Source: Rikenellaceae bacterium (GTDB taxonomy: Bacteria; Bacteroidota; Bacteroidia; Bacteroidales; Rikenellaceae). Taken from it: DNA of 64,000 nt. Position numbers and translations under genes: made by a program. Positions 1 to 64,000 of the stretch are shown here, piece after piece (position 1 is the first letter of the stretch; every line of letters begins with the position of its first letter). Below the pieces are notes generated by a model. The model made no database searches. It saw only the letters and a program-made list of their open reading frames with translations, and was not told the DNA's origin. Where the stretch lies: the NCBI GenBank assembly GCA_902363575.1, contig CABJAJ010000001.1, positions 558,001-622,000 on the forward strand. Reading direction: 5' to 3'.

Positions 1-30
1 TGATTTCATTGTTTTGATTTGAGTAGTCAT
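1..30 (-). CDS. Start of an unidentified leftward gene (partial)
   Basis: An ATG on the minus strand at 30-28 opens a frame (M-T-T-Q-I-K-T-M-K-S) that runs off the window edge. It lies downstream of a leftward promoter and a long leader, which is the only support. Ten codons are too few to name a product. The start is inferred from context. Confidence 0.35.
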   Translation of the reverse strand, partial: MTTQIKTMKS

Positions 31-357
31 AGGTTGTTTGTGTCCGGATTTTAGTCCGGAGCGGTTTTTGTTGCATTTGTTACGATGGTGAAGTGCATGC
101 CCTGATAAGCACGGCGTAACCTTCGCAGGAGGACTGTGCGCACACGGATAGCGTTCCGCGAAAAGCGGTTGTCCGATGGATACCCGGGTCGAAGGCTTAT
201 GCCCCCGGTTATCGTCTATGCGGGAATGTCGGTGTGGTAGGTATTGTTGGGGGGGGTAAAATTCTTTGCATGAACATATTAACCGGGATTTTGGCGCCGT
301 TCTTTTTCTTTGCGACGCCGGCAGGTAAGCCGGTAATGGTGCCTGATATGTTCATAT
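31..357 (-). promoter_or_regulatory. Long structured leftward leader, possible cis-regulatory RNA
   Basis: About 325 bases lie between the leftward promoter and the ATG at 30, with no convincing ORF. The first part folds: 269-279 pairs with 346-356 as a closing stem around two GC-rich hairpins. A CCGG-rich inverted repeat at 42-61 (TCCGGA arms) sits just before the start codon. A run of eight G/C lies at 249-256. I do not recognise a known riboswitch core (no B12 box, TPP or fluoride motif). It could be a riboswitch, an attenuator or an independent small RNA. Confidence 0.35.
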
Positions 358-361
358 GGTA

Positions 362-389
362 CAAATATAGGAAAAATTATTTTCACAAA
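362..389 (-). promoter_or_regulatory. Leftward Bacteroidetes-type promoter
   Basis: On the minus strand TATATTTG (369-362) matches the -7 consensus TAnnTTTG exactly, with TTTG (389-386) 16 nt upstream, slightly shorter than the usual 19-21. The flanks are AT-rich. It would drive the leftward leader and the gene starting at 30. Confidence 0.55.
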
Positions 390-403
390 AAAAGCGAAAA
401 TTT

Positions 404-433
404 TTTGCAGGAACGATATTTTGCCTATATTTG
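404..433 (+). promoter_or_regulatory. Promoter of the tRNA cluster
   Basis: TTTG at 404-407 and TATATTTG at 426-433, 18 nt apart, match the Bacteroidetes housekeeping promoter. It lies about 30 nt before tRNA-Asn and diverges from the leftward promoter at 362-389. Confidence 0.7.
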
Positions 434-463
434 CACCACGAAAACGGGGAAACCGGTTTTGAA

Positions 464-537
464 GCCTGAATAGCTCAGTTGGTTAGAGCACATGACTGTT
501 AATCATGGGGTCCTAGGTTCAAGTCCTTGTTCAGGCG
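464..537 (+). tRNA. tRNA-Asn (anticodon GTT)
   Basis: The acceptor arms GCCTGAA (464-470) and TTCAGGC (530-536) pair. The anticodon stem-loop is at 491-507 with GTT at 498-500, and the T-arm contains GGTTCAAGTCC. The CCA end is not encoded. First gene of a three-tRNA cluster. Confidence 0.97.
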
Positions 538-661
538 CAGATGCGCGAGGGTTGCGTAAGGTTCTTTCAAGATGCGGCGGTAATTTCCGGTAAAAATTCC
601 GGTCAGGAATTTGGCGATCCGGAAAATTGAATTACCTTTGCAGTCCCGAGCCATTTTTAAT

Positions 662-736
662 GGGAGCTTAGCTCAGCTGGTTCAGAGCGTCTGCCTTACA
701 AGCAGAGGGTCGGGGGTTCGAATCCCTCAGCTCCCA
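662..736 (+). tRNA. tRNA-Val (anticodon TAC)
   Basis: The acceptor arms GGGAGCT (662-668) and AGCTCCC (729-735) pair. The anticodon loop 695-701 carries TAC at 697-699, and the T-loop GGTTCGAATCC is intact. No encoded CCA. Followed by a terminator-like hairpin. Confidence 0.97.
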
Positions 737-750
737 CAACCGAACAACAA

Positions 751-779
751 CCGCTTACGGTAACGCAGGCGGTTTTTTT
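751..779 (+). terminator. Intrinsic terminator after tRNA-Val(TAC)
   Basis: CCGC (751-754) pairs with GCGG (769-772), the stem continues inward with one mismatch, and seven T follow. It lies only 6 nt before the next tRNA, so it may be only partly efficient. Confidence 0.6.
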
Positions 780-784
780 ATGAC

Positions 785-859
785 GGGAGCATAGCTCAGT
801 TGGTTTAGAGCGCCTGCTCGACAAGCAGGAGGTCTGCGGTTCAAATCCGCATGTTCCCA
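785..859 (+). tRNA. tRNA-Val (anticodon GAC)
   Basis: The acceptor arms GGGAGCA (785-791) and TGTTCCC (852-858) pair with one G-U. The anticodon loop 818-824 carries GAC at 820-822, and the T-arm GGTTCAAATCC is intact. With the TAC isoacceptor it covers the valine box. Confidence 0.96.
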
Positions 860-871
860 CTCCCTGAACCG

Positions 872-902
872 AACGACCTGCCAAAACGCGGGTCGTTTTT
901 TT
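872..902 (+). terminator. Intrinsic terminator of the tRNA cluster
   Basis: AACGACC (872-878) pairs with GGTCGTT (891-897), followed by a T run to 902. Confidence 0.75.
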
Positions 903-1127
903 GTTGGCGGCTGTTCGTTGTCCGCTTCTCTGTTTTTTTCCGATTGTCCGGGAGATTGTTCCGATTGTCCGGATTTGCCATAAAAAATTGATAGTCAAAA
1001 TACTATATTGAAATTCCGGGGCTCGCCCCGGTCGCTTGATGGCCGGTTATCCGGGGCCGGAAGCGTCCGTAAAAGCCGTCTGTCATCGGAAAATTTCCGA
1101 CACAGGCCTGAAAAACAGGGCGGATCG

Positions 1128-1158
1128 TTTGTTTTCTCGCAAAGAATCCATATATTTG
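1128..1158 (+). promoter_or_regulatory. Promoter of the fimbria/DGR-target operon
   Basis: TTTG at 1128-1131 and TATATTTG at 1151-1158 are exactly 19 nt apart, a perfect match to the Bacteroidetes promoter. The start site would be near 1164, leaving an untranslated leader of about 285 nt before the gene at 1452. I see no inverted repeats flanking it that would suggest an invertible promoter. Confidence 0.75.
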
Positions 1159-1451
1159 TAAATACAATCGTTATCGTATTTATGCTTGTGGCGAGACCAT
1201 CCCTTTCTGTTCGCTCCGTGTCAGACCTCCGGTCGGATCGTAGCCGGATGATTCCTGCCGTTGCATCCGCATATAATAAGCGGTATGGCATAAGTCGGAT
1301 CCCGAAATCCCCCCCCCGAAAAATCAGCCTCTAACGGGGTATACCCCTTTTTCGGCATGTTGCGCGAATGACCTTTTGTCGGGTTGCTCGTGCGTTTTGT
1401 CGTGCGTATATCTTTCCGCCGACGTGATCCCGGACATTAAACACGCTACCT
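1159..1451 (+). promoter_or_regulatory. Long 5' leader of the fimbrial operon
   Basis: No gene is evident in these 293 bases. They contain a run of nine C at 1309-1317 and, 18 nt later, the palindrome GGGGTATACCCC (1336-1347) followed by five T, which resembles a short intrinsic terminator. Either could tune expression of the operon: the tract by slippage, the hairpin by attenuation. Confidence 0.4.
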
Positions 1452-2669
1452 ATGAATAAACCGCTGACCTTGATTCTCGCCTCCCTGTGCGTGCCGCTCC
1501 TGCTTTTCGGGCAGCCCTCAGAGCGCACCCCGCAGCCGGATGCGACAGATTATGTTTTCCGGTTCGTACCGGGGAAGGATATGTTCTATGTCCCCTGGGG
1601 CGGGAATGCCGCCTCGCTCGAAGCCCTCTTGTCCGCGGTGTCCGGGTATATGGAACCGTTGCGCAACGGCGAGCGCTACATCTGCGTAAGCAGCTACGGA
1701 GCGACGGCGAATGATACGCTGACGTCGGCTCGCATGGCCTACCTGCGCTGCCAGCGCGTGAAATCCGAACTCATCCTGCGCGGGGATATCGCGGAGTCCA
1801 TGTTCGTCACCGACCGTGCTATCGTCGCGCCCTATGACGGCCTGCGCAACGTCGTGGTCGTAACCTTCCCCGCTTCGGTGGAGCAAGTTGCCGCGATCGC
1901 CGGCGAGGAGGCCGCCGCACGGGTGGAAGCTTACAACCGGGAGATTTCGGGCGAGGCAGAAGCGGAACGTCTTGCCGCCGAACGGGCCGAACAGGCTGCG
2001 CGCGAACGGGCCGAGACGGAACGCCTCGCTGCCGAGCGTGCAGCCCGTGAAAAGGCGGAGCGTTTGGCAGCCGAACAGTCCGCACGGGAGCGTGCCGAAG
2101 CGGAACGCCTCGCTGCAGAGCGTGCGCAAGCCGGAGAGACCGCCCTCCTGACGGCCGAAGCCAAGCCCTACTGCCTGGCTCTGCGCACGAACCTCCTGCA
2201 ATGGGCGACACTGACGCCGAACATCGGTCTCGAATGGCGCATCGACCCCAACTGGAGCGTGCAGGCCAACGTCGCCTACACCTACTGGTCGTGGTCGTCG
2301 GGCGACCGCCGTTATTCGGTGCTCGACCTCTCGCCCGAAGTGCGCCGCTATCTGGGCGCTACGCGCCGAGGCTATATCGGCCTGATGGGGCAGTTCGGCA
2401 ATTTCAACTACAAGTTTTCGCAAACAGGTAAGCAGGGCGATTTTTACGGGGTCGGCATCGTGGGCGGTTACCAGCTTCCCGTGGGCAGATGCCTGACGCT
2501 CGACTTCGGGGCAGGCATAGGGTATGTTCACGCCGACTACGACAAATACCGCCGCATCGCCGGTTACAACGTCCGCTCGGGCAGCGGCACGAAAAACTAC
2601 TTCGGACTGAACCGCCTGACCGTCGGACTGGTATGGACCTTCGGCGGGAATAAAGGCGGACATAAATAA
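1452..2669 (+). CDS. DUF3575-type outer-membrane protein with coiled-coil linker
   Basis: A 405-residue protein with a signal peptide (about 1-21). The N-terminal part (about 30-150) resembles the periplasmic region found in Bacteroidetes fimbrial-locus outer-membrane proteins. An Ala/Glu/Arg-rich helical linker (about 165-235) is built from imperfect repeats around AERLAAERA. The C-terminal part (about 240-400) matches DUF3575, with alternating beta strands (ALRTNLLQWATLTPNIGLE, ending in VGLVWTFGG) typical of a small beta-barrel. It probably spans the outer membrane and links it to the periplasm. It is the first gene after the operon promoter and lies 11 nt before the FimB-like gene, which suggests a role in fimbria assembly or anchoring. 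That role is inferred from neighbours. Confidence 0.8.
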   Translation: MNKPLTLILASLCVPLLLFGQPSERTPQPDATDYVFRFVPGKDMFYVPWGGNAASLEALLSAVSGYMEPLRNGERYICVSSYGATANDTLTSARMAYLRCQRVKSELILRGDIAESMFVTDRAIVAPYDGLRNVVVVTFPASVEQVAAIAGEEAAARVEAYNREISGEAEAERLAAERAEQAARERAETERLAAERAAREKAERLAAEQSARERAEAERLAAERAQAGETALLTAEAKPYCLALRTNLLQWATLTPNIGLEWRIDPNWSVQANVAYTYWSWSSGDRRYSVLDLSPEVRRYLGATRRGYIGLMGQFGNFNYKFSQTGKQGDFYGVGIVGGYQLPVGRCLTLDFGAGIGYVHADYDKYRRIAGYNVRSGSGTKNYFGLNRLTVGLVWTFGGNKGGHK

Positions 2670-2680
2670 GAGGTGCGACT

Positions 2681-3544
2681 ATGAAAAAGATACGATACAG
2701 TACGATCTGGAGCGCGGCGGCCCTGCTGCTGCTCTGCTCCTGCGTGAAAGACGACCTGGTAAACACGCCCCATCCGGACAAGGGTGCTGTGGTTGTCTCG
2801 GCGGATTTCTCGCAACACTCCGAAGGGATTGCATTGCCCGCGGATTACATGCTTGCGCTCGGCGGCGAAACGGTGGCGGCTCCGGTTGCGGGGATCTTCT
2901 GCCATCCCGTGCTTTTCGATCCCGGAACCTATCCGCTCACCGCCTTTACAAGCAGCGACAAGATGACCGTCACCGGTGAAACCGTTGCGATCAACACGGT
3001 TCCGGGCGGAACGCTGGAGCCCCTGCCGGGGTATCTCTTCACCGCGCGGCAGGAGATCGAGGTGATCCGGGACGACACGGTGAGCGTCGTGCTGCCGATG
3101 ATGCAGCGCGTGCGCGACCTCCATTTCGCGTTTACCGTTACCGAGGGCGACTGCGCACGGATCGGGAGCGTTGCCGGCACGCTCGCGGGTGTTGCGGGGA
3201 CATTCGACCTTGCGACACAGCGGCCCACGGGCAGCGATGCGACGCATGCCGCAGCCAATGCCACGTCGCCGCTCTTTACCCGCGCGGGCGATCGAATTAC
3301 GGCTTCGGCGCGTCTGCTGGGCGTCGCGGGCGACACGCAAACCCTGACTCTCGTACTGACCTTTACCGACGGTGCGTCGCAGACCGTCACGAAAGACCTG
3401 ACGGAGCTGCTTGCGGGTTTCAACGACGACATGCTGACCCCGCTCACGCTCAAAGCCAACCTCAACACCCCCGTCGGAGCGGGATTCTCGGCCACGGTCA
3501 CCGATTGGGAAGCGGTCGCAAACGAGGATGTGGATCTGCATTGA
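2681..3544 (+). CDS. FimB/Mfa2 (DUF5119-like) fimbrial anchor lipoprotein
   Basis: 287 residues with a lipoprotein signal peptide ending LLLCSC (lipidated Cys about 21), followed by V-K-D-D-L, the start typical of FimB/Mfa2 and DUF5119 proteins of Bacteroidales. The remainder is Thr/Ala-rich beta sandwich ending in a TDWE-type strand. Family members sit at the base of type V fimbriae or regulate their length. It lies between the DUF3575 protein and a Mfa-like fimbrillin. DUF5119 and FimB/Mfa2 are hard to separate by eye, so the exact family is less certain than the lipoprotein and fimbrial assignment. Confidence 0.7.
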   Translation: MKKIRYSTIWSAAALLLLCSCVKDDLVNTPHPDKGAVVVSADFSQHSEGIALPADYMLALGGETVAAPVAGIFCHPVLFDPGTYPLTAFTSSDKMTVTGETVAINTVPGGTLEPLPGYLFTARQEIEVIRDDTVSVVLPMMQRVRDLHFAFTVTEGDCARIGSVAGTLAGVAGTFDLATQRPTGSDATHAAANATSPLFTRAGDRITASARLLGVAGDTQTLTLVLTFTDGASQTVTKDLTELLAGFNDDMLTPLTLKANLNTPVGAGFSATVTDWEAVANEDVDLH

Positions 3545-3585
3545 AACCATGAAATGAAACAATAATTATCAAACGTCTTGCAATT

Positions 3586-4497
3586 ATGAAAAACAACTCC
3601 ATTTATCTGATTTTGGCCGTTGCGGCCATGAGCTTCGCCTCCTGCGACAAAAACGAACAGACGAACGGCGGCGCCGCACAGGACGATCGCGTGGCCGTGC
3701 AGTTCACGGCCGGTACGCTCGACGTGCAGCCCGCGGCCGCGACGCGATCCGAAACTCCCTGGTCTCGCCCGGGCAATATCGGTGTTTACATGGTCGAAGA
3801 AGCCTCGCTCGGTGTCGTGGATGCAGCCGCCAACCGCAACTACCTGTGGGTGGCATCTCAACGGACATTCTCTCCCCTGAGCGCCGATCAGACGGTTTAC
3901 TATCCGGTGAACGGTTCCCCGGTTCGTTTCGCGGCCTACTATCCTTACCAGGCCCTGACGGACAATTGCTATAAAGTGGATCTTACCGCCCAACCGTCGC
4001 TCAACGATCAGGCTGCGTTTGAGCTGCTGTGGACGGGTGTTACGACGGCTTACGACAAGACCCAACCTTCGGTGGCGCTCAACTTCGACCACCAATATGC
4101 CAAAATCAGCCTCTCCGTAAAAAACGGCAAGGGCATTACCAAGGAGGAGCTGAAGCAGATCGTCGTCACGATGACCGAAATGCAACTCACGGCCGATTTC
4201 AACGTGCTGACCGGCGAAATAACCCCGACGGGCGATGTCGGTGAGCTGACTTTCAACCGATGGGCCTCGGACGGCTCGGGGCAGACGGCTCTCGTGCTGC
4301 CGACTCAGGCTGATGCCCAGCGCGTGGTAAACTTCACGCTCGGCAGCGACACTTTCGTCTGGAACATCGGGGAAAAAGAGTTCGACGCAGGCAGTGAATA
4401 CAGCTACACCGTTACGGTCAATCGCACGCCGCTGGGTATCGCGGCCTCGATTACCGACTGGGAAACGGGCGAGGGCGGCTCGGGGGACGCCGAATAA
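3586..4497 (+). CDS. Mfa-like fimbrillin family lipoprotein
   Basis: 303 residues. Signal peptide with lipobox SFASC (Cys 20), a linker, then a fimbrillin-type double beta sandwich with hallmarks of the Mfa_like_1/FimA-like family: an ATRSE segment near residue 50, YYPVNGSPVRFAAYYP, and a C-terminal AASITDWE strand. Type V fimbrial subunits are exported as lipoproteins, cleaved after an arginine in the N-terminal strand and assembled by strand exchange. Here it is probably a stalk or adaptor subunit, placed just upstream of the two DGR target proteins. Confidence 0.75.
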   Translation: MKNNSIYLILAVAAMSFASCDKNEQTNGGAAQDDRVAVQFTAGTLDVQPAAATRSETPWSRPGNIGVYMVEEASLGVVDAAANRNYLWVASQRTFSPLSADQTVYYPVNGSPVRFAAYYPYQALTDNCYKVDLTAQPSLNDQAAFELLWTGVTTAYDKTQPSVALNFDHQYAKISLSVKNGKGITKEELKQIVVTMTEMQLTADFNVLTGEITPTGDVGELTFNRWASDGSGQTALVLPTQADAQRVVNFTLGSDTFVWNIGEKEFDAGSEYSYTVTVNRTPLGIAASITDWETGEGGSGDAE

Positions 4498-4525
4498 CCG
4501 CGCCAATCGAAACTGGATGTAAACC

Positions 4526-6271
4526 ATGAAAACTTCCGGATTATTTTTAACGTTAGCAGCAGCTTCGGTGCTGACCGCCTGCCTGAAAGAGGAGGACGGC
4601 ATCCTTGCGGAGCGGCAGGAGCTGCGTCTCAGGAGCGGCATCGAAGCCGTGACGCGCGGCGAGGTGCAATCCACGGCGATCGTCGCAGGCGAAACGGTCT
4701 ATGCGTGGGTGACGGACGCCCTGACCGGCGAAGCGCTCTACAATGCCTGCACGCTGACCGCACAGGCGGGAGGCGCTCTCGCGGGCACGACACCGATGTA
4801 CTTCCCTGCGACGGGCAACGGTGTGCGGGTTGCGGCCCTGCACGGACTGCTGACCGAAAGCCCCGCGGTTGCGGCGATGCCCGGTTCGTTCGCCTTTACG
4901 GTCTCCCCCGACCAGAGCGAAGCGGGCGGCGCAAACTATGTGCACTCCGATTTGCTCTATGCCGCACAAACCGTCCAGCGCACGAAAGAGGCCGTAGAAC
5001 TCGAATGTTACCATCTGCTCTCGAAAATGGAGCTGAAGATCACCCGGAGCGACGGAGTGACCGATGCGATCACCGCCGTGACGCTCGACGGCGTGGTATT
5101 GGGCGGTATGTTTACCCCTGCGGCCGATGCCGACCTTGCGCAGCGGAGCGTACGCGCCGCGATGATCGTTGCCGACGGACAGAGGGGAACGATGACGCTC
5201 GGCGCGATGCCTGCGGGCGACAATCCGGACAATCCGATCACCAACGATGCGATCGTCGTGCCGCAGGATGTTGGCGGCAAGACCCTGACTTTCACTCTTT
5301 CCGGCGGCAGCGAGCTGTCCTATACGATCCCTGCGGGCAGGTCATTCGAGAGCGGTAAAAAACATGTGTACGAAGTGACGCTCAAGCGCACGGGGCTGGA
5401 AGTGACCTCCGAAAGCGGGGATTGGAACGACGGCGGCAGCGAAGAGGTGCAGAGTCGGGAGGTGCTCGCCTCTTATACGGCCGACGACCTCAAACCCGGC
5501 GATTATTTCTACTCCGACGGCACGACTTCCGATGGCGGCCTGCGCAAGCTTTATGCCGACGGAACGCTGGAGATGGCGGTCGGGAAACCCGTGCCCGAAA
5601 CGGACGGGGGTAAAACGGTCGTCGGCATCGTCTTTCAGACCGATCCCGACCGGATCGGACAGGCCGAGAAAGATGCGTTGGCGGTTCAGGGCGCCACCGC
5701 GCCGCGCGGGCTCGTGATGGCCGTAAAGAACGCCGCAACGAACATGGAATGGGGGCCTTACGGAACGGATGAGGGGCTGACGAAATGCGAAACGAAAGCG
5801 CAGAATTACAGCGACATCAGCGGTTATGGCAACTGCGAGCGGATCAGGGCTTCGCACGGCGATCTGAGTAACTATCCCGCTTTCAGGGCGGCCGACGATT
5901 ACAACACGGTCTGCGCGGTTGCCGGGGTGACGACGGGTTGGTACCTGCCCGCCAGCGGACAGTGGTGGGATCTGCTGCAAAATCTGGGCGGCTGTGCGAT
6001 GTTGGCGGATCCGGAGCAGCAGACCTCGTCGGACAGCGGTGATTTTTACTGGTCGGGACAAGGTGACATTCCCGCCGCGCTGAACAGATGGATGGAGGCG
6101 ATCGCCGCTGATAGTAAAGACCCGTTCGCCGACTACAACTGGTTTTGGTCGTCCTCGGAGTACTCCGGCGGCGACGCCCGGGGCTGGGGCGTGTACTCCG
6201 TTGGCGACGTGGGCTGCGTCTGGTACAGTAAGGGCATCGGCAACGACGTGCGACCTGTTCTAGCTTTTTAG
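4526..6271 (+). CDS. DGR variable protein 1: fimbrillin-like lipoprotein with C-type-lectin-fold tail
   Basis: 581 residues. Lipobox LTAC with Cys 19. Residues about 30-300 resemble a Mfa-like fimbrillin domain (ends SGDWNDGGSEEV). Residues about 310-581 form a domain with YFYSDGT, GIVFQTDPDRIG, NAATNMEWGPYGTD, GWYLPASGQWWDLL and WFWSSSEYSGG, as in the FGE/C-type-lectin fold of DGR target proteins. The last 43 residues (539-581) are variable repeat VR1, which ends two nt before the end of the TAG stop. Twelve of the 14 template Asn codons are altered here. It is paralogous to the next gene through its C-terminal half. Position after stalk-like genes suggests a tip adhesin with a rewritable binding surface; the ligand is unknown. 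Confidence 0.88.
   Translation: MKTSGLFLTLAAASVLTACLKEEDGILAERQELRLRSGIEAVTRGEVQSTAIVAGETVYAWVTDALTGEALYNACTLTAQAGGALAGTTPMYFPATGNGVRVAALHGLLTESPAVAAMPGSFAFTVSPDQSEAGGANYVHSDLLYAAQTVQRTKEAVELECYHLLSKMELKITRSDGVTDAITAVTLDGVVLGGMFTPAADADLAQRSVRAAMIVADGQRGTMTLGAMPAGDNPDNPITNDAIVVPQDVGGKTLTFTLSGGSELSYTIPAGRSFESGKKHVYEVTLKRTGLEVTSESGDWNDGGSEEVQSREVLASYTADDLKPGDYFYSDGTTSDGGLRKLYADGTLEMAVGKPVPETDGGKTVVGIVFQTDPDRIGQAEKDALAVQGATAPRGLVMAVKNAATNMEWGPYGTDEGLTKCETKAQNYSDISGYGNCERIRASHGDLSNYPAFRAADDYNTVCAVAGVTTGWYLPASGQWWDLLQNLGGCAMLADPEQQTSSDSGDFYWSGQGDIPAALNRWMEAIAADSKDPFADYNWFWSSSEYSGGDARGWGVYSVGDVGCVWYSKGIGNDVRPVLAF
6141..6269 (+). repeat. DGR variable repeat 1 (VR1)
   Basis: 129 bp aligned without gaps to the template at 8806-8934. 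It differs at 21 positions, every one an adenine in the template (16 A to G, 5 A to T). All 93 non-A template positions are identical. The last 25 bases are invariant and act as the presumed initiation (IMH) end. It encodes the C-terminus of variable protein 1. Confidence 0.97.
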
Positions 6272-6330
6272 ATGATCTATTTATCTATTTAATCTATTTA
6301 TCTATTGGATGATACCCGCGCAGCGGGTCG
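6272..6330 (+). repeat. Post-VR1 element: short direct repeats plus hairpin
   Basis: Directly after the VR1 stop there are two copies of ATCTATTTATCTATT, then the hairpin ACCCGC-GCA-GCGGGT at 6314-6328. The same arrangement follows VR2 (8062-8121) but not the template. In the Bordetella phage DGR a hairpin/cruciform just downstream of the VR is needed for efficient retargeting; this element is a good candidate for that role, though it lies farther (about 45 nt) from the VR. Confidence 0.75.
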
Positions 6331-6351
6331 AAATTATTAAACCGAACCGAA

Positions 6352-8061
6352 ATGAAACGATCGACCCATTCGATAGCGGCCCTTGCGGCCCGGACGGCGG
6401 TGATGGCCCTGACGGCCTTCGGCGCCCTGTCGCTGGCCGGATGCTCGCAGGAGGAGCAGGCTGTGCCTGTCGGGCAGGGGCAGCGGCTTTCCATCTCGAT
6501 CTGCGACGACGGTTATGCCCCGGCGGATGACGTCCGGCCCGCCTTGTCGGGAGGCTGCGGAAGCCTTGCCGCCGACCCTGCCGGAAGCCTCGCGACCCGC
6601 GCGACGGAGAACGGTTATGCGACCGGATTTACTCCCGGCGATGCCTGCGGCCTTTCCATCGTGCGTGACGGCGAGGTGGTCGCAGCCAATGTGCGGCTGA
6701 CGGCTTCGGCCGGAGCCGGCGGCACGAACGAACTCGTTTGGACACCCGACCCGGCCGCGGGTGAGCTGTGGTACGCCTCTGGCGACCGTTATTTCCTCTA
6801 TTACCCGTGGCAGGCTGCGCCGCAGGGTGTCCCGACCGTGGGGGACTCGTTCGCCCCGTCCGTCCCCGGCGATGCCGGAGCGGAGTTTTTCGCCGCGCTG
6901 ATCGCCGCATGGACACCCGCCGCAAACCAGAGCGACTATCCCGCGGGCTACACGGCTTCCGATCTGATGACGGCCGAAGCTTCGGTGGGGAGTGCCTCCG
7001 GCGGGGTCGTGCCACTCACGTTCTCGATGACCCATCGCATGGCGCTCGCCGTGGTGGAGTTTCCTCGGACGGTTTACAAGTTCGACAACGGCGATACGAT
7101 GATTCCCGATTATGCCGTTGCCGCATCGGGCATCGCATTTTCGGGTGCAGCCCAACCTCTCGCGACGGATGGCAGCACCTATCGCTACCTCGTCAATCCC
7201 GCCCTGGCAGCGGCTCCGATTCTTGCGGGCGGCTACGGCGGCAACCGCGAATTCACCATCGCTCCCACGGGCCTTGAGGCAGGCAGTTACAAGGTCTATA
7301 AGGTGGATGGCGGTAGGGTGGAGAAAAACCATACGTTGCAGGTCGGCGATTACTTTCTGGCGGACGGAAACCTGCTGTCGAAAGACGCTGCGGCGGAGAT
7401 GGTCGCACAGGCCGAGGTCGCAGGCATCGTCTTCCAGACCGCTCCGTCGCGGATCGGGGAGGGGGAAAAGAACGCATTGGGCGGAGAGGCGCACGGCCTT
7501 GTGTTGGCCGCGAAGAACGCCGCAACGAATGTGCAGTGGGGCCCTTACGGAACGGATATCCCAGATCTGCCGAACATTACGACGGTCGCAGCCTGTTACG
7601 GGGACATCGACGGTTATTCCAACACCCATACGGTGTGGGCGTTTGACGGTTACACGGCCAATCCCGCCGATTATCCCGCTTTCCGTGCCGTTGCCGATTT
7701 CAACACGACACATGCCGCTCCGGGCAATACGACAGGATGGTTCATGCCGTCGGCAGGTCAGCTCTGGGACGTGCTGGAGCATCTCGGCGGCGTGAAGGCG
7801 TTGGCCGATCAACGCACGAACGGCGATCAGGAGTGGTATGGCACCGATCCGGGAAACGATATTTGCGCCAGCCTCAACCGATGGCTTGCCCATGTAACGG
7901 ACGCGGCGAAATTCGGCGACAGCTACAACTGGTTTTGGTCGTCCTCGGGGAACTCCGGCAACGACGCCCGGTACTGGGGCGTGTACTCCGGTGGCAGCGT
8001 GAGCTGCTACTGGGACAGTAAGGACATCAACCTCGACGTGCGACCTGTTCTAGCTTTTTAG
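6352..8061 (+). CDS. DGR variable protein 2: lipoprotein with C-type-lectin-fold tail
   Basis: 569 residues. Long signal sequence with lipobox SLAGC (Cys 31). Residues about 45-310 resemble a fimbrillin-like beta domain. Residues about 330-569 share the fold and motifs of variable protein 1: YFLADGN, GIVFQTAPSRIGEGEKNAL, NAATNVQWGPYGTD, TGWFMPSAGQLWDVL, NWFWSSSGNSG. VR2 covers residues about 527-569. The two targets diverge more at the N-terminus than at the C-terminus, which suggests duplication followed by specialisation. The gene lies 80 bp after target 1 and 140 bp before avd. It is probably displayed on the surface alone or as an alternative tip subunit. Confidence 0.88.
   Translation: MKRSTHSIAALAARTAVMALTAFGALSLAGCSQEEQAVPVGQGQRLSISICDDGYAPADDVRPALSGGCGSLAADPAGSLATRATENGYATGFTPGDACGLSIVRDGEVVAANVRLTASAGAGGTNELVWTPDPAAGELWYASGDRYFLYYPWQAAPQGVPTVGDSFAPSVPGDAGAEFFAALIAAWTPAANQSDYPAGYTASDLMTAEASVGSASGGVVPLTFSMTHRMALAVVEFPRTVYKFDNGDTMIPDYAVAASGIAFSGAAQPLATDGSTYRYLVNPALAAAPILAGGYGGNREFTIAPTGLEAGSYKVYKVDGGRVEKNHTLQVGDYFLADGNLLSKDAAAEMVAQAEVAGIVFQTAPSRIGEGEKNALGGEAHGLVLAAKNAATNVQWGPYGTDIPDLPNITTVAACYGDIDGYSNTHTVWAFDGYTANPADYPAFRAVADFNTTHAAPGNTTGWFMPSAGQLWDVLEHLGGVKALADQRTNGDQEWYGTDPGNDICASLNRWLAHVTDAAKFGDSYNWFWSSSGNSGNDARYWGVYSGGSVSCYWDSKDINLDVRPVLAF
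7931..8059 (+). repeat. DGR variable repeat 2 (VR2)
   Basis: 129 bp aligned without gaps to the template at 8806-8934, with 15 substitutions, all at template adenines (10 A to G, 4 A to T, 1 A to C). Eleven of the mutated positions are also mutated in VR1, seven to the same base. The 3' 25 bases are identical to both template and VR1. Confidence 0.97.
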
Positions 8062-8121
8062 ATGAGCTATTTATCTATTCAATCTATTTATCTATTGCAG
8101 GGAACCCGCGTAAGCGGGTCG
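8062..8121 (+). repeat. Post-VR2 element: short direct repeats plus hairpin
   Basis: Near copy of the element after VR1. The 15-nt repeat ATCTATTTATCTATT recurs (the first copy begins with G instead of A), followed by ACCCGC-GTAA-GCGGGT at 8104-8119. The stem is conserved while the loop differs (GTAA against GCA), which points to selection on the structure. Confidence 0.75.
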
Positions 8122-8201
8122 ATTTGGAAACGAGGCGGGAGCAGAGGAGGTTTGCGGCCGGGGCTCTGCGCGCAGAAAAAACGATTGATAGTTTCTGAAA
8201 G

Positions 8202-8666
8202 ATGGCTTTGACCGAGCAACTGCCGATTTATCGGTGCGCCTTGCGCCTCACGGCGCAGGTCGCACCGCTGATCCGCAATTTCTCGAAGCACTACAAATAC
8301 TCGCTCGGGGGCCGGCTGCTGGACTTGTGCCTCGATATGCCGGAGCTGATCTTCGACGCCAATTCGCATTACGACAAAGTGCCCTATCTGGAAGAACTGC
8401 TGCGCAGGCTCCAGCGGCTGCGGATGCTCTTCAATGTCTGTCTGGACCAGCGGGAGTTGTCGGAGCGGCAATATGCGCCCGTAGCGATGACCCTGGACGA
8501 GATCGGCAGACAGGCGACGGCGTGGCGGGACAAATTCGGCAGGGAAAGCCGGCAGCGGGCCGAGCAGCGGGCGGCCTATGTGGAGAGCCGTATCGAGCAG
8601 ATCGTTCGTGAAATGGTCGCCGAGAGGCTGGACGGACTTGGGGGAACGGACAGAGACAAGCAATAA
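8202..8666 (+). CDS. avd: Avd-like DGR accessory protein
   Basis: 154 residues, all-helical. It carries the family signature LPIYRCAL, RNFSKHYKYSLGGRLLDLCL, ANSHYDKVPYLEELLRRLQRLR and QYAPVAMTLDEIGRQATAW, which fits the Avd four-helix-bundle family. Avd forms a basic pentameric barrel that binds the reverse transcriptase and template RNA and is essential for mutagenic retrohoming. The protein is about 25 residues longer than Bordetella phage Avd owing to an extra charged C-terminal helix. It sits between the second target and the template repeat, the usual order. Confidence 0.93.
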   Translation: MALTEQLPIYRCALRLTAQVAPLIRNFSKHYKYSLGGRLLDLCLDMPELIFDANSHYDKVPYLEELLRRLQRLRMLFNVCLDQRELSERQYAPVAMTLDEIGRQATAWRDKFGRESRQRAEQRAAYVESRIEQIVREMVAERLDGLGGTDRDKQ

Positions 8667-8805
8667 GGCAACGGATTCGGTCGGCGGGAGTCCGCACGGC
8701 AAGGACTGTGCGGAGAGAGCCGGTTAATTAAAAAAGGGCTGCCGACAGGCTGCCGTCGTGTACGGCAGCTCGTAAAGAGTAAAAAACGGGCAGCAGGCAT
8801 GTGTG
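8667..8805 (+). other. avd-to-template spacer with stable hairpin
   Basis: Contains a perfect 8-bp stem, GCTGCCGT (8749-8756) with ACGGCAGC (8762-8769), loop CGTGT, about 35 nt before the template. No T run follows, so it is not a typical terminator. In characterised DGRs the RNA flanking the template is structured and needed for priming; this could be the 5' part of that RNA. Confidence 0.5.
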
Positions 8806-8934
8806 GGTTTTGGTCGTCCTCGGAGAACTCCGGCAACAACGCCCGGAACTGGAACGTGAACTCCGATGGCAACGTGAACTGCAACTGGAACAATAAGAAC
8901 ATCAACAACGACGTGCGACCTGTTCTAGCTTTTT
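8806..8934 (+). repeat. DGR template repeat (TR)
   Basis: 129-bp non-coding template whose copy matches VR1 and VR2 at every non-adenine base. Read in the VR frame it contains 14 AAY (Asn) codons, the usual design in which A mutagenesis at codon positions 1 and 2 reaches many amino acids without making stop codons. It ends 25 nt before the reverse transcriptase start and lacks the hairpin element that follows both VRs. The TR has six T before AA where the VRs have five T before the stop, marking the boundary. Confidence 0.97.
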
Positions 8935-8959
8935 TAAGATACCTACTACGACAGAACGA

Positions 8960-10255
8960 ATGGGCAGAATCGAAAGCGTCCGTGGAGCGGAGTTGTTCGC
9001 TCCCGAAGAAACGGGAGGCGTCTCGCTCGAAGACGTCTTTACCGCCTACATGGACTGCCGCCGCAAAAAACGCGGCACGTACAACGCCCTTGCCTTTGAA
9101 GTCGATTGGGAGCGCAGGTGTGCCGATCTGCTCGGGCGCATCAATGCGGGCGAATACCGGCCCCTGCGCTCCCTCGTCTTCATCATCCGCAAACCCGTCA
9201 TGCGGGAGGTGTTCGCTCCGGCGTTCGAGAGCCGCGTGGTCGATCATCTGATCGCCCGCAAGATCGAACCGCTGCTGGAAGAGCGGTTCATCGACGACAG
9301 TTACAGCACGCGCAAGGGCAAAGGCACGCTCTTCGGCATCGAGCGGATGGAACGGCATATCCGGGCCTGTTCGCACGATTATACCCGCGATTGCTACGTG
9401 ATGAAGCTCGACATCCGGTCGTTTTTCATGGATCTGCCCAAACGGGAGTTGTACGACCGCATGGCGGCGTTCCTGCGCGAGCGTTACGACGCACCCGACC
9501 TGCCGACGCTGCTCTGTCTGCTGCGGGCGACCTATTCGGATTGTCCGCAGCAGCATTGCGTGCGGCGGAGTCCGCTTGCGGCATGGGACAAACTGCCGCC
9601 CCGCAAGAGTCTCTTTAACGGCGATGCAGAGCACGGATTGGCCATCGGGCGTCTCACGTCGCAGTTGGGAGCTTTGTTCTATCTCGATCCGCTCGATCAT
9701 CTGGTCACCGAAGCATGGGGCGTACCCCATTACGGCCGTTACGTGGACGACATGGTATTCGTGCATGAAAGCCGCGAACACCTGATCGGCGTGGCAGAGA
9801 AGGTTCGCACATGGCTGCGGGAGAACGGATTACAGTTGCATCCGAAGAAATTCTACCTGCAACATTACACCCGAGGCGTGGCTTTCATCGGCGGCGTGCT
9901 GAAACCGGGCAGGCGTTATCTGTCCAATCGCACGGTGAGTTTCTGTTGCAACGTGCTGCACTATTACAACCAGGCGGCTGCGGAGGATGCCCGTTTCGTG
10001 TATGGCCATGCCGAGGAGTTCGTGGCATCGATCAACTCCTATCTGGGCTTGATGCGGCATTTCGCATCGTATCGCCTGCGGCAGCGGATCGTCGCCCGTA
10101 TCGACAAGCGGTGGTGGAAGGTCGTCCATGCGGCAGCCGGGCTGGAAAAACTCGTCGTGAAGAAACCTTACAAAAAGCTGACACGGAAACGACGCGAAAT
10201 CCGGCGGGCAGTCGCCGCATACCGGAAATCCTATGCAACCGACACTGCAATATGA
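8960..10255 (+). CDS. DGR reverse transcriptase
   Basis: 431 residues. Group-II-intron-like RT fold: KLDIRSFF with the first catalytic Asp at 151, the DGR-type motif 4 IGRLTSQ at 229-235 (SQ rather than the SP seen in most bacterial RTs), and the catalytic YVDD at 261-264, followed by LHPKKFYLQ and GVAFIGGVLKP thumb motifs. It has no maturase or endonuclease domain. With Avd it copies the template RNA to cDNA with adenine-specific errors that replace the VRs. All catalytic residues are intact. Its TGA stop overlaps the ATG of the next gene. Confidence 0.97.
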   Translation: MGRIESVRGAELFAPEETGGVSLEDVFTAYMDCRRKKRGTYNALAFEVDWERRCADLLGRINAGEYRPLRSLVFIIRKPVMREVFAPAFESRVVDHLIARKIEPLLEERFIDDSYSTRKGKGTLFGIERMERHIRACSHDYTRDCYVMKLDIRSFFMDLPKRELYDRMAAFLRERYDAPDLPTLLCLLRATYSDCPQQHCVRRSPLAAWDKLPPRKSLFNGDAEHGLAIGRLTSQLGALFYLDPLDHLVTEAWGVPHYGRYVDDMVFVHESREHLIGVAEKVRTWLRENGLQLHPKKFYLQHYTRGVAFIGGVLKPGRRYLSNRTVSFCCNVLHYYNQAAAEDARFVYGHAEEFVASINSYLGLMRHFASYRLRQRIVARIDKRWWKVVHAAAGLEKLVVKKPYKKLTRKRREIRRAVAAYRKSYATDTAI

Positions 10256-10737
10256 CCGAGCAGGAGTTGATCGACAGGCAGCGTGCCCGCAACGACGGGA
10301 CGTTTTATCTGATGAAAGTAGGCATGTTCTACCATGCCTACGATGCCGGAGCCTATGCTCTTGCCCGCACGATGGGCTACCGGGTGAAATGCAAACCCCG
10401 GAAGGGTGGGGACGGTGTGCTGGTGTCGGGATTCCCGATCGCTTCGCTGGAAAAGGTGGCGGCACGGATGGCGGAGCAGGGTATCCGATTGACCTGTGCG
10501 GCGGATGACGACCGGCTTTATGCGTTTTCGGGTGCGGACGCGACGCCCGACCAAACGTTGGTGGATCATCCGCCGGCCGGCATTCCCCGTTCGCGCAATG
10601 TCCGCCGTCCGGGTGGGGACGGATTGACGGCAAAGCTGGACGCGATGATCCTTTCGTTCGATCTCGCGGGTTCGACCCCGATGGATGCGATGAATTTCGT
10701 CGCCGAATTACAACGGATGGTGCTGAAAGGGGAGTGA
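10252..10737 (+). CDS. DGR-associated MutS domain-I-like protein
   Basis: 161 residues starting at an ATG that overlaps the RT stop (ATGA), which indicates translational coupling; an in-frame ORF extends upstream but is only a shadow of the RT gene. Residues about 15-80 (GTFYLMKVGMFYHAYDAGA, then VLVSGFPIASLEKVAARMAEQG) align by eye with the mismatch-binding domain I of MutS (Phe-Tyr-Glu region and G-x-P block). There is no ATPase, connector or clamp domain. MutS-like small proteins have been reported as DGR accessories. A role in mismatch tolerance or cDNA handling is an inference. Confidence 0.75.
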   Translation: MTEQELIDRQRARNDGTFYLMKVGMFYHAYDAGAYALARTMGYRVKCKPRKGGDGVLVSGFPIASLEKVAARMAEQGIRLTCAADDDRLYAFSGADATPDQTLVDHPPAGIPRSRNVRRPGGDGLTAKLDAMILSFDLAGSTPMDAMNFVAELQRMVLKGE

Positions 10738-10741
10738 AAAA

Positions 10742-10770
10742 TCGGGCCGCCCGGATTCCGGGCGGCCCGA
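10742..10770. terminator. Strong bidirectional hairpin between convergent operons
   Basis: A 13-bp GC-rich stem (10742-10754 with 10758-10770), loop ATT, ending the rightward DGR operon and the leftward redox operon. It is preceded by an A-rich stretch that reads as T on the minus strand. Confidence 0.75.
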
Positions 10771-10811
10771 AGACTTATGCGCTGCGACCGCGGTGTGCGA
10801 TCCCGGAGCAG

Positions 10812-11933
10812 TTATGCCGTCTCGAAGGTTTCCGCCACTTTGCGCAATCCCTCCACGATCCCGAGGTGTTGGGGACAGCTCTTTTCGCACTTGCGGCAGC
10901 CGATGCAGTCCGAGGCTTTGCCGTGGTGTTGGGTCAGGTTGGCGTAATAGACCCCCTGCACCGAAAAACCTTTGTTCAGGGACTGCCGGTCGGCGTTGTA
11001 GAGGGCGAAGTATTCGGGTATGGCGATCCGGCGCGGACACCCCGCCACGCAGTAGCGGCAGGCCGTGCAGGGAATGGCGATCGAACGGTTGATGATCTGA
11101 ACCGCCCGGGCGATCGCGTCGTGTTCGTCCGGCGTGAGCGGCTGGAATTCCCGCATGTAGGAGATATTGTCCGCCATCTGCCGGGGCGATGACATGCCGC
11201 TCAGCACCATGGCCACCCCTTCGAGGCTGGCCGCGTAACGGATGGCCCACGAGGCGGGCGAGAGGTCGGGCCGCACGCTGCGGAACAGCCGTTCGGCCTC
11301 CTGCGGAACCTGCGCGAGGGCGCCGCCCTTGACCGGCTCCATCACCACGACCGGCTTACCGTGCCGGCGGGCCGTTTCGTAGCACTTGCGGGACTGGATG
11401 CTTTCGTTGTCCCAGTCGAGGTAGTTGATCTGCAGCTGCACGAACTCCGTCTCGGGGTGGGCCGTGAGGATTTCATCGAGCAGCGCGGCGCTGTCGTGGA
11501 ACGAGAATCCGATGCGGCGGATCCTGCCCTCGGCTTTTTTGCGGGCGATGAACCCGAAGCTGTCCAGCCGCTCGGCGATCCGGTAGTTCGTGACGTTGAG
11601 GTTGTGCAGCAGGTAGTAATCGAAATAGGCGACCCCGCATTTTTCCAGCTGTTCGCCGAAGATGCGCTCCTGATCCTCTTCGGTTTTGAGGAACATGGTC
11701 GGCAGCTTGGAAGCCAGCGTGAAGGCGTCGCGGTCGTGGCGTTTCACGAGCGCCTCGCGCACGACGCATTCGCTGCGGAAGTCGTGGTACATGTAGGCCG
11801 TGTCGAAATAGGTAAACCCTGCCGCCAGGAAGTCGTCCACCATCCCCTCGACCGCGGCCGTATCTACTGCGGCGAAATTTCCGGCCTCCGTGAGCGGCAG
11901 GCGCATGCAGCCGAATCCCAGTTTCTTGGCCAT
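10812..11933 (-). CDS. Aldo/keto reductase with C-terminal 2[4Fe-4S] ferredoxin domain
   Basis: 373 residues. An AKR TIM barrel (about 1-275) with the usual catalytic residues visible: Asp and Tyr in FDTAYMY, Lys in ASKLP, His in LLHNL. The C-terminal part (about 285-370) has two cysteine clusters, CTACRYCVAGCP and CIGCRKCEKSCP, for two [4Fe-4S] clusters. It probably couples NAD(P)H-dependent carbonyl chemistry to ferredoxin-level electron transfer; the substrate is unknown. Last gene of the AraC-linked operon, 1 nt after the ECF S-component gene. No signal peptide, so cytoplasmic. Confidence 0.88.
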   Translation of the reverse strand: MAKKLGFGCMRLPLTEAGNFAAVDTAAVEGMVDDFLAAGFTYFDTAYMYHDFRSECVVREALVKRHDRDAFTLASKLPTMFLKTEEDQERIFGEQLEKCGVAYFDYYLLHNLNVTNYRIAERLDSFGFIARKKAEGRIRRIGFSFHDSAALLDEILTAHPETEFVQLQINYLDWDNESIQSRKCYETARRHGKPVVVMEPVKGGALAQVPQEAERLFRSVRPDLSPASWAIRYAASLEGVAMVLSGMSSPRQMADNISYMREFQPLTPDEHDAIARAVQIINRSIAIPCTACRYCVAGCPRRIAIPEYFALYNADRQSLNKGFSVQGVYYANLTQHHGKASDCIGCRKCEKSCPQHLGIVEGLRKVAETFETA

Positions 11934-11934
11934 A

Positions 11935-12447
11935 CTACCTGCGGATTACAAGGTGGATGACGGCCCAGCCGCCGAAGATCTGGAGCAACATGCCGGGCAG
12001 ACCGATGCGGAAATCCTGCGCGGCGGCGAGCAGCGAGCCCGTGAGGGCCCATTCGCCCAGCGAGCCGACGACCTGATAGGCGAGCACGACGGCCGCGAGC
12101 AGCGGCAGCGAGGCGCGGCGGAAGCGTGCGGCGGCAAAGCCGGCGGCTCCGGCCAGCAGCAGGGATTTGAGCACGATGGCGGGAAGCATCGCCGGCAGCG
12201 GCATACCGAAGAGGACGGAGTTCAGCAGCGGCGACGCGAGGGCGGTCAGCAGCCCGACGCGCCAGCCGTACTTGTAGGCCCCGACGAGCGTGAAGAAATA
12301 GATCGGCAGCCACGTGGGGCCGCCCATGTGCACGGCATGGCAGAGCTGCGGCAGCGCGAGGTTGCCGGCGACGAAGAGGGCCGCCGCCAGGTAGGTGCGG
12401 GCGTCCGCATAGCGGAGCGAGTGGAGTTTTACGGTGGTTGTTTGCAT
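11935..12447 (-). CDS. ECF transporter S-component-like membrane protein
   Basis: 170 residues with five or six hydrophobic helices (TYLAAALFVAGNLALPQL, WLPIYFFTLVGAYKYGW, MLPAIVLKSLLLAGAAGF and a C-terminal helix ending VIHLVIRR). Size and hydrophobic pattern fit substrate-binding S components of energy-coupling-factor importers. No A or T components are next to it; the only CbiQ/CbiO-like pair in the window belongs to the nickel system. The substrate cannot be inferred. Confidence 0.65.
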   Translation of the reverse strand: MQTTTVKLHSLRYADARTYLAAALFVAGNLALPQLCHAVHMGGPTWLPIYFFTLVGAYKYGWRVGLLTALASPLLNSVLFGMPLPAMLPAIVLKSLLLAGAAGFAAARFRRASLPLLAAVVLAYQVVGSLGEWALTGSLLAAAQDFRIGLPGMLLQIFGGWAVIHLVIRR

Positions 12448-12468
12448 GGTGTGTGAAGTTTTCGGTTA

Positions 12469-13572
12469 TTATCGATTTTCGGATGTCGTCTGCCGGGCCG
12501 CTTTCGGCCGGATATCGACCGCCTGACCGATCACGGGAGTCAATACGCGTGCGGTGAGCTGTTCTTTCAGCCGACGGATGTTTTCCAGCGGCTCGTCCCA
12601 CGGATGCCGGGCCAGGGCGTATTTGGAGTGGTGCACCGTGACGACGGTTTTCGCTCCCAGCTCGGCCGCCTCGCAGACCAGAAAGCCGGGCATCGTGTGG
12701 ATGTAACGCCAGTCGTCGTTGTACTGTCCGTTTTCGAGCACGGCCAGGTCGATGTCCGGAAAACGGCTGCCGACCTGTGCGAAGTGTGCCCCGTAGCCGC
12801 CGTCTCCCGCGAGGTAGATGCGCTGCACGGGGGAGTCCAACAGGAACGAACCCCACAGCGTCTGGTCGGAGCGCAACCCGCGGCCCGAAAAGTGGCGCGC
12901 CGTCAGGCAGCGGACGGCGAATCCTCCGCCCAGGTCGGCCTGCTCGTCCCAGTCCAGCTCGATGAGCCGCTCCGCGGGATACCCCCAGCGCTCGAAATGT
13001 TCGCCCACGCCGAGCGGACAGATCACCTTGCCGACCCGATCGCGCAGCCGCCGCACGGTCCCGTAGTCGAGATGGTCCCAGTGGTCGTGGGTGATAAGGA
13101 GGTAATCGACCGGTGGCATCTCCTCCGGGCGGTAGATGGCCGTGCCGGGAAACGGCTTGTTCACGAATCCGAAGGGCGAGGCCGCAACGAAAACGGGATC
13201 CACGAGCAGCCGCCGGCCGCCGGTTTGGATCAGGTAGGAGGAGTGGCCGAACCATACGAGCAGCTCCCTGTTCGTGTCGAGTGCCGTCAGGTCGGTCTTT
13301 ACGGCGGGAACGGGCGACGCCGGACGCAGGTTCGCGGGCCGACGTCCGAACAGGAATCCGAGCATGGTGCGTATCCGTCCCTTGCCCGAGGTCATCAGCG
13401 GCGTAGGCTGCCGGTTGCGGAACGCACCGTCTCGGAAGTTGGGCGACCGCTCGATCCGCTGCCGCCGTTCGCCGCGGGGAAGCCGTCCGAACGAGGGCTG
13501 GCTCACCAGCGCAGCGGCGGCTATGGCCAACACGCCGATCGCACCCAGTATGAAGAGAAAGATTCTCAGCAT
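12469..13572 (-). CDS. Metallo-beta-lactamase-fold hydrolase (NAPE-PLD/UlaG-like)
   Basis: 367 residues with an N-terminal membrane anchor or signal (about 1-24). The MBL core starts at WFGHSSYLIQTGGRRLLVDPVF. The metal-binding motif THDHWDHLD is at about 158-166, with further ligands in TARHFSGRG, AGDGGYG and VHHSKYALARH. The architecture matches the NAPE-PLD-like and UlaG-like family, which hydrolyse phosphodiester or lactone bonds. It lies within a tight operon of redox proteins and probably faces the periplasm. Confidence 0.85.
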   Translation of the reverse strand: MLRIFLFILGAIGVLAIAAAALVSQPSFGRLPRGERRQRIERSPNFRDGAFRNRQPTPLMTSGKGRIRTMLGFLFGRRPANLRPASPVPAVKTDLTALDTNRELLVWFGHSSYLIQTGGRRLLVDPVFVAASPFGFVNKPFPGTAIYRPEEMPPVDYLLITHDHWDHLDYGTVRRLRDRVGKVICPLGVGEHFERWGYPAERLIELDWDEQADLGGGFAVRCLTARHFSGRGLRSDQTLWGSFLLDSPVQRIYLAGDGGYGAHFAQVGSRFPDIDLAVLENGQYNDDWRYIHTMPGFLVCEAAELGAKTVVTVHHSKYALARHPWDEPLENIRRLKEQLTARVLTPVIGQAVDIRPKAARQTTSENR

Positions 13573-13584
13573 CGTCGTAACGCT

Positions 13585-15486
13585 TTAAAAGTTCATCCGC
13601 ACGCCGGCCGTCACCGTGGCTTTGGGCATCGGAAATCCGGCGTTGATTTCGTATTCCTGCGCGAGCAGGTTTTCCCCTCTTACCCATATTTCGAGCCAGT
13701 GGGCGGCCCGGAACGCCGCACGCACGTTCCAGAGCACGAAATCTTCGGTTGCCGCCGGGTCGAGCGACTTGTAGAGCCCCGCGACGTATTGTACGCCGGT
13801 GGAGGCCGACCAGCGTTTCGCGGTGAAAGAGGCTCCGGCATAGAGCTTGTGCGCGGGGGCCGCCAGCACGGGGTGTTCCATGTGCAGGTAGCTGTAATTG
13901 GCGTCGGCGCTCCATGCGGCCGATATGCGCCAGGCGATCTGCGCCTCGACGCCGGCATTTTCGATCCGGCCGGTGTTTATGTTCATCGGCCGCCCGTCCA
14001 CGGGAACCCGCAGGATGAGGTTCTCTCCGTCGATGTAGAAGAGGTTGATCCCGTAGGAGAGGCGTCCCCCGGCCGTGCTGTGCGAGAACGCCAGCTCGTA
14101 GCTCCAGATGCGCTCCGGCTTCAGGTCGGGATTCCGGGGCGGGAACATATACATCTCGCGGATGGTCGGGTAGCGGAATCCCTTGGCCGCCGAGAGTTTG
14201 ATCTCGGCGTTCGCCGGAAGATGGAACGACAGACCCGCCTGCGGCACCCACTCGACACCGACGTGGGAGTGGCGGTCGATGCGCAGGCCCGCGTCGAGCG
14301 TGAGCAGGCGGCCTATGTGCTGCCGGAAGTCCGCATATCCCGCCACCTCGTCCTGCACCTTGTCCGTCTGGCTTTCGCGTCCGCCCGCTGCAAACTCGTT
14401 CCACGACTCCCCTCCGAAGTGGAAATAATCCACCCCCACGGTCAGCCGGTTGCCCCGGAAAAGGCGTATGCTCTGGTACCACGAAACCCCGAGAATCCGG
14501 TCGCGCGAGTTGAAACGGTAGTCGAGCGGCTGCTCGCCCGGCGAGTAGCCGTCGTCGATGCGGTGGCGCCCCCAGTTGTAGAAGAAGCTCAGTGCGCCCG
14601 ACGTCGCTTCGTATTCGTTCTCCAGGGCGAAGGAGGTCATGCCGCGCGTGATGCGCTGGTCGTTGTCGAGGATCGGGGCCGACACCTCGCCCGGGTTGGA
14701 GGCGTTGAAATGGGTCACGTTCACGTCGGCCGCGAGATTCCAGGCATCCGATAGGGCATAGCCCAGCTTGGCGTAACCGCCGTACTGCTCGAATCCCATG
14801 CCGGGACGGTGGCCGTCGGTGCGGTTGTAGGAGCCGCTCACCACGCTGGTGAAGCGGCCCGCCTTGACGCGGTTCGTGAGATCGGTCTGGAGCGTATTGT
14901 AGGAGCCGTAGCCCGCATTGAGGTCGGTGCGCACCCCCTCCTCGCGCTGCCGGCGGGTGACGATGTTCACCACCCCGCCCATGGCGTTGGAGCCGTAAAG
15001 CACCGACGCCGGGCCGCGCAGCACCTCGACCCGCTCGGCCATCATCGACTGGCAGGCGTCGGCGATGGGGTGGCCCATCAGCCCCATGTACTGGGGATGG
15101 CCGTCGATAAGCACCAGCAGCCCCGTCGTGGGGACGCCGGCCTGGGGCGCGCCCCCGATGCCTCTGAGGGACATCTGCCCGGCGGCACCGCCCGAAACGC
15201 CATAGCCCATCACGCCCCGGGCGGTGGTGAACAGCCCGGGCACCTGTTCGGTCAGCAGCGGCAGCAGCGAGGCTTCGCGGCTGCGTTCGATCCGCTCGCG
15301 CCCGACTACCGAGACGGTCATGGGCAGATGCCGCGGGTCGGTCCGGTTGCGGGTGCCGGTGACTACGATCCCCTCGATCGTCTGCGTCGGGCGGACGGAG
15401 AGGCTGTCGGGCGTCTGTCCGGCCCGGCCCGTGGCAGGGCAGGCCAGGAGCAGCAGGATAAGTGATGTTGCGATTCGGTTTTTCAT
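13585..15486 (-). CDS. TonB-dependent outer-membrane receptor
   Basis: 633 residues. Start chosen at 15486, where the ATG overlaps the upstream stop (ATGA) and opens a good signal peptide (MKNRIATSLILLLLACPATG). The plug domain (about 30-160) includes TIEGIVVTGTRN (TonB box region), VLIDGHPQYMG and RVEVLRGPASVLYGSNAMGGVVNIVTR. The barrel runs to the C-terminal aromatic residue (VRMNF). It resembles BtuB/FepA-type receptors without the N-terminal carboxypeptidase-like extension of SusC proteins. It likely imports a metal chelate or cofactor needed by the operon. Confidence 0.92.
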   Translation of the reverse strand: MKNRIATSLILLLLACPATGRAGQTPDSLSVRPTQTIEGIVVTGTRNRTDPRHLPMTVSVVGRERIERSREASLLPLLTEQVPGLFTTARGVMGYGVSGGAAGQMSLRGIGGAPQAGVPTTGLLVLIDGHPQYMGLMGHPIADACQSMMAERVEVLRGPASVLYGSNAMGGVVNIVTRRQREEGVRTDLNAGYGSYNTLQTDLTNRVKAGRFTSVVSGSYNRTDGHRPGMGFEQYGGYAKLGYALSDAWNLAADVNVTHFNASNPGEVSAPILDNDQRITRGMTSFALENEYEATSGALSFFYNWGRHRIDDGYSPGEQPLDYRFNSRDRILGVSWYQSIRLFRGNRLTVGVDYFHFGGESWNEFAAGGRESQTDKVQDEVAGYADFRQHIGRLLTLDAGLRIDRHSHVGVEWVPQAGLSFHLPANAEIKLSAAKGFRYPTIREMYMFPPRNPDLKPERIWSYELAFSHSTAGGRLSYGINLFYIDGENLILRVPVDGRPMNINTGRIENAGVEAQIAWRISAAWSADANYSYLHMEHPVLAAPAHKLYAGASFTAKRWSASTGVQYVAGLYKSLDPAATEDFVLWNVRAAFRAAHWLEIWVRGENLLAQEYEINAGFPMPKATVTAGVRMNF

Positions 15487-15932
15487 TTGCCTGCGGAGGT
15501 TTCGTTCAGGAAGCGTTCGATTTCGGCGAGGCACTCGCCGGGAGTCGTGAGTCCGTCGCACCGGGTTTCGAGCGGACACCACCCCGTCCGGGTGCGGTTG
15601 ATGATGCGGGGCACTTCGAGCGTGCAGCCGACGGCAACCCCCGCCTTTTGCAGCAGGTCGAGGGCCGGTCGGCTGATGACGTCGGCATGGAGCTCCCCGA
15701 CGCCGCCCAGGATCAGCAGCGCCGCAGCCGCCTTGCCGACGACCTTGTCGGCGACGAAAGCCCCGGCCAGCGACGACGGTTCCGTCGTGAGCAGGCGGTA
15801 GAGGTCTTTGACGCCCCGCTCGCGGAAGAGGCGCGGCTTGCCGTCCTTTAGGATGACGCACGAACAGTGCGTGCTGTGCAACAGTTCGATCGTTTGCCGC
15901 CTCTCTTGCGGCGTCAGTGTGGAATGGGTCAT
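15483..15932 (-). CDS. DUF1893 family protein
   Basis: 149 residues from the ATG at 15932 (an alternative ATG lies at 15944). The sequence SCVILKDGKPRLFRERGVKDL, VADKVVGKAAAALLILGGV and ADVISRPALDLLQKAGVAV matches DUF1893, a small cytidine-deaminase-like fold with no established function, frequent in anaerobes. Its stop overlaps the TonB receptor start. Cytoplasmic. Confidence 0.82.
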   Translation of the reverse strand: MTHSTLTPQERRQTIELLHSTHCSCVILKDGKPRLFRERGVKDLYRLLTTEPSSLAGAFVADKVVGKAAAALLILGGVGELHADVISRPALDLLQKAGVAVGCTLEVPRIINRTRTGWCPLETRCDGLTTPGECLAEIERFLNETSAGK

Positions 15933-16003
15933 GTTCGTATGCATTCGGGGCGGTTTCATGCCGTCTGACGTGCCGCCTGGTCCGTGTTGTCGTTTTTGTG
16001 CGT

Positions 16004-17152
16004 TCAGTAGCCGAACCGCTCCGCCGCGCGGCGCATCGCCTCGACGATCTCCACCCCGAACGGGCAGCGGGTTTCGCAGGCGCCGCATCCGACGCAGTCC
16101 GAGGCGTGGCGGGTCAGGGTCTTATAGTGTTCGCGCACCGTTTCGGGGATTTCGCCTTGCGCGAGCGCGAGGTTGTGGAACTTGTTTACCGACGCGATAT
16201 CGATCCCTGCCGTGCAGGGGGCGCAATGGCCGCAATACATGCAATGGCCTCTCCAGCTGAACCGCTCCAGCCCCGCCATCGCGGAGGCGTAGTCGCATTC
16301 GGCGGGCGTGGCGTCGCACCACGCGAGCGCCGCCCGCATCTCCTCCCGGTCGCGGCAGCCGACCATCACGGCCGCCACGCCGGGGCGCGTCAGCGCGTAA
16401 TGGAGGCATTGCACAGGGGTCATGGCCCGACCGAAGGGCGAATTGGACTCGCTTAGCAGGTCGCCGCCGCCATAGACCTTCATCACGTCGATTCCCACCC
16501 CCGTGCGTTCGCACAGTTCGTAAAGCCGCTCGCGGTCGGGGTCCACGTTGTGCAGCGCCTCGGCATAGCTCTGCTCGGCCCACAGCGCCTCGACCTGCTC
16601 GCCTGCGGGCTGCAGGTCGTAACAGGGGTTCACGGAGAACATCACCACATCCACGATGCCCGTGCGGGCGGCCAGGAGCGCCACTTTGGGGTTGTGGCTG
16701 CTCAGCCCGATGTGGCGGATGCGCCCTTCGGCCCGGAGCCGCTCGGCGATGCGGACGATCTCCCCGTCGAACACCTCGCGGAAGTCGGATTCCGCATCGA
16801 CGTAATGGATCATGCCGATGTCGAGGTAGTCCGTCCGCAACTGCCGGAGCTGGAGCTCGAACGAGGCGAGGGTCTTCCGGGGGTCGCGGGTGCGGAGGTA
16901 CTGTCCCTCCTCCCAGACGGTGCAGAGGTGGCCCTGGATGACGAACCCGTCGCGCCGGCCGGCGAGCGCCGCCCCGATGTTGGCGCGCAGTTCGGGATTC
17001 GGGGAGTAGATGTCGATGAAGTTGATGCCGTTACTGATCGCGTAGTCCATATCGGCTTTCACCTCTTCGGCCGTCTTGTGCATGAACCCTTCGCAGCCCA
17101 GCGCCACGGCGCTCACGCGCAGGCCTGTGCGGCCCAATGTGCGGTATTCCAT
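16004..17152 (-). CDS. Second ferredoxin-fused aldo/keto reductase-like protein
   Basis: 382 residues, TIM barrel (about 1-285) plus a ferredoxin-like tail with CMYCGHCAPC and CVGCGACETRCP. The start MEYRTLGRTGLRVSAVALGCEGF is clear AKR. The segment where the catalytic lysine is expected reads FVIQGHLCTVW, so the usual Lys seems to be replaced; His is present in MIHYVD. It may therefore not be a standard carbonyl reductase. It lies 4 nt after the cupin/CMD gene, implying a shared pathway. Confidence 0.85.
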   Translation of the reverse strand: MEYRTLGRTGLRVSAVALGCEGFMHKTAEEVKADMDYAISNGINFIDIYSPNPELRANIGAALAGRRDGFVIQGHLCTVWEEGQYLRTRDPRKTLASFELQLRQLRTDYLDIGMIHYVDAESDFREVFDGEIVRIAERLRAEGRIRHIGLSSHNPKVALLAARTGIVDVVMFSVNPCYDLQPAGEQVEALWAEQSYAEALHNVDPDRERLYELCERTGVGIDVMKVYGGGDLLSESNSPFGRAMTPVQCLHYALTRPGVAAVMVGCRDREEMRAALAWCDATPAECDYASAMAGLERFSWRGHCMYCGHCAPCTAGIDIASVNKFHNLALAQGEIPETVREHYKTLTRHASDCVGCGACETRCPFGVEIVEAMRRAAERFGY

Positions 17153-17156
17153 TTCG

Positions 17157-18419
17157 TCAGTCGTTTTCGGGGATCGTTTCGTTGAGGCATGTTAGGCCGT
17201 TCAGCGTGCGCGGATAGCCGATGTAGGGCAGCAGTTGCGTCAGCACGGCCATCAGTGTCGCTTTGTCGTTTCCCGCAGCCGCGTTGCCGGCGATGTGGCC
17301 TTTGACCTGGGATTCGCAGCCGCCGAGCGACACGAGCATCGAGAAGGTCAGCAGCTCGCGCATCCTGACCTCGAGCCCCTTGCGGGTCACGTAGTCGCCG
17401 AAGCAGTTGGCCGAAAGAAAATGCTGGATGTGGAGCTGGCTCGCAGGCGTATTCCGGTACCCCGCGTCGATCCGCTCGCCGAAAAGCTCGCGTTGGAGAG
17501 CCAGCCCCCGTTCCCGCCGCGTCGTGTGGTCGGTGGCGGCCTGCGGCTCCAGCGGAAGGGCGATGCCGTGCTCCGTGAAGCATGCGTTCATCGGGCCGAT
17601 GAATTCCAGCACGCGGCCCATGCCGGCGTAAGGCACCGCCTGATAGAGCGTTTCGCGGATCTCCACGGGGGTGACGCCCGCGGTGAGCGCGCCCCGCAGC
17701 GTCGCCCGGTAGAGGTCGGCCGAGCCCGTCGCAATGGCCGCGGCCATCGTTACGAGGATACGCGTACGGTCGTCGAGCGCGCCGCAGCGCTGCGTTTCGC
17801 CGAAAGCGAATGCGCCGAACAGAGCTGCCAGTTCGGGGTCGGTGCGGGAAAGTCCGGCGTCCGTCTCGAGCCAGTTGAGGGCCGGGCAATCGTCCTCTTC
17901 CGACGGGGTGGGGGTTCGGAAGCCCGCGGTAGCGGCCGCATACTGCGCGTCGTCCACCGGCCCGAGCCAGGTGTTCGCGTTGTCCGCGGGGTTGCACTCC
18001 ACGGCCAGATGCGCAAAGCGGCTGTCGGGCGCCGCCCCGTGCCAGTGCACCACATCGGGTGCGATCTCCACCACGTCGCCCGGACGGAGCGCGCGGGCCG
18101 GCTGCCCCTGCTCCTGGTAGAAGCCCCTGCCGGCGGTGACCAGCAGCAATTGACCTCCCCTATGGCTGTGCCAGTTGTTGCGGCATCCGGGCTCGAAGGT
18201 CACGTTGGAGACGTGCATTCCGAGCGTGTCGTTGTCGGTTATGGGGCAGAGGTAGGCCTGCCCGATGAAGTACTGCGCGAATTGTTCGGGCAGCTTCCCG
18301 CCCTGGGGGAAAATCTGCCGGAAAGTCGTCTCTTTTTCCATTGCGTTTTCCTGTGCCTGCGGGCTGCCCGCGGCGAGCAGCGCCGCCGACAGCAGGACCA
18401 GCATCGGTTTGGTTTTCAT
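17157..18419 (-). CDS. Exported cupin plus double carboxymuconolactone-decarboxylase-like protein
   Basis: 420 residues. Signal peptide (about 1-22). Cupin domain (about 60-145) with metal ligands in NNWHSHRGGQLLLV and VVHWHGAAP. Then two CMD/AhpD-like helical repeats (about 180-280 and 300-415; RTRILVTMAAAIATG..YRATLRGALTAG, RELLTFSMLVSLGGCESQVKGHIAGN). The second repeat keeps one Cys in GGCESQVKGH; a full AhpD CxxC is absent. Similar cupin-CMD fusions occur next to aldo/keto reductases in Bacteroidetes. It is probably periplasmic; the reaction is unknown. Confidence 0.83.
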   Translation of the reverse strand: MKTKPMLVLLSAALLAAGSPQAQENAMEKETTFRQIFPQGGKLPEQFAQYFIGQAYLCPITDNDTLGMHVSNVTFEPGCRNNWHSHRGGQLLLVTAGRGFYQEQGQPARALRPGDVVEIAPDVVHWHGAAPDSRFAHLAVECNPADNANTWLGPVDDAQYAAATAGFRTPTPSEEDDCPALNWLETDAGLSRTDPELAALFGAFAFGETQRCGALDDRTRILVTMAAAIATGSADLYRATLRGALTAGVTPVEIRETLYQAVPYAGMGRVLEFIGPMNACFTEHGIALPLEPQAATDHTTRRERGLALQRELFGERIDAGYRNTPASQLHIQHFLSANCFGDYVTRKGLEVRMRELLTFSMLVSLGGCESQVKGHIAGNAAAGNDKATLMAVLTQLLPYIGYPRTLNGLTCLNETIPEND

Positions 18420-18464
18420 GGGTTCGTACTTGTGGAACGGGTTTGCGCGTCGGATCGACGGCGG

Positions 18465-19460
18465 CTATTCCGCGTCCATGTCGATGAGTTCATAGGTTCG
18501 GCTTCCCAGCCCGATGGCTTCGGCGTGTTCGAGCGTGTGGATGCCGTGGCGCGACTCCATCCGCTCGATGAGGTGTACCTTCCCCGGATCGGGCGATGCG
18601 TAAACCAGATCGACGCACGCCTGGTCGAGCGCCACCGGGTCGAGCGAGGCCAGCATCCCGATGTCGCCCATCTGCGGAGCTTCGGGGTGGGCGCTGCAAT
18701 CGCAGTCCACCGAGAGGTTGTTCATCACGCTGATGTAAAGGATGCGCTCCCCGCAGTGGTCGGCCACGGCTTTTGCGGCTTCGGCCATCGACTCCAGGAA
18801 GTCGTCCTGCGGCGGCAGGTTGTTCCACAGGTCGGTCTTGCTCTTGCCCGCCGTGTGGATCCATGCTTTCCCGGCGGACGAGGCGATGCCGATGGAGATG
18901 TTCTTGACCGCGCCCCCGAAACCACCCATGGCGTGCCCTTTGAAATGCGAAAGCACCACGACGAAGTCGTAATCGGTCAGGTGCGAGCCGACGAAATCCT
19001 CCTTCAGGTGACGGCCTCCGCTGACCGGCAGGGCCGTCTCTCCCTCCGCGTCCATGATGTCCACGGGGGCGATGGCCGTGAAGCCGTGCGCCTCGGCCGC
19101 CTTCAGGTGGTCGGCCGTGCTGGCGCGGCCTCCGCCGTAGGCCGTGTTGCATTCGACGATGGTGCCGTCCAGCTTGCGCACCAGGTCGGCGATCAGGTCC
19201 GGCCGGAGGAAGTTGTGACCGCCCGGCTCCCCCGTCGAGAGCTTCACGGCGACCTTGCCCTCCGCCTCGCGGCCGAGCGCCTGATAGAGCCGCACTAGGG
19301 CCTCGGGCGTGATCGCACGGGTGAAATAGACTTTTGGCGCCTCCTCTGCGGGCTGTTGCGGCCCTGCGGTTTTGGCGTTGCCGGACTTGCAGCCGGCGCA
19401 GGCCGTGAGGGCGGCGGCCGTCATCGTGAGCAGGAATAAGCCCCGGAATACGTGTTTCAT
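18465..19460 (-). CDS. DUF362 domain lipoprotein
   Basis: 331 residues. Signal peptide with lipoprotein-type cysteine (LTACAGC, Cys about 20 or 23). DUF362 core: VAVKLSTGEPGGHNFLRPDLI, ECNTAYGGGRASTADHLKAAE, VVLSHFKGHAMGGFGGAVKNISIG and SLDPVALDQACVDLVY. Unlike many DUF362 proteins there is no C-terminal ferredoxin domain, only Cys residues in CDCSAHPEAPQMGD. It is the first gene of the leftward operon, about 70 nt after a plausible promoter. Function of the family is unsettled; it is often linked to iron-sulfur or redox proteins. Confidence 0.85.
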   Translation of the reverse strand: MKHVFRGLFLLTMTAAALTACAGCKSGNAKTAGPQQPAEEAPKVYFTRAITPEALVRLYQALGREAEGKVAVKLSTGEPGGHNFLRPDLIADLVRKLDGTIVECNTAYGGGRASTADHLKAAEAHGFTAIAPVDIMDAEGETALPVSGGRHLKEDFVGSHLTDYDFVVVLSHFKGHAMGGFGGAVKNISIGIASSAGKAWIHTAGKSKTDLWNNLPPQDDFLESMAEAAKAVADHCGERILYISVMNNLSVDCDCSAHPEAPQMGDIGMLASLDPVALDQACVDLVYASPDPGKVHLIERMESRHGIHTLEHAEAIGLGSRTYELIDMDAE

Positions 19461-19761
19461 GGTTTCGTTTTTTTATCGGTTCCGACGGGCGGTGCGGCGG
19501 GGTGCCGTCCCGTGTCGTCCGTTTTTCATCTGCAAAATTACGGCAATATTTCCGTTTCGCATGAACCGGATTACGGTTTATGTTACCAGAATTACCGCTC
19601 GTTGCGCTGCCGGACGTTCGCAACATTCCCTGACGGCGATTCCGCGGATGCAGGCCAACGGTCCTTATACGGATTACGGTTTCGTTACCCCGATTCCGGT
19701 TGTTGCGTCGGCATCGGCGCCGCACGGGGGAAAATGATTACCTTTGTCAAAACTTCGCGCC
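19461..19761. promoter_or_regulatory. Divergent intergenic region between redox operon and AraC gene
   Basis: 301 bases without a gene. On the minus strand TAATTTTG (19540-19533) fits the -7 consensus for the leftward operon. On the plus strand TACCTTTG (19739-19746) lies 16 nt before the AraC start at 19762. Clear -33 elements are missing for both, which suits activator-dependent promoters. The AraC protein probably binds here. Confidence 0.5.
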
Positions 19762-20661
19762 ATGGATAAACAAGTGCTCAACATCGACACGGTGTGTGCC
19801 TACAACGAGATGCTCGGGATCGAAACCCTCCATCCGCTGGTCAGCGTGATCGAAATGTCCCGCGTCCCCCTGCTCAGACACTCCCGGCAGGTGTTCGGAT
19901 TCTATGCGATTTTCCTCAAGGAGGTGAAATGCGGCGACCTGATTTACGGCCGGCAGTACTACGATTACCAGGAGGGAACCCTGGTCTGTCTCGCTCCGGG
20001 GCAGGTGATCGGGGTCGAGGACGACGGCCGCACCTACCAGCCCAAAGGGTGGGCCCTCGTGTTTCATCCCGACCTGATCCGGGGCACCTCGCTCGGCCGC
20101 AGCATGAAGGATTATTCGTTCTTCTCCTACGAGGTCAGCGAGGCCCTGCACCTCTCGGAGCGCGAGCGGGAGATGGTCATCGACTGCCTGCGTAAAATCC
20201 GCCACGAACTCGAGCATCCCGTGGACCGCCACAGCAGGCGTCTTATCGCCGTAGGCATCGAGATGCTGCTCGACTATTGTCTGCGCTTTTACGAGCGGCA
20301 GTTCATCACCCGCTCGAACATCAACCGCGATGTGCTGACCCGCTTCGAGCGCCTGCTCGACGACTATTTCTGCGGCGACCGTCCGCTTCGCGAGGGGCTT
20401 CCCACCGTGAAATACTGCGCCGGCGAGCTGTGCCTTTCGCCCAACTATTTCGGCGATCTGGTCAAACGCGAAACCGGCCGGACGGCGCAGGAGCATATCC
20501 AGTTCCGGTTGATCGAGACGGCCAAGGAACGGGTGCTCGATCCGTCGCATACGATCGCGGAGGTCGCCTATGCGCTCGGATTCCAGTATCCGCAGCACTT
20601 TACCCGCATGTTCAAAAAGGTGACGGGTCTCACGCCCCACGAATACCGCACCCCCGTCTGA
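19762..20661 (+). CDS. AraC family transcriptional regulator
   Basis: 299 residues starting at the ATG at 19762; an upstream in-frame start overlaps the promoter -7 box, so it is less likely. The N-terminal cupin-like sensor domain (about 1-160) is followed by a double helix-turn-helix (about 195-295) with LCLSPNYFGDLVKRETGRTAQEHI and IAEVAYALGFQYPQHFTRMFKK, ending GLTPHEYR. Divergent orientation and shared intergenic region suggest it controls the eight-gene redox operon; the MFS gene downstream is another possible target. Confidence 0.9.
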   Translation: MDKQVLNIDTVCAYNEMLGIETLHPLVSVIEMSRVPLLRHSRQVFGFYAIFLKEVKCGDLIYGRQYYDYQEGTLVCLAPGQVIGVEDDGRTYQPKGWALVFHPDLIRGTSLGRSMKDYSFFSYEVSEALHLSEREREMVIDCLRKIRHELEHPVDRHSRRLIAVGIEMLLDYCLRFYERQFITRSNINRDVLTRFERLLDDYFCGDRPLREGLPTVKYCAGELCLSPNYFGDLVKRETGRTAQEHIQFRLIETAKERVLDPSHTIAEVAYALGFQYPQHFTRMFKKVTGLTPHEYRTPV

Positions 20662-20878
20662 CCCCTGATGCCGTCCGTTTTACGGGGGCACGATGCCGGG
20701 ACGGTGCGTCCCCGAAAGGTGCGGAGAGCCGTTTGGGCGGCGGTGACAATGTCCGGTGCGGAATCCGATCGGAACCGTTCCGACCTGTTCTTTCCCCACC
20801 GGATGCGGGTGGCATATTTCTTGCGCTTCGGTCCGGTATCTTCAAATCCGCAATTCCGTGACCGACAAAACGTTCAAC

Positions 20879-22243
20879 ATGGATGACATGCCTCTGCGCC
20901 GGGGCCACTTCCGCGTGGTGGCGGTCGCCTCTATGGGGCAGCTTACCGGCGCAGCGCTCGCCACGCTCGTCGGCATCATTCTGCCGATGCTGCAGATCGT
21001 CCGGAATCCGTCGCTGAGTTCGCTCGCGCAGGGCCTCGTCGGGTGTACGAGCCTGGTGGGTATCATGATCGGGGCGATGGTGTTCGGGGCGTGGAGCGAC
21101 CGAAAGGGCTATCTGGTTTTCTTCCGCCTCTGCCCGCTCCTCGTGCTGGCGGCCTCGCTGCTGGTCTTCTTCACGGCCGACCTGCCGTGGCTCGTCACGG
21201 GTCTTTTCCTGATGGGGCTGGGCATCGGCGGCGAGTACAGCCTCGATTCGGACTACATCTCCGAAATCATGCCCCGGCGGTGGAAGCTGATGATGGTCGG
21301 GGTGGCGAAAGCCTCCTCGTCGCTGGGCAACATCCTCGTCGCTGCGGCCTGCTTCTTCCTGCTGCGCGAGTGGCACGATCCGCATACGTGGAACCGGCTC
21401 GTGCTGCTCATCTCCCTGCTGGCCGTAATCATGCTCCTGACGCGCATCCGCTTCGCGCAGAGCCCCGGTTGGCTCATCGCCCACGGTTGCCCGGCGGAGG
21501 CCGAGCGGGCCGTGAAATATTTTCTCGGCCCCGATGTGGAGATCGGCGAAATCGTCCGCCGCCCTGCGAAGAAAGACCGGCCGAAGGTGGGCTGGCGCGA
21601 TCTGTTACGCGGCGGAAATGTGAAGAAGGTGATCTTCACCGGGATTCCTTGGGCATGCGAGGGGCTCGGCGTCTATGGCATCGGGGTCTTCATGCCTGTG
21701 CTGATTATGGCCCTCGGGCTGGAATCGGCTTCCGAGACGCCTTTCCTACGGATTATCAATTCGGTGAAACTGACCACCTACATCAACTTCTTCATCCTGC
21801 CGGGCTTCATTCTCGGCCTGTTGCTGGTCAATCGCTGGTACCATGTGCGGACGCAGACGTGGGGTTTCCTGCTCTGCGCCGCGGGACTTGCCGTACTCTA
21901 TGCGGCCTACATGCTCCGCCTGCCCGTCTGGATCGCGGTGGTGGGGTTCATGGCCTTCGAGCTCTTTCTCAACGCCGGGCCCCACCTGATGACTTTTATC
22001 CTGCCGCCACAGATCTATTCGGTCGCCGAGCGGGGTGCAGGGGCGGGTCTCGCTGCCGCGTTCGGCAAGCTGGGCGCCGTGGCGGGCGTGCTCTTCATCC
22101 CCCTGCTGCTTGAATGGGGCGGTGCGGGGCTGGTGCTGCTGGTTACGGTCGGGGTTCACCTGCTCGGCGCATTGGTCACTTTCGTATTCGGCCGGGCGGT
22201 GCTGCCCCGCCGCCGGGAGCGTCCCGAGCCCCGGCGCGACTGA
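20879..22243 (+). CDS. MFS transporter (sugar/metabolite porter type)
   Basis: 454 residues, about 12 membrane helices. Start at 20879 (MDDMPLRRGHF); an in-frame extension upstream is not hydrophobic and looks non-coding. MFS motif A region GAWSDRKGYLVFF, and GIGGEYSLDSDYISEIMPRRWK as in the sugar-porter branch. A central soluble loop is at about 190-240. It lies 217 bp after the AraC gene in the same direction, and its stop abuts the stop of the convergent nickel ABC gene with no spacer. Confidence 0.88.
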   Translation: MDDMPLRRGHFRVVAVASMGQLTGAALATLVGIILPMLQIVRNPSLSSLAQGLVGCTSLVGIMIGAMVFGAWSDRKGYLVFFRLCPLLVLAASLLVFFTADLPWLVTGLFLMGLGIGGEYSLDSDYISEIMPRRWKLMMVGVAKASSSLGNILVAAACFFLLREWHDPHTWNRLVLLISLLAVIMLLTRIRFAQSPGWLIAHGCPAEAERAVKYFLGPDVEIGEIVRRPAKKDRPKVGWRDLLRGGNVKKVIFTGIPWACEGLGVYGIGVFMPVLIMALGLESASETPFLRIINSVKLTTYINFFILPGFILGLLLVNRWYHVRTQTWGFLLCAAGLAVLYAAYMLRLPVWIAVVGFMAFELFLNAGPHLMTFILPPQIYSVAERGAGAGLAAAFGKLGAVAGVLFIPLLLEWGGAGLVLLVTVGVHLLGALVTFVFGRAVLPRRRERPEPRRD

Positions 22244-22990
22244 TTAACCCCGTACCGTGCAGCCCCGCATGGAACAGGGCTGTTCCAGACCGCAGGCGTC
22301 GAGCAGCTGCAGGTCGCTGAAAACTTCCGTTGTGGGGCCGTCGGCGACGATGCGTCCCTGCTCCATCACCAGCGTGCGGTCGCACAGCTCCAGCACCATC
22401 TCCATGTCGTGCGTGGCGATCAAGGTGGTGTGCCCGAAGCCGCGGAGTTGCTCGATGATGAGCCGCCGCGCCCGGGGATCGAGGTTCGAGGTCGGTTCGT
22501 CCAGCACCAGGATCGACGGTTCCATGGCAAGCACGGTGGCGATCGAGACGCTCTTCTTCTGTCCGCCCGATAGGTGGTAGGGGGCCGATTTGCGCAGGTG
22601 CAGGGCTCCAACCGCTTCGAGCGCCGCCGCAACGCGCCGCTCGATCTCCTCCCGCGTCAGCCCCATGTTGGCCGGGCCGAAAGCCACATCCTCCTCGACG
22701 GTGGGCATGAAGAGTTGGTTGTCGGGGTCCTGGAAAACCAGCCCGACGCTTTGCCGCACCAGCCGGAGGGTCTTGGGCGTGATGGCGATGCCGCCTACCA
22801 CAACCTGTCCCGAGGTGGGCAGCAGCAGCCCGTCGGTATGGAGCAGCAGGGTCGATTTACCTGCGCCGTTGGCCCCGACGAGCGCGGTTTTCTCGCCGTG
22901 CGTGAGCCGGAACGTCACCCCGCGCAGGGCTTCGTATCCGTTGGGGTAGCGGTAATGCACGCGGTCGAATTGCAGGAAATGATGGCTCAT
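22244..22990 (-). CDS. nikO: Nickel ECF/ABC importer ATPase NikO
   Basis: 248 residues. ABC ATPase of the CbiO/NikO type with Walker A GANGAGKST, Q-loop in VFQDPDNQLF, signature LSGGQKKSVSIA, Walker B ILVLDEPTSNLD and the His switch in IATHDMEM. Last gene of the urease operon, 8 nt after nikQ. It energises Ni2+ uptake through NikMN and NikQ; nickel rather than cobalt is inferred from the urease context. Confidence 0.93.
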   Translation of the reverse strand: MSHHFLQFDRVHYRYPNGYEALRGVTFRLTHGEKTALVGANGAGKSTLLLHTDGLLLPTSGQVVVGGIAITPKTLRLVRQSVGLVFQDPDNQLFMPTVEEDVAFGPANMGLTREEIERRVAAALEAVGALHLRKSAPYHLSGGQKKSVSIATVLAMEPSILVLDEPTSNLDPRARRLIIEQLRGFGHTTLIATHDMEMVLELCDRTLVMEQGRIVADGPTTEVFSDLQLLDACGLEQPCSMRGCTVRG

Positions 22991-22997
22991 GGTGCGG

Positions 22998-23813
22998 TCA
23001 GCGATTGAGGAGCGTTGCGGAGAGGAGTTCGGCGGGGTGCAGCACCCTGACGGCGATAAAAGCGGCGCTCAGCAGCACGAACGCCGCCGTGTCGGTTTTC
23101 CGCCAGCGCTGCCCGTCGTCCCCGACGGCCGGGATGCGGCCGTCGAATCCGCGCGCGAGCATGGCCCGGCCGATCCGTTCGGCCCGCGCGAAGGTGCGGA
23201 TGAGCAGTTGCCCGACGAGTGTCGCCCAGGTGCGCAGCGGGTAGGAGCGGCGTCCGTAGCTGCGGGCGTCGCGCGCCATGCTCATCTCGAGAGCCTCCTC
23301 CGTCAGGACGTAGAGGTAGCGGTAAACGAACAGCAGTTGCGAGGCGAACACCGACGGCAGCCCCATCCGCTGCATGTTCCGGCACAGGCGGTAATATCCG
23401 GTCGTAAGGATCAGCAGAAGCAACGCCTGCACCGAGAGCAGCCCCCGCAGCAGAATCGAGAGGAAGTCGATCCAGCCGCGCGTGACCGCGACGGGTCCGA
23501 CGGTGAAAACCGTCTCCCGGTAATAGAGGATGTTGAAAAGCCCGACGAGCGCCACGAACGGGAGGACGACGAGCGACCGCCTGAACAGGTCGCCGTACCG
23601 GAGCCCCGCGGCCTGCGCCGCCAGAATCGGGTAAACGGCATAGAGCAGCAGCCCCGAGAAGGCTTCCAGCGGCATGGAGAGCATCGTGACGAGGTAAACG
23701 ACCGTCAGCAGCAGTTTCGCCCGCGCATCGACGCGATGGAGCGGACTGCACCCGTGTGCAGCCCGCTCCATCCGGTCCATTTCACAGAGTACGGTCCGAA
23801 GCCTGTTTCCCAT
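22998..23813 (-). CDS. nikQ: Nickel ECF transporter transmembrane component NikQ
   Basis: 271 residues with at least five hydrophobic helices and the CbiQ-type coupling motifs ARDARSYGRRSYPLRTWATL and AMLARGFDG (Ala-Arg-Gly) that contact the ATPase. Its start overlaps the end of the nikMN gene by 32 bp, implying translational coupling. Confidence 0.9.
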   Translation of the reverse strand: MGNRLRTVLCEMDRMERAAHGCSPLHRVDARAKLLLTVVYLVTMLSMPLEAFSGLLLYAVYPILAAQAAGLRYGDLFRRSLVVLPFVALVGLFNILYYRETVFTVGPVAVTRGWIDFLSILLRGLLSVQALLLLILTTGYYRLCRNMQRMGLPSVFASQLLFVYRYLYVLTEEALEMSMARDARSYGRRSYPLRTWATLVGQLLIRTFARAERIGRAMLARGFDGRIPAVGDDGQRWRKTDTAAFVLLSAAFIAVRVLHPAELLSATLLNR

Positions 23814-24801
23814 TGTTTTTACGCTGTGCGAGCCGCAGCACGTAAGCCACGCCGAACGCGCCCAGGAGGATGGCTCCGCTGCCTGCCACCCCCGCCAGGG
23901 TGGTGTCGTAGTCGGGCATGAGAGCCGTGGACTCCTGAATGCCGGCCGCGAGTTCGTGCAGGCCGTCCGTCTGTCCGGTTGCAGGTTCCTCCTGCCCGGA
24001 GGTGTGCAGAATCGACCATTCCAGCCCGTCGGGGTCGGACGAGGCGACCCAGGTGAACGACGCCCCGACCGCCAGCGCGACCATGGCGATCACCGCCAGC
24101 GCCCGTCCGATCGGGCGGGGCTTTCGGGGGCGTCCGGTCGCTGCGAGCAGCTCGGGTTTGTACCGGCGCACCACATAGAGCACCGCTGCGGTCGCCAGCC
24201 CTTCGCCGATCCCGATAAAGGCGTGTATGGGCAGCATGAAGAGCAGAAACCGTCCCAGCGGCAGAGCCGTAATGCCGGAGGCCTCCGTTTCGAGCGTCAC
24301 GGCCAGAGCACCCAGCTCGAGCGCGGCGACGCACGCCACGAGCGAGGCCAGCAGCGTGCGGCCGCCCGACTTCCCCTGTCCGAACAGGGGCCTGAACAGC
24401 AGCGGATAGGCCACCAGACACGAAAGAGCGGCCATGTTGAGGATGTTGCATCCGAGGGCCATGATGCCGCCGTCGGCGAACAGGAGACACTGGATCACCA
24501 GCACCGACGAGAGGGTCAGGAACGCCGCCCACGGCCCCAGGATCGCCGCCAGCAGAATGCCCCCGACCAGATGGCCGCTCGACCCCGTGCCCGGGATCGA
24601 GAAGTTAATCATCTGGGCCGCAAAGACGAACGCCCCCATTACCCCCATCAGCGGGACGATGTGCTCGCGGCTGTGGCTGCCGGGGGTGTTCGGTTCGCTG
24701 TTCCTGCGGATCTGCCGGACCGATACCGCGAGCAGGGCGACGGCTGCCGCCCCGGCAGCGGCGAATACCGGCGGCGAGACCAATGCGTCCGACATGTGCA
24801 T
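23782..24801 (-). CDS. nikM: Nickel importer substrate-binding component NikM fused to NikN/PDGLE domain
   Basis: 339 residues from the ATG at 24801. N-terminal MHMSDALVSP is the NikM signature: the N-terminus and His 2 form the Ni2+ site. Further motifs are HIVPLMGVMGAFVFAAQMIN and GTGSSGHLVGG. After seven helices the C-terminal region has SSDPDGLEWSI, the PDGLE/CbiN-like domain, and a final helix. This fusion replaces a separate NikN. The upstream in-frame extension overlaps the urea transporter gene and is not coding. Confidence 0.92.
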   Translation of the reverse strand: MHMSDALVSPPVFAAAGAAAVALLAVSVRQIRRNSEPNTPGSHSREHIVPLMGVMGAFVFAAQMINFSIPGTGSSGHLVGGILLAAILGPWAAFLTLSSVLVIQCLLFADGGIMALGCNILNMAALSCLVAYPLLFRPLFGQGKSGGRTLLASLVACVAALELGALAVTLETEASGITALPLGRFLLFMLPIHAFIGIGEGLATAAVLYVVRRYKPELLAATGRPRKPRPIGRALAVIAMVALAVGASFTWVASSDPDGLEWSILHTSGQEEPATGQTDGLHELAAGIQESTALMPDYDTTLAGVAGSGAILLGAFGVAYVLRLAQRKNNGKQASDRTL

Positions 24802-24803
24802 GG

Positions 24804-26123
24804 CTACCGGTTTTTGGACGGATTCTGCCGGTTGTCGCGCGCGTCGTGGCGCGTGTCGTCCGGTCGGTCTTCGTCGGGTCGCTGCGGTTGCGGCTGCTCC
24901 GGGGTTGCGCCCCTCCCGCCGTCGTTCGTTTCGCGCCCTTGCGCGGCTGTCCGGCTGTCCGGGTGCCTGTCCTCTTCGGAGGCATCGGTGCTGTCGGCGT
25001 CGGCGTTGTCCGCTACCACCGGCACGAGGGCCTCCACGGGTTTCGATCCGTTCGCCGGAGCGTCCCCGTCGGGGCATACGGCGGTCACGGCGTTGCTCTG
25101 TTCGTACAGATGGGTCTTGTTCTCCTTGTACCAGTTGGAGTGGTCGGGTTTTTCGGGGGAGTCGAACTTGAGCAGCGGCAGCAGGAAGAGCCAGGTGGTG
25201 ATGCAGAAGGGCCCGGTCAGGGTGGCGATGCCCACCGGGGCCATCATCACGTCCATGCCCGCCTGTACGAAGACCGTGACCACGATGCCCAGCAGCGCCC
25301 AGACCGCCGAACGCATGTTGGGCTTATAGAATACCGTCGCCAGTGCGATGGCCGTCAGCACGGGGCTGAAACCGTAAAGTCCGTGGGCGATGTCCGCTCC
25401 GGGCGCTTTGAGGATGAGCGCCACGAACAGGGCCACGGCCGAGCCGATGGCGGCCCACAGCGCGGCCCAGCGGCTGCAAAGGAACAGTCCGATGAGGAAC
25501 AGCGCGCCCGTGACCCATGAATCGATCAGGAAGACCTGGCCTATGCCTTTGAGCCAATAGACGATCAGGTGTCCGAAACCCAGGTTCTCGACCGAGGCGA
25601 AGGCGCCCGGCAGCGACGGTTCGCCCATGTAGGTGTCGGGCAACCCGTGCATGGTGCGTGCGGCCAGCAGGAATATCCAGGTGCAGAAGACGAAGGGGAA
25701 GGTGAACGAATTGACTTTCCAGGGGGCCATGACGTTGTTGAATCCCGTGCGCACCCAGGTCGTCAGGGCCGCGCAGAGAATCAGCGCCAGCCACATCCAC
25801 ACGGTGCTCCCCATGAAGGTCGGAAAGGCGCACCCGACCAGCACGCCGTTGAAGCCCCAGAGCCCTTCGGCTCCGTCCTTGCGCGGCAGGCCGAGCAGGT
25901 AGCCGGTGATCGTCGAGGCGATCACCCCGACCAGCGCACCCCAGGCCACGAGCCCCTGCCCTTCGGCGTAGGCGCCCCAGAAAATGCCGATCATAAAGAG
26001 CAGCCCCGTCCAGGCGCTCCCCTGGAACATGACCTGTCCCGTGCCGCGCAGGAGTTCCTTGACGAACTCGAAAGAGAAGAGATTCGGTTGTCCCGAAACG
26101 GTGATGGTGTTGTTGTTATCCAT
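24804..26123 (-). CDS. Urea transporter (UT family) with long polar C-terminal tail
   Basis: 439 residues. Two homologous membrane halves, each with the UT signature: LWGFNGVLVGCAFPTF (about 88-103) and GLYGFSPVLTAIALATVF (about 244-261). About ten helices in total, forming a passive urea channel in the inner membrane. Residues about 345-439 are a polar, acidic, Arg/Asp/Gln-rich tail with no recognisable domain, absent from typical bacterial UTs. It lies between ureD and nikMN, so urea entry is co-expressed with the enzyme. Confidence 0.92.
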   Translation of the reverse strand: MDNNNTITVSGQPNLFSFEFVKELLRGTGQVMFQGSAWTGLLFMIGIFWGAYAEGQGLVAWGALVGVIASTITGYLLGLPRKDGAEGLWGFNGVLVGCAFPTFMGSTVWMWLALILCAALTTWVRTGFNNVMAPWKVNSFTFPFVFCTWIFLLAARTMHGLPDTYMGEPSLPGAFASVENLGFGHLIVYWLKGIGQVFLIDSWVTGALFLIGLFLCSRWAALWAAIGSAVALFVALILKAPGADIAHGLYGFSPVLTAIALATVFYKPNMRSAVWALLGIVVTVFVQAGMDVMMAPVGIATLTGPFCITTWLFLLPLLKFDSPEKPDHSNWYKENKTHLYEQSNAVTAVCPDGDAPANGSKPVEALVPVVADNADADSTDASEEDRHPDSRTAAQGRETNDGGRGATPEQPQPQRPDEDRPDDTRHDARDNRQNPSKNR

Positions 26124-26155
26124 ATGCTAAAAGTTTTTGATGTTGCAGAATCCAT

Positions 26156-27067
26156 TCAGCGCCACGGAAACTCCTCGGGCAGCGGTCGTCCCTTGACCTG
26201 GGAGCGCACTGCGGAGCAGAATTGCCGGACGCATTTTTTCACGGGCTCCGTTTCGTCGCCCACGACCTTGTAGAGCAGCCCGCACTCGCCCGGAAGTCGC
26301 GTGATGCCCGCCGCCATGCGGCGCCGGGGGTCGATGAAGGCCTCCGTCCGCGCATAGATCTGCTCGGCATGTTCGCGCGGGGTGAGCACCACCACGTTGG
26401 CGAAGACGTCGTAGTCGTCCATCGCTCCGAGCGTGCGGGGCGAGTGGTCGGCAGGCCGCACGACGAACTTTTCGCGGAAAAGCGGTTCGCCGTCGGGCCG
26501 CTCGGCGCGGGTGCAGACCGAGAGCACGTCGTATGCGAAGCGTTCGCCTCCGAAATACTTGCGGCCGCTCATGAACAGCTCGGCATAGAAAAGCGTCGCC
26601 GTCGGGTCGATCCGGATCGAAGTGTCCGAGATGAAGCGCGTGTGGCGGCAGGGGATCGTCGGCTCGGGCAGGAACTCCAGGTAGGCGTCCTCCTCCAGCT
26701 CGAAGGTCTGTTTCAGCCCCGAATAGTTGTAGCGCATCTCGGCCAGCTTGGTCGCGGCGCCGGTCGAAAGGTGCGCATAGGCGCTCCGGCGTACCGTGAA
26801 GTGTTGTTCGTAGCGGTCGCCGTCCACGTTGGGGCCGCCCGACGAGAGGATATAGACGCAGGGCATTTCGGGCATCCCTTCGTCGAAATAGAGCTCCTGC
26901 TGGACGATCAGCGGAGCGTGCCGCTCCCAGTCGCGCATGATCGACTTGCCCTGTCGGTCGAGCTCGAAGCCCAGGTAGAGGTAGCCCGACTTGCCCGGAG
27001 TTCCGACGGGCATCGCCCTGGGCTGCTCCAGGTAGGGGCGCATCTCTTTGGCGAGGGAGAAATTCAT
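26156..27067 (-). CDS. ureD: Urease accessory protein UreD (UreH)
   Basis: 303 residues. Contains UreD features: [62 protein letters not shown]. UreD scaffolds UreF and UreG on apo-urease and channels nickel to the active site. Its ATG overlaps the ureG stop by 4 nt. Cytoplasmic. Confidence 0.94.
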
Positions 27068-27720
27068 TGCGCGACGGCTTGTTTTTCGGGTTCGCGCCGG
27101 CTGTCCAGGTCGAACAGGGCCATCTTGCGGATCAGCGCCACCAGCTCTTCGATGCCCTCGCCGGTCATGCAGTTCGTGAAGACGAACGGCTTGCCCGGAC
27201 GCATGAGCTCCGAGTCGCGGCGCATGACCTCCAGGTCGGCGTGGACATAGGGTGCCAGGTCGGTTTTGTTGATGACCAGAATGTCCGACTGCGAGATGCC
27301 GGGGCCGTCCTTGCGGGGGATCTTGTCGCCTGCGGCCACGTCGATCACATAGATGAAGAAGTCCACCAGCGCCGGGCTGAAGGTGAGGGTCAGGTTGTCG
27401 CCACCCGACTCGATCAGCACCACATCCCCGTCGGGAAAGCGGGCCTCCATCTCTTCGACGGCGGCAATGTTCATCGAGGGGTCTTCGCGCACGGCCGTAT
27501 GGGGGCAGGCGCCGGTCTCCACGCCGATGATGCGCTCCTCGACCAGCACGCCCCGGAGCATCTTGCGCACGTGTTTGGCGTCTTCGGTGGTCACAACATC
27601 ATTGGTGATGACCAGCACTTTGTAGCCCATCTCCAACAGGCGCGGGGTGATGGCCTCGATCAGGGCCGTTTTTCCGGAACCGACGGGCCCGCCGATTCCT
27701 ATTCTGCATGTATTGCTCAT
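27064..27720 (-). CDS. ureG: Urease accessory GTPase UreG
   Basis: 218 residues. SIMIBI-class GTPase with P-loop GGPVGSGKT (10-18), EDPSMN, the invariant CPH nickel motif in [21 protein letters not shown], and NKTDLAPYV for guanine recognition. It delivers Ni2+ to urease with GTP hydrolysis. It sits between ureF and ureD. Confidence 0.96.
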
Positions 27721-27730
27721 TGCTAAGGAT

Positions 27731-28438
27731 TTAGTTCATAAACATTCGTTGGGTGCCTTTCTCATGGAGGGAGGCCAGGATGTCGATCTGCGGCGTGAAG
27801 GTGAACATGTCCTCCGGCTCCAGCTCGGCGGTTTCGGCATAGAGCGCCTCCGTTCCCTCGCCGATCCGCCAGAGGATGCGCTGCGTGTCGTAGTGCGATA
27901 CCCTCACGCAGCGCAGGGCGGCGCTGAGCACCATGTTGGCGGCGCCGTACTGCTGGGAGCAGAAGAGCTCCCGTTCACCCACTCCGGCGGCCGAAAAGAC
28001 GATGCCCTGTGCGACGGGGTAGGTGCCGGGGGTGCGCTGCTCCCCGATCATGCGGAGCCATCTCTCCAGCGGCTCGTCATGCAGGATGTGCAGTGCCAGC
28101 TCGGCCAGTTTCTTGCCCATGCGCCGCGTCATCAGCCGGGCCTCTTCGTTCATCTTGCAGAGGATGAGCTGCCGGTCGGCCTCCGTCACCCCCTCGAACC
28201 GGGCCGCCCGGTGGCTGCGCCACGCGTGGATCGCCGCGATGCCGTCGGTGAAGGCCGCCTGACGGACGATCTCGCGGGTGAAGGCCTCGAGCGTTGCGGC
28301 GTCATGCACCAGACGTTCCGTGGCTGCCGTCTCCAATCCGTTGGAGAACGAAAAGGTGCCGACGGGAAAGGCCGAGTCGGTGAACTGGAGCAGCCGCATG
28401 ACGGTCGCGGCGTCGGCGGACTTAATCGGCGTGGACAT
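27731..28438 (-). CDS. ureF: Urease accessory protein UreF
   Basis: 235 residues, all-helical. Typical UreF motifs: [21 protein letters not shown] at the N-terminus, [10 protein letters not shown], and the C-terminal region [23 protein letters not shown]. UreF bridges UreD and UreG. Its start overlaps the ureE end by 17 bp. Confidence 0.93.
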
Positions 28439-29021
28439 GCTCGCGCGGGTGTTCTTCGGGATGATGGTGGTGGTGATGTACGTCGCTGTCGGGGCCCGTG
28501 CCGCCGAACAGCCGGCGGATTTCGTGGGGCGCGAGGTAGGGAATCACCTCCCTGCCGGGCTGGAACGAGAAGCTGATGCCCTCGATATGGTGGGTGCGCA
28601 TGACGCTCTCCATCACTTTCCTGTCCACGGTGAGGGGGACGTAAACCCGCGTCCCCTTGACTACGGCCGGCCAGTGCTGGTTGCCGATCGCGTGGCCCAG
28701 CTCCACGGCCGTGTGGATGATCTGCTCGGGCGCCTGTGTCGCCAGCTCGCCCAGTTCGATCACCAGCACGTCGCTCAGGGCGATGCGTATGGCGACAATG
28801 CGCCGTTCAGCGGGCCGGTAGTCGATGATGTCGCCGCCGAGCAGTTGCGAATGGCGCTTGAGCGCCACGGCATATTCGTTGTCCCGGTCGCTGCGGACGA
28901 CAAAACGGCTCTTCTGCGCCGTCCACTGGTCCAGGTCGATGGTTTCGATTTCGGCACCTTCGGCCCGTTCGCGCCATGCCGGGTCGTCGAGGTTGCCGAT
29001 GATTTCGGTATAGATTTTCAT
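28422..29021 (-). CDS. ureE: Urease nickel metallochaperone UreE
   Basis: 199 residues from the ATG at 29021 (an upstream ATG at 29066 is less likely). N-terminal peptide-binding domain, then the metal-binding domain with GHAIGNQHWPAVV and RTHHIEGISFSF. The C-terminus is a His-rich nickel-storage tail ([18 protein letters not shown]). It is the intracellular partner of the nickel importer encoded in the same operon. Confidence 0.93.
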   Translation of the reverse strand: MKIYTEIIGNLDDPAWRERAEGAEIETIDLDQWTAQKSRFVVRSDRDNEYAVALKRHSQLLGGDIIDYRPAERRIVAIRIALSDVLVIELGELATQAPEQIIHTAVELGHAIGNQHWPAVVKGTRVYVPLTVDRKVMESVMRTHHIEGISFSFQPGREVIPYLAPHEIRRLFGGTGPDSDVHHHHHHPEEHPREHVHAD

Positions 29022-29103
29022 TTGCGATTGTTTGGTTCGTGTGAAAAATTTGCCTCGGGAGCGCACCCGATCGTGCGCTCCCGGGACAAAACAGGAGAGG
29101 GAT

Positions 29104-30822
29104 TCAACTGAAGAAGTAGAGCTGGCTCAGCGGGAACTCCCTGGCGGGTTTCACGTAGGCCCTCACTCCGTTCACCAGCACGTCGAACGTCTCGGGATTG
29201 ACGTCGATGCGGGGCATGCCGCCGTTGCGCACCATATCGTATTTGGTGAGCTGGCGGGTGCGGCGTACCGGCAGGACATGGCGCTCCAGGCGCAGCCGCT
29301 CCTTGATGCCGCTCTGCCATGCCGCGTTCGAGACGAACGAGATGCCCGTGCGGGGCAGCTCCCTGCCGAAAGCGCCGAACATCGGACGGTAATAGCAGGG
29401 CTGCGGCGTGGGGAGCGAAGCGTTGGGATCGCCCATGTTGGCCCAGTTAATCAGACCGTTCTTGATGACCAGCTTGGGCTTGGTGCCGAAGAACTGCGGC
29501 TCCCACAGCACCAGGTCGGCGATTTTGCCCTTGGCGATCGAGCCGAGGTAGTCCGAGACGCCGAACGTGATGGCCGGGTTGATGGTGATTTTGGCCAGGT
29601 AGCGCAGCACGCGGAAGTTGTCGTTTCCGTCGGCATCCTCCTGCAGCTTGCCGACGGCGCCTTTCATGAAAGAGGCCATCTGGAACGAGCGCAGGAACGA
29701 TTCGCCGATGCGACCCATGGCCTGCGAGTCCGACGAGACCATCGACAGGACGCCCAGGTCGTGCAGCACGTTTTCGGCGGCCTGCGTCTCGGGACGCACG
29801 CGGCTCTCGGCGAATGCCACATCGGAGGGGATCTTCGGGTTGAGGTTGTGGCAGACCATAATCATGTCGAACAGCTCGGCCTGGGAGTTGATGCCGAACG
29901 GCAGGGTCGGGTTGGTCGAGGAGGGGAGCACATAGGGCATCGACGCCACTTTCAGCAGGTCGGGCGCATGGCCGCCGCCGGCCCCCTCGGTGTGGTAGGT
30001 GTGGATCGTGCGGCCGTCCATCGCGGCGATCGAGTCCTCGACGTAACCGCCTTCGTTGAGCGTGTCGGTATGGATCGCCACCTGCACGTCGTAACGGTCG
30101 GCCACGCCCAGCGCGGTGCGGATGGCCGCGGGGGTCGAGCCCCAGTCCTCGTGAATCTTCAGACCGCAGGCACCGGCCTCGATCTGCTCCTCGAGCGGCT
30201 CGTTCATCGAGCAGTTGCCCTTGCCCAGCAGACCGACGTTTACGGGGAGCCCTTCGAGTGCCTGGAGAATCTGTTCGATGTTCCAGCGGCCCGAGGTGAT
30301 GGTGGTGCCGTTGCTGCCGTCGGTCGGACCCACGCCGCCGCCGAACAGGGTGGTGATGCCGTTGCTCAGGCAGGCGTAAGCCTGCTGCGGGGAGATCATG
30401 TGCACGTGGCCGTCGATGCCGGCGGCGGTGAGGATCAGATGCTCGCCCGAGATGGCGTCGGTCGCCGCGCTGGTCACCAGATCGGGGTGCACGCCGTGCA
30501 TGATGTTGGGGTTGCCCGATTTGCCGATGCCGGCGATCTTGCCGTCCTTGACACCCACGTCGGCCTTCACGACCCCCAGCAGGGGGTCGATGACCGTCAC
30601 GTTGGTGATTACCAGATCGAGCGAGCCCTCTTTCGAGGTCATCGTGTTGGCCAGCCCCATGCCGTCGCGCAGGGTCTTGCCGCCGCCGTAAACCACTTCG
30701 TCGCCGTACTCGCGCAGGTCTTTCTCGATCTCTACATAGAGATCGGTGTTGCCCAGACGGATTTTGTCGCCCACGGTAGGGCCGAACAGGTTGTTGTATT
30801 CCTGACGTGATATCGTAGCCAT
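29104..30822 (-). CDS. ureC: Urease alpha subunit UreC
   Basis: 572 residues, the usual length. All active-site residues are present at a constant +5 offset from Klebsiella urease: His139 and His141, carbamylated Lys222 in GLKIHEDWG, His224, His251, His277, flap Cys324-His325 (MVCHNLN) and Asp365 in SSDSQAMG. Catalyses urea hydrolysis to ammonia and carbamate. Starts 6 nt after ureB. The residue after the flap His is Asn rather than the common second His, which is not catalytic. Confidence 0.97.
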
Positions 30823-30828
30823 AAGTCG

Positions 30829-31470
30829 TTAGTTTTTGTGGTTCTGGTTCGTTTGCGGAGCGGCCTGTCCGTTTTGGGCGTTCTGTCCGTTCTGTCCGTT
30901 TTGTGCCTGTTGGCCGTCCTGTCCGTTTTGTGCCTGTTGGCCGTCCTGTCCGTTCCGGGCGTTTTGTCCGGTCGCGGCGTCCCCCTGCCCGGAGACCTTG
31001 AAACCCCGGTTGCGCACTTTGCGCAGGGCGCGCAGGCGTGCGGGGAAATAGGTGGGAGCGTCCTCGTCGCCGGTGTAACCCATCACCAGGCCGTTGAAGC
31101 CGATCACCCGGCGTTTGCCGGCGTAGGCGACGACTTCGACCTCTTTCTGGTCGCCCGGCTCGAAGCGGATGGCCGTCGTCGCGGGGATGTTCAGGTGGCA
31201 GCCGAAGGTGATGTCGCGGTCGAAATCGAGGTAGCGGTTGACCTCGAAGAAATGGAAGTGCGACCCGACCTGAATGGGACGATCGCCCGTGTTGCGCACG
31301 GTCACTTTGACGGTGCGGCGCCCCGTGTTGTATTCGATGGGATCGCTCAGGAGGATTTCGCCGCCGACGGCGACCGGTTGCTCGGGCCGGAACCCCGGCT
31401 TATTGGGATAAAGGCTTGCCGCCTGCTGCTGTTGCTGCTGCGGGGCGGGAGCGGAATGTTGGTTGTTCAT
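30829..31470 (-). CDS. ureB: Urease beta subunit UreB with low-complexity tail
   Basis: 213 residues, about twice the normal length of UreB. The core (about 25-150) is typical: [64 protein letters not shown]. It is preceded by a polyglutamine-containing extension (six Gln) and followed by a tail (about 155-213) of Asn-Gly-Gln and Asp-Gly-Gln-Gln-Ala-Gln units encoded by a 27-bp tandem repeat. The tail would project from the enzyme surface. Confidence 0.93.
30870..30970 (-). repeat. Tandem repeats encoding the UreB tail
   Basis: A 27-bp unit (plus-strand start TGTCCGTTTTGTGCC) occurs twice in tandem, flanked by partial copies of its TGTCCGTT half. It encodes Gly-Gln-Asn-rich units. Such exact DNA repeats expand and contract by slippage, so the tail length may vary between strains. 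Confidence 0.75.
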
Positions 31471-31490
31471 GGATGCGGATGTTTTTTAGA

Positions 31491-31793
31491 TTATTTGATC
31501 GGATGGTGGATGCTCACCAGACGGGAGCCGTCGGTGAAGACCGCTTCGACCTGCAGCAGGTCGATCATGTCGGCGACGCCCTCCATGACGTCGTCCTTAC
31601 GGAGCACGCTGGCCGCGCCCTTCATCACCTCCTCCACGGTCTTGCCTTCGCGGGCTCCTTCCAGCGCCGTCGAGGTGATGTAGGCCACCGCTTCCGGATA
31701 GTTGAGTTTGAGCCCTTTCTTCATGCGTCGTTCGGCGATCATGCCGAGTGAAAGCAGCATCAACTTGTCGATTTCTTTCGGTGTCAAATGCAT
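31491..31793 (-). CDS. ureA: Urease gamma subunit UreA
   Basis: 100 residues from the ATG at 31793 ([13 protein letters not shown]), the standard UreA length and start. Contains [10 protein letters not shown] and EGARegion [13 protein letters not shown]. First gene of the eleven-gene leftward urease operon. The 178 bp to crcB contain its promoter; a partial -7 match lies around 31887-31895. Confidence 0.96.
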
Positions 31794-31971
31794 AATATGA
31801 ATTTTAATGGTTAATGGTTCCACATGGTCCGCCATGCCTGCGGCGCGAGGTCGCCTGCGGGCGCGTATTACGGTATGCGTTCGGTCAAAACATATGCCAC
31901 AGCCCGGGGCGGAGGTGGCATCGTATTTGAAAGAGACCGGCCGGACTGGAAATCAACTCAAATCGTGCATT

Positions 31972-32349
31972 ATGTTCAAAGCAATGATCATCGCCGGTTT
32001 CGGCGGATTCATCGGCACCTGCCTGCGCTTTCTGACGGGTAAGTTCGCCCACTATCTCTGTGCCTCGGCCTTTCCGTGGGGTACGTTCGCGGTGAATATC
32101 ATCGGCAGTTTCATCATCGGCATCTTTTTCGGGATGGCGGAGAAAACCCACCTGATTTCGCCCTCGATGAACGTCTTTCTGATTACCGGATTCTGCGGGG
32201 GCTTCACCACGTTCTCCTCTTTCGCCGATGATATGTACCTGCTGCTCAAAGGCAGCCATTGGCTCTATTTCATCCTCTACGTCGTGCTGAGTTTCGCGCT
32301 GGGGCTGCTGCTCGTCTGGCTCGGGCGCTCGCTCATCAAGGCATCCTGA
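31972..32349 (+). CDS. crcB: Fluoride exporter CrcB/FluC
   Basis: 125 residues, four helices. Motifs GGFIGTCLRFL, WGTFAVNIIGSF and GFCGGFTTFSSF are diagnostic for Fluc channels. The start at 31972 removes a non-hydrophobic extension. I found no fluoride-riboswitch motif in the short upstream region. It forms a dual-topology dimer in the inner membrane. Confidence 0.95.
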   Translation: MFKAMIIAGFGGFIGTCLRFLTGKFAHYLCASAFPWGTFAVNIIGSFIIGIFFGMAEKTHLISPSMNVFLITGFCGGFTTFSSFADDMYLLLKGSHWLYFILYVVLSFALGLLLVWLGRSLIKAS

Positions 32350-32415
32350 CGGCAGGGGCCTTTTCGGTCTGCGGACGCATGACGTGCGGAATGTTTTTTG
32401 CGCTCCTCCCGCGTG

Positions 32416-32868
32416 ATGGCGAAATCGAAAAAAAGAACCGAGGGGATGGCGTTTTTCCGGCCCGAACGGGCGGAGGGGGCGGAGGCGCCGCTCGCCCAGA
32501 GTGGCGTGCACGCGGGATTCCCCTCGCCGGCGGACGACTTCATCGAACGGCGGCTCGACCTGGGCCGGGCCCTGGTGCCCCATCCCGAAGCGACCTTCTT
32601 CGCGCGTGTCGAGGGGGATTCGATGAAGGACGAGTGCATCGAGGACGGCGACCTGCTCGTAGTGGACAAATCCGTCGAGGCGGCCGACGGCGACCTGACG
32701 GTCTCCTACCTCGACGGGGAGTTCACCCTGAAGAGAATCCGTCTGCGCGAAGGGAAAATCCGCCTCGTACCCGCCAATCCCCGCTATGAAATGATCGAGG
32801 TGACCCCCGAAAACGACTTTTCGGTCTGGGGCGTGGTGACCTTCGTGGTAAAGAAGGTCGGCCGGTAG
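32416..32868 (+). CDS. umuD: UmuD-like S24 self-cleaving peptidase
   Basis: 150 residues. LexA/UmuD fold with cleavage site Ala33-Gly34 (VHAGFPSPAD), nucleophile Ser69 in EGDSMKD and general base Lys106 in TLKRI. Self-cleavage on RecA filaments yields UmuD' for translesion polymerase V. The start at 32416 is the second ATG of the frame. Its partner umuC follows after 155 bp. Confidence 0.94.
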   Translation: MAKSKKRTEGMAFFRPERAEGAEAPLAQSGVHAGFPSPADDFIERRLDLGRALVPHPEATFFARVEGDSMKDECIEDGDLLVVDKSVEAADGDLTVSYLDGEFTLKRIRLREGKIRLVPANPRYEMIEVTPENDFSVWGVVTFVVKKVGR

Positions 32869-33023
32869 CGGGGGACGTGGCAGCGGGGCCGGCGGATCGA
32901 CCTCCCGTGCCGGCGTTTTGCGATTCCTGCGGGCGGTTCCGGGACGTGTGTGCGGTAATTTTTATGCGGGAGACAATGGCGGGCCGCCTTTTTCCGTTTC
33001 TTTATCCCGCGAATCGCTGACCT

Positions 33024-34283
33024 ATGTACGGACTTGCCGACTGCAACAACTTCTACGCTTCGTGCGAACGGGTGTTCGACCCTTCGCTCGCGGGGCGTCC
33101 CGTGGTCGTGCTCTCGAATAACGACGGCTGCGTGATCGCCCGCTCGAACGAAGCCAAAGCCCTCGGGATCGGGATGGGCGTGCCCTATTTTCAGATCCGG
33201 GAGCTGGCCGCGCGCGGCGGCGTAGCGGTCTTCTCCTCCAATTTCGTGCTTTACGGGGATATGTCGGAGCGGGTGATGGACACCCTGCGGTCGCTGGTGC
33301 CCCGCACGGAGGTCTATTCCATCGACGAAGCATTTCTTTGCTTCGACCAGACGGACCCCCGCGCGCTCGGCGAGTTCGGTCGGCGGATTGCCCACACCGT
33401 GCGCCGCAACACGGGTATTCCCGTCAGCCTGGGCATCGCCCCCACCAAGACGCTGGCTAAGATCGCCAGCAAGCTCTGCAAACAATACCCCAAACTCGAC
33501 GGCTGCTGCTGCATGTACCGACAGAAGGATATCGAAAAGGTGCTGCGCGGATTTCCCGTCGGCGACATCTGGGGCATCGGCCGGCGCCATGCGGAGCGGC
33601 TGCGCCGCCGGGGTGTCGCAACGGCCTGGGATTTCACGCGGCTGACGCCCGAATGGGTGCGCCGCGAGATGGCCGTCACGGGCCTGCGGACGTGGCAGGA
33701 GCTGCGGGGCGAACCCTGTTTCGGGCTGGAGACCGCCCCCGTGCGCAAGCAGCAGATCTGCGTCTCGCGTACCTTCGCCCGCGACATCTCCGATCCCGAG
33801 GAGCTGCGCCGCGACCTGACGCTCTTCGCCGCCCGCTGCGGCGAGAAGCTGCGCGGACAGGGATCGCTCTGTTCCGAAGTGCGGGTTTTTCTGCTCACCA
33901 ACCGTTTTCTGGCCGATGCCGAACCTCGCTACGATACGGCCCTTGCGCGGCTGCCCGTGCCGACGGACAGCACGCTCGACCTGTCGCGCGAAGTCGGGAC
34001 CCTGCTGCGGCGGATCGTCCGTCCGGGGACGGCCTACAAACGGGGCGGGGTGATCCTCTCCGAATTGCAGGGGGCCGACGGCGTGCAGGCGGACCTGTTC
34101 GATGCACCCGACCGGGCTCGCCACACCCGTCTGATGGAGACGATGGATCGCGTGAACCGGCGTTTCGGCCGCAACATGCTCTATGTCGCGGCACAGGGCC
34201 GCGACCCGTATGCCATGCACCGCGAGCACCTGAGTCCCGGCTATACGACCGACTGGAACGACATCATTACCGTGCGGGTGTAG
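33024..34283 (+). CDS. umuC: Translesion DNA polymerase V subunit UmuC
   Basis: 419 residues, Y-family polymerase. Metal ligands Asp6 ([13 protein letters not shown]), and Asp101-Glu102 in YSIDEAF. HhH region [18 protein letters not shown], and the UmuC-type C-terminal domain (about 300-419). It acts with UmuD' in SOS mutagenesis. Placed directly after umuD. Confidence 0.95.
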
Positions 34284-34512
34284 CTTCCGCGCATGCGGGG
34301 CCCGGAGGGGCTTTTCCCTTCCTGCGGCAGCACGTCATGCCCGATTTACGCATCGTCTCCGATGGCGCGGGCTGCGGTGTTCCGCCCGGTCGCAAAACCG
34401 CCGGGAACGGTTCGCAGGCCGCGGGTGCTTTCGCTTTGGCATGGGATTTGTTTTTGTTTGAAGCAACTGTGTCGGAGTACAGATCCGATTCAGTGAGGTT
34501 TCTTCATTTATT
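34284..34512. other. Gene-free spacer after umuC
   Basis: No ORF with recognisable product. The convergent and small-RNA-like elements that follow (34513-34588 and 34710-34728) are listed separately; nothing else is seen between 34284 and the end of purB. Confidence 0.4.
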
Positions 34513-34588
34513 TAAGTTTGGGTTAGTAGTTTTAGGAGGGCAACCTCCGAGGGCAGGAGGCAATCGTGAGATTCCCTCCTGTTTTTTT
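34513..34588 (+). ncRNA. Candidate small RNA with two alternative hairpins
   Basis: TAAGTTTG (34513-34520) matches the -7 consensus, although no -33 TTTG is seen at the expected distance. About 15 nt later GGAGG (34535-34539) pairs with CCTCC (34544-34548), and CAGGAGG (34554-34560) pairs with CCTCCTG (34575-34581) followed by seven T. The GGAGG/CCTCC segments can also pair with each other, as in an attenuator. A short transcript ending in this terminator is plausible; there is no ORF downstream. Confidence 0.4.
34554..34588 (+). terminator. Intrinsic terminator
   Basis: 7-bp stem CAGGAGG/CCTCCTG with a 14-nt loop and a seven-T run. It ends either the candidate small RNA or read-through from umuC. 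Confidence 0.7.
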
Positions 34589-34709
34589 ATGCGTGTCGGC
34601 GTGGGGCGCCGTCCGGTACGGAATCCATGCGCAAGGCGATTTTCCGGTCGTGCCCAGCCGGTTATCCGGCGGAAAAGTCCGGCCGAAACAGCCGGAACGA
34701 ACGAAAACG

Positions 34710-34728
34710 GGCGGGCCTGAGCCCGCCT
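34710..34728 (-). terminator. Terminator-like hairpin after purB
   Basis: GCGGGC (34711-34716) pairs with GCCCGC (34721-34726) around CTGA, followed on the minus strand by a short T-rich stretch. It lies 55 nt past the purB stop. Confidence 0.5.
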
Positions 34729-34782
34729 GGATAGGAATGGTTGCCGACCGGATGACCGGACGGTTTGCCCGGTTTCCTGCGC

Positions 34783-36129
34783 TTACTCGAATACCCCCGT
34801 ATAGGTCTGCGGGGTGAGCGCCCGCAGCTCTTCGCGCACAGGCTCCGCGACGTCGAGCGTGTCGATGAACGCGCGGATCGATTCACGGGTGATCGCTGCG
34901 TTGGTGCGGGTGAGGGCTTTGAGGGCCTCGTAGGGCTTCGGATAGCCTTCGCGCCGCAGGATGGTCTGGATTCCTTCGGCTACCACGGCCCAGTTGCTTT
35001 CCAGGTCGCGGTCGAGCGCCTCGCGGTTGAGGATCACTTTGCCGAGCCCCTTTTGCAGCGCGTTGAGCGCGATGAGCGAATGGGCCACGGGTACCCCGAC
35101 GTTGCGCAGCACGGTCGAGTCCGTGAGGTCGCGCTGCAGGCGCGACACGGGGAGCTTGCGTGCCAGATGCTCGTAGAGGGCGACGGCGATGCCGAGGTTG
35201 CCTTCGGCATTCTCGAAGTCGATGGGATTGACCTTATGGGGCATGGCGCTCGATCCGACCTCGCCCGCCTTGATCCGCTGCTTGAAATACTCCATCGAAA
35301 TATAGGTCCACATATCGCGGCACAGATCCGTCAGGATCGTATCGATGCGCTTGAGGCCGTCGAAGAGAGCCGCCAGGTCGTCGTAGTGTTCGATCTGGGT
35401 GGTGTAGCGCGAGCGCGTAAGCCCCAGCTTTTCGCCCACGAAGCGGTCGGCGAAAGCCGGCCAGTCGATCGCGGGGTAGGCCGCGTGGTGGGCGTTGAAA
35501 TTGCCCGTCGCACCCCCGAACTTCGCCGGTACCGGAACGGCTTTCAGCCGTGCGGTCTGCTTGTCGAGCCGCTCGACGAAGACCATGAGCTCCTTTCCCA
35601 GCCGGGTGGGGGATGCGGGCTGCCCGTGCGTGCGGGCGAGCATGGGCACCTCGTGCCATTCGGCCGCCATCGCCGCAAGCCGGTCGCGCAGGGCGGCGAG
35701 CGCAGGCAGATACGCCTGTTCGAGCGCCTCCCTGAGCGAGAGGGGCACGGCCGTGTTATTGATATCCTGCGAGGTGAGCCCGAAGTGGATGAATTCTGCG
35801 TAAGCGCCCAGCCCGAGCGGTTCCATCCGCTCTTTGAGGAAGTATTCGACGGCCTTCACGTCGTGGTTGGTCGTGGCCTCGATCGCCTTGACGCGCTCGG
35901 CGTCGGCCAGGCTGAAATCACGGTAGAGGCCGCGCAGGGCCTCCCGTGCGGCCGCATTGACCCCCTTGAGTTGGGGGAGCGGCAGCTCGCACAGGGCGAT
36001 GAAATATTCGACCTCGACGCGGATGCGGTAGCGGATCAGTGCGTACTCGGAAAAATAATCGGCGAGTTGCCGCGTTGTATTGCCGTAACGACCGTCAACG
36101 GGTGATATGGCTTTCAGAAAGCTGGACAT
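34783..36129 (-). CDS. purB: Adenylosuccinate lyase
   Basis: 448 residues. Fumarase/aspartase superfamily with the signature SSAMPHKVNPIDFENAEGN containing the mobile-loop catalytic Ser, ATTNHDVKAVEYF with a conserved His, and FGLTSQDINNTA. Catalyses two purine steps (SAICAR to AICAR, adenylosuccinate to AMP). The PurB-type (E. coli-like) C-terminus is present. A -7 box TATTTTTG lies at 36162-36155 on the minus strand. Confidence 0.96.
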   Translation of the reverse strand: MSSFLKAISPVDGRYGNTTRQLADYFSEYALIRYRIRVEVEYFIALCELPLPQLKGVNAAAREALRGLYRDFSLADAERVKAIEATTNHDVKAVEYFLKERMEPLGLGAYAEFIHFGLTSQDINNTAVPLSLREALEQAYLPALAALRDRLAAMAAEWHEVPMLARTHGQPASPTRLGKELMVFVERLDKQTARLKAVPVPAKFGGATGNFNAHHAAYPAIDWPAFADRFVGEKLGLTRSRYTTQIEHYDDLAALFDGLKRIDTILTDLCRDMWTYISMEYFKQRIKAGEVGSSAMPHKVNPIDFENAEGNLGIAVALYEHLARKLPVSRLQRDLTDSTVLRNVGVPVAHSLIALNALQKGLGKVILNREALDRDLESNWAVVAEGIQTILRREGYPKPYEALKALTRTNAAITRESIRAFIDTLDVAEPVREELRALTPQTYTGVFE

Positions 36130-36257
36130 ACGTCGGAAGAGTTGATTTGCGGGTCAAAAATAGCACTTTTCGGCGAGTTTTCCGGTATTGCTTCACGGAA
36201 CGGCTAAATTTTTTTACCTTTGTTGCGGTGCAAACCGACTTTTAATCGTCGCATGCA

Positions 36258-36665
36258 ATGAATCTGTTTACAGCCATTCTGGACGGCGCGGTCGCGTTCG
36301 TAAGACGCAACCCGCTCTTTTGTCTGCTCATCCTCATGCTGGCGCTCTTCGCACCCTCGGTGCTGGGGGGCATCGCCATGTTCGTGCTATATTTCATCCT
36401 GGGCATCATCCTGCTCGTCGTTGTGCTCATGCTGGTTTTCCGCTGGCGCATCTACCGCCTGCGGCAGCAGGTGGAGGAGCAGTTCCGGCAGGGGGGAGGC
36501 CCCTCGGCAGGGGCTCCGTCCGGCGGCCGGGCCGCGGGGCGCGAGGGCGAGGTGAAGGTCTATAAGACCCGCGCCGCCGCCGAGAAGCGCGTGAGCAGCC
36601 GTGTGGGGGATTACGTCGAATTCGAGGAGGTCGAAACCGAATCGGAAGAGGAGGACAACCGATAA
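36258..36665 (+). CDS. DUF4834 family membrane protein
   Basis: 135 residues. Two closely spaced hydrophobic helices (about 15-60), a basic segment RWRIYRLRQQVEEQF, a Gly/Ser/Pro linker, then an acidic C-terminus (EFEEVETESEEEDN). This layout matches DUF4834, restricted to Bacteroidetes and often next to mlaE. Function unknown. The box TACCTTTG at 36215-36222 is a plausible -7 element. Confidence 0.8.
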   Translation: MNLFTAILDGAVAFVRRNPLFCLLILMLALFAPSVLGGIAMFVLYFILGIILLVVVLMLVFRWRIYRLRQQVEEQFRQGGGPSAGAPSGGRAAGREGEVKVYKTRAAAEKRVSSRVGDYVEFEEVETESEEEDNR

Positions 36666-36676
36666 GGGCTGTGGGG

Positions 36677-37432
36677 ATGTTCGGTTTTCTGGAGAGGACT
36701 TTCGGGCTGATCGGCCGCTATTTCATCCTGATGGGCAAGGTCTTTTCCCGTCCCGAGAAGGCGAGCATCTACCGCCGCCGCATCGTTTACGAAATGGAAT
36801 CTCTGGGCCTGAATTCGATCGGGCTGACGGCCATCATCTCGGTTTTCATCGGCGCGGTCATCACCCTGCAAATGTCGATCAACCTCCAGTCGCCCTTTAT
36901 TCCGAAATACATCATCGGCTATGCCACGCGCGAGACTATGATCCTGGAATTTTCCTCGACGGTCGTCGCACTGATCCTCGCGGGCAAGGTCGGCTCGAAC
37001 ATCGCCTCCGAGATCGGGACGATGCGCATTACCGAGCAGATCGACGCGCTGGAGATCATGGGGGTCAATTCCGCCTCCTACCTGATCCTTCCGAAGATCG
37101 TCGCCACGGTGCTCTTCTTCCCCTTTCTGACGATCCTCTCGATCCTGATCGGCGTGGCCGGCGGCTGGCTCATCTCTGCGCTCACGGGCATCATGATTCC
37201 AGACGACTACGTGCAGGGGCTGCTTTACGATTTCAAGCCCTACTCGATCGTCTATACGCTGATTAAGATTGCCGTCTTCGGCTACATCATCACCTCCGTG
37301 TCGGCCTTTTACGGCTATTACGCCAAGGGCAATTCGCTCGAAGTGGGCGCCGCCTCGACGCGCGCGGTGGTCGTCAGCTCGGTGGTCATCATGATCTTCA
37401 ACCTTATTCTCACGCAAATTCTGCTCATATGA
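36677..37432 (+). CDS. mlaE: MlaE-type ABC lipid-transport permease
   Basis: 251 residues from the ATG at 36677 (GTG at 36671 would add two). Five helices and MlaE motifs: GAVITLQMSIN, ARETMILEFSSTVVALILAGKVGSNIASEIGTMRI region, EQIDALEIMGVNSASYLI. Inner-membrane permease of the Mla phospholipid-trafficking system. Start of mlaF overlaps its stop. Confidence 0.93.
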   Translation: MFGFLERTFGLIGRYFILMGKVFSRPEKASIYRRRIVYEMESLGLNSIGLTAIISVFIGAVITLQMSINLQSPFIPKYIIGYATRETMILEFSSTVVALILAGKVGSNIASEIGTMRITEQIDALEIMGVNSASYLILPKIVATVLFFPFLTILSILIGVAGGWLISALTGIMIPDDYVQGLLYDFKPYSIVYTLIKIAVFGYIITSVSAFYGYYAKGNSLEVGAASTRAVVVSSVVIMIFNLILTQILLI

Positions 37433-38187
37433 TCCGCGCCGAGCACATCGTCAAGTCGTTCGAGGGCCGCACGGTGCTCAAGGACATCACCGTCGAGTTC
37501 GAGACGGGAAAGACCAACCTGATTATCGGCAAGAGCGGCTCGGGCAAGACCGTGCTTCTGAAGAGCCTGGTGGGGCTCCACGAGATCGACTCGGGCAGCG
37601 TGTGGTACGACGGGGTGAATTTCACGGCGCTGGGCTTCCGCGAGCGCAAGACTATCCGCAAGGACATCGGCATGATCTTCCAGGGCGGGGCGCTGCTCGA
37701 CTCCTCGACCGTTGCGGAGAATGTCAAACTGCCGCTTGACCTGTTCACCGACCGCAGCGAAGCCGAGAAGCGCGAGCGGGTCGATTTCTGCCTGCGCCGC
37801 GTGCGGCTGGAGGGGGCCGACAACCTCTATCCCGCCGAGCTGAGCGGCGGCATGACCAAGCGCGTGGCCATCGCCCGGGCCATCGTGATGAATCCCAAAT
37901 ACCTCTTCTGCGACGAGCCCAATTCGGGACTCGATCCCCAGACTTCGATCGTGATCGACAACCTGATCCATGAGATTACCCGCGAGTATAATATTACCAC
38001 CATCATCAACACGCACGATATGAATTCCGTGCTGGAAATTGGCGAGAAGATTGTATTCATCTACGAGGGACAGAAGTGGTGGGAAGGCGACAAGGACCGC
38101 ATCCTGCATGCCGACAACCGGGAACTCAACGATTTCGTCTTCGCTTCGGCCATGGCCAAACGCGCCAAACGGGCCGTCAATACCTGA
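37429..38187 (+). CDS. mlaF: MlaF-type ABC ATPase
   Basis: 252 residues. Walker A GKSGSGKT, Q-loop IFQGGALLDSSTV, signature LSGGMTKRVAIARA, Walker B YLFCDEPNSGLDP and the switch His in NTHDMNS. GGALLDSLTV-like wording is characteristic of MlaF. It powers lipid exchange with MlaE; no mlaD gene follows here. Confidence 0.93.
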   Translation: MIRAEHIVKSFEGRTVLKDITVEFETGKTNLIIGKSGSGKTVLLKSLVGLHEIDSGSVWYDGVNFTALGFRERKTIRKDIGMIFQGGALLDSSTVAENVKLPLDLFTDRSEAEKRERVDFCLRRVRLEGADNLYPAELSGGMTKRVAIARAIVMNPKYLFCDEPNSGLDPQTSIVIDNLIHEITREYNITTIINTHDMNSVLEIGEKIVFIYEGQKWWEGDKDRILHADNRELNDFVFASAMAKRAKRAVNT

Positions 38188-38265
38188 ATACCCGGCATCG
38201 CGTGCGGGGGTGGTGCATGGCGGGAAAGCGAGGTATTTAAAATTTTTTAATTTTGTATTTTTATA

Positions 38266-38297
38266 TTTGCGGAATCGATAGAAAGTGTTTACTTTTG
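38266..38297 (+). promoter_or_regulatory. Promoter of gap
   Basis: TTTG (38266-38269) and TACTTTTG (38290-38297) are 20 nt apart. A second -7-like box, TATATTTG (38262-38269), overlaps the -33 element. The surrounding DNA is strongly AT-rich, as expected for a highly expressed gene. Leader about 45 nt. Confidence 0.7.
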
Positions 38298-38315
38298 TGT
38301 CGCAAACGGATTTGA

Positions 38316-39359
<1,044 letters not shown>

Positions 39360-39382
39360 CGCATCCGACCGACTGTACAAAA

Positions 39383-39410
39383 GGCTCCCGCCATTTGGCG
39401 GGAGCCTTTT
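39383..39410 (+). terminator. Terminator of gap
   Basis: Perfect 10-bp stem GGCTCCCGCC/GGCGGGAGCC with loop ATTT and four T; A-rich on the left side, so it may work in both directions. Confidence 0.85.
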
Positions 39411-39464
39411 CCGTGTGGAGGGAACGCCGGGCGGAGGCCGTGCACAGCAGTGCGCGGATGAAAC

Positions 39465-39493
39465 AAACGGCAGGAGTATCGCTCCTGCCGTTT
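39465..39493. terminator. Second hairpin between gap and the convergent gene
   Basis: 12-bp stem (39465-39476 with 39482-39493) and 5-nt loop, with A/T ends on both sides. A bidirectional terminator suits the convergent arrangement. Confidence 0.6.
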
Positions 39494-39575
39494 CCTGTGT
39501 CCTGTATCCTGTGTCTGGTGTTGGGTATCTGGTGTCTGTTATTCGGTATCTGTGTGTCCGGTGTCCGGCCCTGAC
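39494..39575 (-). repeat. Degenerate short repeats of ACAGGATACAGG type
   Basis: A stretch made almost wholly of degenerate 7-9-nt units (plus strand CCTGTGT, CCTGTAT, GGTATCT, GGTGTCT). No ORF. It lies between the hairpin at 39465 and the end of the PepSY-like gene. Origin is unknown: microsatellite-like decay or a small dispersed repeat. Confidence 0.5.
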
Positions 39576-39602
39576 GCGCTGGCTACGGCGTATTCGTGCG
39601 GA

Positions 39603-40496
39603 TTATTCGATCGGGTTGCCCGCCGGATCCGTTTTGAAGAGCCTCTCTCGGCCTGCTGCCCTGTCCTCGACCTTGAGCACATAGGCCGCCACAATCCCTT
39701 TGTAGTTCTCGTAACGGCTCAGAGCGTCCCATGCACCGGTATCTGGGGCCAGCGCAAGCAGGGTTTCCAGGACGGGTTCCGGAAGCTGCTCGGGCTCTTC
39801 GATCCCGGCCACGCAGACCAGGAACGTGTAATTGGCGTCGAACAGGAGCTCTTTTCGCTCGTCCGCGTGGAAGATTTCGACTTCGTAATAGAGCACCCCC
39901 TGCCGGTCTTCGATCTCGAAGTCGGCGATGACCGCCCCCGGATAGTGGGTGTCTGCGAAATCGAGGAGGGCCTGCGGACACGGCTGAATCCGGGTGCCGT
40001 CTCCCGGCCCCTGGCGATGCTCCTTGTCGGACAGCAGCATGCCGTCGGCGGCATAGGTGAATTGCCTTGCCGCGTCTGGGCATGCGACTCCGAGCCGGTA
40101 AACCGGTTCGCGGTCGGCATAGGTGAGCCGGTCGATTTCATCCGGGCGACAGCCGGCGGCGTAGTAGGGGGAGGTGCGCCATGACTCCAGGACGGCGGGC
40201 GCTTCGAGGGCGAGCTGTTCCGCCGTGAGGTCGATCTCCGTAAGGGCGCAGGCGCCGTTTCCCGGCGCATACCATGCGCTGTGGCGCTGCGGTGTCGCGA
40301 ACGAGAACACCGCCACGTCATAAGCGTGGATTTTACCCCACGACACCTCCCGGGCATCGGGGAAGCGGGCCATGAAAGCGCTCAGCACAGCGGGCGACGG
40401 CTCTCCGGTTGCCTCGTGCTCCTCCTTCTGGCAGCCGCTCAGAAAGAGGGCGCAGGCCAGGAGCAGGACGCAAGCCGCTATGCTCTGTCGTGTCAT
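39603..40496 (-). CDS. PepSY-like lipoprotein
   Basis: 297 residues from the ATG at 40496. Lipobox LFLSGC. Contains repeats of the Bacteroidetes PepSY-like fold: FMARFPDAREVSWGKIHAYDVAVFSF, and ALLDFADTHYPGAVIADFEIEDRQGVLYYEVEI. Such proteins are exported and of unknown function; related folds include beta-lactamase-inhibitor-like proteins. Convergent to gap. Confidence 0.75.
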   Translation of the reverse strand: MTRQSIAACVLLLACALFLSGCQKEEHEATGEPSPAVLSAFMARFPDAREVSWGKIHAYDVAVFSFATPQRHSAWYAPGNGACALTEIDLTAEQLALEAPAVLESWRTSPYYAAGCRPDEIDRLTYADREPVYRLGVACPDAARQFTYAADGMLLSDKEHRQGPGDGTRIQPCPQALLDFADTHYPGAVIADFEIEDRQGVLYYEVEIFHADERKELLFDANYTFLVCVAGIEEPEQLPEPVLETLLALAPDTGAWDALSRYENYKGIVAAYVLKVEDRAAGRERLFKTDPAGNPIE

Positions 40497-40687
40497 CGTC
40501 TTGTGGTTTATTCGGTTTGCATCCAAAGTCGTAACAATTCCGTTTCCGTTCCGAAGCCCGTTTCAAAATCTCAGTCTGTGTCCTCGTGCGGTTCGCGGTT
40601 CGCATCCGGCCCTCAGCGTTTTCGAGGCCCCGCAGCGTACTTCGAGGCCCCTCGTCGTATCTGGCGGCGCCGCTTCGGGGCGAGCGC

Positions 40688-41089
40688 TCATGCCGTTACC
40701 GTGAGCACCCTGGAGATGCCCGACCACTGATTGACCGGGTATTTCTGCGAAAGCAGGGTCGCGCCGTTGCGCGTGATGCGCAGACGCAGCTCGAAAGGGC
40801 GCGTATCGGCGATCTCGCAGCCGTCGGGCAGCGTGTGCGGGACGACATAGAGGTACAGCTCGATCCGGTGGCAGGGCATCGTGCGCAGCACCATCCGCCG
40901 CTCGGCCGGGTAATCCGCGGGGGGCTGTCCCATGCAGGCCCCCACTTCGGCTATGCGGTCCTCGGCCGAGGCGAAGCCGATGCGCTCGCCTGCGGCGTCG
41001 TAACAGCCGCACATGAGCGCTACGTTGTAGCGCCACCACCCGGGGAAGGCGCTGCTGACCTCCACCTTGAATCCGCCCTCGGTTTCCAT
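40688..41089 (-). CDS. Hypothetical protein, beta-rich
   Basis: 133 residues, no signal peptide. Sequence such as GWWRYNVALMCGCYDAAGERIGFAS, RTMPCHRIELYLYVVP and FELRLRITRNGATLLSQKYPV suggests a beta-sandwich. I do not recognise the family. Codon use resembles neighbours and the frame is clean, so it is likely real. It diverges from the DUF177 operon, sharing the 125-bp intergenic region. Confidence 0.6.
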   Translation of the reverse strand: METEGGFKVEVSSAFPGWWRYNVALMCGCYDAAGERIGFASAEDRIAEVGACMGQPPADYPAERRMVLRTMPCHRIELYLYVVPHTLPDGCEIADTRPFELRLRITRNGATLLSQKYPVNQWSGISRVLTVTA

Positions 41090-41165
41090 CTTGCCACAAA
41101 GATAATGAAAAAATCGAAACAGCCGCCGTGCGGCCGCACCGATCCTGCTAAAACTGTGCTAAATC

Positions 41166-41196
41166 TTTGCACTTATCTGAATTTTTCATAACTTTG
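41166..41196 (+). promoter_or_regulatory. Promoter of the DUF177-rpmF-plsX-fabH operon
   Basis: TTTG (41166-41169) and TAACTTTG (41189-41196) are exactly 19 nt apart. The start site would be close to 41203, giving a very short leader before the ATG at 41215. Confidence 0.75.
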
Positions 41197-41214
41197 CGTC
41201 CTAAATGCGCTCGA

Positions 41215-41778
41215 ATGGACGTCGCCGAACTTTATACGATCCCCTACAAATCGCTTGAGAACGGGGAACATACGTTGGAATTCCGTTTCGACGACAGCCT
41301 GTTCGCCGCCTACGAGAACACCGACATCCGGCATGCCCAGGGGCGGGTCGGGGTTACGCTCCTGCGTTCGGCGTCGATGCTCGAGCTGAAGGTGAGCATC
41401 CGCGGCAGCGTGGTGGTCGCCTGCGACCGCTGCCTGGACGACTGCACGGTGCCCGTGGAGTTCGACGGGACGCTGGTGGTGAAGTTCTCCGACGAGGTGA
41501 GCGACTACGACGGCGAGGTGATGTGGCTTTCGCCCTACGCAGGCAGCGTGGACCTGACGCAGTACGTGTACGAGAGCATCCTGCTGTCGCTTCCCTACCA
41601 GCGGGTGCATCCCGACGGGGAGTGCGATCCCGAGATGCTCGGCCGCTTTCGGATCGTCACGGGCGAGGAGTTCGACCGCCTGGAGCAGCAGGCCGGCTCG
41701 CAGGGCGGTGCCATGCGGGGGTTGGCCGATCTGCGCCGCCGGATGGAAGAGTCGCACGGCGGGGAAAACGAGGAATGA
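41215..41778 (+). CDS. DUF177 (YceD) family protein
   Basis: 187 residues from the ATG at 41215; the upstream in-frame ATG lies inside the promoter. Core VVACDRCLDDCTVPVEFDGTLVVKF has the CxxC of the family, and LDLTQYVYESILLSLP-like text follows (VDLTQYVYESILLSLPYQRV, shortened here). YceD proteins act in 23S rRNA precursor accumulation and are almost always followed by rpmF, as here. Confidence 0.9.
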   Translation: MDVAELYTIPYKSLENGEHTLEFRFDDSLFAAYENTDIRHAQGRVGVTLLRSASMLELKVSIRGSVVVACDRCLDDCTVPVEFDGTLVVKFSDEVSDYDGEVMWLSPYAGSVDLTQYVYESILLSLPYQRVHPDGECDPEMLGRFRIVTGEEFDRLEQQAGSQGGAMRGLADLRRRMEESHGGENEE

Positions 41779-41814
41779 AAAGGTTAATTTGAAAAACTAT
41801 AAATTTTTTGTAAA

Positions 41815-42000
41815 ATGGCACATCCTAAACACAAAGTCTCGTCAACCCGGCGTGATAAGAGAAGAACCCACTACAAGGCTGTCGTTCCGACGGTCGTAAG
41901 CTGCTCGAACTGCGGCGCGTCGGTGCTCTACCACCGCGTCTGCCCCGAATGCGGCTTTTACCGCGGTAAGCTGGCCATCGAGAAGAAAGCGGCCGAGTAA
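41815..42000 (+). CDS. rpmF: 50S ribosomal protein L32
   Basis: 61 residues. MAHPKHKVSSTRRDKRRTHY start and a zinc-ribbon with CSNCG and CPECG. Second gene of the lipid/ribosome operon. Confidence 0.97.
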   Translation: MAHPKHKVSSTRRDKRRTHYKAVVPTVVSCSNCGASVLYHRVCPECGFYRGKLAIEKKAAE

Positions 42001-42016
42001 CAGGGCTTTCTCCGGG

Positions 42017-42046
42017 GATGCACCCGATTCAGGTGCGTCTTTTTTT
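42017..42046 (+). terminator. Terminator-like hairpin between rpmF and plsX
   Basis: 8-bp stem (42017-42024 with 42032-42039, one G-U) and seven T. Since plsX follows 33 nt later without an obvious promoter, it probably acts as a partial attenuator that sets ribosomal protein against lipid enzyme output. Confidence 0.65.
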
Positions 42047-42078
42047 ATGGATGGAATTACTAACCAAATCTCACGATT

Positions 42079-43029
42079 ATGTTAAGGATAGGGGTTGATG
42101 CCATGGGCGGGGATTTCGCTCCCGAGGCTGCCGTCCGCGGCGCCGTCATGGCACTCGAGCAGATGGGAGGCGACAGCCAGATCGTGCTTTTCGGCGACAG
42201 GGATCGCATCCTGGAGGTACTCGCACAGGAGGGCTGCCCGGCCGACCGTTTCGACATCGTGCCGACCACGGAGGTGATCGAAATGGGCGACCATCCCGCC
42301 AAGGCTTTCCAGCAGAAGGCCGACTCGAGCATCACCGTCGGCTTCGGCCACCTGGCCAAAGGGCTGATCGACGGCTTCGCCAGCGCCGGCAGCACGGGAG
42401 CCATGATGGTCGGCTCGATGGCCGTGATCCGTCCCATCGAGGGGGTCGTCCGCCCCGCTATATCCTCTGTCGTGCCCACCATCGCGGGCCGGCCGGCCCT
42501 GCTGCTCGACGTGGGGCTCAACGTGGACTGCAAACCCGAGGTGCTCCTGCAATACGGCCTGATCGGTTCGGTTTACGCCGAAGCGGTGCTGGGTATCGAG
42601 CGTCCCCGCGTGGCGGTGCTCAATATCGGAGAGGAGGAGACCAAGGGCAACGCCCAGAGCAAGGCGACCTACGAACTGATGAAGGAGCAGGACCGCTTCT
42701 GCTTCGCGGGCAACATTGAGGGGTCGCACCTCTTTTCGGGCAAGGTGGCCGACGTGATCGTCTGTGACGGTTTCGTGGGCAACACGGTGCTCAAGATGGC
42801 CGAGGGGCTCTACCGCATCAACAGCGTGCTCGGCTGCAACGACAACCCGTTCTGGCGCTCGATGAACTACGAGCTGGTGGGCGGCACGCCCGTGCTGGGG
42901 GTCAATGCCACGGTCATCATTGGCCACGGATGCTCGACCCCGCTGGCTATCAAGAGCATGATCTGCTCCACGCGGCAATGCGTCAAGGCCGACCTGACGG
43001 GCAGGCTGCAGCACGCATTCAATCATTAA
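42079..43029 (+). CDS. plsX: Phosphate acyltransferase PlsX
   Basis: 316 residues. MLRIGVDAMGGDFAPEAAVRG, ASAGSTGAMMVGSM, LDVGLNVDCKPE, VCDGFVGNTVLKMAEG and GCSTPLAIKSMI match PlsX, which makes acyl-phosphate from acyl-ACP for phospholipid synthesis. Directly upstream of fabH, the classic order. Confidence 0.96.
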   Translation: MLRIGVDAMGGDFAPEAAVRGAVMALEQMGGDSQIVLFGDRDRILEVLAQEGCPADRFDIVPTTEVIEMGDHPAKAFQQKADSSITVGFGHLAKGLIDGFASAGSTGAMMVGSMAVIRPIEGVVRPAISSVVPTIAGRPALLLDVGLNVDCKPEVLLQYGLIGSVYAEAVLGIERPRVAVLNIGEEETKGNAQSKATYELMKEQDRFCFAGNIEGSHLFSGKVADVIVCDGFVGNTVLKMAEGLYRINSVLGCNDNPFWRSMNYELVGGTPVLGVNATVIIGHGCSTPLAIKSMICSTRQCVKADLTGRLQHAFNH

Positions 43030-43041
43030 ACCGAACAACTG

Positions 43042-44049
43042 ATGGGAAAGAAGATAACAGCAGCGATTACAGGTGTGGGAGAGTATCTTCCCGATTATCT
43101 GCTTACGAACGAAGAGCTCAGCCGGATGGTCGATACCTCCGACGAGTGGATCATGTCGCATATCGGCGTCAAGACGCGCCATATCCTGCGGGGCGACGGC
43201 ATCGGCACCTCCTACATGGGTGCTCGGGCCATCATCAACCTGCTCGACAAGACCGGCATCGACCCCATGGAGGTCGATCTGGTGATCTGCGCCACCGTCA
43301 CCCCCGATATGTTCTTCCCCTCGACGGGCAACCTGATCGCCGACCAGGCCGGCTGCAAGAATGCGTTCGCCTACGACGTGTCGGCAGCCTGCAGCGGTTT
43401 TCTGTTCGCACTTACCACCGGCACTAAATTCATCGAAACGGGCGCCTGCAAAAAGGTGATCGTCGTGGGGGCCGACAAGATGTCCTCGATCGTCGATTAC
43501 ACCGACCGCTCGACCTGTCCGATCTTCGGCGACGGAGCCGCGGCGGTGATGCTCGAACCCAACGACGAAGGTTACGGCGTCATCGACGAAATCCTCCATT
43601 CGGACGGCTCCGGCGAGTTGCAGCTCTACATGAAGGCGGGCGGCTCGCGTTATCCCGCGTCGGAAGAGACGGTTAAAAACAACTGGCATACGATCACCTG
43701 GGACGGGCCCGCCGTATTCAAGGCCGCCGTCTCGAAGATGGCCGACGTATCGTGCGAAATCATGGAGCGCCACGGCCTCACCTCCGACGATGTGCGCTAC
43801 CTGGTGCCGCATCAGGCGAACCTGCGCATCATCGATGCCACGGCCCGCCGCATGGGGCTCACCAAAGACAAGTGCATGATTAACATCGACCGCAACGGCA
43901 ACACGACGGCGGCTACGATTCCCTCGTGCCTTTACGACTACGAGAAGGAGTTGCGTCGGGGCGACAACCTGATCCTTTCGGCTTTCGGCGGAGGATATAC
44001 CTGGGGCGCCATCTACGTCAAGTGGGCTTACGACGGCGACAAGGCGTAG
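43042..44049 (+). CDS. fabH: 3-oxoacyl-ACP synthase III (FabH)
   Basis: 335 residues. Catalytic Cys117 in VSAACSGFLFAL, His in LVPHQANLRII and Asn in NIDRNGNTTAATIPS. Initiates fatty acid synthesis from acetyl-CoA and malonyl-ACP. Last gene of the operon, before a strong terminator. Confidence 0.97.
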   Translation: MGKKITAAITGVGEYLPDYLLTNEELSRMVDTSDEWIMSHIGVKTRHILRGDGIGTSYMGARAIINLLDKTGIDPMEVDLVICATVTPDMFFPSTGNLIADQAGCKNAFAYDVSAACSGFLFALTTGTKFIETGACKKVIVVGADKMSSIVDYTDRSTCPIFGDGAAAVMLEPNDEGYGVIDEILHSDGSGELQLYMKAGGSRYPASEETVKNNWHTITWDGPAVFKAAVSKMADVSCEIMERHGLTSDDVRYLVPHQANLRIIDATARRMGLTKDKCMINIDRNGNTTAATIPSCLYDYEKELRRGDNLILSAFGGGYTWGAIYVKWAYDGDKA

Positions 44050-44069
44050 CGGCTGTCGGTATCGAACGA

Positions 44070-44097
44070 ATACCCGACTCCGGCCGGGTATTTTTTT
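44070..44097 (+). terminator. Terminator of the plsX-fabH operon
   Basis: ATACCCG (44070-44076) pairs with CGGGTAT (44085-44091), followed by a run of T to 44097. Confidence 0.85.
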
Positions 44098-44130
44098 GTC
44101 GTATAACGAAGTTCAACAAAATCCCGCATC

Positions 44131-44364
44131 ATGGCAAATCGTTTAAACAGGCTGCTGCACGGTAAAAACAGCAAACTGTGCTATTACCTGCGCAGTTTCC
44201 TGCGGTATATCTTTCCCCGACGGCTGTTGCAGGCGCGCCTCGACAGGGTGCTTGCACGGCTCGATCGCCGGCCGGACAGGGAGTATATCCTCGACCGGGT
44301 CGCTTACTATAATAAGCTGACTCCGGCCTTCCAGATTCCCCCCCCCACGGCCTGTGGCCGTTAG
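44131..44364 (+). CDS. N-terminal part of a frame-split GT90-type glycosyltransferase
   Basis: 77 residues ending shortly after a run of nine C (44338-44346). The text (LCYYLRSFLRYIFPRRLL, DREYILDRVAYYNKLTPAFQIP) looks like the start of Bacteroidetes LPS-modifying GT90/CAP10 enzymes. With one more C (C10) the frame would run on as PPPHGLWPLGAHRYRKG into the next ORF, giving one protein of about 327 residues. Confidence 0.7.
   Translation: MANRLNRLLHGKNSKLCYYLRSFLRYIFPRRLLQARLDRVLARLDRRPDREYILDRVAYYNKLTPAFQIPPPTACGR
44338..44346 (+). repeat. C9 homopolymer at the glycosyltransferase frameshift
   Basis: Nine consecutive C at the exact point where the two halves of the gene change frame. Gain of one or loss of two C would restore one open frame, making it a contingency-locus candidate or a sequencing/assembly error site. 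Confidence 0.8.
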
Positions 44365-44387
44365 GCGCGCATCGTTACCGCAAGGGG

Positions 44388-45113
44388 GTGAAGAGCGTCT
44401 ATTTTTTCGACACCTACGAATTTACCCGCTGGTTCGACGACAGACTGCTGTGGGACTATGTCCCGGGTGACAACACGACCGTACCCGACCGGCCCTGCAT
44501 CGGGAAGAGCCGTCCCATAGCGGGGGACAACGCCAACCTCGTCCTGCTCAATCTGGACAAGGTGCGGCACTTCGTCTTCCTGAAGGACGACATCCCGTTC
44601 CGCGCCAAGCGGGACAAGGCGATCTTCCAGCTCGACATCAACTATAAGCCCCACCGCAGGCGCTTTATGGAGCGTTATTTCGGCTCCCCGATCTGCGATG
44701 CGGGCATCATCGCTCCCCGTCCCGAATACCCGTCCGAGTGGACGAAGCCCCGGATCGGGCTTTACGACCACCTGAGCTATAAATTTATCCTGGCCATCGA
44801 GGGAAACGACGTGGCGACCAACCTCAAATGGATCATGTCCTCCAACTCGGTCGCCGTCATGCCGCGCCCGACCTACGAGACCTGGTTCATGGAGGGGCGG
44901 CTTATCCCCGACTACCACTACATCGAAATCAAGGCGGATTACTCCGACCTCGAAGAGCGGCTGCATTACTATATCGCCCATCCCGAACGGGCCGAGACGA
45001 TCATCGCAAACGCCCACCGGTATGTCCGGCAGTTCCGCGACCGCAAGCGCGAAAAGCTGATCGCGCTGCTGGTGCTGGATCGTTATTTCCGCTGCACGGG
45101 ACAACGCCGCTGA
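44388..45113 (+). CDS. C-terminal catalytic part of the frame-split GT90-type glycosyltransferase
   Basis: 241 residues from a GTG at 44388; in-frame with it the coding similarity extends upstream to the C tract. Motifs of GT90/CAP10 (LPS-modifying) enzymes: SVYFFDTYEFTRWF, GDNANLVLLNLDKVRHFVFLKDD, GNDVATNLKWIMSSNSVAVMPRPTYETWFMEG. The enzyme would add a sugar (often xylose or glucose in this family) to a surface polysaccharide. Without the N-terminal part it is probably inactive. Confidence 0.78.
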   Translation: MKSVYFFDTYEFTRWFDDRLLWDYVPGDNTTVPDRPCIGKSRPIAGDNANLVLLNLDKVRHFVFLKDDIPFRAKRDKAIFQLDINYKPHRRRFMERYFGSPICDAGIIAPRPEYPSEWTKPRIGLYDHLSYKFILAIEGNDVATNLKWIMSSNSVAVMPRPTYETWFMEGRLIPDYHYIEIKADYSDLEERLHYYIAHPERAETIIANAHRYVRQFRDRKREKLIALLVLDRYFRCTGQRR

Positions 45114-45302
45114 CCCGTACGTCCGTGCGTCGTCCATGTCGTCTGTGTGTCGCATGCGTCGCCGCTCCGACCGCTGCGCCGGGCGGGGTGAGCCGATCCG
45201 CGCAGAGGCGTACCGTGCCGGTTTGTGCGCACGGAATACCCGTTTCGGTTCCGCCGCATAATTTAATCGGGTTTTCCGATGCGCGGAAACCGAAGTTTTG
45301 GT

Positions 45303-45310
45303 TATCTTTG
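45303..45310 (+). promoter_or_regulatory. -7 box upstream of ferritin
   Basis: TATCTTTG matches TAnnTTTG, about 40 nt before the ferritin ATG. No clear -33 TTTG is seen at the right spacing. Confidence 0.45.
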
Positions 45311-45349
45311 CCGGAAGAGAATAAACCCTTTATCAAATTGATTCATACT

Positions 45350-45871
45350 ATGCTCAGCCAAAAATTACTCGAAGCGCTCAATGCGCAGGTCAATGCCGAA
45401 TTCTGGTCGGCCTACCTCTACCTCTCCATGTCGGTCGATGCCGCAGCCAAAGGATACAAGGGCGTCGCCAACTGGTTTGCCGTGCAGTTCCGCGAGGAGC
45501 AGGACCATGCGCAAATTCTGATGAACTACATCCTCTCGCGCGGCGCCGAGGTCAGGCTGGCCCCGATCGCCGAGGTGCGCACCTCATGGGGGTCGCCGCT
45601 GGAGATGTTCCGCGACACGCTCGAACACGAGCGCGAGGTGACCGCCATGATTAACAACCTCTGCCGCATCGCGGCCGACGACCGCGACTTCGCCTCGTCC
45701 AACATGCTCGTCTGGTTCGTCGATGAGCAGGTCGAGGAGGAGGAGAGCGCCAAAGACCAGATCGACGCACTGGAACAGGTCGAGGATAACAAGCTCGGCC
45801 TCTACATGATCGACAAGGAGCTTGCCGCCCGCACCTACGCGCAGGCCGCGCCCCTGGCCGGTAAAGCGTAA
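45350..45871 (+). CDS. ftnA: Ferritin
   Basis: 173 residues from the ATG at 45350; the longer ORF upstream is a shadow of the glycosyltransferase. Four-helix ferritin with ferroxidase ligands in NAEFWSAYLYLSMS, REEQDHAQ and DEQVEEE. Stores iron as a 24-mer and protects against oxidative stress. Confidence 0.95.
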   Translation: MLSQKLLEALNAQVNAEFWSAYLYLSMSVDAAAKGYKGVANWFAVQFREEQDHAQILMNYILSRGAEVRLAPIAEVRTSWGSPLEMFRDTLEHEREVTAMINNLCRIAADDRDFASSNMLVWFVDEQVEEEESAKDQIDALEQVEDNKLGLYMIDKELAARTYAQAAPLAGKA

Positions 45872-46247
45872 CGGGCCCCGTGCAGCTGAAGGCGGACGTG
45901 CGGCATTGGCCCGTATCCGCGATGCGGCTGCGTCCGTGCGATCCCTTGCCGGCAAAGCGGAGAGCCGCGAAGCGTTTTTGCGGACAGACCGCTGCCGTCG
46001 TTCCTAAGTTTCGGACACGGGGCATGCCTCGGGTGTCCCCCGTGCCGGTTTGATTCCGCTGCCCGGTCGAAACCTTCCGGTGCTCACTGTGCCGATTCCC
46101 GGTATTTTTGAGCAGGCTCGCTGCGCCGAAGGCCGTAGGCCATCGTGTGGTTTTGGCGTTCCGGATGCGGATTGCCTGTCGTTTAGGTACCAACTTTGCA
46201 TGGAACCTCGCAGTTGCATACTTTAAAATTTAAAAATTGAAAGGATT
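45872..46247. other. Gene-free spacer
   Basis: 376 bases without a credible ORF, repeat or strong hairpin. The last 60 bases become AT-rich and probably hold the promoter of the PepSY-like gene at 46248, though no exact consensus is present. Confidence 0.4.
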
Positions 46248-46682
46248 ATGAAAAAATTATTCGTGCTGGTCGCCGCTCTTGCGGCGATGACGACCGGAGC
46301 GCTGGCGGCTGACGACACGCCGGTTCAGGTGGCCCAGATGCCCAACATGGCGCAGGAGTTCATCGGACAGCATTTCGGGGATGTGCAGGTCTCCTATGCC
46401 ACGATGGACGACGGCCTACGCAAAAGTTACGACGTGGTGCTGGTCAATGGCACCAAGATCGAGTTCGACGGCAACGGGAACTGGACGGAGGTGGACTGCA
46501 AACATGGCGTGGTGCCGGAGGCGATCGTCCCCGCACAAATCCGCAAATATGTGGCGGACAACCATCCCGGACAGCGGATCGAGCAGATCGAGCGCGGTGC
46601 CCGCGGTTGGGAAGTGGGCCTGGGCAACGGCCTCGACCTGAAGTTCAACAAGAGCTTCCGCCTGATGGATCTCGACGACTGA
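46248..46682 (+). CDS. Exported PepSY-like protein
   Basis: 144 residues. Sec signal peptide (about 1-20, ends GALAAD). Two PepSY-like repeats: MAQEFIGQHFGDVQVSYATMD..YDVVLVNGTKIEFDGNGNW, and IRKYVADNHPGQRIEQIERGARGWEV. Soluble periplasmic protein of unknown function. Confidence 0.8.
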   Translation: MKKLFVLVAALAAMTTGALAADDTPVQVAQMPNMAQEFIGQHFGDVQVSYATMDDGLRKSYDVVLVNGTKIEFDGNGNWTEVDCKHGVVPEAIVPAQIRKYVADNHPGQRIEQIERGARGWEVGLGNGLDLKFNKSFRLMDLDD

Positions 46683-46705
46683 TCGTGCGGCGACTCCGCA
46701 GAGAG

Positions 46706-46737
46706 CGTCCCGGCTGCAAAAGCCGGGACGTTTTTTT
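46706..46737 (+). terminator. Terminator
   Basis: Perfect 10-bp stem CGTCCCGGCT/AGCCGGGACG, loop GCAAA, seven T. Confidence 0.88.
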
Positions 46738-46880
46738 GCGCTTTCCGTGCCGTTTCGCATCCTTTTTCGGGAGTTTGCCATGTGCCCGGGACAGTTTGGC
46801 ATGTAAATTTCTGTGTGTCGTACGATCTTTGCATCGAACGATTGGAATGCAAATTTTCTTAAACCAAAAAGTTATATGCT

Positions 46881-47438
46881 ATGAAAAGAATCTTACTCGT
46901 AACAGGTGTCCTTCTGGCGGCTTTGGCGATCGTGTCGTGCTCGAACCGCAACAACCGCAGAGACAACAACGGCCCGATGCGGATGGAGCAGCTTCCCGCC
47001 ACGGCCCAGACCTTCGTGAAGTCGCATTTCGGGGGCGTGACCGTCTCCGACATCAAGGACGAACGCGGCAAGGGCGGCAGGGAGTATGTGGTGAACTTCT
47101 CCAACGGCTGGACCGCCGAATTCGACCGCCGCGGCGAATGGCGCATGGTCGATTGCAAGAACAACGCCGTGCCCGAGGGCGTGATCCCCGTGCAGATCAA
47201 GGACTATGTGATGAAGAACTATCCCCAGCAGCGCGTCACGATGATCGACCGCACCAAGGGCGACAGCAAGAGCGACTACGACGTGAAGCTCGACAATGGC
47301 GTGAAACTGCGCTTCAATAAGAATTTCGACCTGTTGAGCGACAACGGCAACAGCGTGCGCGACAACCGCACCAACGAGGGCAACGTGAACAACAACACGG
47401 TCAATCCGAATATCAACACCCGCACGAACAAGAATTGA
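46881..47438 (+). CDS. PepSY-like lipoprotein with Asn-rich tail
   Basis: 185 residues. Lipobox AIVSC (Cys 20). Same two-repeat PepSY-like fold as the preceding gene (AQTFVKSHFGGVTVSDIKDE, VQIKDYVMKNYPQQRVTMIDR), then a disordered Asn/Thr-rich tail. A paralogue of 46248-46682, kept as a separate transcript by the intervening terminator. Confidence 0.8.
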   Translation: MKRILLVTGVLLAALAIVSCSNRNNRRDNNGPMRMEQLPATAQTFVKSHFGGVTVSDIKDERGKGGREYVVNFSNGWTAEFDRRGEWRMVDCKNNAVPEGVIPVQIKDYVMKNYPQQRVTMIDRTKGDSKSDYDVKLDNGVKLRFNKNFDLLSDNGNSVRDNRTNEGNVNNNTVNPNINTRTNKN

Positions 47439-47459
47439 GCGGTCCCTGTATCCGTGAGT

Positions 47460-47488
47460 CCGGACTGGTTCGCCAGTCCGGTTTTTTT
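47460..47488 (+). terminator. Terminator
   Basis: 9-bp stem CCGGACTGG/CCAGTCCGG, loop TTCG, seven T. Convergent to the GNAT gene. Confidence 0.88.
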
Positions 47489-47582
47489 ATTCCTCGCGCT
47501 GCCGGTTCAGACCGATGACTGCGGCAGTCTGTGCGTGTCGGGCGTAGCAGCGAGGCGGTTTTTGCGGACGTCGGTTTCGGCC

Positions 47583-48035
47583 TTACTCCAGTTCGATTCG
47601 CATGCGTACCATGTGACGCAGTTGGATGCCGTTTTCCGTGATCGGCACGGGGTAGAAGCGGGTGAAGTAGTCGGGATCGATGCCGACGATACGCAGGCCG
47701 CATTTTTCGTAGAGGGCGATCTGCCCGATTCCGGCGTCGCCGGTGCCCAGTTCGAGCCGCCTGAAACCGCTCTCGCGAGCCGTCCGGATCGCATGCCCGA
47801 CCAGTCGGCGGCCGATGCCGCGCCCCTGCCAGGCTTTATGCACGGCCAGGCTGACCAGCTCCGCCGTGAACGGACGGGTGTGCAGCAACAGGTATTGGCC
47901 GACAATCTGCGTGCCGATGCGGGCCTTGTAACAGATGCTCCGACCGACATAATCGGCGACGGAAGCCTCCGATTCGTCGGCGAGCCGCAGCAGGTCGCGG
48001 TCGGGGTGGTCGGTGCGGGAGATGGTCGCTTCCAT
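47583..48035 (-). CDS. GNAT family N-acetyltransferase
   Basis: 150 residues. Acetyl-CoA-binding motif VHKAWQGRGIGRRLVGHAI and beta-strand/helix elements LELGTGDAGIGQIALYEKCG typical of GNAT. Substrate unknown. Monocistronic on the minus strand. Confidence 0.88.
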   Translation of the reverse strand: MEATISRTDHPDRDLLRLADESEASVADYVGRSICYKARIGTQIVGQYLLLHTRPFTAELVSLAVHKAWQGRGIGRRLVGHAIRTARESGFRRLELGTGDAGIGQIALYEKCGLRIVGIDPDYFTRFYPVPITENGIQLRHMVRMRIELE

Positions 48036-48180
48036 AAGCGGATGTTTTCGGCAAAGATAGTACGGACCGTGCGCAAAAGCAACCGTGTTATCGGGTTGTT
48101 TTGCCGATAGGGTGACATCGTCATCGGAACGACGGGATCAAAAAGGTTCCCGCCGCTGCCTGCATGCGGTAATACGGGGG

Positions 48181-49317
48181 TTACGCCGGATCGCCGGCCT
48201 GCGCATCTGCGCGGGGATCGAACAGCCGCGTCTTTTTCACGGCCTCGATGTCGGGCGTGCCGGCAAGCTGCATGACCATTTCGAGTTCGTGACGGAAAAA
48301 CTCGAAGACCGAGCGAACCCCCATCCAACCCCCGAGAGCCAGTCCGTAGATCGCCGGGCGGCCGATGGCCACCACGTCGGCGCCCGAGGCCAAAGCCTTG
48401 AAGATATGCTGTCCGCGCCGGATGCCGCTGTCGAAAATCACCGGCACCCGGCCGTTTACGGCGCGTGCGACCGCGGGCAGCGCCTCGAACGACCCGGGGC
48501 CGCCGTCGAGCTGGCGGCCGCCGTGGTTGGAGACCTGCACGCCCGCGGCTCCGGCGTCGATGGCTCGCAGGGCGTCTTCGGGCGCCTGAATACCCTTGAC
48601 GATAACCGGCAGCCGCGTGTATGCGGCGATCCGTTCCACCTCCGCCGGTCCGATCTGCTGCATGGCGTCGGCGTAAATCTGCTCGATGGAGCGACCCTGA
48701 CCGCTCCCGTACTGTTCGAGGTTGGCCATTTTGAGCGGAAAGACGAAGCGGTTGCGCAGGTCCGCCTCGCGGTTGCCCCCGACGGTGGCGTCGGCCGTGA
48801 GGACGACGGCCCGGTAGCCGCCTGCGAGTGCCTGATCGAGCAGGTGGCGGTTGAAGCCGGCGTCCTTGCTGGGGTAGAACTGGAACCATTGGGACGCTCC
48901 GTTGCCTGCCAGCGCGATCTCCTCGAGGGTCATCCCCGCATAGGTGCTCACGCACATGATCGTCCCGGCCTCCGCCGTGCCGCGTGCCGTCCCGGCTTCG
49001 GCCGAGACGTGGGCGAGGCCTTGTGCGGCGACGGGGGCCATGATGATCGGGAAGGGAAGATCGATCCCCAGAATGCGGCACTTCGTATCGGGCTTTGCGA
49101 GCGAGGCCAGCACGCGCGGCAGGATCGGCCGCTCCTCGAAGCAGGCGGTGTTGCGCCGCATCGTCCACTCGTCGCCCGCCCCGCCCCGGATATAGCCCAT
49201 GGCGCCCTTCCCGATCACCCGCGCCGCTTCGCGTTCCAGCTCCGTGAGGTCGATGATCCGCAGTTCGCGGACCAGGTCGTTGGCAAGATAATCGCCTTTC
49301 ATGTCGTCAATTTTCAT
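48181..49317 (-). CDS. FMN-dependent alpha-hydroxy-acid oxidase/dehydrogenase
   Basis: 378 residues from the ATG at 49317 (ATG at 49302 is an alternative). TIM barrel with FPIIMAPVAAQGLAH, VIVKGIQAPEDALRAIDAGA and the catalytic His signature SNHGGRQLDGGPGSFEAL. Oxidises L-lactate or a related 2-hydroxy acid. Located after the AI-2E-family permease gene, same strand. Confidence 0.9.
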   Translation of the reverse strand: MKIDDMKGDYLANDLVRELRIIDLTELEREAARVIGKGAMGYIRGGAGDEWTMRRNTACFEERPILPRVLASLAKPDTKCRILGIDLPFPIIMAPVAAQGLAHVSAEAGTARGTAEAGTIMCVSTYAGMTLEEIALAGNGASQWFQFYPSKDAGFNRHLLDQALAGGYRAVVLTADATVGGNREADLRNRFVFPLKMANLEQYGSGQGRSIEQIYADAMQQIGPAEVERIAAYTRLPVIVKGIQAPEDALRAIDAGAAGVQVSNHGGRQLDGGPGSFEALPAVARAVNGRVPVIFDSGIRRGQHIFKALASGADVVAIGRPAIYGLALGGWMGVRSVFEFFRHELEMVMQLAGTPDIEAVKKTRLFDPRADAQAGDPA

Positions 49318-49461
49318 TTTCTGCCGTGAGCTCCAACAACTGTGCCTGCCTGCTGCTTCGGTCGCGTCCGGCGGCGGCATGTGCGGGCCTTTTCCGTGCC
49401 TCCGCCCGAAGACGCCGCGGCCGGCGAATCTGACGGTGTCCGCTATCGATTCCCCGCAGCG

Positions 49462-50523
49462 TCAGGACGCCGGCTCCTCCTTTTTCGGGTCGGGGACGAA
49501 GAGGAGCTTGTCGGAGGTGCCGTCGAGGTACTTGCGTTTGAAAATATCGACGCAGAAGATGAAGATCGCGAGCATCAGCGGCCCGAAGATCACGCCCATG
49601 AAACCGAAGAGCGCCAGTCCGATGATGACCCCGAAGATCGTGACGAGGGGATGGGTGTCGGCCATCTTTTTCTGCATCATGAAGCGCACGACGTTGTCCA
49701 CGTGCGTAATGACGATCGTTCCGTAGAGCGTCAGCCCGATGGCGTTGCCCCAGCCCCCCGAGAGGGCCAGATAGACGGACAGGGGCACCCAGATGAGCGC
49801 CGTACCCACGATGGGGATGATCGTGGCAAAGCAGGTCAGCACGCCCCAGAACAGGGCGCTCGGCACCCCGAAGATGACGTAGGAGATGTAGGCCACGATG
49901 CCCTGGATGATGGCCAGCAGCGGGATGCCGATGGCGTTCGAGCGGACGATCATGTGCACTTCGCGCATCACGCTGCGCGAGGTGGAGTGGTTGAAGGGGA
50001 GCAGGTCGCGGAAATAGTCCTCCATGCGGTATCCGCCGATAAGCATGAAATAGAGCACGAACATCAGCACGATGATGTTGATGCCGAAGCTGAAGATACT
50101 TCTGAGCACCCACTGGCCCACTTTGGGGATCAGGCTGATGAGGTAGTTGATGTTGCTCGGTTGCAGGATGTCGTATCCCGTGCGGTCGCGGATCAGCTCG
50201 GCCACGTGGCGGAACGGGTCGATGATCGACTGGGGTTCGAGCGCGATATGCTGGATTTTGGCCACGAACATCCAGACGATGAGCGATATGGGCACCAGAA
50301 AGCAGAGAATCGCCTCGACCAGCAGCACCGTGGCGGCCAGGCTGCGCCGCCACTTGCGGCACTGCGTGAGGTAGTGCATCTGCCGGCGCAGCAGCACGTA
50401 GATCGTAGCCGCGCCGAGCAGTCCGCCGATGAAGGGGATGAGCTCGACGAAGATCGTCACCCCCAGCCCGATGATGAGCACGAACAGCGAGTAGCGCCAG
50501 TATTGTTCCTTGATGGTTTTCAT
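49462..50523 (-). CDS. AI-2E transporter family (PerM-like) membrane protein
   Basis: 353 residues from the ATG at 50523. Eight helices and the family's C-terminal block FGVPSALFWGVLTCFATIIPIVGTAL, FGVIIGLALFGFMGVIFGPL. Permeases of this family export various solutes; the AI-2 name should not be taken as substrate evidence. Confidence 0.9.
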   Translation of the reverse strand: MKTIKEQYWRYSLFVLIIGLGVTIFVELIPFIGGLLGAATIYVLLRRQMHYLTQCRKWRRSLAATVLLVEAILCFLVPISLIVWMFVAKIQHIALEPQSIIDPFRHVAELIRDRTGYDILQPSNINYLISLIPKVGQWVLRSIFSFGINIIVLMFVLYFMLIGGYRMEDYFRDLLPFNHSTSRSVMREVHMIVRSNAIGIPLLAIIQGIVAYISYVIFGVPSALFWGVLTCFATIIPIVGTALIWVPLSVYLALSGGWGNAIGLTLYGTIVITHVDNVVRFMMQKKMADTHPLVTIFGVIIGLALFGFMGVIFGPLMLAIFIFCVDIFKRKYLDGTSDKLLFVPDPKKEEPAS

Positions 50524-50635
50524 GTTGCACGGGTGCGGCCCCGGTGGTCGTAAACAAGGAGTGTGCCGGACGCGCGGTTTCGCTTCGCGTAAAAAACGGA
50601 GTGATAATTGCGTCGGTCGGGACAAATTTCAAGCG

Positions 50636-52084
50636 ATGGAAAACGGTGTGATGATGCAGTATTTCGAGTGGAACCTACCCAACGACGGGGCCCTGTGGCG
50701 CCGCCTGAAGGGGGATGCGAGCCACTTGCGGCAGGTGGGCGTGACTTCGGTGTGGATTCCGCCCGCCTACAAAGCCGACGAGCAGCAGGACGAGGGGTAT
50801 GCGACCTACGACCTCTACGATTTGGGCGAATTCGACCAGAAAGGAACCGTGCGCACTAAGTACGGCACCCGGGCGGAGTTGCAGGAGGCGATCGCCGAGC
50901 TGCACCGCTGCGGCATCTCGGTCTATCTCGACGCGGTGATGAACCACAAGACCGGAGCCGATTACACCGAGCGTTTCACGGTGCGCGAAGTCGATCCCTC
51001 CGACCGCGAACACCTGTTGAGCGGCCCCTATGAAATCGAAGGGTGCACGGGATTCGACTTTCCCGGACGCGGCGACCGCTATTCCGGATTCAAATGGCAC
51101 TGGTACCACTTCTCGGGCACCGACCTCAATGCCGCCAACGGTAAGAAAGGCATCTACCTCATCCAGGGCGAAGGAAAGGCATGGAGCGAGGGGGTGGACG
51201 ACGAGAACGGCAACTACGACTTCCTGATGTTCAACGACCTGGATTTCGACCATCCCGATGTCGTGGCCGAAATGGAGCGCTGGGGCGTGTGGGTGGCCCG
51301 CGAGCTCGACCTCGACGGCATGCGGCTCGATGCGCTCAAGCATATCGAGGATCGCTTCATCGCCGGGTTCATGGATGCCGTGCGCCGGGAGCGCGGCGAG
51401 GCGTTCTATGCGGTGGGCGAATACTGGAAAGACGGTTTCGAGGCGCTCGAAAAGTACCTCGACGTGGTCGGCCACAAGGTCAATCTGTTCGACGTGCCGC
51501 TGCATTACAAGCTCTTCGAGGCTTCGCAGAAAGGGCGCGATTACGATCTGACTAACCTCCTCGATCAAACCCTGGTCACCGTCTATCCGACCCTTGCCGT
51601 GACATTCGTGGACAACCACGACTCGCAGCGCGGCAGCTCGCTCGAGTCGCAGGTGAAGGCTTGGTTCAAGCCGCTGGCCTACGGGTTGATTCTGCTGATG
51701 AAAGAGGGGTATCCCTGCGTCTTTTTCGGCGACTACTATGGCACGGGCGGGCAGCCTTCGCCCCATCGGGTGATCCTCGACATCCTGCTCGATGCCCGCC
51801 GCCGCTTTGCTCACGGCGAGCAGAAGGAGTATTTCGACCACCCCAACACGGTCGGTTTCACCCGCCTGGGCGACGGAGAACATCCCGGATCGGGGCTTGC
51901 TGCGTTGCTGTCCAACGGCGAGGACGGAGAGAAGCGCATGGAGGTCGGCCAGGCCCATAAGGGCGAACAGTGGGTTGAAATCACGGGCAGCTTCCCCGGC
52001 GAGCAGATCGCGGTCGGCGACGACGGCCGGGCGATATTCCGGGTTCATGGCGGCAAGCTGGCCGTCTGGGTGCCCAAAGGGTAG
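50636..52084 (+). CDS. amyA: Cytoplasmic alpha-amylase (GH13_5)
   Basis: 482 residues from the ATG at 50636, no signal peptide. GH13 catalytic triad Asp232 (DGMRLDALKHI), Glu262 (AVGEYW) and Asp329 (FVDNHDSQ), one residue off the Bacillus liquefying-amylase numbering (231/261/328), so it belongs to the same subfamily. Degrades intracellular glycogen or imported maltodextrins. Confidence 0.95.
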   Translation: MENGVMMQYFEWNLPNDGALWRRLKGDASHLRQVGVTSVWIPPAYKADEQQDEGYATYDLYDLGEFDQKGTVRTKYGTRAELQEAIAELHRCGISVYLDAVMNHKTGADYTERFTVREVDPSDREHLLSGPYEIEGCTGFDFPGRGDRYSGFKWHWYHFSGTDLNAANGKKGIYLIQGEGKAWSEGVDDENGNYDFLMFNDLDFDHPDVVAEMERWGVWVARELDLDGMRLDALKHIEDRFIAGFMDAVRRERGEAFYAVGEYWKDGFEALEKYLDVVGHKVNLFDVPLHYKLFEASQKGRDYDLTNLLDQTLVTVYPTLAVTFVDNHDSQRGSSLESQVKAWFKPLAYGLILLMKEGYPCVFFGDYYGTGGQPSPHRVILDILLDARRRFAHGEQKEYFDHPNTVGFTRLGDGEHPGSGLAALLSNGEDGEKRMEVGQAHKGEQWVEITGSFPGEQIAVGDDGRAIFRVHGGKLAVWVPKG

Positions 52085-52180
52085 CGGTGGGACGGCTGCC
52101 CGGCTTCCGGCCGGCCGGCCCGGGTCGGCAGGTTGTGCGCGCAGCGGACTCAGCCCCGCTCCGCGCTGCATCCGGTCGGT

Positions 52181-52648
52181 TTAAAACAGCCTTACGATGC
52201 CTTCGTAGGCGCCCAGCACCGCCAGATAGCGGACGAGTTTGCCGACCAGCATGGAGCCCGCGGTGAGCCACTGGTTGCTGCGCATCAGTCCCAAAAGCAG
52301 CGCGACGGCTTCGCCGATATAGGGCAGAAAAGCGAAAAATCCCATCAACGCGCCCCTGCCGCCCAGGAAACGGGAGGCTTTCGCCAGCGTCCGCTCGTCG
52401 ATGCGCAGCCAGCGTCCGATCCACTCCCGCCGTCCCAGGCGGCCGATCCAGTAGCAGGTCATGCCGCCGAGCGTGTTGCCCAGGGTGGCGGAAGCGAGCA
52501 GGCCGACCGGGTCGAGCCCCATGCGCAGGAGGACGACCAACACCGCCTCCGAGCTGAAAGGCAGGATGCTCCCGGCAACGAACGCGGAGAGAAAGAGGCC
52601 CGCATAGCCCCAGTCGATGAAAAATGCGGTGACGGATTCGATCATCAT
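52181..52648 (-). CDS. YqaA/DedA-like SNARE-associated membrane protein
   Basis: 155 residues from the first of two adjacent ATGs (52648). VTAFFIDWGYAGLFLSAFVAGSILPFSSE, GNTLGGMTCYWIGRLG and GKLVRYLAVL fit the small YqaA branch of DedA proteins (polyprenyl-phosphate or lipid flippase-like). Divergent from the histidine kinase. Confidence 0.88.
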   Translation of the reverse strand: MMIESVTAFFIDWGYAGLFLSAFVAGSILPFSSEAVLVVLLRMGLDPVGLLASATLGNTLGGMTCYWIGRLGRREWIGRWLRIDERTLAKASRFLGGRGALMGFFAFLPYIGEAVALLLGLMRSNQWLTAGSMLVGKLVRYLAVLGAYEGIVRLF

Positions 52649-52749
52649 TGCGGATTCGTGGAGCAAAGATAATCCGTTTTTGCCGAGCCCGATACGACGA
52701 TCCGTTTTTATGGTCGAAAAAACTTTTTCACGGATAATTTGCGGTAAAA

Positions 52750-52781
52750 TTTGGTGGGAGCAGCGCTTTTGTCTATTTTTA
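52750..52781 (+). promoter_or_regulatory. Probable promoter of the histidine kinase
   Basis: TTTG (52750-52753), 20 nt, TATTTTTA (52774-52781; last base deviates from TAnnTTTG). The start site near 52787 supports translation from the ATG at 52812. Confidence 0.55.
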
Positions 52782-52811
52782 CCCTTCGGAAAAATCCGCG
52801 GCTTTGTGCGG

Positions 52812-55643
52812 ATGACCGGAGAAGTTTCGATGGAAAAAGTGAACCTTTCGGCAGAAGATCGGCTGGAACGGCTGCTGCGTGCCGCGGAAGCCGGCTGGTG
52901 GCAGACCCGTCCCGGCAGCGGGACGGTGGAGCTGAACCCATCCCTGGCCGCCATGTTGGGACAGGAGCCGGGTCCGGTTTCCGTTTCCCGGTTCTGTTCG
53001 CTGCTGCCCGAAACCGAGGCGCTGCGTTTGGGCATGGCCTTCGCCGAGCGGGAAAAGCTGCTCCGGCTGGACGTGCTCCTGCCGTTCCGCGCCCCCGAAG
53101 GCGTACTTCGGCTGCGGCTGCGTGGCGCAGGAGAGGAGGAGGGCGCGGTGTATGGCTCCGCGAGGCGCGAAGAGCTCTCCGAAGAGGTGTGCGCCGAGGT
53201 CTCACCGGATGCGGAGGAGTTGGTGCAGCGGCAGAAGAGCATTTCCGATTCGCTGCTCGCTTTCCTCGAGCAGGACGATTCCGAGCTGATCGTCACCCGG
53301 ATTTTCCGCAGTGTGCTCGAGCAGTTCCGCGGCAGCCGGGTGTATCTGTTCGAGCTGGATTGGGTGGCGGGCATCCAGACCTGCGTGTACGAGGTTACGG
53401 CCGACGGCGTTTCCACCGAGAAGAACAACCTCCAACGGCTGCCGATGAGCGACAGCCCGTGGTGGATGGAGCAGCTTTCCCGGCACCGCCCGATTCTGCT
53501 CGACGACCTCGAGCGCGACCTCCCGGCCGATGCGACCTCCGAACGGCAGGCGCTCTCGGCGCAGGGGATCAAGTCGCTGTTGGTGGTTCCGCTCGTAAAC
53601 GGGAAAGACGTCTGGGGTTTCATGGGCATCGACATCGTCGGCGAATGCCGCCGCTGGAGCAACGGCGATTACCAGTGGTTTTCCTCCTTTGCCAACATCA
53701 TCAGCGTGTGCACGCAGCTCCGTCGTTCGGAGTCCCATATCCTGCGTGACAAGCTCGATATCGAAACCCTCTACCGCTACCTGCCGGCAGGTTATCTGCG
53801 GCTGAAATTCGTTTACCGCGACGGACGCGCCGTGGATTACACGATCGTGGACATGAATCGGACGGCTGCCGAAATCTCGGGCACGGATTGCGACGCCCTG
53901 ATCGGCAGCACGGCTACCGGACTGGGCATCGATGCCGGGAGACAGCTTGCCGTCCTTGTGCCGCTGATGGAGTCGGGGAATCACATGGTCCGCAGCTTCC
54001 ACCTCAAGGCTTCCGATCGTTATTGCCATGCGGTGATCTATTCGCCCCTGCGGGACGAGATCGTGGTGCTCTTTACCGACGTCACCGAGACCGTCGCGGC
54101 GCTCAACGCGTTGCAGACCAACGAGGCGATCCTGAGCAATATCTACCGCAAGCTGCCCGTGGGAATCGAGCTTTACGACCGCGACGGGGTGCTGATCGAC
54201 CTGAACGAGAAGGAGCTCGAAATATTCGGCGTGTCGTGCAGGGAAGAGGTGCTGGGCATCAACTTTTTCGACAACCCCAACGTGCCGGACGAGCTCAAGG
54301 AGCACGTGCGCCGGCGCGAGGAGGTCGATTTCAGCCTGCACTACGACCTGGGCCGTGCGAAAGCCTACCGCACCTCCCACAGGACCGACATCATCTATCT
54401 GGTGACCAAGGTGACCTACCTCTACGACACCGAGGGAAACCTCACCAATTTCCTGCTCATCAATATCGACAATACCGAGACGACCAACGCTTTCAGCCGC
54501 ATCCAGGAGTTCGAGGGGCTCTTTTCACTGGTCGGGCGTTTCGCCCGGGTGGGCTATGCCCACTTCGACCTGGAGACGCAGACGGGTTTCGCCACCGGAA
54601 GCTGGTACGAAAATCTGGGCGAGCCGCAGGATAAGCCGCTCGTCGAGATCGTCGGACACTACGGTCAGCTGCATCCCGAGGATCGGACCGCCGTGCTCGA
54701 ATTTTTCCGGGCGTTGCGGCAGGGAGATGCCGACCATTTCAATCGCACGGTGCGGGTGCGGCGGCCGGACGGAGGCTACAACTGGACGAGCGTCAATACG
54801 GTGGTCAGCCGGTCGGAACGGCTTGCGATCACCAGCGTGAACTACGACGTCACCGAATTGAAACGCACCGAGCAAAGCCTGATCCGGGCTCGCGACGTCG
54901 CCCGCCGCTCCGACCGGCTCAAGTCGGCTTTCCTGGCCAACATGAGCCACGAAATCCGCACGCCGCTCAATGCGATCGTGGGATTTTCGACCCTGCTGGC
55001 GGATACCGAAGATGCCCGGGAGCGGCGCGAATATGCCGGGATCGTCGAGCAGAACAGCGCCCTGCTGTTGCAGCTTATCTCGGATATCCTCGACCTCTCG
55101 AAGATCGAAGCCGGCACGATGGAGTTCTCTTACGGGGAGGTGAATGCCGGGGCGCTCTGCACCGAAATCGTCGAATCGATGCGGCTGCGCAATCCGCAGG
55201 GTGTGACGCTGTCGCTTGCCGAGGGGTTGCCGGAGTGCCATTTCATCGGGGACCGGGCGCGGATCACCCAGGTTTTGACCAATTTCATCACCAATGCCCA
55301 GAAGTTTACCGAGCAGGGGCATATTCGCCTGGGCTATGCCGTGCGGGAGGACGACACCGTTCGTTTTTACGTCGAGGACACCGGCATCGGCATCGAGGCG
55401 GAGCGACAGGAGGAGATTTTCAACCGCTTCATCAAGCTCGATTCGTTCAAGCAGGGCACGGGCCTCGGACTGCCGATCTGCAAAAATCTGGTCGAACGGA
55501 TGGGTGGGAGCATCGGCGTGGATTCCCGGCGCGGAGAGGGCTCCTGCTTCTGGTTTACGCTCCCTTACCGCAACGGGCTGCTCGAGGCGCCGGAGGAGCG
55601 GGAATCACCCCCCCCCGCTTCCTATCTGACCCAGGACGACTGA
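52812..55643 (+). CDS. Large PAS/GAF sensor histidine kinase
   Basis: 943 residues from the ATG at 52812 (52830 is an alternative). No membrane helices. Order: PAS-like region, GAF domain (about 140-305), at least three PAS domains (about 310-690; e.g. GVLIDLNEKELEIFGVSCREE), HisKA with phospho-acceptor His713 in NMSHEIRTPLNAIVGF, and HATPase with N-box FITNAQKF, G1 DTGIGI and G2 GTGLGLPICKNL. A soluble cytosolic kinase. No receiver domain and no response-regulator gene beside it. A C9 run (55608-55616) lies near the end, only affecting the last residues. Confidence 0.93.
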   Translation: MTGEVSMEKVNLSAEDRLERLLRAAEAGWWQTRPGSGTVELNPSLAAMLGQEPGPVSVSRFCSLLPETEALRLGMAFAEREKLLRLDVLLPFRAPEGVLRLRLRGAGEEEGAVYGSARREELSEEVCAEVSPDAEELVQRQKSISDSLLAFLEQDDSELIVTRIFRSVLEQFRGSRVYLFELDWVAGIQTCVYEVTADGVSTEKNNLQRLPMSDSPWWMEQLSRHRPILLDDLERDLPADATSERQALSAQGIKSLLVVPLVNGKDVWGFMGIDIVGECRRWSNGDYQWFSSFANIISVCTQLRRSESHILRDKLDIETLYRYLPAGYLRLKFVYRDGRAVDYTIVDMNRTAAEISGTDCDALIGSTATGLGIDAGRQLAVLVPLMESGNHMVRSFHLKASDRYCHAVIYSPLRDEIVVLFTDVTETVAALNALQTNEAILSNIYRKLPVGIELYDRDGVLIDLNEKELEIFGVSCREEVLGINFFDNPNVPDELKEHVRRREEVDFSLHYDLGRAKAYRTSHRTDIIYLVTKVTYLYDTEGNLTNFLLINIDNTETTNAFSRIQEFEGLFSLVGRFARVGYAHFDLETQTGFATGSWYENLGEPQDKPLVEIVGHYGQLHPEDRTAVLEFFRALRQGDADHFNRTVRVRRPDGGYNWTSVNTVVSRSERLAITSVNYDVTELKRTEQSLIRARDVARRSDRLKSAFLANMSHEIRTPLNAIVGFSTLLADTEDARERREYAGIVEQNSALLLQLISDILDLSKIEAGTMEFSYGEVNAGALCTEIVESMRLRNPQGVTLSLAEGLPECHFIGDRARITQVLTNFITNAQKFTEQGHIRLGYAVREDDTVRFYVEDTGIGIEAERQEEIFNRFIKLDSFKQGTGLGLPICKNLVERMGGSIGVDSRRGEGSCFWFTLPYRNGLLEAPEERESPPPASYLTQDD

Positions 55644-55668
55644 TGTGCGTCCGCTCGCATGTGCTTAT

Positions 55669-55696
55669 CGCCGGCAGTCGTGCCGGCGTTTTTTTT
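55669..55696 (+). terminator. Terminator of the histidine kinase
   Basis: 8-bp stem CGCCGGCA/TGCCGGCG, loop GTCG, eight T. Confidence 0.87.
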
Positions 55697-55734
55697 GTCG
55701 GATTTTACCGACCGGGGCCAAGTGCGCGGGCAGG

Positions 55735-56145
55735 TTATCCGACCAGCGTGGCTACGATAGTGCGGGCACCCGCATGGCGGCGGAACTCGCAGAGCCAGAT
55801 TCCCTGCCAGCGGCCCAGGTCGAGGCGGCCGCCGGTGACGGGAATGGTGAGGGAAGCGCCAGCGAGCGTGGATTTGAAGTGGGCCGGCATGTCGTCGTCC
55901 CCCTCATCCGTGTGGCGGTAGAAGGGTTCGCGCTCAGGCGCCAGCCGGTCGAAGAGACGGTCTGCGTCGTACCGCACATCGGGGTCGGCATTTTCGTTGA
56001 GCGTCAGCCCGGCCGAGGTGTGGCGGATGAAGAGGTGGAGCAGCCCCGTTTCGGGCAGCTCCGGCAGCTGTGCGAGGATTTCATCGGTCACCAGATGGCA
56101 GCCTTTTTCGCGCGGACGGAGTGTGAAGGTGGTTTGTCGGATCAT
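55735..56145 (-). CDS. YjbQ family protein (UPF0047)
   Basis: 136 residues from the ATG at 56145. GLLHLFIRHTSAGLTLNEN, HTDEGDDDMPAHFKSTLAGAS and GRLDLGRWQGIWLCEFR are diagnostic. Family members show weak thiamine-phosphate-synthase activity; true role unsettled. His residues for a metal site are conserved. Confidence 0.93.
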   Translation of the reverse strand: MIRQTTFTLRPREKGCHLVTDEILAQLPELPETGLLHLFIRHTSAGLTLNENADPDVRYDADRLFDRLAPEREPFYRHTDEGDDDMPAHFKSTLAGASLTIPVTGGRLDLGRWQGIWLCEFRRHAGARTIVATLVG

Positions 56146-56314
56146 TCGGATGGTTTCTGTCGTCGAAGACAAAGATAATGCAAGTCGTGCACAGGCGGTG
56201 CGTTTCTGCGCGGGCCGGTTCGATCCGCGGACGATTTTCGACGTGCCGCAATGCAGCCGCCGGTCTCCTGTCGGCCGTGCGGAAGAGCGGACGCTGCGGA
56301 GGAGCCCCGAAAGC

Positions 56315-56341
56315 CGAACCGCCGGACATGCCGGCGGTTCG
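56315..56341 (-). terminator. Hairpin after the large lipoprotein gene
   Basis: Perfect 11-bp stem CGAACCGCCGG/CCGGCGGTTCG with a 5-nt loop, 20 nt past the stop; a weak T-rich stretch follows on the minus strand. Confidence 0.6.
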
Positions 56342-56360
56342 ATTCGGTGCGGGGTTCCGC

Positions 56361-57983
56361 TTAGCGGAGAGGTGTACGCGAGCCGTGCGGGGCGCGCGGC
56401 GCGGCCCATCTGGATTTTCCGATGGCGAAAGGCGAGAAGCTGTAATCCTCGAATGTGATCGGGCCGGTGTAGGTGCCCGTATAGGCCTTCCCCTTTTCGG
56501 TCGTCAGGTCGAACGTAAGGCGGTAATCCGTCCCTTCGTGCGCCACGGTGATCGTTCCGCCGCCGAACGAAAATTCGTACATCTCCTCCTGTTCGTCGAA
56601 GTAGGCGGCCCAGGAGTCGTAGGAACTCCAGGTGCCGGCTGCGGAGGTGTCCGAGAAGGTGTAGGTACCCTCGGCGAGCGTCAGTTCGTCGCCTCCGCGC
56701 GTGGCGGCGTAAAAGTCGCAGTTGAGGGCATGGCAGGGGAACGCAACGGGATAAGGATCTCCGTACTCGTCGGGCAACATGTTTTGGTCAGCGACCAGGA
56801 TGTAGAAATTATGGACGGTATTGCCGTCGTCGTCCTCCGACATGCCGTAATAGGAGGCCAGGATCGCATGGGCGAAGGCCAGATTTTCGGTGTTCACATC
56901 GACCTCCTGCTCCTCCGGCGTGGTGAAGGGTTTTTCCAACAGCGCTGTGCGGTCGCCGCGCTCATCGACTCCGATCACGTAATGGATGTATTCGGTTTCC
57001 GGATCGAGATAGGTCCATTCGGAGGGCTCTGTGAACTCCGTCATGCGCGGCGAGGAGATGAACAGTTGCTCCAGCAGCGCGTCTTTCCCGCCCTCGGCCA
57101 GCAGGCCGTCGATCATGCTTTTGGGCAGGGGTTGTTCGATGATGTAGCGCAGTCCCTCATCGGGCGTGTAGCGGACGGTCATTTCGGTGGCCTGCAGGTC
57201 GAGAATTTCGATGCCGACGGTCAGCCCGTTGTCCGCCGGATCGGGCGTGCGGGTGTCGATGAGCTGATAGTCTCCGACATAATTGCCGCTCGCGTCGGTT
57301 CGGCAGGCCATCACCTGATAGGACATGCCCGCCATCACGTCGTAAGGCTGGCCGTTGGGCCGCAGATCCAGGTCGTGCAGGGTGTAGTCCAGCGGACCGG
57401 TGCCCGGCATGCCGTAGATCGAGAGCAGCAGTTGAATTCGCTGGGCGTACTCCTGCTCCGACTGCGTTCCGTCAGTGAAGTTTTCGACCACCTTTTTCAG
57501 CAGCGCCACATGGCGGAAGGTCGTTTCAGGCTCCACCTCGATGTGGTAGGAGATGAAATTCTTGCCCGTGTCGGTGAGGGTGAGCAGGTCGTCGTAGGCG
57601 GACGTTCCGGTCGTAAATCCGAACGTGACGACGTCGCCGATTAAATCCCCTCGCCGGGCTGCGGCATAGACGGTGTAGTCCACGCCGGAGGCGAGGTTTT
57701 CTTCCGTCACGCGGGTGGTGCCCTCTCCCGGAAGCGGCTTGCCGTCTTTCATCACGTCGGCGGCTGTGGGTGTTTCGGCCTCCCGCCGGACAAGCAGGTA
57801 GGCAGCTATGTCGGCGTGGGCGGAAACGACCGTGAAGGTGATTGATGTGGCCGTTACCTGTCGATCGGGGCCGAATGTAACGGTCGGCGCCTGTTGGGTA
57901 GCTGTGTCGTCGTCCGAGCAGGAGGCGCAGAGCATACAGAGCGCCGAGACGCTCAGCAGGGCATAGTGACGGAAGTTTTTCAT
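56361..57983 (-). CDS. Large surface lipoprotein of unknown function
   Basis: 540 residues. Lipobox CMLCASC. N-terminal fibronectin-III-like segments (PTVTFGPDRQVTATSITFTV, SGVDYTVYAAARRGDL), a middle helical part, and a C-terminal beta domain with TYTFSDTSAAGTWSSYDSW, GGTITVAHEGTDYRLTFDL and GKAYTGTYTGPITF as seen in many Bacteroidales lipoproteins that bind polymers or metals. No catalytic motif seen. The start at 57983 is chosen over a TTG six bases upstream. Confidence 0.75.
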   Translation of the reverse strand: MKNFRHYALLSVSALCMLCASCSDDDTATQQAPTVTFGPDRQVTATSITFTVVSAHADIAAYLLVRREAETPTAADVMKDGKPLPGEGTTRVTEENLASGVDYTVYAAARRGDLIGDVVTFGFTTGTSAYDDLLTLTDTGKNFISYHIEVEPETTFRHVALLKKVVENFTDGTQSEQEYAQRIQLLLSIYGMPGTGPLDYTLHDLDLRPNGQPYDVMAGMSYQVMACRTDASGNYVGDYQLIDTRTPDPADNGLTVGIEILDLQATEMTVRYTPDEGLRYIIEQPLPKSMIDGLLAEGGKDALLEQLFISSPRMTEFTEPSEWTYLDPETEYIHYVIGVDERGDRTALLEKPFTTPEEQEVDVNTENLAFAHAILASYYGMSEDDDGNTVHNFYILVADQNMLPDEYGDPYPVAFPCHALNCDFYAATRGGDELTLAEGTYTFSDTSAAGTWSSYDSWAAYFDEQEEMYEFSFGGGTITVAHEGTDYRLTFDLTTEKGKAYTGTYTGPITFEDYSFSPFAIGKSRWAAPRAPHGSRTPLR

Positions 57984-58322
57984 AAGCAAAGGGGTTGAAT
58001 TGGGTTAAATGGCCCCGGTATCGGGATGTCCGTGCCGTGCACGCTCATCCCTTCGGGGATAGGTTCGTCATGCCCGCATGGGCGGGGTTCGGCGATATTT
58101 CGGGCAGGGGCGGTCGAATCCCGATCCCGGCGTGGCCCGTCTGAGGGGCGGGTAAATGGCGGTGCCGTATCGTGCGGATTCGGATTTCATGCGATTTTGA
58201 GAGGTGAGTGGGAAACAATATACGAATTCTATCCGGGATTTCCAAATGCAGCTTCCTTTTTCTTGCGCATGGGCCCGTCCCGTCCCCCCCGTCCGCTTCC
58301 GTTATCCGGATGAAACCGGTTC
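57984..58322. other. Gene-free spacer
   Basis: 339 bases with no convincing ORF. Small CG-rich hairpins and a run of seven C (around 58284-58290) are present; it should contain the promoter for the leftward lipoprotein, but no consensus -7 box is obvious. Confidence 0.4.
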
Positions 58323-59504
58323 CTATCCGGCGGAAACCTCCTGCGCGGCGGGATCCCGCCTGCGCGGGTATATGCGGCAATAGACGACCAGCATGAGAAA
58401 CCCCAGCAGCGCGAAGCCCGCCCCCGGCAGCGTCGCATAGCGGTAACTCAGTCCGTGTTCCATAGGCAGCCCGCCGAAGTAGGCGCCCAGTGCATTGCCC
58501 AGGTTGAATGCGACCTGCGCCGAGGCGGCTCCGAGCATCTCGCTGCCTCGGGAGTTTTCGAGCATCAGCAGTTGCTGCGGCGAGGAGAGCGCGAAGAGCG
58601 AGCCGGTGAGCAGCGTCATCAGCACGAGGGCGATCCAGCCGTGGTGCCCCAGGAAAAAGAGGGCGAGCAGCGCGGCGCAGACGAATGCCTGCGTGAACCG
58701 CACCACCCGTTCGGGGGTGAAGCGGTCTGAAAAGCGGCCGCCGATCAGATTGCCCGCGAGCATGCCGAATCCCGCGAGCATGATGATAAGCGTCATCGCA
58801 TGTTCCGGAAATCCGGCGACCCGGGCCATGAAGGGATTGACGTAGCTGTACCAGCAAAAGATGCCCCCGTTGCCGACCATGGTGGAGCCGATAACCAGCC
58901 AGGGCGCCAGATGCCGGAGGAAACGGAACTGTCCCCGCAGCCCCGTGTCGGGCAGGGCGGGGATGCGGGGCACCCACCACGCGACCAGCAGCAGCGCCAC
59001 GGCGCCCCATACGCCGACCATGCCGAAAGCCAGCCGCCAGGTGAGCACGTTGCTGATGTAGGTGCCCAGCGGTACGCCGAAAAGATTGGCTACGGTCATG
59101 CCGACGATCATGATGGAGACCGCCTCTGTCTTGTGCCCCCGGTCGGCCACGCGTTCGGCCACGATGGAGCCCACGCCGAAGAAAGCCCCGTGCGGCAGGC
59201 CCGAGACGAGCCGCATGGCGAACAGCGTCCAATATCCGGGCGACAGGGCGGCGCAGATGTTGCCTGCGATAATCATGGCCACCAGGATCAGCAGGATTTG
59301 CTTCAGGGGACGCCTGCGGGCGATGAGCACGACGGCCGGGGCGCCGATGCAGACGCCCAGCGCATAGGCCGAAATCAGGTGTCCCGCCATCGGGATCGTC
59401 ACGCCCAACTCCCGGGCGATGTCGGGCAGAATACCCATCATCACGAATTCGGCCATGCCGAGCGCCAGCGTGCCGAAAGCCAGCGCGATCAGACTCTTTT
59501 TCAT
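58323..59504 (-). CDS. MFS transporter, AraJ/DHA1 type
   Basis: 393 residues, 12 helices, start at 59504. LGMAEFVMMGILPDIARELGV at helix 1, ARRRPLKQILL (motif A), and RLVSGLPHGAFFGVGSIVAERV fit the sugar-efflux/AraJ branch of drug:H+ antiporters. Substrate unknown. A -7 box TATTTTTG is at 59542-59535. Confidence 0.9.
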   Translation of the reverse strand: MKKSLIALAFGTLALGMAEFVMMGILPDIARELGVTIPMAGHLISAYALGVCIGAPAVVLIARRRPLKQILLILVAMIIAGNICAALSPGYWTLFAMRLVSGLPHGAFFGVGSIVAERVADRGHKTEAVSIMIVGMTVANLFGVPLGTYISNVLTWRLAFGMVGVWGAVALLLVAWWVPRIPALPDTGLRGQFRFLRHLAPWLVIGSTMVGNGGIFCWYSYVNPFMARVAGFPEHAMTLIIMLAGFGMLAGNLIGGRFSDRFTPERVVRFTQAFVCAALLALFFLGHHGWIALVLMTLLTGSLFALSSPQQLLMLENSRGSEMLGAASAQVAFNLGNALGAYFGGLPMEHGLSYRYATLPGAGFALLGFLMLVVYCRIYPRRRDPAAQEVSAG

Positions 59505-59742
59505 ACGTATCAGCGATAGACGGTTTCCGACCTGCAAAAATAGTACATTCTCACCGCCCCGCACGGAGGAATGAGGAAATAAATGCGGGCAGCCGGAAAT
59601 CCGCTCTCCGGCGCGACACCTGCCGTCACGCCCGGCAGCGTTCGGTCAGCCGACCGTTGCGCGGTTGCGGAGCCCGGGGGCGGGCCATTCGGGGCTCTCG
59701 CGCTCGGTGGCGGAGCCGGTTAATCGTGAAGAGGGGGAAGGC

Positions 59743-62199
59743 TCAATAGCCGAGCGAGTGCATCCATTCGAGCACTTCGGGAGCGACGGGTTCGTTGCGG
59801 TCCGACCAGCGGCCCCCTTCGATCAGGCGTCGGCGCTCGTCCTCGATGCGCTCGAAAATCGGGAATTCGGGTTTGCGCAGGGCCGTTTTTTGGTCGCGCA
59901 GCGAGGGACGGATACGGCGGTCGAAGACATCGCGCTGGGTCGGACGCCGCTCCGCCTCCCATTTGAAATCCTTGAGGAAGAGGTTCTGGTCTTCGGGAAT
60001 CTTGTCCAGCGGATAGATCGTGGCGACGGGATTGGCCCGGTAAACGATTTTGTCCACTTTCCGCTGTTCGATGTAGGAGGTCATCGAGCCGCCTTCGACC
60101 ACCAGCAGATTGACCACGCGCGGGGAGTCGTCCTCCTGCAGGTAGTAGATGGTCTGCACGTTGCCGTTCACGTCGTTGCGGAAAATCTGGTTGTTGCGGA
60201 AAAAGGCGGTCATCTCCTTGCCCGTCACCTGGTTGTAATACATGGTGTCGAGCTCGGTAATCATCATGGGACGCCCGACGAATTCGACCCGCTCGATCTG
60301 CTCGTGTTCCGTAAAGACGTCCATCACGTCCGAAGTGACCTGGTTGGTTTCGTTCCACAGTACCGGGTCGATGTAGAGGTGGATCGTCGAGTCGGACGAA
60401 AAAGCCACCAGCGAATCGCAGACTGCCTGAAAGTCGCTGCGGAACATCCTCACGTCGCGGTAGGCCTTAACCATCCGATACATGCTGTCGGCCGCGGTGA
60501 GGGCGGGGGGGATCGAGTCGGCCGCCCGGAGCGAATCCGCGGCGACGGGTGCTCCGACCGCCGTGGTATCCGCCGGAGCGGGGAGCGAATCGGGCAGTTG
60601 GGTGCCGAGCCGGATAAGCGAATCGAGCCGGTGCAGTTCGGCGGAATCCGCGGGAACATAGGTCTTGCCGCGACGCTCCGCCTTGCGTGCCAGCCGTTCC
60701 TGACGGGCCAGCAGCCGGGCGCGGGCCTTCTCCCGGCGTTGCATGAGTCGGGCCTGTTCGCGTTCGTTCTGAGCTTTGGCGCGTGCGGCCATCTTCTCGC
60801 GCCGCTCGCGTCCGATCTTTGCCAGCCGCTCCCTGCGCTCGGCGGCCTTCTTCGCGCGTGCCTCTTCCCGCTCCTTGAGCGCCTGTTCCTTCAGCCGTGC
60901 CCGCTGCTGCTCGGGCGTAAGCTCCTCGGCCGGCTCATCCGCCCGGGAGAGGGCGGTGCTGTCGGCGACCGAGGCGGGTTCGGATGCTGCGGACGCCGAT
61001 TCCGCATCGACCGAGGCGGTCTGCGCGGAGGCGTTTTCCCGCGCAGGGCGAGCGAGCGAGTCGGCGCCGCGGGCGGATAATTCGTCGTGGCCGAGCGAAT
61101 CGGCGCCTGCGGAGGGTCGTGCTCCTGGTGTGCGGGATGGCGACCGCAGACCGGCGGAATCCGCCTGCGTGGGAAGCGAGTCCGAACGCAGCGTGTCCGC
61201 ATCCGCAAAGGGAAAGACGGTCAGCACCCAGATCGTGTCGGCCCGCATGAAGAGCGAGTCGCCCTGTTGCGGATCGTAGCTCACCACGGCCGGCCGGCGG
61301 GTGAGCAGCGCCCTGACGGGCTCCTTCCAATACTCCCCGTAGTCGCCGAAAGCCAGCGACTTGTGCTCCGTGTCGTCGATCTGGATGTTGCGGTGCAGCA
61401 CGAGGTGGCCGGTGGCGCGGTAATAGTCGAGGCTGTCGCTCCAGAGCTCCTGTTTGTCGGTCAGCACGTAGCCGTTGCGCGTGAGCGAATAAAGCTCGTC
61501 GGGTTTTTCGTATTCGCCCCGGTCGGCGTAGAGGTAGTCGCCCTGCTGGTTCCAGATGTTGGTGTTGTCGAAAAAGTAGGCGTGGTCGGTTTGCAGGTCG
61601 TAAATGACCGAATCCCCCTTGAGCTGGTAGGTTTCGTTGCGCATTTCGACGCGCTCGACGCAGGCCACCTCCCGGCGGTTGGCATAGTAGTAGCCGCGGT
61701 CCGATTCGAGCAGGTTTTCGCCCTTGACCACCACGCCGCCGTTCCCGAACTTGCCCACGTTGTCGAGCGTGTTGAACAGGAACCGGCGGGTGTAAAGCGT
61801 GGCGTCGCCATCGACGACCTTCACCAGCTCGGAATAGACCCGCGCTTCGTTCTGCAGGCCGTTGTAGTCGGCCCTGTCGCCGTACACATAGGTCGTATTC
61901 TTGTTGATGAGCACGTGGCCGAAGCACTCGATGAGCATGTCGTTGTAGCGCACGGCGCTGTCGCAGGTGATGACCGCTCCGTTGTGGTGGGCGGCGAAGT
62001 TCCCTACCAGACACATGACCGTGGAATCGCCGACTTCGTAGGGATAGACCTCGTCGGCGGTAAGATCGACCAGAAGCGTGTCCTTGGGCGCGGGTGTCGG
62101 CGCCGCATCCGGGGATGCGGGCGGCTGCGCCCCGCTGCGGGCGGAGAGCACGCCGGCCACGGCCAGCGCCACGATCAATGCCGAGAGCAGCCTGCGCAC
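59743..62199 (-). CDS. OstA-like (LptA/LptD N-domain) protein with long charged insert
   Basis: 818 residues. Signal peptide (about 1-22). Residues about 40-350 are LptA/OstA-type beta-jellyroll repeats (YGDRADYNGLQNEARVYSELV, DYLYADRGEYEKPDELYSLT). Residues about 360-560 are a Ser/Ala/Asp linker followed by a strongly charged Glu/Arg helical stretch, probably a long coiled coil. The C-terminal part (about 600-818) has further OstA-like strands (YIDPVLWNETNQVTSDVMDV). Likely part of the LPS bridge across the periplasm. 1 nt downstream of the SurA-like gene. Confidence 0.85.
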   Translation of the reverse strand: MRRLLSALIVALAVAGVLSARSGAQPPASPDAAPTPAPKDTLLVDLTADEVYPYEVGDSTVMCLVGNFAAHHNGAVITCDSAVRYNDMLIECFGHVLINKNTTYVYGDRADYNGLQNEARVYSELVKVVDGDATLYTRRFLFNTLDNVGKFGNGGVVVKGENLLESDRGYYYANRREVACVERVEMRNETYQLKGDSVIYDLQTDHAYFFDNTNIWNQQGDYLYADRGEYEKPDELYSLTRNGYVLTDKQELWSDSLDYYRATGHLVLHRNIQIDDTEHKSLAFGDYGEYWKEPVRALLTRRPAVVSYDPQQGDSLFMRADTIWVLTVFPFADADTLRSDSLPTQADSAGLRSPSRTPGARPSAGADSLGHDELSARGADSLARPARENASAQTASVDAESASAASEPASVADSTALSRADEPAEELTPEQQRARLKEQALKEREEARAKKAAERRERLAKIGRERREKMAARAKAQNEREQARLMQRREKARARLLARQERLARKAERRGKTYVPADSAELHRLDSLIRLGTQLPDSLPAPADTTAVGAPVAADSLRAADSIPPALTAADSMYRMVKAYRDVRMFRSDFQAVCDSLVAFSSDSTIHLYIDPVLWNETNQVTSDVMDVFTEHEQIERVEFVGRPMMITELDTMYYNQVTGKEMTAFFRNNQIFRNDVNGNVQTIYYLQEDDSPRVVNLLVVEGGSMTSYIEQRKVDKIVYRANPVATIYPLDKIPEDQNLFLKDFKWEAERRPTQRDVFDRRIRPSLRDQKTALRKPEFPIFERIEDERRRLIEGGRWSDRNEPVAPEVLEWMHSLGY

Positions 62200-62200
62200 C

Positions 62201-63622
62201 TTATTCTCCCTGTTTCAGCCAGCGTTTGTTCTCGAATGCTCCGTCGCGGTATTCGGGCGAAATATAGACGTACATGCCGTCGATCTTGCGGCTGAGCCAC
62301 TCCCGGAACACCCGCTCCTGCTTGGCCGCGAGAGCCATCTGCTCCAGCCGGATGTAATCCTCGTTGAGCGATGCTTTGTGCGGGGGAATCACCTGCACGA
62401 GCTTGACGATCTTCGAGAGCTTGTTGCCCATCATATCCTCGGTGGGGAAGGCGTCCGAAATCTCGCCGACCTGGAGTTTGCGGATCGCGTTGTAGTCGTC
62501 GAGGCTCTTGCCGTAGCCCCGGCTGCCGAAATCTTCGCGCAGGAATTTGGTCTGTGTGTATTTGGCGTCGAAGACCCCCGCCCGCTCCAGGATGTCGGCA
62601 TTGGAGACGATGCCGCCGTTCATCTTGGAGTTCACGTCGTCCGAGTAGAGCAAGGCAGCCTTCTCGAAGGTGATCGAGTCCTGCCGGATTTTGGTAGCCA
62701 GACTGTCCAGGATGTGCGTGGGCTCGGCCTCCTCCTCGTAGGTGTAGTCCGGGCGGATCAGGATATGGCGGCAATGGTAAAGGCGCCCTTTCTTATCGAT
62801 AAGCTGGATCAGGTGGAATCCGAACTGCGTCTCCACCACCTCCGAAATCTGTCCGGGCCGCAGTTCGCCGAGCGCGTCCGCGAAGGGCTGCACGAAGCCT
62901 TCGAGCGGCTGGGGATCCATCTCTCCGCCCGTGATGGCCGAACCATCGACCGAGTACATGCGGGCCATCACGTCGAAGCGGGTCTGACCCGTGATGATGC
63001 GCTCGCGCATCTCCAGCAGCCGCTCCTTCGCACGCTGCTTGGCCAGTTTCATCGACTTGGGAAACTTGGTGATCTGGGCGTAAACGTACTGCTCGGGAAT
63101 GGTCGGCAGGCTGTCCCGGTCGGTGCGCTTGTAGAAGCGCTCCACCTCGCCCGGAACGATGGTTACGCGGCTGATGATCTTGTGCTGCATCCCCTCGGCG
63201 TAGGCCCGCTCCTCGTAACGCTGGCGCAGCATCTCGCGGATGTTGAATACGGCCATGTGGTGACGGGCCTCCAGCTCGGCGATCGAACCCTCCTGCTCGA
63301 TCATCCCCTGGAGGTGCTGCTCGACACGCTGCTGGATGTCGAGGGCGCTGATCTCCACCGAGTCGATGACGCCCTGATTGTAGAGCAGCTTCTGCATCAG
63401 CAGGTCCTCGAGCGCTTCGTTGAGGGGATCGCGGTCGGAAGTGTAGCCCTCCTGCCGGCGCTGGACCGTCAGTTGCGCGGCGTATTCGTCCACTTCGGAT
63501 TGCAGGATCGACGAGCCGCCCACCACGGCGACGACCCGATCGAGCATCACCTGCCGTTTCTGGGCGGGCGCAACCGCCGCCATAGCCAGCAGCGACGCCA
63601 GCAAAAGACCTTTCCTAAACAT
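62201..63622 (-). CDS. SurA-like periplasmic peptidyl-prolyl isomerase
   Basis: 473 residues. Signal peptide (about 1-20). N-terminal chaperone module (DRVVAVVGGSSILQSEVDEY), then two parvulin-like regions (about 175-280 and 285-400; EVVETQFGFHLIQLIDKKGR, CRHILIRPDYTYEEE). Assists folding of outer-membrane barrels, including LptD. Between a second PPIase-like gene and the OstA-like gene. Confidence 0.9.
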   Translation of the reverse strand: MFRKGLLLASLLAMAAVAPAQKRQVMLDRVVAVVGGSSILQSEVDEYAAQLTVQRRQEGYTSDRDPLNEALEDLLMQKLLYNQGVIDSVEISALDIQQRVEQHLQGMIEQEGSIAELEARHHMAVFNIREMLRQRYEERAYAEGMQHKIISRVTIVPGEVERFYKRTDRDSLPTIPEQYVYAQITKFPKSMKLAKQRAKERLLEMRERIITGQTRFDVMARMYSVDGSAITGGEMDPQPLEGFVQPFADALGELRPGQISEVVETQFGFHLIQLIDKKGRLYHCRHILIRPDYTYEEEAEPTHILDSLATKIRQDSITFEKAALLYSDDVNSKMNGGIVSNADILERAGVFDAKYTQTKFLREDFGSRGYGKSLDDYNAIRKLQVGEISDAFPTEDMMGNKLSKIVKLVQVIPPHKASLNEDYIRLEQMALAAKQERVFREWLSRKIDGMYVYISPEYRDGAFENKRWLKQGE

Positions 63623-63628
63623 ACGTTC

Positions 63629-64000
63629 CTATTCTTGTTCCGTTAAATAAATCTTCACTTCGCCGTTTTCCCGTGCCCGTTCGAGCATCTGTTCCTCGCA
63701 CCGGCGCACGATTTCGCTCTGGCGCTGGTTGAAGAGGATACGGCGTATGGTCTCCCGCACGCGTTCCTGCGGCGAGGGTTCGCCCGCACGCAGCACGTCG
63801 GTGATTTCAAAGTAGTAGTGCGACCGGCTGTCGCGCATCTGCTGAATCTCGCCCGGCTTGAGCAACTGGTCGTAATTTTGCGACCGCAGCGTGGGCAGGT
63901 AGCTCAGAAACTCCCCGAATTCGACCCACGTGCCGGTGAAGTCCGCCAGCACGAAGTTGTTCTTGAGGCAGATGTCGGCGAAGTCCTTCTGCCGCGCGGG
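63629..64000 (-). CDS. PPIase/SurA-like protein, C-terminal part (runs off the window)
   Basis: The stop is at 63631-63629 and the frame continues past the window end without a start; the GTG at 63952 is internal. The text (DFADICLKNNFVLADFTGTW, RSQNYDQLLKPGEIQQM, SRSHYYFEITDVLRAGEPSP, RVRETIRRILFNQRQ) fits the C-terminal region of Bacteroidetes PPIase-like lipoproteins that precede surA-like genes. 6 nt spacing suggests one operon. Confidence 0.75.
   Translation of the reverse strand, partial: PARQKDFADICLKNNFVLADFTGTWVEFGEFLSYLPTLRSQNYDQLLKPGEIQQMRDSRSHYYFEITDVLRAGEPSPQERVRETIRRILFNQRQSEIVRRCEEQMLERARENGEVKIYLTEQE

Follow-up and report, generated by a model that had tools for sequence, protein, structure and literature searches.

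Two paralogous tip adhesins of a type V pilus very probably (about 0.92) have their C-termini diversified by a Bacteroidales-type diversity-generating retroelement (DGR) that lies at the end of the pilus operon, a single template repeat (TR) serving two variable repeats (VR1 and VR2) into which it would home independently. Throughout, the window denotes the whole 64,000-base stretch of DNA that was analysed, which has a GC content of 62%. The features of the locus are listed below; the original prediction was silent on the pilus operon, the MutS-like accessory (MSL) and the hairpin element 3′ of each VR.

1452..2669, plus strand: DUF3575 outer-membrane protein at the operon head (Pfam PF12099, E 1.6e-36)
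2681..3544, plus strand: Mfa2-type pilus anchor (Pfam PF08842, E 1.9e-8)
3586..4497, plus strand: fimbrillin, probable stalk pilin (Pfam PF13149, E 1.1e-41)
4526..6271, plus strand: VP1, tip-pilin-like lipoprotein, putative DGR target 1, with a C-terminal VR (Pfam PF13149, E 2.4e-31)
6141..6269, plus strand: VR1, variable repeat, 21 mismatches to TR, all at template A
6270..6332, plus strand: putative VR1 target element: AT-rich repeats, hairpin at 6314-6328 (ACCCGC-GCA-GCGGGT), CGA
6352..8061, plus strand: VP2, tip-pilin-like lipoprotein, putative DGR target 2 (Pfam PF13149, E 3.1e-7; predicted model resembles 4EPS)
7931..8059, plus strand: VR2, variable repeat, 15 mismatches to TR, all at template A
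8060..8122, plus strand: putative VR2 target element: AT-rich repeats, hairpin at 8104-8119 (ACCCGC-GTAA-GCGGGT), CGA
8202..8666, plus strand: Avd, accessory variability determinant (Pfam bAvd PF22296, 45.8 bits, cut-off 40)
8806..8934, plus strand: TR, template repeat, from ungapped comparison with VR1 and VR2
8960..10255, plus strand: DGR-type reverse transcriptase (RT; RVT_1, E 1.1e-17; IGRLTSQ, YVDD)
10252..10737, plus strand: MSL accessory, MutS domain I alone (Pfam MutS_I PF01624 above cut-off; fold match), its start overlapping the RT stop

An ungapped comparison of TR, VR1 and VR2 over 129 columns, 36 of which carry A in TR, places every mismatch at a template adenine. TR (8806-8934) differs from VR1 (6141-6269) by 16 A>G and 5 A>T changes and from VR2 (7931-8059) by 10 A>G, 4 A>T and 1 A>C, which amounts to 36 of 36 mismatches on template A when both repeats are pooled; the non-A columns are the same in all three copies (93/93). 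The probability that all mismatches fall on A by chance is 7.6e-15 for VR1 (21 onto 36 A of 129 columns) and 3.7e-10 for VR2 (15 onto 36 A of 129 columns). The counts of the original prediction (36 template A, 21 mismatches for VR1 and 15 for VR2, each of them on an A, and 93 identical columns) were thereby reproduced exactly, and its central claim of a lone adenine-mutagenic DGR serving two targets is supported. Homology between TR and the VRs ends abruptly on both sides. When A positions were masked, a scan of the 64,000 bases on either strand returned zero non-A mismatches at TR, VR1 and VR2 only and revealed no third VR, the next best place having 47 mismatches at the 93 non-A positions. 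Taken over VR1 and VR2, the substitutions lead to G in 26 cases, to T in 9 and to C in 1. The A>G share of 26/36 compares with 636/1261 in the pooled TR/VR rows of other loci (p 0.011, in a test that ignores codon selection and the kinship of loci); G is somewhat over-represented among the changes at this locus, a point that counts against the main reading.

VP1 and VP2 are diverged tandem paralogues, 38% identical over their alignment and 43% over the 263 residues outside the VR, and bodies that have diverged while the VRs stay identical outside template A are what would be expected if one template rewrites both. Their tandem arrangement also fits a reading in which the likeness of the VRs stems from a recent VP1 to VP2 duplication, or from gene conversion, rather than from TR homing, but the protein bodies are only ~38-43% identical against 93/93 non-A VR positions, and all 18 columns at which VR1 and VR2 differ lie on template A; we consider this origin of the repeats extremely improbable. 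There is likewise no sign of VR-to-VR copying: 11 template adenines are changed in both VRs, 7 of them to the same base, and the spectrum alone predicts ~6.4. Proteins resembling VP1 and VP2 recur among the homologue matches listed, on contigs of equal length, which does no more than suggest that a contig is shared. In 14 protein pairs, the window's own included, some of them from outside the same-contig candidates and some made up of two VP1-like proteins, the non-A VR residues agree at 23/23 in the window pair and at 8-22 of 23 in the 13 others, whose low figures understate the likeness because small length differences put some tails out of register. Three further loci examined here (L107, L108 and L119) each have a single TR with more than one VR. 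The last of these, from Bacteroides reticulotermitis, has one TR with three VRs (RT-oriented 3677-3759, 6874-6956 and 7507-7589); its RT match falls in two pieces, and the frame may therefore be split.

Natural alleles were compared at the protein level, using for each target a single near-identical allele whose sequence extends into the VR. VP2 and P0001, the closest public VP2 among the matches listed, differ by 16 residues out of 569, and 14 of these fall within the last 42, giving a density of 14/42 in the VR against 2/527 elsewhere. For VP1 and P0137, its closest counterpart among the matches listed, the corresponding figures are 13/42 in the VR and 4/539 elsewhere, one of the four being a gap; P0138, the sole other near-identical VP1 among these matches, has 486 aa, stops short of the VR and is uninformative on it. 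P0001 and P0137 represent 90% clusters of 1266 and 1268 members, and as the comparison was made on the representatives, these memberships cannot on their own document VR variety. All 27 VR residue differences (14 + 13) fall at A-containing template codons, and every residue in the four VRs can be reached from TR via A changes alone. AAG, a lysine codon of the template that could mutate to stop, is unaltered in all four VRs, and the lysine itself (K557) is nearly invariant across a 62-sequence alignment; it is likely kept through selection. The original prediction had named two observations that would speak against it, namely mismatches outside template A in close relatives and an absence of VR diversity. 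At the protein level, in one allele per target, none of the differences lies at the 21 A-less codons, and far from being absent, diversity is concentrated in the VR, which argues for the description of the element as active-looking as far as allele sequences can indicate this.

These alleles also bear on the idea that the DGR is a fossil, with VRs written long ago and alleles now spread solely by inter-strain recombination. The strong A>G bias is one odd feature in keeping with a fossil; nevertheless, open frames are retained for RT, Avd and MSL, zero non-A mismatches have accumulated in VR1 or VR2, and both targets have a near-identical allele that bears a very different VR, all of which makes a fossil very unlikely. 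The earlier claim of an intact DGR-type RT with Avd alongside is likewise borne out, as both frames are open (431 aa for RT and 154 aa for Avd), the RVT_1 and bAvd scores exceed the Pfam cut-offs, and RT carries IGRLTSQ at 229 and YVDD at 261. We take IGRLTSQ, in this exact form, to be the SQ motif of DGR-type RTs. Such an SQ motif is named for DGR RTs in the available text of PMC3521204. Against the NCBIfam Avd model, Avd scores 65 bits, under the equivalog cut-off of 80. Predicted folding around TR is weak, with z values of -2.3 for the spacer between avd and TR (8667-8805), -1.7 for the stretch downstream of TR (8935-9090) and -1.25 for the whole TR region.

The DGR is situated at the end of the type V pilus operon, and both target proteins have the characteristics of type V tip pilins, with a predicted fimbrillin fold (modelled for VP2), an extra C-terminal domain, a lipoprotein signal and adjoining anchor and stalk genes. 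The signals are LTAC and LAGC in the tip-pilin-like translations, which we take to be lipoboxes. By analogy with known DGRs, VP1 and VP2 would be positioned at the pilus tip and may bind ligands there. The predicted model of VP2 matches 4EPS over residues 41-569, with a high rmsd for the whole-length match that points to a domain hinge or to model error. A C-lec domain of 4EPS is spoken of in the accessible part of PMC10743442, and through the 4EPS match VR2 is predicted to lie in a C-type-lectin-like domain of VP2. Classical DGR variable proteins (e.g., Mtd and TvpA) do not appear among the VP2 structure matches listed, an absence that excludes nothing. Three tRNA genes (Asn, Val, Val) at 464-860, ~600 bases upstream of the pilus operon, mark a possible integration neighbourhood. 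An invertible promoter ahead of the operon is unsupported, as the longest among the 5 longest of 17 inverted pairs (860-1500) measures 18 nt and is 72% complementary. Elsewhere in the window, a urease alpha subunit gene occupies 29104-30822 on the minus strand, and an Rfam 5_ureB_sRNA match at 30371-30672, on the opposite strand over this gene, probably reflects coding similarity.

Both stop codons are followed by a noncoding stretch that consists of two TATTTATCTATT repeats, then a hairpin, then CGA. The hairpin has a 6-bp stem and starts 44 nt past the VR end at VR1 and VR2 alike; such a GC-rich hairpin is present 3′ of both VRs and missing 3′ of TR. The exact AT repeats occur at no other site in the window, and a loose version of the hairpin pattern is found at three places in it, with TCGA following only those of VR1 and VR2. 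By analogy with known DGRs, the hairpin may act as the mark of the target. To place the element in a wider setting, 93 loci with an RT match were scanned, the window included; 68 contain a TR/VR pair of at least 50 nt, and many of the others are cut by contig ends. Considering the 75 TR/VR rows of at least 75 nt, a hairpin with a stem of at least 6 and a loop of 3-6 lies in the 80 nt around or after the VR end in 35 rows, compared with 125/3750 random stretches, and after TR in 1 of 75. Loops of the form C-[G N(1-2) A]-G with a stem of at least 4 were detected in 23/65 distinct VR flanks, as opposed to 71/6500 controls and 1/65 TR flanks; the enrichment is much weaker for other 3-4 nt loops with the same minimum stem (41/65 VR flanks versus 46% of controls). 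DNA mini-hairpins with G-N-A or G-N-N-A loops are unusually stable via a sheared G-A pair. Across 1.22 Mb, both strands considered, there are 128 G-N(1-2)-A hairpins with a stem of at least 5, of which 28 lie within 90 nt past a VR against ~0.4 expected by area, the 28 not being independent events, as many of the phage loci are closely related. Ten of these 28 have triloops and 4 a pyrimidine at loop position 2; half (14/28) fit the GRNA phage consensus given in PMC3240598 and the other 14 lie outside it. The exact composite spacer-hairpin pattern had 0 matches in viral contigs, and in a DNA alignment of 9 elements the window hairpins are out of register with the others. One further locus (L100) has, from ~3927 on, a perfect 22-bp hairpin with a GGA loop away from any detected VR.

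Could these hairpins be transcription terminators or other expression signals that play no part in homing? Such a role, which concerns the hairpin detail only, would agree with their position past stop codons, with a T-run after CGA in relatives such as L089 and L095, and with the 42/65 distinct VR flanks from which a G-N(1-2)-A hairpin (stem of at least 4, within 80 nt) is absent, so that the hairpin is not universal. On the other hand, neither window hairpin is directly followed by a T-run, terminators have no need of a C-G-closed G-N(1-2)-A loop, the enrichment past VRs is pronounced, and no such hairpin follows TR in 64/65. Moreover, homing in phage BPP-1 requires a hairpin in this position, and substitution of its loop, or enlargement by as few as 2 nt, drops activity to near background, according to the portion of PMC3240598 available. 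We therefore regard a pure expression signal as rather unlikely, and a part in homing as the preferred reading. As the need for a hairpin is known from phage BPP-1, its presence here is expected, and the proposed additions are the loop rule and the AT-rich spacer; neither a G-N(1-2)-A loop nor an AT-rich Bacteroidales spacer was found in the open-licence literature as far as its text was accessible, which is weak evidence of absence.

MSL, a MutS domain I protein encoded beside the DGR RT, has only 161 residues, leaving no room for the ATPase and clamp domains. MutS_I is matched at E 0.01 by 12 of 17 aligned family members, and MutS structures rank first for the predicted model (pLDDT 84.9; best E 6.2e-4, TM-score by query 0.40). 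In a search of PDB sequences with the MSL profile, kelch-like chains stand above MutS (MutS E 0.26), and the assignment is thus drawn from the Pfam and fold results and not from this search. At the F-x-E site, Bacteroides timonensis MutS reads F-Y-E and the MSL family F-Y-H, F-F-H or F-M-H, the Phe being kept and the Glu replaced by His in 16 of the 17 members (P0123 is without this region; P0132 and P0134 are out of register in one alignment and were read from another). An MSL match was obtained in 20 of the 93 loci, many of which are cut short, and all begin at most ~1.7 kb from the RT start. Seven of 393 Bacteroidales genomes contain an MSL match at 1e-6, 5 of them beside an RT match. This link is strong, but a DGR-only family is unsupported by the other two: G108 (L127) has no match to the window RT within 15 kb of its MSL match, and G293 (L128) has chance-level RT matches in 17 kb (best E 0.39) and an RT match ~18 kb off on the same contig. 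A protein of this kind with PF01624 is a known DGR accessory (PMC10053308). The available text of PMC12875486 describes an E. coli 18-nt-insertion repair reporter, not a MutS substrate, on which mutS loss was without effect, and states that mutS was removed elsewhere by the authors to help preserve substitutions.

In the mechanism we propose, whose retrohoming steps are borrowed from known DGRs, RNA carrying the single TR would be reverse-transcribed by RT with Avd, template A would be miscopied, mostly to G, and the cDNA would home into VR1 or VR2 independently. The homing sites would be marked by the shared VR 3′ end together with an AT-rich spacer and a small G-N(1-2)-A hairpin that is missing from TR, and the outcome would be a population in which each pilus tip could vary at as many as 19 residues while a single scaffold stays fixed. 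This proposal builds on the observed sequence pattern, anatomy, natural allelic diversity and hairpin position. Far more tentatively, we hypothesise that many Bacteroidales DGR targets bear a composite homing mark (an AT-rich spacer of the same type together with a G-N(1-2)-A mini-hairpin, wider than the GRNA rule and letting one template serve several genes), and that MSL, a mismatch-reading domain of MutS that lacks the ATPase and has His in place of Glu, keeps hold of the mismatches of A origin in the heteroduplex of cDNA and target or conceals them from mismatch repair. We judge this combination less likely than not, and the shielding by MSL is a conjecture. The locus gives a way into the function of the MutS-like accessory. 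It is also an unusually clean two-target DGR, in which one template would maintain variability at shared scaffold positions in a pair of diverged pilus-tip adhesins, and target choice, relative rates and loop rules are testable within one locus, where a GCA triloop and a GTAA tetraloop stand side by side after nearly identical spacers.

The literature already describes two-target DGRs, tip pilins diversified by DGRs and the MutS-like accessory. Multiple VRs were counted in about one seventh of DGRs in the DiGReF survey (PMC3521204) and in 271 of 948 DGRs, 216 of the 271 with one TR, by Yan et al. (PMC6642488); a 4EPS-like DGR target and an Mfa2-domain lipoprotein target were reported in 2014 (PMC4159848), and PMC12632263 cites tip-pilin diversification by a DGR as a recent finding, each as given in the available parts of these sources. 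The window system is therefore a further example of a described type. In gut Bacteroidales DGRs (Macadangdang et al. 2024, as covered in the accessible text of the review PMC12632263), the target is likewise a tip pilin with a C-terminal binding domain. Tentaclin phages share the arrangement of one TR and two target genes, but their targets differ in topology, with one VR near the gene 5′ end, whereas both VRs of the window are C-terminal in paralogous pilins (PMC10743442, in part). Bordetella phage BPP-1 and the window are alike in having RT, Avd, TR, VR and a GC-rich hairpin past the VR; that of BPP-1 lies 4 bp past the VR with an 8-bp stem and a GAAA loop, those of the window at 44 nt with 6-bp stems and GCA and GTAA loops, outside the BPP-1-type consensus (GRNA 4-nt loop, stem of 7-10 bp, 4-34 bp from the VR) found in the consulted sections of PMC3240598. 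The Bacteroides timonensis locus (L001; NZ_CBVI010000159.1), with an RT 55% identical to that of the window, differs in that one VR was detected rather than two, this VR having one non-A mismatch, and ~3.4 kb between its fimbrillins and tip pilin are without assignment. Its gene order is nonetheless the same (DUF3575, Mfa2 anchor, fimbrillins, tip pilin, Avd, RT and MSL), and like the window it has TR ahead of RT and a hairpin past the VR, CCCGC-GAA-GCGGG, followed by TCGA.
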